In this document: positions 1-14,294 of the stretch, in pieces | How positions within the stretch are numbered: position 1 is the stretch's first letter | How the letters are laid out: each line of letters opens with the position of its first letter | From: Cyclobacteriaceae bacterium | Lineage (GTDB): Bacteria > Bacteroidota > Bacteroidia > Cytophagales > Cyclobacteriaceae | Direction of reading: 5' to 3' | Assembly (NCBI GenBank): GCA_019751475.1 | Contig: JAIENH010000344.1 | Location: 1 to 14,294 of the forward strand | DNA: 14,294 bases | Position numbers and translations under genes: made by a program | Notes under the pieces: model-generated | Databases searched by the model: none | The model's input: the letters and a program-made list of their open reading frames with translations, nothing else | Told to the model about the DNA's origin: nothing

Positions 1-391
1 CCACCACGAGGTCAACACCAGCCTGCAGTTTTTCAATCTGGGTCTTAGGGCCTACGCCCCCGTATAACGCCAGTGTGCGAATGTCAGTAAACTGAGCCAG
101 CACCTGCGCATGCTCTGCAATTTGCACCACCAGCTCTTTGGTAGGTGCTACAATCAATCCGCGAGGTCCTCCCGGCTGTGCAAACTTTACTTTCCATAGT
201 AAAGGCAACAGGTAAGCGGCCGTCTTGCCGGTACCAGTCTGCGCTATGCCGATCACGGCTTGTCCACCCAACGCGAGGGGAATCACCTTTTCCTGGATCT
301 CGGTAGGAGGCCCAAAACCAGCCGCTTGCACCCCTTTGAGCAATTGTGGGTTGAGTTTTAGATGATCCCAGGAAGAATTTGAAGCTTGCAC
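1..391 (-). CDS. DEAD-box RNA helicase, N-terminal part (runs off window start)
   Basis: ATP-dependent RNA helicase of the DEAD-box family, acting in the cytoplasm on RNA structure in ribosome assembly or mRNA turnover. The 130 visible codons hold the Q motif (GFGPPTEIQ), motif I/Walker A (AQTGTGKT) and motif Ia (PTKELVVQI), followed by the GG region (YGGVGP). Motif II (DEAD) and the second RecA domain lie outside the window. No ATG is available. An in-frame TAA at 404-406 caps the frame, so GTG at 389-391 is the most likely start, giving MQASNSSWDHLKLN, which aligns with the usual 'F..L.L...LL' opening. It diverges from pyrC across only 27 bp. The subfamily (RhlE-like or other) cannot be told from this fragment. 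Confidence 0.9.
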   Translation of the reverse strand, partial: MQASNSSWDHLKLNPQLLKGVQAAGFGPPTEIQEKVIPLALGGQAVIGIAQTGTGKTAAYLLPLLWKVKFAQPGGPRGLIVAPTKELVVQIAEHAQVLAQFTDIRTLALYGGVGPKTQIEKLQAGVDLVV

Positions 392-412
392 CGTGAATGG
401 TTGTTACCTTTG
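386..412 (+). promoter_or_regulatory. Bacteroidota-type promoter of pyrC
   Basis: TACCTTTG at 405-412 matches the Bacteroidota -7 consensus TAnnTTTG exactly. A TTG at 386-388 is a possible -33 element, although the 16-nt spacer is a little short. The -7 element ends only 6 nt before the pyrC ATG at 419, so transcription should begin at or within a base or two of the start codon, giving a leaderless or nearly leaderless mRNA. The element also overlaps the first bases upstream of the divergent helicase gene. Confidence 0.6.
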
Positions 413-418
413 TTGCGA

Positions 419-1753
419 ATGAAAACACTGATTGTCAACGCGAAGATAGTAAACGAAGGCAAGGTCATAGAAGGCGATGTCTTGATCCGTGATGAACGAA
501 TCGAGCGAATCGGTTCTCACCTTTCGGATCAGACAGCCTCCGTGGTGGATGCCAATGGAAAACTGCTCATACCAGGAGCCATTGATGACCAGGTACACTT
601 TCGTGAACCCGGACTAACGCACAAGGCTACGGTTTACACCGAGTCGCGGGCAGCCGTGGCCGGTGGTGTCACCTCGTTTATGGAGATGCCCAATACGGTG
701 CCGCCTGTTTTCACACAAGAATTGCTGGAACAAAAATACTCCATCGCTTCGCGCGATTCGCTTGCCAACTATTCATTCTTCATGGGCACTTCCAATGACA
801 ACACCGAAGAGGTGATGAAGACGGATTTGCGAAAGGTATGCGGACTAAAAATATTCATGGGCTCCTCCACAGGCAACTTGCTGGTGGACGATCCGGCTGT
901 GTTGGAAAATATTTTCTCCCGTTTTCCGGGATTGATCGCTACACACTGCGAGCACGAACCCACCATCCGAAAAAACCTGGAGGACGCCAAGAAGAAGTAT
1001 GGTGAGGAAGTGCCTATGGCATTTCATCCGGTGATCCGCAGTGAAGAAGCCTGCTTTTTATCGTCCTCATTTGCCAGAGGATTGGCTCAGAAACACGGCA
1101 CACGCCTGCACATTCTCCACATCTCAACTGCCAAGGAGACACACTTGTTTGATAATACGCTGCCACTGGAGCAAAAGAAAATAACGTCTGAGGCGTGCAT
1201 TCATCACTTGTGGTTCAACGATCAGGCTTACCAAATGCTTGGAGCCAAAATAAAATGGAACCCGGCCATTAAAACTGCACACGATCAAGCAGAAATATTC
1301 AAGGCCCTGTTGGACGATCGCATTGATGTAATCGCAACAGACCATGCTCCTCATACCTTGGAAGAAAAGCAGAACACTTACTTCCAGGCTCCTTCAGGCG
1401 GGCCGTTGGTGCAACACAGCGTGGTGGCCATGCTGGAGTTTTTTCATCAGGGTAAAATCACGCTGGAGAAAATCGTACAAAAGATGGCACATCATCCGGC
1501 TATTCTCTTTCGCATACAGGATCGCGGCTTTATTCGTGAAGGGTGCTTTGCAGATTTGGTGCTGGTGGATTTAAACAATCCCTGGAAAGTGGAGAAGAAA
1601 AACATACTGGCCAAGTGTGGATGGTCGCCTTTCGAGGGACAAACATTTCAGTCAAGCATCACACATACATTTATCTCGGGTCACCTGGCGTATGAAAATG
1701 GCACGTTGCACGACCAGAAAGTCGGGCACAGGTTAGCGTTCAGGCACGCATAG
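419..1753 (+). CDS. pyrC: dihydroorotase
   Basis: Zinc amidohydrolase that interconverts carbamoyl-aspartate and dihydroorotate, the third step of de novo pyrimidine synthesis, in the cytoplasm. The product is 444 aa, normal for the class I (long) type. Visible motifs are DDQVHFREPG at 56-65, the PNT loop at 91-93, KIFMGSSTG around K144, H177 in ATHCEHE, HILHIS at 231-236, TDHAPH at 307-312 with the catalytic Asp308, and the C-terminal GCFADLVLVD that rebuilds the small beta domain. The usual HxH metal pair reads Q58-V-H60. I recall this Gln as common in Bacteroidota PyrC proteins, so it need not mean loss of activity. ATG 419 is chosen over an in-frame TTG at 386 because it fits the conserved N-terminus and follows the promoter. 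It stands alone and ends at a strong terminator. Confidence 0.93.
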   Translation: MKTLIVNAKIVNEGKVIEGDVLIRDERIERIGSHLSDQTASVVDANGKLLIPGAIDDQVHFREPGLTHKATVYTESRAAVAGGVTSFMEMPNTVPPVFTQELLEQKYSIASRDSLANYSFFMGTSNDNTEEVMKTDLRKVCGLKIFMGSSTGNLLVDDPAVLENIFSRFPGLIATHCEHEPTIRKNLEDAKKKYGEEVPMAFHPVIRSEEACFLSSSFARGLAQKHGTRLHILHISTAKETHLFDNTLPLEQKKITSEACIHHLWFNDQAYQMLGAKIKWNPAIKTAHDQAEIFKALLDDRIDVIATDHAPHTLEEKQNTYFQAPSGGPLVQHSVVAMLEFFHQGKITLEKIVQKMAHHPAILFRIQDRGFIREGCFADLVLVDLNNPWKVEKKNILAKCGWSPFEGQTFQSSITHTFISGHLAYENGTLHDQKVGHRLAFRHA

Positions 1754-1761
1754 GCATTAAC

Positions 1762-1789
1762 AAAAAAACCTCTTTCAAGAGGTTTTTTT
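1762..1789. terminator. rho-independent terminator after pyrC
   Basis: CCTCTT (1769-1774) pairs with AAGAGG (1777-1782), flanked by seven A on the left and seven T on the right, so it can work in both directions. It lies 8 bp beyond the pyrC stop. It directly abuts the outermost tRNA-His 3'-end copy (from 1790), so on the - strand it may once have been the native terminator of tRNA-His, before the GIY-YIG cassettes separated the two. That last point is inference. Confidence 0.88.
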
Positions 1790-1803
1790 GGGTGAAAGAC
1801 GGG

Positions 1804-1853
1804 ATGCCGTGCCTGTGGCACGTGCATGCTCGTACCGACTCTGTCGGTACGGC
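1804..1853. repeat. palindromic segment of cassette 1
   Basis: A 50-bp segment with two stem-loops: CGTGCC-TGT-GGCACG, and GTACCGAC-TCT-GTCGGTAC. Outer TGCCGT and ACGGCA can pair across the whole segment. It sits exactly where tRNA-His reads straight from GACGGG into ACTCGAA, so it behaves like an insertion in a tRNA T-arm copy. The central CGAGCATGCTCG palindrome of the other copies is degraded here to CGTGCATGCTCG. Confidence 0.75.
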
Positions 1854-1860
1854 ACTCGAA

Positions 1861-2118
1861 TTACCGCGATGTAGCTTTTAACACAAATTCAATAATGCGT
1901 TTGCGCGATTTGAAATTCTTAAGCTTACGTTCAAGTTTCATAGCCTCCGCTCTGGATTCTACTTGACTACTCCAAAAAATTTTCCAGGGTCTTTTAGTAC
2001 GACTGTATCTTTCCAACCCCGCATTATGCCTTTTCAGCCTATCGTCAAGATTGTTGGTTTGACCGATGTAAAACGAACCGTCAATCTCAGATTGAAGAAT
2101 GTAAATAAAGAATGACAT
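1861..2118 (-). CDS. GIY-YIG endonuclease domain protein, copy 1
   Basis: Small single-domain GIY-YIG nuclease of 85 aa, of the stand-alone type often labelled 'excinuclease ABC subunit C-like'. Family features visible: Y-I-L at the first strand (FIYILQS), FYIGQT for the YIG half, the catalytic Arg in DDRLKRHN with following His and Asn, and Glu63 in KLERKLK as the metal-binding Glu. The domain is complete, so the copy may be active. ATG at 2116-2118 is chosen rather than an upstream in-frame start at 2217, because the upstream part is the hairpin, tRNA-end copy and palindrome of the next unit, and all three copies align from this ATG. Copy-specific residues include Ile5, Ile12, Ala33, Arg37 and Ser51. 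Its cellular role is unknown. Confidence 0.85.
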   Translation of the reverse strand: MSFFIYILQSEIDGSFYIGQTNNLDDRLKRHNAGLERYSRTKRPWKIFWSSQVESRAEAMKLERKLKNFKSRKRIIEFVLKATSR

Positions 2119-2121
2119 CCT

Positions 2122-2149
2122 AAAAAAAGCCCCCAATACCGGGGCTTTT
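2122..2149. terminator. hairpin with A/T flanks upstream of GIY-YIG copy 1
   Basis: AAAAGCCCC (2125-2133) pairs with GGGGCTTTT (2141-2149) around a 7-nt loop. Read on the - strand it ends in a T-run 3 nt before the GIY-YIG ATG. It resembles a bidirectional intrinsic terminator. The loop differs from copies 2 and 3 while the stem is preserved. Confidence 0.75.
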
Positions 2150-2164
2150 AGGGTGAAAGACGGG

Positions 2165-2215
2165 ATGCCGTGCCTACGGCGCGAGCATGCTCGTACCGAC
2201 CTTTGTCGGTACGGC
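2165..2215. repeat. palindromic segment of cassette 2
   Basis: A 51-bp segment with CGTGCC-TAC-GGCGCG (one position becomes a G-U pair at RNA level), the perfect palindrome CGAGCATGCTCG, and GTACCGAC-CTTT-GTCGGTAC. Compared with cassette 3, the changes fall in a loop or keep pairing. Confidence 0.75.
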
Positions 2216-2222
2216 ACTCGAT

Positions 2223-2480
2223 TTACCGCGATGTAGTTTTTGCTACAAACTCACTAATACGTTTTCGAGATTTGAAATTCTTGATCTTACGCTCAAGTTT
2301 CATGGCCTCCGCTCTGGATTCCACCTGAAAGCTCCAAAAAATTTTCCAGGGTCTTTTAGTACGACTGTATTTTTCCAATCCCGTGTTGTGTCTTTTCAGT
2401 CGATCATCAAGATTGTTGGTCTGACCAATGTAAAACGAACCGTCAACCTCGGATTGAAGAATGTAAACGAAGAATGGCAT
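2223..2480 (-). CDS. GIY-YIG endonuclease domain protein, copy 2
   Basis: 85-aa GIY-YIG nuclease, one residue different from copy 3 (Ile65 instead of Leu65 in ERKIKNF). It has VYILQS at 5-10, FYIGQT at 16-21, catalytic Arg27, His31-Asn32 and Glu63. The open frame is intact and all expected catalytic residues are present. The start ATG (2478-2480) is 3 nt after the T-run of the hairpin at 2484-2511, with no visible promoter or Shine-Dalgarno sequence between. The stop codon falls in the T-arm-like sequence TCGCGG-TAA-TTCGAGT (- strand). Its role is unknown. A nicking or homing activity that promotes spread of the cassette is a reasonable guess. Confidence 0.87.
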   Translation of the reverse strand: MPFFVYILQSEVDGSFYIGQTNNLDDRLKRHNTGLEKYSRTKRPWKIFWSFQVESRAEAMKLERKIKNFKSRKRISEFVAKTTSR

Positions 2481-2483
2481 GCT

Positions 2484-2511
2484 AAAAAAAGCCCCAAATA
2501 TTGGGGCTTTT
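2484..2511. terminator. hairpin with A/T flanks upstream of GIY-YIG copy 2
   Basis: GCCCCAA and TTGGGGC form a stem around a 3-nt loop, extended by an A-run on the left and T-run on the right. It is identical to the hairpin following tRNA-His. In either direction it should act as an intrinsic terminator. Confidence 0.8.
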
Positions 2512-2526
2512 AGGGTGAAAGACGGG

Positions 2527-2576
2527 ATGCCGTGCCTACGGCACGAGCATGCTCGTACCGACTCTGTCGGTACGGC
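2527..2576. repeat. palindromic segment of cassette 3
   Basis: CGTGCC (2531-2536) pairs with GGCACG (2540-2545), CGAGCATGCTCG (2544-2555) is a perfect palindrome, and GTACCGAC (2555-2562) pairs with GTCGGTAC (2566-2573). TGCCGT (2528-2533) can also pair with ACGGCA (2572-2577), closing the whole segment. It resembles a REP-type or recombination-type palindrome. Confidence 0.78.
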
Positions 2577-2583
2577 ACTCGAA

Positions 2584-2841
2584 TTACCGCGATGTAGTTT
2601 TTGCTACAAACTCACTAATACGTTTTCGAGATTTGAAATTCTTAAGCTTACGTTCAAGTTTCATGGCCTCCGCTCTGGATTCCACCTGAAAGCTCCAAAA
2701 AATTTTCCAGGGTCTTTTAGTACGACTGTATTTTTCCAATCCCGTGTTGTGTCTTTTCAGTCGATCATCAAGATTGTTGGTCTGACCAATGTAAAACGAA
2801 CCGTCAACCTCGGATTGAAGAATGTAAACGAAGAATGGCAT
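2584..2841 (-). CDS. GIY-YIG endonuclease domain protein, copy 3
   Basis: 85-aa GIY-YIG nuclease nearest to tRNA-His. Same motifs as copy 2: VYILQS, FYIGQT, DDRLKRHN and Glu63 in KLERKLK, then the basic tail KSRKR and C-terminus KTTSR. The product has only the catalytic domain, with no added DNA-binding region, so target choice must lie in the domain or in a partner. It starts 33 nt downstream of the tRNA-His 3' end, with a terminator-like hairpin between, and would have to be transcribed by read-through from the tRNA promoter unless a promoter hides in the hairpin. Nearly identical copies suggest recent duplication or gene conversion. Confidence 0.88.
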   Translation of the reverse strand: MPFFVYILQSEVDGSFYIGQTNNLDDRLKRHNTGLEKYSRTKRPWKIFWSFQVESRAEAMKLERKLKNFKSRKRISEFVAKTTSR

Positions 2842-2844
2842 GCT

Positions 2845-2872
2845 AAAAAAAGCCCCAAATATTGGGGCTTTT
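2845..2872 (-). terminator. terminator of tRNA-His / leader hairpin of GIY-YIG copy 3
   Basis: AGCCCCAA (2851-2858) pairs with TTGGGGCT (2862-2869) around loop ATA, extended by flanking A and T runs. On the - strand it follows the tRNA 3' end by 2 nt and its T-run ends 3 nt before the GIY-YIG ATG. It should terminate the tRNA transcript and thereby limit nuclease expression. Confidence 0.82.
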
Positions 2873-2874
2873 AG

Positions 2875-2949
2875 GGTGAAAGACGGGACTCGAACCCGCG
2901 ACCTCCAGAATCACAATCTGGCGTTCTAACCAACTGAACTACATTCACC
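2875..2949 (-). tRNA. tRNA-His (anticodon GTG)
   Basis: Cloverleaf read on the - strand. The acceptor stem opens GGTGAATG and closes with CTTTCACC, including the extra G-1 pairing C73 that marks tRNA-His, with one T-T mismatch. The D arm has AGTTCAGTTGGTTAGAAC, the anticodon stem is CCAGA/TCTGG around TTGTGAT with anticodon GTG (2912-2914 on +), and the T arm holds GGTTCGAGTCC. CCA is not encoded. The sequence is intact, so any insertion at its 3' end restored it. Confidence 0.96.
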
Positions 2950-2961
2950 GTTTTGGGACAG

Positions 2962-2991
2962 CAAAGGTAGAGAGCCCGTCTTAATTTACAA
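2962..2991 (-). promoter_or_regulatory. promoter of tRNA-His
   Basis: On the - strand, TTG (2991-2989, part of TTTTTG), then 19 nt, then TACCTTTG (2969-2962). This is a near-perfect Bacteroidota vegetative promoter (-33 TTG, -7 TAnnTTTG). The expected start is about 6-7 nt before the mature tRNA. It may also drive the GIY-YIG genes by read-through. Confidence 0.85.
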
Positions 2992-3068
2992 AAAGTCAAT
3001 TTTCCTTTCCCCTGGTGTAAAACCTCTTTCTGTTGCCGGGGTTTCTGACTAATCTCGAAATAAAAAAT

Positions 3069-3920
3069 ATGGATCAGCAAATCATCAACCTCTTTGACGA
3101 ATACACGCACAAGCCATTGAGCCGTGAAGTGTTTATGAAAAGACTTACCCGACTCACCGGGAGTACAGCCGCTGCGATTGCGGCTCTGTCTTTGCTGGAA
3201 GTAAACTATGCCTCCGCTGCCACCATACAAGATGACAAGGTGCTGACGGAACGAATAACGTATGCTGGTGATGGCGCTGAGATGAAAGGCTACCTCGCCC
3301 GCCCGAAAGGTGATGGCAAATATGCTGCGGTGATGGTGATTCACGAAAACCGGGGACTCAACCCGCACATTGAAGATGTGACCCGCAGGGTAGCACTGGC
3401 AGGATACTTGGCCCTTGCTCCTGATGCGCTTTCGCCACAAGGTGGCACACCAGCCGATGCTGATCAGGCACGAGCCCTATTTCAGCAACTGGATGCAGCA
3501 AAGAATCTCAACAACTTCATAAAAGGATTTGACTATTTGAAAACAAGAAAGGACTGCAACGGAAAATTCGGGGCAGTCGGGTTTTGCTGGGGTGGCGGAT
3601 TGGTCAATCAGTTAGCCGTGAACGTGACTGATTTGCGCGCAGCCGTTTCATTCTACGGTCGTCAGCCAGAGCCTGCCGATGTACCCAAAATAAAAAGTGC
3701 TGTGCAACTTCACTATGCCGGCATGGACGAACGAATCAATGCCGGTATCGGTGCCTACGAAGAAGCATTGAAGAAAGCCGGCACGCGCTACGAGCTTTAT
3801 CAGTATGAAGGCGCACAGCATGCCTTTCACAATGACACCGCCCCCACTCGCTACAACGAGGCTGCTGCCAAGTTGGCGTGGGAGCGAACTCTCTCTTTCT
3901 TTCAAAAGAATTTATCGTAA
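3069..3920 (+). CDS. exported dienelactone hydrolase family protein (carboxymethylenebutenolidase-like)
   Basis: Alpha/beta hydrolase of the dienelactone hydrolase family, 283 aa, predicted to hydrolyse a lactone or ester. The physiological substrate is unknown. The catalytic Cys173 lies in GFCWGGG, Asp220 in YAGMDERIN and His251 in GAQHAFHND. HENRG at 92-96 carries the Glu that holds the Cys in this family. Residues 1-50 form a long N-terminal extension ending in a hydrophobic stretch (GSTAAAIAALSLL) and Ala-Ser-Ala, a likely export signal. Basic KRLTRL precedes it, but it lacks a clear twin-arginine motif. ATG 3069 is chosen over an in-frame TTG at 3033, because the family's N-terminus (MDQQIINLFDEYTH) starts there. 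It stands alone, divergent from tRNA-His. Confidence 0.88.
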   Translation: MDQQIINLFDEYTHKPLSREVFMKRLTRLTGSTAAAIAALSLLEVNYASAATIQDDKVLTERITYAGDGAEMKGYLARPKGDGKYAAVMVIHENRGLNPHIEDVTRRVALAGYLALAPDALSPQGGTPADADQARALFQQLDAAKNLNNFIKGFDYLKTRKDCNGKFGAVGFCWGGGLVNQLAVNVTDLRAAVSFYGRQPEPADVPKIKSAVQLHYAGMDERINAGIGAYEEALKKAGTRYELYQYEGAQHAFHNDTAPTRYNEAAAKLAWERTLSFFQKNLS

Positions 3921-4020
3921 GTATCAACGCTCAAGAACGGGCAGCACCCGACTTGCGTGATGATTTTATTAAGAATGTGATTTCATTGGCGCATGAAATA
4001 CTTTGTAGTAAATTTATTTC

Positions 4021-4272
4021 ATGATATCGTGGAAAGACTTCCGGGGCCAATCACTTGACCGGCAGATCGTGCTGCTCTATGAACACGGCTCATGCGTGAT
4101 GAGCATCCGCTACTACGGATATAAAGTAAACTTATACCTGCTCGGAAATTTCTACTTAGAGGTTTTTTACAATCACAAAAAAGATCTGATCGAAAAAATC
4201 ATCCCGCTGGATGTGCGTCATTCGCGGATGAATTTCTACGTTGACCAGATAAAACTACCCGATACACTTTAA
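4021..4272 (+). CDS. small conserved-looking hypothetical protein, 83 aa
   Basis: I do not recognise a named family. The 83-aa product is soluble, with no signal peptide or membrane helix, and is rich in aromatic residues and alternating hydrophobics (YYGYKVNLYLLGNFYLEVFY), suggesting a small beta-sheet fold. The ATG at 4021 follows AT-rich sequence with no Shine-Dalgarno. It ends at a good bidirectional terminator, and composition resembles its neighbours, so I take it as a real gene. It lies 100 bp after the hydrolase and may be co-transcribed or have its own promoter. Confidence 0.72.
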   Translation: MISWKDFRGQSLDRQIVLLYEHGSCVMSIRYYGYKVNLYLLGNFYLEVFYNHKKDLIEKIIPLDVRHSRMNFYVDQIKLPDTL

Positions 4273-4275
4273 AAT

Positions 4276-4300
4276 AAAAAACCCCGACTCGCGGGGTTTC
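4276..4300. terminator. bidirectional terminator between convergent genes
   Basis: AACCCCG (4280-4286) pairs with CGGGGTT (4292-4298) around loop ACTCG, with an A-run on the left and a short T-run on the right. It separates the + strand 83-aa gene from the - strand membrane protein gene and can serve both. Confidence 0.85.
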
Positions 4301-4322
4301 TATTCAATATTGTAAAACAATT

Positions 4323-5057
4323 TTAAGCAGTAGCAGCTGTAGGTATTTTTGTTTGCACTTTCAGGGCTACGGTCTTGCGTGCCTTGTAGCCGCAGTAGCT
4401 GCACTGGTAGTGCTTCAACAACTCGCCTTCTTCCGTCTCCGTTGGCTGGCGGATAATCTCCTCACGCAGTACTTTAAAAGTTTGGTAGTTGCACTCAGGG
4501 CACTGGATAGCGTGCAGGTGACCCGCGTATTTTTCAATTTTAATGAAGCCAGTCTCCTCGTCTTTCCATACATCGTAGTCAACGGAGTAAACATTTTCTT
4601 CAGCTTGCATACCCTCATCTAAGTGAGCATCTTCTTCCTCTTCGCTTAGCAACTTCATCGGCTTGCCAGTTTTAGGAGAAATCCGTGGCTTGTAGCGCAA
4701 TACTTTCAGGCGCTTTTCAATGAAGAAAGGATAGTAAAACTTCAGCAGGTTTTGGATGATAAGTGCCGCAATCATGCCCAAGGAAACAGTAACAAACACT
4801 CTTACAAAAATCCACAGGGTATTGAGCTCGTAGATATTACCATTAAAGTAGAAACAAGTGCCCGTGATAAGAATAAGGCTGGCGTACCACAAGAAATTCA
4901 CTTCATGACGATTGATGAAGTCGTACTTGTCCTTGTTGTCAGGAATGGTCGCAAGTTTCACAATATAGCCCAGTACAACTAAAATAGCTGCCGCCCAGCA
5001 GGCGTAAGCGATGTTGTGGGCCATGTCATTCCAAGATGCGTAAGGGCTTTCAACCAT
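4323..5057 (-). CDS. three-helix membrane protein with C-terminal zinc ribbon
   Basis: The 244-aa product has three predicted membrane helices at about 17-36, 54-72 and 81-102, followed by a soluble, presumably cytoplasmic, domain. The linker at 118-160 is charged and contains the acidic run SEEEEDAHLDE. CPEC (186-189) and CSYC (219-222) make a zinc ribbon with a 29-residue gap. I do not recognise the function. Zinc ribbons of this kind are often structural or bind nucleic acid or protein. No neighbouring gene explains it, as it is monocistronic between its own promoter and the terminator at 4276-4300. The start at 5057 is the first ATG and lies about 28 nt after the predicted transcription start. 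Confidence 0.82.
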   Translation of the reverse strand: MVESPYASWNDMAHNIAYACWAAAILVVLGYIVKLATIPDNKDKYDFINRHEVNFLWYASLILITGTCFYFNGNIYELNTLWIFVRVFVTVSLGMIAALIIQNLLKFYYPFFIEKRLKVLRYKPRISPKTGKPMKLLSEEEEDAHLDEGMQAEENVYSVDYDVWKDEETGFIKIEKYAGHLHAIQCPECNYQTFKVLREEIIRQPTETEEGELLKHYQCSYCGYKARKTVALKVQTKIPTAATA

Positions 5058-5090
5058 GGTGTTTATCAGTTTTCAGTTTAGTAATCAAAG

Positions 5091-5121
5091 CAAATATAAA
5101 AAGTAAGTGAATTACTCCCAA
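5091..5121 (-). promoter_or_regulatory. promoter of the membrane/zinc-ribbon gene
   Basis: On the - strand, TTG (5121-5119), 20 nt, then TATATTTG (5098-5091), an exact TAnnTTTG. It lies 33 bp upstream of the ATG in AT-rich sequence, so the gene is separate from the upstream dxs-hydrolase unit. Confidence 0.8.
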
Positions 5122-5185
5122 TTTCAATTGAATCACCAATTTAGCGTGATTCGCTCAAAAATTCCAATACCCGCGAAAATTAAAT

Positions 5186-5956
5186 CTATTTATCGAAAAA
5201 TACTCGCTTACTGAATTGCAAAACGATCTGCCGGGTAACCTCTTTGGCCTCAAAAAAGCCCATATGCCCTGTATTTTCTAGACTATGAAATTCCGCTTTT
5301 TGCCCCATTTTGTCCATTTTTCCGTTGGCTTCGGCTGGTATTAATGTGTCCTCCGCCCCGGCTATTACTAATGCCGGGTACACACTTTTTTCCAACACGT
5401 CTGATCGGTCGGGGCGATCGCGCATGGCAGCCAGGTAGGCGGTGATAGTCTCCTTTTTAGTTTGGATAGCAATGCTATAAACTGTTGAAATCGCTGAATG
5501 TTCTTTATCAAAAAAGAGCCCTGGAACGAAGGTGTCAACAAAGGGGGCCACGCCATTCTTGGTTACAAACTCAATGACCTTATTCCGGTTTTGCTTTTTT
5601 TCTTCCGTGTCCGGGAAGGTGGTGGAATGAAACAACACTAAGCCCTCTATTAAATTTTCGTAACGAGCCGCTAACGATAAGGTAACATAACCTCCCAGCG
5701 AATGACCGATCACGATAGGCCGTTCGATTTTATTCTCTTGCAGCCACTTGTAAACCTGATCGGCTACCTGATCAATTGAAAAAGGCGCGGGTATCAACGG
5801 AGAATTTCCGAATCCTGGCAAGTCAATAGCAATGACACGAAACTCTTTTGATAGCGGGGGCACAAATTCTTGCCACACTTCGCTTGTCTCACAAAATCCG
5901 TGGATAAATACGAGGGGTCTTCCACTGCCCCACTCTCGAAAATACAAGGATGTCAT
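5186..5956 (-). CDS. alpha/beta hydrolase, co-transcribed with dxs
   Basis: 256-aa alpha/beta-fold hydrolase of the small soluble esterase/lipase type. Oxyanion-side HG is at 19-20 (FIHGFCE), the nucleophile is Ser86 in GHSLGG, the acid Asp203 in AGAEDTLIP, and His231 in NTGHMGFFE. No signal peptide, so cytoplasmic. The ATG directly follows the dxs stop codon (TAAATG), implying translational coupling in one operon. The substrate cannot be read from sequence. The link with dxs suggests co-expression, not necessarily a shared pathway. I see no clear intrinsic terminator downstream. Confidence 0.88.
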   Translation of the reverse strand: MTSLYFREWGSGRPLVFIHGFCETSEVWQEFVPPLSKEFRVIAIDLPGFGNSPLIPAPFSIDQVADQVYKWLQENKIERPIVIGHSLGGYVTLSLAARYENLIEGLVLFHSTTFPDTEEKKQNRNKVIEFVTKNGVAPFVDTFVPGLFFDKEHSAISTVYSIAIQTKKETITAYLAAMRDRPDRSDVLEKSVYPALVIAGAEDTLIPAEANGKMDKMGQKAEFHSLENTGHMGFFEAKEVTRQIVLQFSKRVFFDK

Positions 5957-7882
5957 TTAAGCCATGCGCGTGGCAGGTTCCAGCATCAGCAAAATAGCTT
6001 TCTCAATACCGGCCGGTCCGAATCCACAGTCGTTATGAAGCTCCAGTTGTTCGCCATGTTCAATCACGCTATCAGGAATACCGAGACGCTTTACTTCTGC
6101 AGCGTAGCGATGGTCTGCCATGAATTCAAGTACGGCACTTCCTAACCCGCCCTGCACGCAGCCGTCTTCTACTGTGATGATCTTTTTGTAATTGGAAAAT
6201 ACTTCATGCAGCAGGCGCTCATCCAGCGGCTTCACAAATCGCATATCAAAATGTGCTACGCGAATGCCTTGCTGTTCTAAGGCATCACAAACCTCCACAG
6301 CATAATTACCAATGTGGCCGATGGTAAGCAACGCCAGTTCTTCACCATCGCGAAGTTTTCGGCCCGTGCCAATTTCAATTTTTTCAAACGGTGTTCTCCA
6401 TTGCGGCATCACACCCTGACCGCGTGGATAGCGGATCGAAAATGCTCCGCCCTTTCGCGGCAGTTGGGCTGTGAACATCAGGTTGCGCAGTTCAGACTCA
6501 TTCATCGGTGCCGACACAATCATGTTGGGAAGACAACGGAAGTAAGCGATATCATACGCTCCGTGGTGCGTAGGTCCATCCGCCCCGGCAAAGCCGGCCC
6601 GATCAAGACAGAAGTTAACAGGCAAATCTTGTATACATACATCGTGCACCACCTGATCGTAGGCACGCTGCATGAATGAGCTATAAATATTGCAAAAAGG
6701 TACCAAGCCCTGCGTGGCAAGTCCGGCTGAAAATGTCACGGCATGCTGCTCTGCAATGCCCACATCAAAAGCGCGGTCGGGCATTTCTCGCATCATGATA
6801 TTCATAGAAGAGCCCGAAGGCATGGCAGGTGTGATGCCTACAATCTTATCGTTGGCTTTGGCAAGCTCTACCAATGTATGCCCAAACACATCCTGATACT
6901 TTGGGGCCTGAGGTTTGTCATGCACTTTCTTATGTATCTCACCCGTGATTTTATCAAAGGTGCCAGGCGCATGCCAGGTGGTTTTGTTACCCGTCTCTGC
7001 TGGAGCATACCCCTTTCCTTTTACCGTTATGCAATGAAGAATTTTAGGTCCCTTGATACTCTTCAGGTCATTGAGCACAGCTACAAGATGATCCACATCA
7101 TGGCCATCCACAGGGCCAAAGTAGCGGAGGTTAAGTGACTCGAATAAATTACTTTGACTCAACAATGCCGACTTGAGGGCCGTGTCAACTTTGGAAACAA
7201 TCTCCTGGGCATTCTTGCCAAAATGAGAAAGCTTGCCCAGTAAATTCCATACATCGTCCTTGAGGCGATTGTATGTCTTGGAAGTAGTGATGTCTGTAAG
7301 ATAATCTTTCAAAGCCCCCACATTGGGGTCGATAGACATGCAGTTATCATTAAGAATGATAATCAGATTAGTGTCTGACACGCCCGCATGATTTAACCCT
7401 TCAAAGGCAATGCCGCCTGTGAGGGCCCCGTCACCAATAATGGCTACATGCTGTTTGTCTTCAATCTTCAGGTACTTAGAAGCAACCGCCATTCCCAAAG
7501 CAGCCGATACAGATGTAGAGGAGTGGCCTACGCCAAAGGTGTCATACTCGCTTTCTTTCCTTTTCGGGAAACCGGAAATGCCACCGTACAGCCGGTTGGT
7601 GTGAAAAATATCTCTGCGACCTGTCAGGATCTTGTGTCCGTACGCCTGGTGGCCTACATCCCACACAATCTGATCATACGGTGCATTAAATACATAATGC
7701 AGCGCCACGGTTAGTTCGGCTACACCCAGGCTGGCCCCAAAATGCCCCCCATAAATGGATACATTATCAATGATAAACTGGCGTAGCTCCTGGCATAGCT
7801 GTACCAACTGCGCCTGATCTAATTTTTTTAGGTCAGCCGGGCCATTGATCTGTGAAAGCAGTTTACCGGGTGTGATGAGCAT
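5957..7882 (-). CDS. dxs: 1-deoxy-D-xylulose-5-phosphate synthase
   Basis: Thiamine-diphosphate enzyme that condenses pyruvate and glyceraldehyde 3-phosphate to DXP, the entry step of the MEP isoprenoid pathway, in the cytoplasm. Its 641 aa is normal length. Seen: GGHFGASLG with His47, the ThDP-binding motif GDGALTGG (150-157) through NDN (178-180), GPVDGHD (257-262), GIAEQHAV with catalytic Glu378, and the DRAGFAGADGPTHHG segment (427-441) of the transketolase-like pyrimidine-binding domain. The transketolase C-terminal domain follows. It is the first gene of a two-gene unit with the alpha/beta hydrolase. The start ATG at 7880-7882 fits the family N-terminus (LLSQINGPADLKKL). It diverges from scpA over 138 bp. 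Confidence 0.97.
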   Translation of the reverse strand: MLITPGKLLSQINGPADLKKLDQAQLVQLCQELRQFIIDNVSIYGGHFGASLGVAELTVALHYVFNAPYDQIVWDVGHQAYGHKILTGRRDIFHTNRLYGGISGFPKRKESEYDTFGVGHSSTSVSAALGMAVASKYLKIEDKQHVAIIGDGALTGGIAFEGLNHAGVSDTNLIIILNDNCMSIDPNVGALKDYLTDITTSKTYNRLKDDVWNLLGKLSHFGKNAQEIVSKVDTALKSALLSQSNLFESLNLRYFGPVDGHDVDHLVAVLNDLKSIKGPKILHCITVKGKGYAPAETGNKTTWHAPGTFDKITGEIHKKVHDKPQAPKYQDVFGHTLVELAKANDKIVGITPAMPSGSSMNIMMREMPDRAFDVGIAEQHAVTFSAGLATQGLVPFCNIYSSFMQRAYDQVVHDVCIQDLPVNFCLDRAGFAGADGPTHHGAYDIAYFRCLPNMIVSAPMNESELRNLMFTAQLPRKGGAFSIRYPRGQGVMPQWRTPFEKIEIGTGRKLRDGEELALLTIGHIGNYAVEVCDALEQQGIRVAHFDMRFVKPLDERLLHEVFSNYKKIITVEDGCVQGGLGSAVLEFMADHRYAAEVKRLGIPDSVIEHGEQLELHNDCGFGPAGIEKAILLMLEPATRMA

Positions 7883-8005
7883 GGCTTTTGAAGACGCAGT
7901 GTAGAAAACGCGGATTTAAGGTAAGTGTTTAGGGTCGAATTAAAAGGTTTTGGGCAGCAAATTTACGCAATTGCTTCCGATCCCGGTTTTGTCCATCTAT
8001 TTGAA

Positions 8006-8013
8006 TATTTTTG
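8006..8013 (+). promoter_or_regulatory. -7 promoter element of scpA
   Basis: TATTTTTG matches TAnnTTTG and ends 7 nt before the scpA ATG at 8021, predicting a leaderless or nearly leaderless mRNA. No -33 TTG is found at the usual spacing. The nearest, in TTTTG at 7987-7991, leaves only 14 nt. Confidence 0.5.
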
Positions 8014-8020
8014 CGCCCTT

Positions 8021-8788
8021 ATGACCCAGGAAAATTTTGAAGTAAAGCTGCCGCTCTTTAAAGGGCCATTCGATTTATTGCTGTTCTTTATTGAGCGCGA
8101 TGAGTTGGACATCTATGACATTCCTATCTCTAAAATCACCCACGATTTCCTGGACTACCTCCACCACTTGGAGAACATGAACGTAGAGTTGGCCAGCGAG
8201 TTTATATTGGTAGCTGCCACGCTCATGCGGATCAAATCAAAAATGCTGCTGCCGCGCCCGCAACTGGATGAGGCCGGCAATGAGATTGACCCGCGCGAGG
8301 AATTGGTGAAGCACTTGCTGGAGTATAAAAAGTACAAGTCGGTGATTGAGTCCTTCCAGAAAATGGAAGAAGAAGAACTTCAAAAAGAGAAGCGAGGCAA
8401 TATTTTAAAAGAACTGAAATCACTGGCGGCCAGTGTAAACGTGGAGGCAGAGTTGCAAGACGTAGACCTGTATAAGCTCATGCAGGTATTTGAAAAGGTG
8501 ATGAAGCGCTACGATGAGGAAAAAAATCGCCCGGTACATCAAGTGGTGCAATATCCTTATACCGTAGAGGGGCAAAAAGAGTTTATCATGAACGAGCTTA
8601 CACGAAAGTCGCAATTGTCATTTACAGAAATGCTGGAGATCAACCCTACCCGGGTAGCACTGATTTTTAATTTCTTGGCCATCCTGGAAATGCTCGCGAT
8701 CGGAAACCTGCAAATACGAGTGGGCGAAGGATATAACAACTTTTGGATCAGCTTGCGCGAGTCGGTAGAATCAGCAGCCGGGCACTAA
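8021..8788 (+). CDS. scpA: segregation and condensation protein A (kleisin)
   Basis: Kleisin subunit of the SMC-ScpA-ScpB condensin, which compacts and segregates the chromosome. 255 aa. The N-terminal domain opens with the hallmark FKGPFDLLLFFIERDELDIYDIPISKIT, followed by the helical region ELASEFILVAATLMRIKSKMLLPR. A charged, coiled middle (about 110-165) leads to the C-terminal winged helix, which ends VGEGYNNFWI. The frame is open upstream to a GTG at 7925, but ATG 8021 matches the family start and follows the -7 element. scpB and smc are not in the window. Confidence 0.94.
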   Translation: MTQENFEVKLPLFKGPFDLLLFFIERDELDIYDIPISKITHDFLDYLHHLENMNVELASEFILVAATLMRIKSKMLLPRPQLDEAGNEIDPREELVKHLLEYKKYKSVIESFQKMEEEELQKEKRGNILKELKSLAASVNVEAELQDVDLYKLMQVFEKVMKRYDEEKNRPVHQVVQYPYTVEGQKEFIMNELTRKSQLSFTEMLEINPTRVALIFNFLAILEMLAIGNLQIRVGEGYNNFWISLRESVESAAGH

Positions 8789-8841
8789 CATCAAATATTT
8801 ACCTCTCGCACAACTTCTTAGCGGCAAGCCGATAAGCACGC

Positions 8842-8849
8842 TAATTTTG
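8842..8849 (+). promoter_or_regulatory. -7 promoter element of the TolC-family gene
   Basis: TAATTTTG matches TAnnTTTG, 21 nt upstream of the ATG at 8871. A proper -33 TTG is not evident, so confidence is limited. It implies that the gene is transcribed separately from scpA. Confidence 0.5.
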
Positions 8850-8870
8850 TATTTCTTTTCCTTACCATTT

Positions 8871-10283
8871 ATGAGACTAGTGAAGTGGATTGTCTTTCTG
8901 ATGCCGTTGGCCTTGTTTGCGCAAGAGCCGCTCACGCTTCAGCAGGCTATTGAGCAGGGGCTAAAAAACAATTTTGACATTCAAATACAGAACTCCCTCG
9001 TTGAAATTGCCAAAAACAATAACACCGCGGGCCAGGCTGGTCGATTTCCTACCATTAACTTATTACTCAACAGCACCAACAGTATTGTTGAGCGGTTGCC
9101 GGCCAACCCTTTCGCTGTCGCGGGAAGAAACCGTGCCCACAGTGCCCCGGGTCAGTTGGATATTGGCTGGGTACTGTTTGATGGATTTAGCGTCAGCATC
9201 ACCAAAACGCAGCTCGACAGACTCGAAAAACAATCCGAAGGCAATGCTGCTATTGTAGTGCAGAACACACTTCAAAGTATCATCTTAGGATACAGCTTAG
9301 TACTGCTGGAGAAAGAACGCCTTGAAGTGCGAAAAAAATTACTTGACCTCTCCAAGACGCGCTATGAACAGGTGAAACTCAAAAAGAGCGTTGGCAGCGC
9401 CATCACGTTTGATGTACTCCAGGAAGAAAGTAATTTTCTTACCGACTCTGGCAACTACGTTTTGCAGCAATTGAATTTGAGAAATTCTGTGCGCAATCTC
9501 AACGTGTTGATCAACGAACGTATCGACAAGACATACGCATTTCCTGACCCACTCAAATTCAATGCTCCCAATTTTGTGTTTGAAGATCTGGAACAGAAAA
9601 TGACCAGCAGCAACTTCACGCTGAAGAATCAGTACATCACGCAGTCCATCCTCCACACCAATACGCAGTTGGCCCAAACCAATCTCTACCCATCGCTCAA
9701 CCTCAATGTCGGTGGTCAGGGTAGTCTCGATTGGCTTAACGCCCGATTCCGGCCCACCGAAAACGGCACACCGGTGAAAAACACCGTAGGTTATCTGAAC
9801 GATGACCTTACCCAGCCGGTGATCAACACTACGTTTGCGCCTGAATACCGCACTGTGGCCGGTAATTCGTACGGAGGCTACGCCAATCTTTCCCTTCGAT
9901 GGACATTATTCAATGGTGGACAGATCAAACGCAGCATTGAGAACGCCCGCAAAAATGAGATCATTGGCCAACTCAACACCGACAGACTAAAGCTGTTGCT
10001 GCAGCGCGACTTGCAGTCTTCCTTCGACTTGTATGAGCAACGTAAGCAGATCGTAAACATCGCCAAGACAAATCAACGAGCAGCAGAGCTTAATCTTACC
10101 CTGGCGGAAGAGCGCTATCGAGTAGGTTATATCAATGCGATTGAGTTACGCCTTATTCAACTTAACTATCTGAATGCGTCACTTGCTAACCTGGAGGCTG
10201 TATTCAGCCTCATTGATGTCTACACCGATTTGATGAGCCTCACCGGCAGCATCCTTGAGCAGGCGGAGAATTTTAAGGATTAG
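8871..10283 (+). CDS. TolC-family outer membrane efflux channel protein
   Basis: 470-aa outer-membrane factor forming the exit duct for tripartite efflux pumps or type I secretion. A signal peptide covers about residues 1-17 (hydrophobic WIVFLMPLALFA, cleavage before Gln18). LTLQQAIEQGLKNNFDIQIQ is the typical start of an OEP repeat. The second repeat has NLSLRWTLFNGGQIKRSIENAR, equivalent to the first repeat's LDIGWVLFDGFSVSITKTQ, then long helices with QRAAELNLTLAEERYRVG. ATG 8871 is chosen over TTG 8847 because it gives a clean signal peptide. No membrane-fusion or RND/ABC partner lies in the window, so it is an orphan here and must pair with pump parts encoded elsewhere. Confidence 0.9.
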   Translation: MRLVKWIVFLMPLALFAQEPLTLQQAIEQGLKNNFDIQIQNSLVEIAKNNNTAGQAGRFPTINLLLNSTNSIVERLPANPFAVAGRNRAHSAPGQLDIGWVLFDGFSVSITKTQLDRLEKQSEGNAAIVVQNTLQSIILGYSLVLLEKERLEVRKKLLDLSKTRYEQVKLKKSVGSAITFDVLQEESNFLTDSGNYVLQQLNLRNSVRNLNVLINERIDKTYAFPDPLKFNAPNFVFEDLEQKMTSSNFTLKNQYITQSILHTNTQLAQTNLYPSLNLNVGGQGSLDWLNARFRPTENGTPVKNTVGYLNDDLTQPVINTTFAPEYRTVAGNSYGGYANLSLRWTLFNGGQIKRSIENARKNEIIGQLNTDRLKLLLQRDLQSSFDLYEQRKQIVNIAKTNQRAAELNLTLAEERYRVGYINAIELRLIQLNYLNASLANLEAVFSLIDVYTDLMSLTGSILEQAENFKD

Positions 10284-10428
10284 TTACATACTGAAAGTCG
10301 GCCAGATTTGTGGCCTCTGAGGCATTCAGCTTCAAACAGCTTTTGTATTAACCAGACGATATGGGCATGTCTTGCCATGTCGAAAAAATTCTTTTACCTT
10401 CCAATCTCTATCTACTAACCTCCTATCC

Positions 10429-11694
10429 ATGAAACGTATCCTGTTTCTCCTTTGTATTTCGATTGGTGCTTGGGCACAAAAGTCCGGTACGTATTTATTG
10501 CAACCCGATCGCGTCTTTGATGGAAAAGAAATGCACGATGGATGGGTAGTGCTGGTAGAAAATGATAAGATCGCAGCGGCAGGTCCGGCTTCATCCGTCA
10601 AAGCAGGTAAGGACACGCAGACCATTGCCATGCCGGGTGCCACATTACTACCCGGCCTCATTGAAGGCCACTCACATTTGCTTTTGTATCCATACAACAT
10701 CACCGACTGGGATACACAGGTATTGAAAGAATCAGACTCCTATCGCACGGCACGCGCCACCGTGCATGCCAAGAATACACTGATGGCCGGCTTCACCACC
10801 GTGCGCGATCTTGGCACCGAAGGGGCCGGCTATTCAGATGTAGCATTGAAGCGAGCTATCAATGAAGGAATTATTCCGGGGCCACGGATGATTGTTGCTG
10901 GTCGCGCCATCGTATCTACTGGGTCGTACGGGCCGAAAGGATATGACACCGACATGGAGATAATGCTCGGTGCCGAGCCTGCCGATGGCAATGATTTGAT
11001 TCGGGTAGTGCGTGATCAGATTGGTAAAGGCGCAGACTTTATAAAAGTGTATGCTGATTATCGCTGGGGAATAAAGGGAGAAGATCAACCATCCTTTACA
11101 TTGGAAGAATTAAAGCTGGTGAACGAAGTAGCGCGAAGCAGTGGTCGCTACTTAGTGTGCCATGCCAAGAGCAAAGAGGCGATGAGACGCGCCATCCTGG
11201 CCGGGGCGGAGACCATCGAGCACGGAGATTTTCTGGATGAAGAAATCGCCCAGTTGATGAAAGAACACAACATCACATTCTTTCCTACACTGGCGGCCAT
11301 TGATGCCATACAGCAGTATCGCAATGGGTGGAAGAAAGGAAAAGAAGAAGAACCACTTGCTGTGAAAAACAAAAAGAAAAGTTTCCGCATTGCGGTGGAG
11401 GCAGGCGTGACCATAGGCGAAGGCGCTGATGTGGGTGTATTTCCTCATGGTGAAAATGTGTATGAAATGGAGTTGATGGCTGAATATGGAGGCATGAAAC
11501 CGCTGGATATTATGAAAGCCGCCACAACCGTCAATGCAAAAGCGCTGCACATGGAAAATGAAATCGGGGCCATACGCCCAGGGCTGAAGGCCGACCTGAT
11601 GGCCGTGCGAGGCGATCCCTCAAAAAATATTTCTGAATTGAGAAAAGTACAGTTCGTGATGAAAGATGGTGTGGTGTATCGAAATGAAAAATAA
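10429..11694 (+). CDS. exported metal-dependent amidohydrolase (prolidase/imidazolonepropionase-like)
   Basis: 421-aa amidohydrolase-superfamily enzyme with a signal peptide (MKRILFLLCISIGAWA, cleavage before Gln17), so periplasmic or secreted. Binuclear-metal ligands visible: His81-x-His83 (LIEGHSHLL), Lys206 in DFIKVYADY, His245 in VCHAKSKEA, His265 in ETIEHGDFLD and Asp334 in GADVGVFPHGENV. The C-terminal GLKADLMAVRGDP rebuilds the beta domain. The closest subgroup by pattern is the Xaa-Pro dipeptidase/imidazolonepropionase-related set, but the substrate is open. Start ATG 10429 gives the signal peptide. An in-frame upstream start at 10372 does not. It is followed after 14 bp by the TIM-barrel gene in the same operon. 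Confidence 0.88.
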   Translation: MKRILFLLCISIGAWAQKSGTYLLQPDRVFDGKEMHDGWVVLVENDKIAAAGPASSVKAGKDTQTIAMPGATLLPGLIEGHSHLLLYPYNITDWDTQVLKESDSYRTARATVHAKNTLMAGFTTVRDLGTEGAGYSDVALKRAINEGIIPGPRMIVAGRAIVSTGSYGPKGYDTDMEIMLGAEPADGNDLIRVVRDQIGKGADFIKVYADYRWGIKGEDQPSFTLEELKLVNEVARSSGRYLVCHAKSKEAMRRAILAGAETIEHGDFLDEEIAQLMKEHNITFFPTLAAIDAIQQYRNGWKKGKEEEPLAVKNKKKSFRIAVEAGVTIGEGADVGVFPHGENVYEMELMAEYGGMKPLDIMKAATTVNAKALHMENEIGAIRPGLKADLMAVRGDPSKNISELRKVQFVMKDGVVYRNEK

Positions 11695-11708
11695 TTCCAC
11701 TAAAAAAT

Positions 11709-12563
11709 ATGAATCGTCAACAAGCCCTCAAAACCATGGCGGCAGGTGCTGCGGCCGTGACCATTCCTGACTTTACCAGCGCCATGTCATTTGCGCCACT
11801 CAAAGGAAACATCAATCACTCCGTTTGCCAATGGTGCTACAACAGTATACCACTTGACCAACTGTGCGCGGCATCCAAGGCCATGGGCATCAAGTCCATT
11901 GACCTGCTAAACTCAAGCCAGTGGGCCACGGCAGCCAAATACGGACTGACTTGCGCCATGGCGTACGCTCATGAATCAGGACTAGAAAAAGGATTCAACG
12001 ACCTGTCTCTCCACGAAAAGCTGCTGAAAGAATATACGGCCAACATACCCAAAGCAGCTGATGCCGGGTTGAAAAACGTAATCTGCTTCAGCGGCAACGC
12101 CAACGGCCTAAGTGCAGAGCAGGGACTGGAAAATTGTGCAAGGGGCCTGGAACCTGTTTTAAAAGTCGCTGCCAAATACAATATGACAGTGAGCATGGAG
12201 CTGCTCAACAGCAAAGTTGATCATAAAGACTACCAGTGTGATCACACACCCTGGGGTGTGAAGCTGTGCGATAAACTTGGTTCTATCAATTTCAAACTGC
12301 TGTATGATATTTATCACATGCAAATCATGGAAGGCGATGTGATTGCCACCATCAAAAAGTATTCATCCTACATTTCCCATTATCACACGGGGGGTGTGCC
12401 CGGCAGAAATGAAATCGATGAGTCTCAGGAGCTATACTATCCAGCCATCATGCGCGCCATTGTGGCCACGGGCTTCAAAGGATATGTGGCACAGGAGTTT
12501 ATTCCGGCCAAACCCGACAAGCTGGCGTCCCTTCGCATAGCGATCGGGATTTGTGATGTATAA
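11709..12563 (+). CDS. exported TIM-barrel protein, hydroxypyruvate isomerase-like
   Basis: 284-aa xylose-isomerase-like TIM barrel. The N-terminus (MNRQQALKTMAAGAAAVTIPDF) is a hydrophobic export-type leader of the kind common in Bacteroidota sugar-phosphate isomerase-like proteins. It lacks an RR pair. Likely metal and catalytic residues are Glu164 in SMELLNSK, Asp200 and His203 in LLYDIYHMQ, His226 in SHYHTGGVPGRNEID and Glu263 in VAQEFIP, and the end LRIAIGICDV is typical for the hydroxypyruvate-isomerase group. Activity on hydroxypyruvate is not assured. Many exported relatives act on unknown sugars. It starts 14 bp after the amidohydrolase, so both are probably made and exported together. 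The stop lies 3 bp from that of the convergent gene. Confidence 0.85.
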   Translation: MNRQQALKTMAAGAAAVTIPDFTSAMSFAPLKGNINHSVCQWCYNSIPLDQLCAASKAMGIKSIDLLNSSQWATAAKYGLTCAMAYAHESGLEKGFNDLSLHEKLLKEYTANIPKAADAGLKNVICFSGNANGLSAEQGLENCARGLEPVLKVAAKYNMTVSMELLNSKVDHKDYQCDHTPWGVKLCDKLGSINFKLLYDIYHMQIMEGDVIATIKKYSSYISHYHTGGVPGRNEIDESQELYYPAIMRAIVATGFKGYVAQEFIPAKPDKLASLRIAIGICDV

Positions 12564-12566
12564 GTA

Positions 12567-13433
12567 TTATTGATTTCCGATAAGCCGCACACGAGCGTCA
12601 TCGGCACGAAGGTCTACGCGAGCACTGCCATCTCCAAATGTGAATTGACTGTGGTTCTCTGTTTTTTCAACTACTTTGAATCCACCTTCCGCGGTTACGC
12701 GCGCATCATCGTGGCGCACTTCAAATGTGCCGCCACCACCCAGTACTGTAAAAGAAATTAATCCGTCCTGAGCATCAATTAAGTAATGGCCGTTGCCAAC
12801 GATGGATGTTTGAATAAGAATATCCCCATCGTCCACATCGGCAATTACTTCTGTAAAACCTGCATGACGTATATCGATGTCCGCATCATCCGCATCTATC
12901 TCCAACCGGCCGGCACCCTGATCCATATGAATATCACCGTCATCTAACCGAAACTTGAAGTTATTTCCTTTACAGCCAATCAAGTCAAGATCGGCATCAT
13001 CCAGGCGCATATCAATAGCACCATGAATGGAAGTAAGTGAATAGTTACCATCATCGCCCCGCACCTCCAGGTTGATTCCTTCGGGAACTTCAATAAGAAT
13101 TGTGTATTTCACATTGTAATAACCCACCATGCTTACCGTTCCGTTCGACCGCTCGCGAATGGACAAGTCCCCACCATTTTCATCAATGTCGACCGCGAAC
13201 TCGCGATGGCCGAAGAAAAGTCCTTTCGACTCCACGTCACGATCAATTTTCACGTGGGCTGTGGTGCGCGAAGAACCCTTGATCGTGACGCGGGCATCCG
13301 AACAATTCAGGGTCAACGTACCGTTTGCGCTTATTTTAAAATCTTTGTCCAGGTGAAAATCACCTTCTTTGGTTTGTGATAGGCCTAATTGAGAGACCAG
13401 CAGGGCGGCAAGGAACAGCGTAAAGAATTTCAT
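12567..13433 (-). CDS. exported Asp-rich beta-solenoid protein (DUF4097-like)
   Basis: 288-aa protein with signal peptide MKFFTLFLAALLVSQLGLS, cleaved before or near Gln20. The rest is made of short alternating beta strands with no catalytic motif. Turns carry a repeated D-D-x-D/R motif: DDGN 127, DDAD 145, DDGD 164, DDAD 182, DDGD 201, QDG 222, DDAR 242 and DDAR 278, with 18-21 residues between successive members from 127 to 242. This period fits one rung per turn of a right-handed beta-helix, as in the DUF4097/adhesin-like families. The acidic turns could bind calcium, which is inference. It is probably surface or periplasmic. The function is unknown. It is monocistronic, with a perfect inverted repeat just before its start codon. 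Confidence 0.8.
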   Translation of the reverse strand: MKFFTLFLAALLVSQLGLSQTKEGDFHLDKDFKISANGTLTLNCSDARVTIKGSSRTTAHVKIDRDVESKGLFFGHREFAVDIDENGGDLSIRERSNGTVSMVGYYNVKYTILIEVPEGINLEVRGDDGNYSLTSIHGAIDMRLDDADLDLIGCKGNNFKFRLDDGDIHMDQGAGRLEIDADDADIDIRHAGFTEVIADVDDGDILIQTSIVGNGHYLIDAQDGLISFTVLGGGGTFEVRHDDARVTAEGGFKVVEKTENHSQFTFGDGSARVDLRADDARVRLIGNQ

Positions 13434-13436
13434 GAT

Positions 13437-13454
13437 TAATGGGTTTGCCCATTA
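13437..13454. promoter_or_regulatory. perfect inverted repeat before the beta-solenoid gene
   Basis: TAATGGG (13437-13443), loop TTTG, CCCATTA (13448-13454). It lies 3 bp upstream of the - strand ATG. It could be an operator or, in the mRNA, a hairpin that hides the start codon. A near -7 element on the - strand (TCTTTTTG, 13467-13460, one mismatch to TAnnTTTG) would start transcription right at the hairpin. No regulator is visible. Confidence 0.5.
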
Positions 13455-13564
13455 GACGTCAAAAAGATTGAATGGGTTGCAGTCAAATATCGCTGAGAGT
13501 TGTTGCCAAAAGGCAAACTCATGCGGGTATGTGAAAAACAAAGGGCTTTTCGTAGATTTACTAT

Positions 13565-14098
13565 ATGCAAACCGATTTCATTAAGCCTCCTCGCACCGCT
13601 TTTGAAGTATTCCGGATGCTTCCAGAGGGTACGTTGGCAGAAGTGATTGAAAACCAGTTGTATATGGCACCCTCCCCAACACCTTTTCACCAAGAAGCTT
13701 CAGGCAATCTCTTTACAGATATAAATGTATTCGTAAGAAATAATGAACTTGGCAAAGTTTTCATAGCACCACTTGATCTTTACCTGGATGAAAACTCAAA
13801 TGTTGTTCAGCCGGATATACTATTTGTTTCAAGAGATAATCCATTAATAATTGATAGAAAGGGTTTGACCGGTGTACCTGACTTGATAATTGAGGTTCTC
13901 TCTCCGGGCAACAGAAACTATGATTCTATCAAGAAGAAAAATCTCTATGAAAAATTTGGCGTGACTGAGTATTGGACAGTAGATCCAGAAACAAAAAAGG
14001 CGAATGGATTTTTACTAAACAAAGGTCAATACGTAAGTCAAAAAGAATCTCATCACCAATTGCACTCCCATGTGCTCAATCAAACATTCTCTTTCTAA
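13565..14098 (+). CDS. Uma2-family (DUF820) restriction-endonuclease-fold protein
   Basis: 177-aa protein of the Uma2/DUF820 family, a PD-(D/E)xK nuclease fold. Seen: Glu29 in LAEVIENQLYM, SPTPFHQ at 37-43, Asp84 in VVQPDILFVS, Glu110 in PDLIIEVLSPGNR, the basic stretch SIKKKNLYEKFGV (121-133) and EYWTVDP (135-141). This is the usual family order and the active-site residues are kept. The true substrate and role of Uma2 proteins are unsettled. They are abundant in cyanobacteria and some Bacteroidota and often sit alone, as here. The gene looks more AT-rich than its neighbours, which fits a mobile or recently acquired gene. ATG 13565 is the natural start, with a near-consensus TAGATTTA 4 nt upstream. 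Confidence 0.9.
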   Translation: MQTDFIKPPRTAFEVFRMLPEGTLAEVIENQLYMAPSPTPFHQEASGNLFTDINVFVRNNELGKVFIAPLDLYLDENSNVVQPDILFVSRDNPLIIDRKGLTGVPDLIIEVLSPGNRNYDSIKKKNLYEKFGVTEYWTVDPETKKANGFLLNKGQYVSQKESHHQLHSHVLNQTFSF

Positions 14099-14114
14099 GT
14101 CTTTGATAGAGGTT

Positions 14115-14294
14115 TTACAGCTTCGCAATCAATTCCACATATAGCTCCGTAAGCTTTGCCTCCGCCTTCCCGGCAATTTCGATTATCTCTGAGATCACGG
14201 CCGACTTTAGGTTATCAGGATCGCAGTCGTCCGTCAGTACGGAAACAGCACAGCAAGGCAGACCCATGTGGTTGGCTACGATCACCTCCGGCAC
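14115..14294 (-). CDS. purine-nucleoside phosphorylase, C-terminal part (runs off window end)
   Basis: The last 59 codons of a trimeric-type (PNP family 2) purine-nucleoside phosphorylase, which splits inosine and guanosine with phosphate in purine salvage. The visible sequence begins VPEVIVANHMGLP, the conserved segment near the base-binding site whose ASN (A-N-H) is typical of this family. It continues SVLTDDCDPDNL and the final amphipathic helix AEAKLTELYVELIAKL before TAA at 14115-14117. The identification rests on recall of the family's C-terminal pattern. The N-terminus lies beyond the window. It converges with the Uma2 gene, with a gap of 16 bp. Confidence 0.85.
   Translation of the reverse strand: MPEVIVANHMGLPCCAVSVLTDDCDPDNLKSAVISEIIEIAGKAEAKLTELYVELIAKL

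Follow-up and report, generated by a model that had tools for sequence, protein, structure and literature searches.

Behind a tRNA-His gene of a Cyclobacteriaceae bacterium lie three tandem blocks, each composed of a terminator, an 85-aa GIY-YIG gene, a two-hairpin insert and the 3' end of tRNA-His. The reading that we favour, and hold with moderate confidence, is that this cassette is a selfish, homing-like minimal element specialised on tRNA genes, in which copies of the tRNA serve as recombination arms. An earlier note on this DNA had suggested a minimal homing or self-accumulating element; tRNA linkage, arrays and varying presence bear this out, and homing itself, that is, the cutting of an empty site and the copying in and transfer of the cassette by its nuclease, is what we infer.

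The window, meaning the whole stretch of 14,294 nucleotides that was analysed, contains the 3' end of tRNA-His, GGGTGAAAGACGGGA, as exact matches at 1790, 2151, 2513 and 2874 on the plus strand, spaced by 361, 362 and 361. A search allowing up to two mismatches gave no match beyond these four; the shuffled expectation was 0.01, and 0 of 200 shuffles reached four. The spaced copies reported in the earlier note were thereby confirmed, and its other statements on the locus stood as well: a single complete GIY-YIG frame of 85 aa lies in every interval (Table 1), and each 361-bp unit carries the nuclease gene alone, no integrase being found among the ten other ORFs of the window near the array either. 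The ORF of unit 3 runs over 1861-2217 and 118 aa if read from an upstream GTG, and yields 85 aa from the ATG at 2118. On the minus strand the repeated 15 nt form the last part of a T-arm that is interrupted: TTCGAG is followed by two hairpins (~50 bp) and then by TCCCGTCTTTCACCC; copy 2 deviates in its T-arm remnant, where an A precedes TCGAG. Alignment demonstrated that each nuclease unit is preceded by a repeat of the terminator found behind tRNA-His, and beyond the outermost tRNA-His copy the terminator has a different sequence. Over the matched part of the coding sequence, identity is 98.7% between units 1 and 2 and 86.1% between units 2 and 3.

Table 1. Features of the tRNA-His array in the window
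Feature	Position	Strand	Basis
Intact tRNA-His (gtg); presumed to be the target and the promoter side of the array	2874..2948	-	ARAGORN; Rfam tRNA 68.8 bits
Intrinsic-terminator-like stem-loop adjoining the tRNA	2842..2873	-	Sequence, alignment, inverted repeats
GIY-YIG nuclease unit 1, 85 aa, closest to the tRNA	2584..2841	-	ORF, Pfam; model pLDDT 92
Broken tRNA-His copy 1	2513..2583	-	TTCGAG 2578-2583, two-hairpin insert 2528-2577, tRNA 3' end 2513-2527
Terminator copy 2	2481..2512	-	Sequence, alignment
GIY-YIG nuclease unit 2, 85 aa	2223..2480	-	ORF, Pfam
Broken tRNA-His copy 2	2151..2222	-	T-loop remnant 2217-2222, two-hairpin insert 2166-2216, tRNA 3' end 2151-2165
Terminator copy 3	2119..2150	-	Sequence, alignment
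GIY-YIG nuclease unit 3, 85 aa, the most divergent	1861..2118	-	ORF, Pfam; dN/dS 0.11 vs unit 1
Broken tRNA-His copy 3	1790..1860	-	T-loop remnant 1855-1860, two-hairpin insert 1805-1854, tRNA 3' end 1790-1804
Distinct outer terminator, between the array and a convergent amidohydrolase gene	1761..1790	.	Inverted repeat I15

An Rfam scan of 1700-3050 detected no known RNA family at gathering score except the tRNA, and a known family for the hairpin region was accordingly rejected. The same holds for a group I or group II intron around the nuclease gene, as Rfam yields no intron RNA and the tRNA is uninterrupted. In its own genome the two-hairpin core CGAGSATGCTCG occurs in the window and once more elsewhere, in a broken tRNA-Gly copy; because of this restricted occurrence the window hairpins are no dispersed repeat, and a dispersed-REP origin for them in this genome was discarded.

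At the protein level, all three window proteins match PF01541 with E-values of 3.5e-17, 2.9e-17 and 1.6e-16 and scores of 60.8-63.2 bits, above the curated cut-off of 22.6. Structure-profile searches matched 1zg2 (E 1.7e-18), 1ywl and Slx1, in agreement with Foldseek, and the 85-aa nuclease is predicted from its sequence and model to be a single-domain GIY-YIG enzyme resembling UPF0213 and Slx1. Among 152 proteins, G19, H31, E63 and K67 are conserved at 100%, and Y6, Y17, G19, R27 and E63, which we take to be the catalytic Tyr, Gly, Arg and Glu positions, reach 0.98, 0.99, 1.0, 0.99 and 1.0, respectively. The window units are under purifying selection, with dN/dS values of 0.10-0.13 among them. 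Pfam matches of the 85-aa protein were PF01541 and PF10544 alone, with no separate DNA-binding module; a protein consisting only of a catalytic domain, devoid of such a module for isotype specificity, counts against the favoured reading, and this specificity may reside within the catalytic domain itself. The unit-1 protein had no match in PHROGs. A defence system was also considered and rejected, PADLOC having returned nothing beyond weak, partial matches (E 2.1e-4 to 3.5e-4) to two PDC-S14 models.

Relatives were found in 265 of 392 sampled genomes of the phylum, with a patchy distribution, and the own genome of the window gave nine matches by profile search and seven by the first search. The nucleases surveyed have about 80-90 aa and a single domain. 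The sample of loci comprised best matches per genome or best loci plus 80 hand-picked stretches (40 + 40), taken roughly down the E-value lists with some rows skipped, mostly one per array, and chosen without knowledge of tRNA context; the first 40 include two wider views of arrays already in the sample. Four loci were dropped as duplicates (L020, L022, L148 and L157, equal to L100, L119, L026 and L024), six as the window itself (L002, L003, L008-L010 and L140), and 8 further duplicates were removed before counting; L262 and L265 yielded no array. The claim that relatives of the cassette adjoin tRNAs held in the resulting set of 198 distinct arrays: a same-strand tRNA lies within 400 bp or inside the array in 163 (within 150 bp in 148, at 151-400 bp or inside the array in 15), 22 arrays stop near a contig edge, 13 have no nearby tRNA, and none has a tRNA on the opposite strand only. 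Since all 163 arrays with a nearby tRNA share its strand, the nuclease is probably expressed by transcription from the tRNA promoter, as far as gene order can tell. Cassettes accompany tRNAs of sixteen isotypes, in arrays of 1 to 14 units with a median period of 351 bp (63 neighbouring pairs).

The association extends to the sequence of the tRNA. Beyond the nuclease, a copy of the 3' end of the adjoining tRNA (13 or more of its last 15 nt, scored in arrays with an upstream tRNA) was present in 46 of 73 arrays (control 4/2300) and, in a second set, in 36 of 44 (control 0/1300), and not found in the other 27 and 8. A mirror class copies the 5' end of the tRNA instead (22/27 arrays, control 2/585), the 5' copy not being found in 5 of the 27. 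Entry at the tRNA 3' end, as first proposed, would apply to part of the arrays, the mirror class using the other end. Similarly, the tRNA-derived direct repeat is real, and it belongs to a tRNA copy whose arms are lost or replaced rather than being a simple att-like repeat. The terminator is duplicated as well in 35 of 65 cases, versus 14/975 in the control. Most tRNA copies are devoid of one arm, often with a palindrome in its place; in 33 of 81 class-A copies the search detected no perfect palindrome with a stem of at least 6, in part because bulged hairpins, like those of the window, escape the perfect-stem test. The part most often missing is the anticodon arm, with a class-A coverage, computed without tRNAs longer than 80 nt, of 0.10-0.21 at 34-48 nt from the 3' end.

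Arrays are also polar. Among multi-unit arrays the far unit is decayed in 21, the near unit in 0 and neither in 25. The 21:0 count allows the tRNA to lie up to 700 bp away, and a stricter limit of 200 bp, which could conceal decayed near units, gave 17:0. The 700-bp limit also brought up three single units with a tRNA at 250-700 bp. Alternatively, this polarity could arise if the near unit alone were expressed and hence selected.

Nuclease lineages track tRNA isotype more closely than host family. On a tree thinned to one sequence per genus and isotype (128 rows, L133 with its undetermined tRNA left out), isotype requires 44 changes versus a shuffled mean of 92 (minimum 84), and host family 54 versus 66 (minimum 62). 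The 44 changes imply either that switching of isotype is not rare or that a tree built from about 80 columns is noisy. Within the genus, tRNA-His cassettes mostly occupy one and the same chromosomal tRNA-His, and an amidohydrolase neighbour was present at 6 of the 8 occupied congener loci tested. This amidohydrolase / tRNA-His / DLH neighbourhood carries a cassette-free tRNA-His in six congeners (L068, L069, L071, L074, L075 and L090), a decayed cassette in L073 and three units in the window, in line with the expectation that copy number and location vary. Along the tRNA-His lineage, nuclease identity does not track that of one host gene (rho 0.14, p 0.48, 28 pairs, mostly at one conserved locus). 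Host-gene and nuclease identities are 0.86 and 0.66 for G126-G136 and 0.79 and 0.83 for G121-G136, and they agree for G017 and G140 (DLH 0.96, nuclease 0.98). As for homing endonuclease genes, there is presence/absence polymorphism at the cognate site among relatives, and lineages are bound to the target over host phylogeny. Because most cassettes of the genus share that one tRNA-His, its pattern alone is no proof of movement, and vertical descent with loss would explain it too.

These features can be accommodated in a model in which the nuclease would cut the gene of one tRNA isotype and the break would be repaired from a cassette-bearing locus. The intact tRNA would supply one homology arm and the tRNA copy the other, the latter extended by the terminator in class A and, in class B, by some 10 bp of DNA from upstream. 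Repair would copy the nuclease gene in and leave the tRNA whole, and a copy with a missing or replaced arm would escape cutting and not act as a tRNA. Out-of-register repair after cuts at an occupied site would add units beside the tRNA, so that arrays would be youngest near the tRNA, with decayed units farthest from it. A difficulty for the cutting model is that the intact tRNA adjoining the cassette equals the presumed target and would be expected to be cut as well.

Vertical inheritance is central to the most serious alternative, that of a nuclease resident in the host, which serves housekeeping or repair near tRNA genes and is often lost, and whose units and copies arise by passive unequal crossing-over between short repeats. 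The purifying selection on the units, a fold closest to UPF0213 and Slx1, the single conserved neighbourhood of most tRNA-His cassettes in the genus and the equal divergence of cassette and host gene between the closely related species G017 and G140 would all suit such an enzyme. They have to be set against the patchy occurrence (265/392), the sixteen isotypes, the empty sites in congeners, the lineages that follow isotype over host family, and the mismatch between host gene and nuclease in G126-G136 and G121-G136; moreover, passive crossing-over leaves the palindrome-replaced arms and the mirror class unexplained. Vertical descent with loss is thus weakened by the present data, and we regard the host-nuclease explanation as unlikely. 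Somewhat less probable still is that mobility lies with the palindromes, as REP-like or small-dispersed-repeat elements that enter the stem-loops of RNA genes, with tRNA genes favoured as rich in stem-loops and the nuclease processing hairpins or cruciforms. TCCCGA-N2-8-TCGGGA palindromes occur at 23 sites of the own genome (control pattern 0); by eye, several of these fall within nuclease-free broken copies of tRNAs, and two within a stretch resembling RNase P RNA. The nearest solved structures include, by their titles, Slx1, a processor of branched DNA. The window core, however, was found only once outside the window, again in a tRNA copy, and isotype-bound lineages demand recognition of tRNA sequence beyond hairpins.

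A nuclease directed at the tRNA itself, in the manner of an anticodon-nuclease toxin, with arm-replaced copies as decoys or immunity RNAs, would fit the isotype-bound lineages and the frequent loss of the anticodon arm. Nevertheless, to our knowledge the characterised GIY-YIG enzymes are DNases, a toxin need not adjoin its target gene or form arrays, and the PADLOC matches are weak, partial and confined to those two models; we consider this very improbable. The chance of an assembly artefact or misbinning is negligible: the own genome is a draft assembly of 813 contigs, and contig ends are where several arrays lie, but for the phenomenon as such an artefact is ruled out by arrays in genomes assembled as one contig (G096 with 14 units, G442 with 5) and in many independent genomes, with units that differ in sequence.

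The homing-like cassette can be placed among elements already described. Islands, prophages and satellites with tyrosine recombinases insert at tRNA genes and, like the cassettes, are accompanied by an intact tRNA and a copy of its end; in contrast to these islands, cassette units hold no integrase, duplicate either end of the tRNA, bear the copy in damaged form and stack. UPF0213 and Slx1 have the fold and catalytic residues in common with the cassette nuclease, and we know of no tRNA-linked mobile behaviour for either. Small dispersed repeats are short dispersed palindromes. So are REP palindromes (PMC3733652), and unlike both, cassette palindromes replace arms of a tRNA copy beside a nuclease gene.

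The closest known system is phage SegB, of which an earlier study is said to be that of Brok-Volchanskaya (2008). According to PMC13096335, SegB is a free-standing GIY-YIG homing endonuclease of phages T4 and T6, devoid of an intron and linked to tRNA genes of many isotypes, which drives tandem amplification of a unit of tRNA and nuclease gene; the survey there covers bacteriophage and archaeal-virus proteins rather than bacterial chromosomes, and no favoured isotype is reported. Cassettes resemble SegB, so described, in having a free-standing GIY-YIG gene tied to tRNAs of many isotypes and in forming tandem units. They differ from this account of the phage system in being chromosomal, with a single domain of about 80-90 aa, in the missing or replaced arms of the tRNA copy in many units, and in their isotype-bound lineages. 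Among the literature matches listed, mostly from outside subscription journals and bioRxiv, none describes GIY-YIG cassettes linked to tRNAs on bacterial chromosomes.

Introns and inteins persist in essential genes by splicing, and islands by means of a gene-restoring integrase. The cassette appears to inhabit an essential gene by neither route, with one 85-aa nuclease and tRNA-derived arms. If so, it would be among the smallest autonomous selfish elements of bacterial chromosomes and a chromosomal counterpart of SegB amplification, would explain many small GIY-YIG genes of the phylum, and would offer isotype-bound nucleases with natural disarmed-target controls for the study of the onset of homing and of tRNA gene-number evolution. 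More tentatively, and with the balance slightly against it, it could represent a mobile element of a new class. This would be a parasite of tRNA genes, with one gene and a length of about 350 bp, that spreads by cutting the gene of one isotype and by being copied in through recombination across an intact tRNA and a tRNA copy disarmed by the loss of arms or their replacement by palindromes, and that builds CRISPR-like polar arrays with new units at the tRNA. Such a parasite may also be what makes tRNA genes multiply in tandem.

Beyond the phylum, a phage origin was considered and set aside: 20 phage records hold relatives, all below 40% identity (a comparison at the protein level alone), and the two viral loci from IMG/VR (L267 and L268) have no tRNA near. 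Among records not titled Bacteroidota, no nearby tRNA was found at the Thalassotalea (L259), Clostridia (L260), WOR-3 (L261) and Falkowbacteria (L263) loci, and one was present at L241, L252 and L275. A few cassette records are titled as candidate phyla, namely Microgenomates and Falkowbacteria.

On the minus strand of the window, tRNA-His is followed by three consecutive units, each made up of a terminator, the nuclease gene, TTCGAG, a two-hairpin insert and TCCCGTCTTTCACCC. This order indicates that the repeated 15 nt correspond to the second half of the T-arm and that the interruption lies inside the T-loop. The recurrence of the tRNA-His 3' end claimed in the earlier note was confirmed, the four occurrences listed below being the only matches in the window even at two mismatches. 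Pfam searches of ten other ORFs of the window revealed no integrase, transposase or relaxase (one of the ten had no Pfam match). Numbered outward from the tRNA, units 1 and 2 share 98.7% identity and units 2 and 3 86.1%. Units 1-3 differ by 20 synonymous and 11 non-synonymous changes, and the inter-unit dN/dS of 0.10 to 0.13 shows that the nuclease has stayed functional. The window also holds a Uma2-family gene (putative restriction endonuclease, by Pfam), apparently unrelated to the cassettes.

Coordinates of features in the window and at other loci
Feature	Location	Strand
tRNA-His 3'-end repeat, GGGTGAAAGACGGGA	window 1790, 2151, 2513, 2874	
tRNA-His	window 2874-2948	minus
Uma2-family gene	window 13565-14098	
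tRNA-Asp array, L119	G096:C1:3224000-3235000	
Repeats upstream of tRNA-Val, L005	G000:C781, about 1861-2068	
RNase P RNA-like gene, L212	G000:C501:1750-2091	

At the protein level, all three window proteins match PF01541, and no domain beyond GIY-YIG was found in the window nuclease. A profile built from 27 relatives retrieved the UPF0213 structures 1zg2 and 1ywl as best matches, with Slx1 next. Structure searches with the AlphaFold model (pLDDT 92) placed 1zg2 and Slx1 on top, whereas UvrC and I-TevI, matched through their catalytic domains, ranked further down. Residues G19, H31, E63 and K67 are invariant among 152 relatives.

Counting genomes that have relatives gives 75 of 98 for the family, 55 of 58 for the genus and 265 of 392 for the phylum, the last figure including the window's genome. 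Titled records retrieved with the tRNA-His lineage suggest that this phylum is Bacteroidota and that the family is close to Cyclobacteriaceae. With the window protein as query, four further relatives were found in its own genome, three of them adjoining tRNA-Pro(tgg), tRNA-Val and tRNA-Pro(agg) and the fourth without a tRNA, 249 bp from a contig end. The expectation that copies lie next to tRNAs held for most of the 198 distinct arrays from all loci examined: a same-strand tRNA was present within 150 bp in 148, another 15 had one 151-400 bp away or within the array itself, 22 had no tRNA and a contig end within 400 bp, and none had a tRNA on the opposite strand only. It failed for 13 arrays with no tRNA, four of them from records not titled Bacteroidota. 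Contig ends near many arrays (e.g. L105, L112, L116, L117, L126, L127, L133, L175, L181 and L192) probably mean that draft assemblies undercount them. A weaker set of 42 arrays, 40 from titled genome records and 2 from viral contigs, showed the tRNA upstream in 17, downstream in 8 and at 171 bp in one, with 5 contig ends and 11 without a tRNA (six non-Bacteroidota by title or viral, five Bacteroidota). Metagenome bins also contain the mirror architecture, class B, in which the tRNA lies downstream: at tRNA-Ala in records titled Candidatus Microgenomates (L252, a 312-kb contig) and Nitrospirae RBG_16_64_22 (L241), and at tRNA-Thr in the genome of a record titled Candidatus Falkowbacteria (L275). 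Directly behind the intact tRNA-Thr of L275 lies a second, nuclease-free copy bearing two CCCCGCATTTGCGGGG palindromes. Two IMG/VR viral contigs (L267, L268) carry relatives at 46% identity with no tRNA nearby.

The matching direct repeats anticipated in the earlier note were present in most of the class-A arrays, those with the tRNA upstream. Scoring as a copy at least 13 of 15 nt from the own tRNA's 3' end after a nuclease gene, 46 of 73 arrays and 55 of 115 cassettes of the family, genus and own-genome sample were positive (4/2300 for the ends of other isotypes), as were 36 of 44 arrays and 44 of 65 cassettes of the phylum sample (control 0/1300); the rest were negative. The terminator is also copied (35/65 vs 14/975). 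In class B, 22 of 27 arrays carry a repeat of the first 15 nt of the tRNA ahead of the nuclease gene (control 2/585), a 28th being too short; where copies were inspected by eye, the repeated stretch stops in the anticodon loop just 5' of the anticodon (Ser, Arg, Ala) or at the T-loop (Pro). Far-side ends track local tRNA variants: the tRNA-His of L041 and that of the window differ in their last 15 nt, and the two cassettes agree at 15/15 with their respective tRNAs. Other far-side ends of this lineage match at 13 to 15 of 15, and the decayed L011 at 8. Genome G140 has a far-side copy and its near relative G017 has none.

The share of the 81 class-A copies that cover a position is 94-99% over the last 13 nt and about 60% around the T-loop, falls to 10-21% over the anticodon arm (34-48 nt from the end) and rises again to 30-36% on the 3' side of the D-arm; the anticodon arm is thus selectively absent. 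Its place is often taken by a perfect palindrome such as TCCCGATAGCTATCGGGA. Perfect palindromes with a stem of at least 6, absent from the intact tRNA, were found in 48/81 class-A and 18/22 class-B copies; in L060, L126 and L131 the anticodon arm is kept and the palindrome sits in the T- or D-loop. The insert of the tRNA-His lineage consists of two hairpins, TGC-CG..CG-A-GCA and TGC-T-CG..CG-GCA (a variant starts GTCCCG), whose stems vary in sequence among species with pairing kept. Upstream of tRNA-Val at L005, the 5' part of the tRNA recurs at intervals of ~59 bp; these copies all contain a TCCCGA..TCGGGA palindrome but lack a nuclease gene, and may be a non-autonomous derivative. Elsewhere in the window's own genome, palindrome-bearing tRNA copies were seen by eye beside intact tRNA-Thr (L221), tRNA-Asn (L223) and tRNA-Gly (L219), with no GIY-YIG gene detected. 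The same palindromes occur twice within a stretch of L212 that resembles the RNase P RNA gene.

The nucleases form isotype-bound lineages. The set assembled for the trees represents sixteen isotypes plus one tRNA of undetermined isotype. A tree of 151 proteins requires 44 isotype changes against a mean of 110 (minimum 101) in 500 shuffles. When only one protein was kept for each combination of genus and isotype (n=128), the tree requires 44 against 92 (minimum 84), and 54 host-family changes against 66 (minimum 62). The phylum sample alone (n=50) gave 18 against 33 (minimum 29) for isotype and 31 against 36 (minimum 31) for host family. Array class is more labile than isotype, with 19 changes against 25 (minimum 22). 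Of ten congeneric relatives fetched at ≥60% identity, eight adjoin tRNA-His and two start at a contig edge. Across 28 pairs from the tRNA-His lineage, with a single host gene compared, nuclease and host-gene identity are uncorrelated (rho 0.14, p 0.48). An amidohydrolase gene adjoins the occupied tRNA-His in L011, L041, L042, L043, L046 and L047, so that most tRNA-His cassette sites of the genus represent a single locus; it was not found beside the occupied tRNA-His in L045 or in L044/L089 (DLH side only). The comparison with and without the cassette at the tRNA-His between amidohydrolase and DLH, suggested in the earlier note, did yield empty sites (L068, L069, L071, L074, L075, L090), a decayed one (L073) and the three units of the window, but this pattern within the genus fits gain and loss equally well.

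Array polarity was scored in multi-unit arrays whose tRNA lies no more than 700 bp away: the far unit was decayed in 21, the near unit in 0 and neither in 25. Three single units with the tRNA 250-700 bp off might conceal a decayed near unit. The tRNA-side pair is the more alike in eleven of twelve three-unit arrays, with one tie, although most of the twelve contain a fragment unit and the informative ones are L001, L033, L037 and L184 (tRNA-side pair closer) and L201 (tie). Growth at the tRNA and selection on the near unit alone would both produce this polarity.

According to the mechanism proposed here, the tRNA gene would be cut by its own nuclease and the break would be repaired over two tRNA-derived arms. 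Such a process would cover the isotype-bound lineages, the local tRNA ends and the duplicated terminator or upstream bases, as well as direction, arrays, polarity and disarmed copies. The nearest known system in logic is phage SegB, a GIY-YIG nuclease located at tRNAs that amplifies a tRNA-segB unit in tandem (PMC13096335); the survey in that source covers phage and archaeal-virus proteins. By this likeness in logic the cassette would work like a homing endonuclease gene, without being assigned to SegB.

The array of L119, in a single-contig genome, comprises 14 intact units and a fragment behind tRNA-Asp. At L026 (G078:C12), nine consecutive tRNAs adjoin a nuclease cassette, six predicted as Asp(gtc) and three as Gly(gcc), several spaced 101 bp, a possible case of tRNA amplification with anticodon change.
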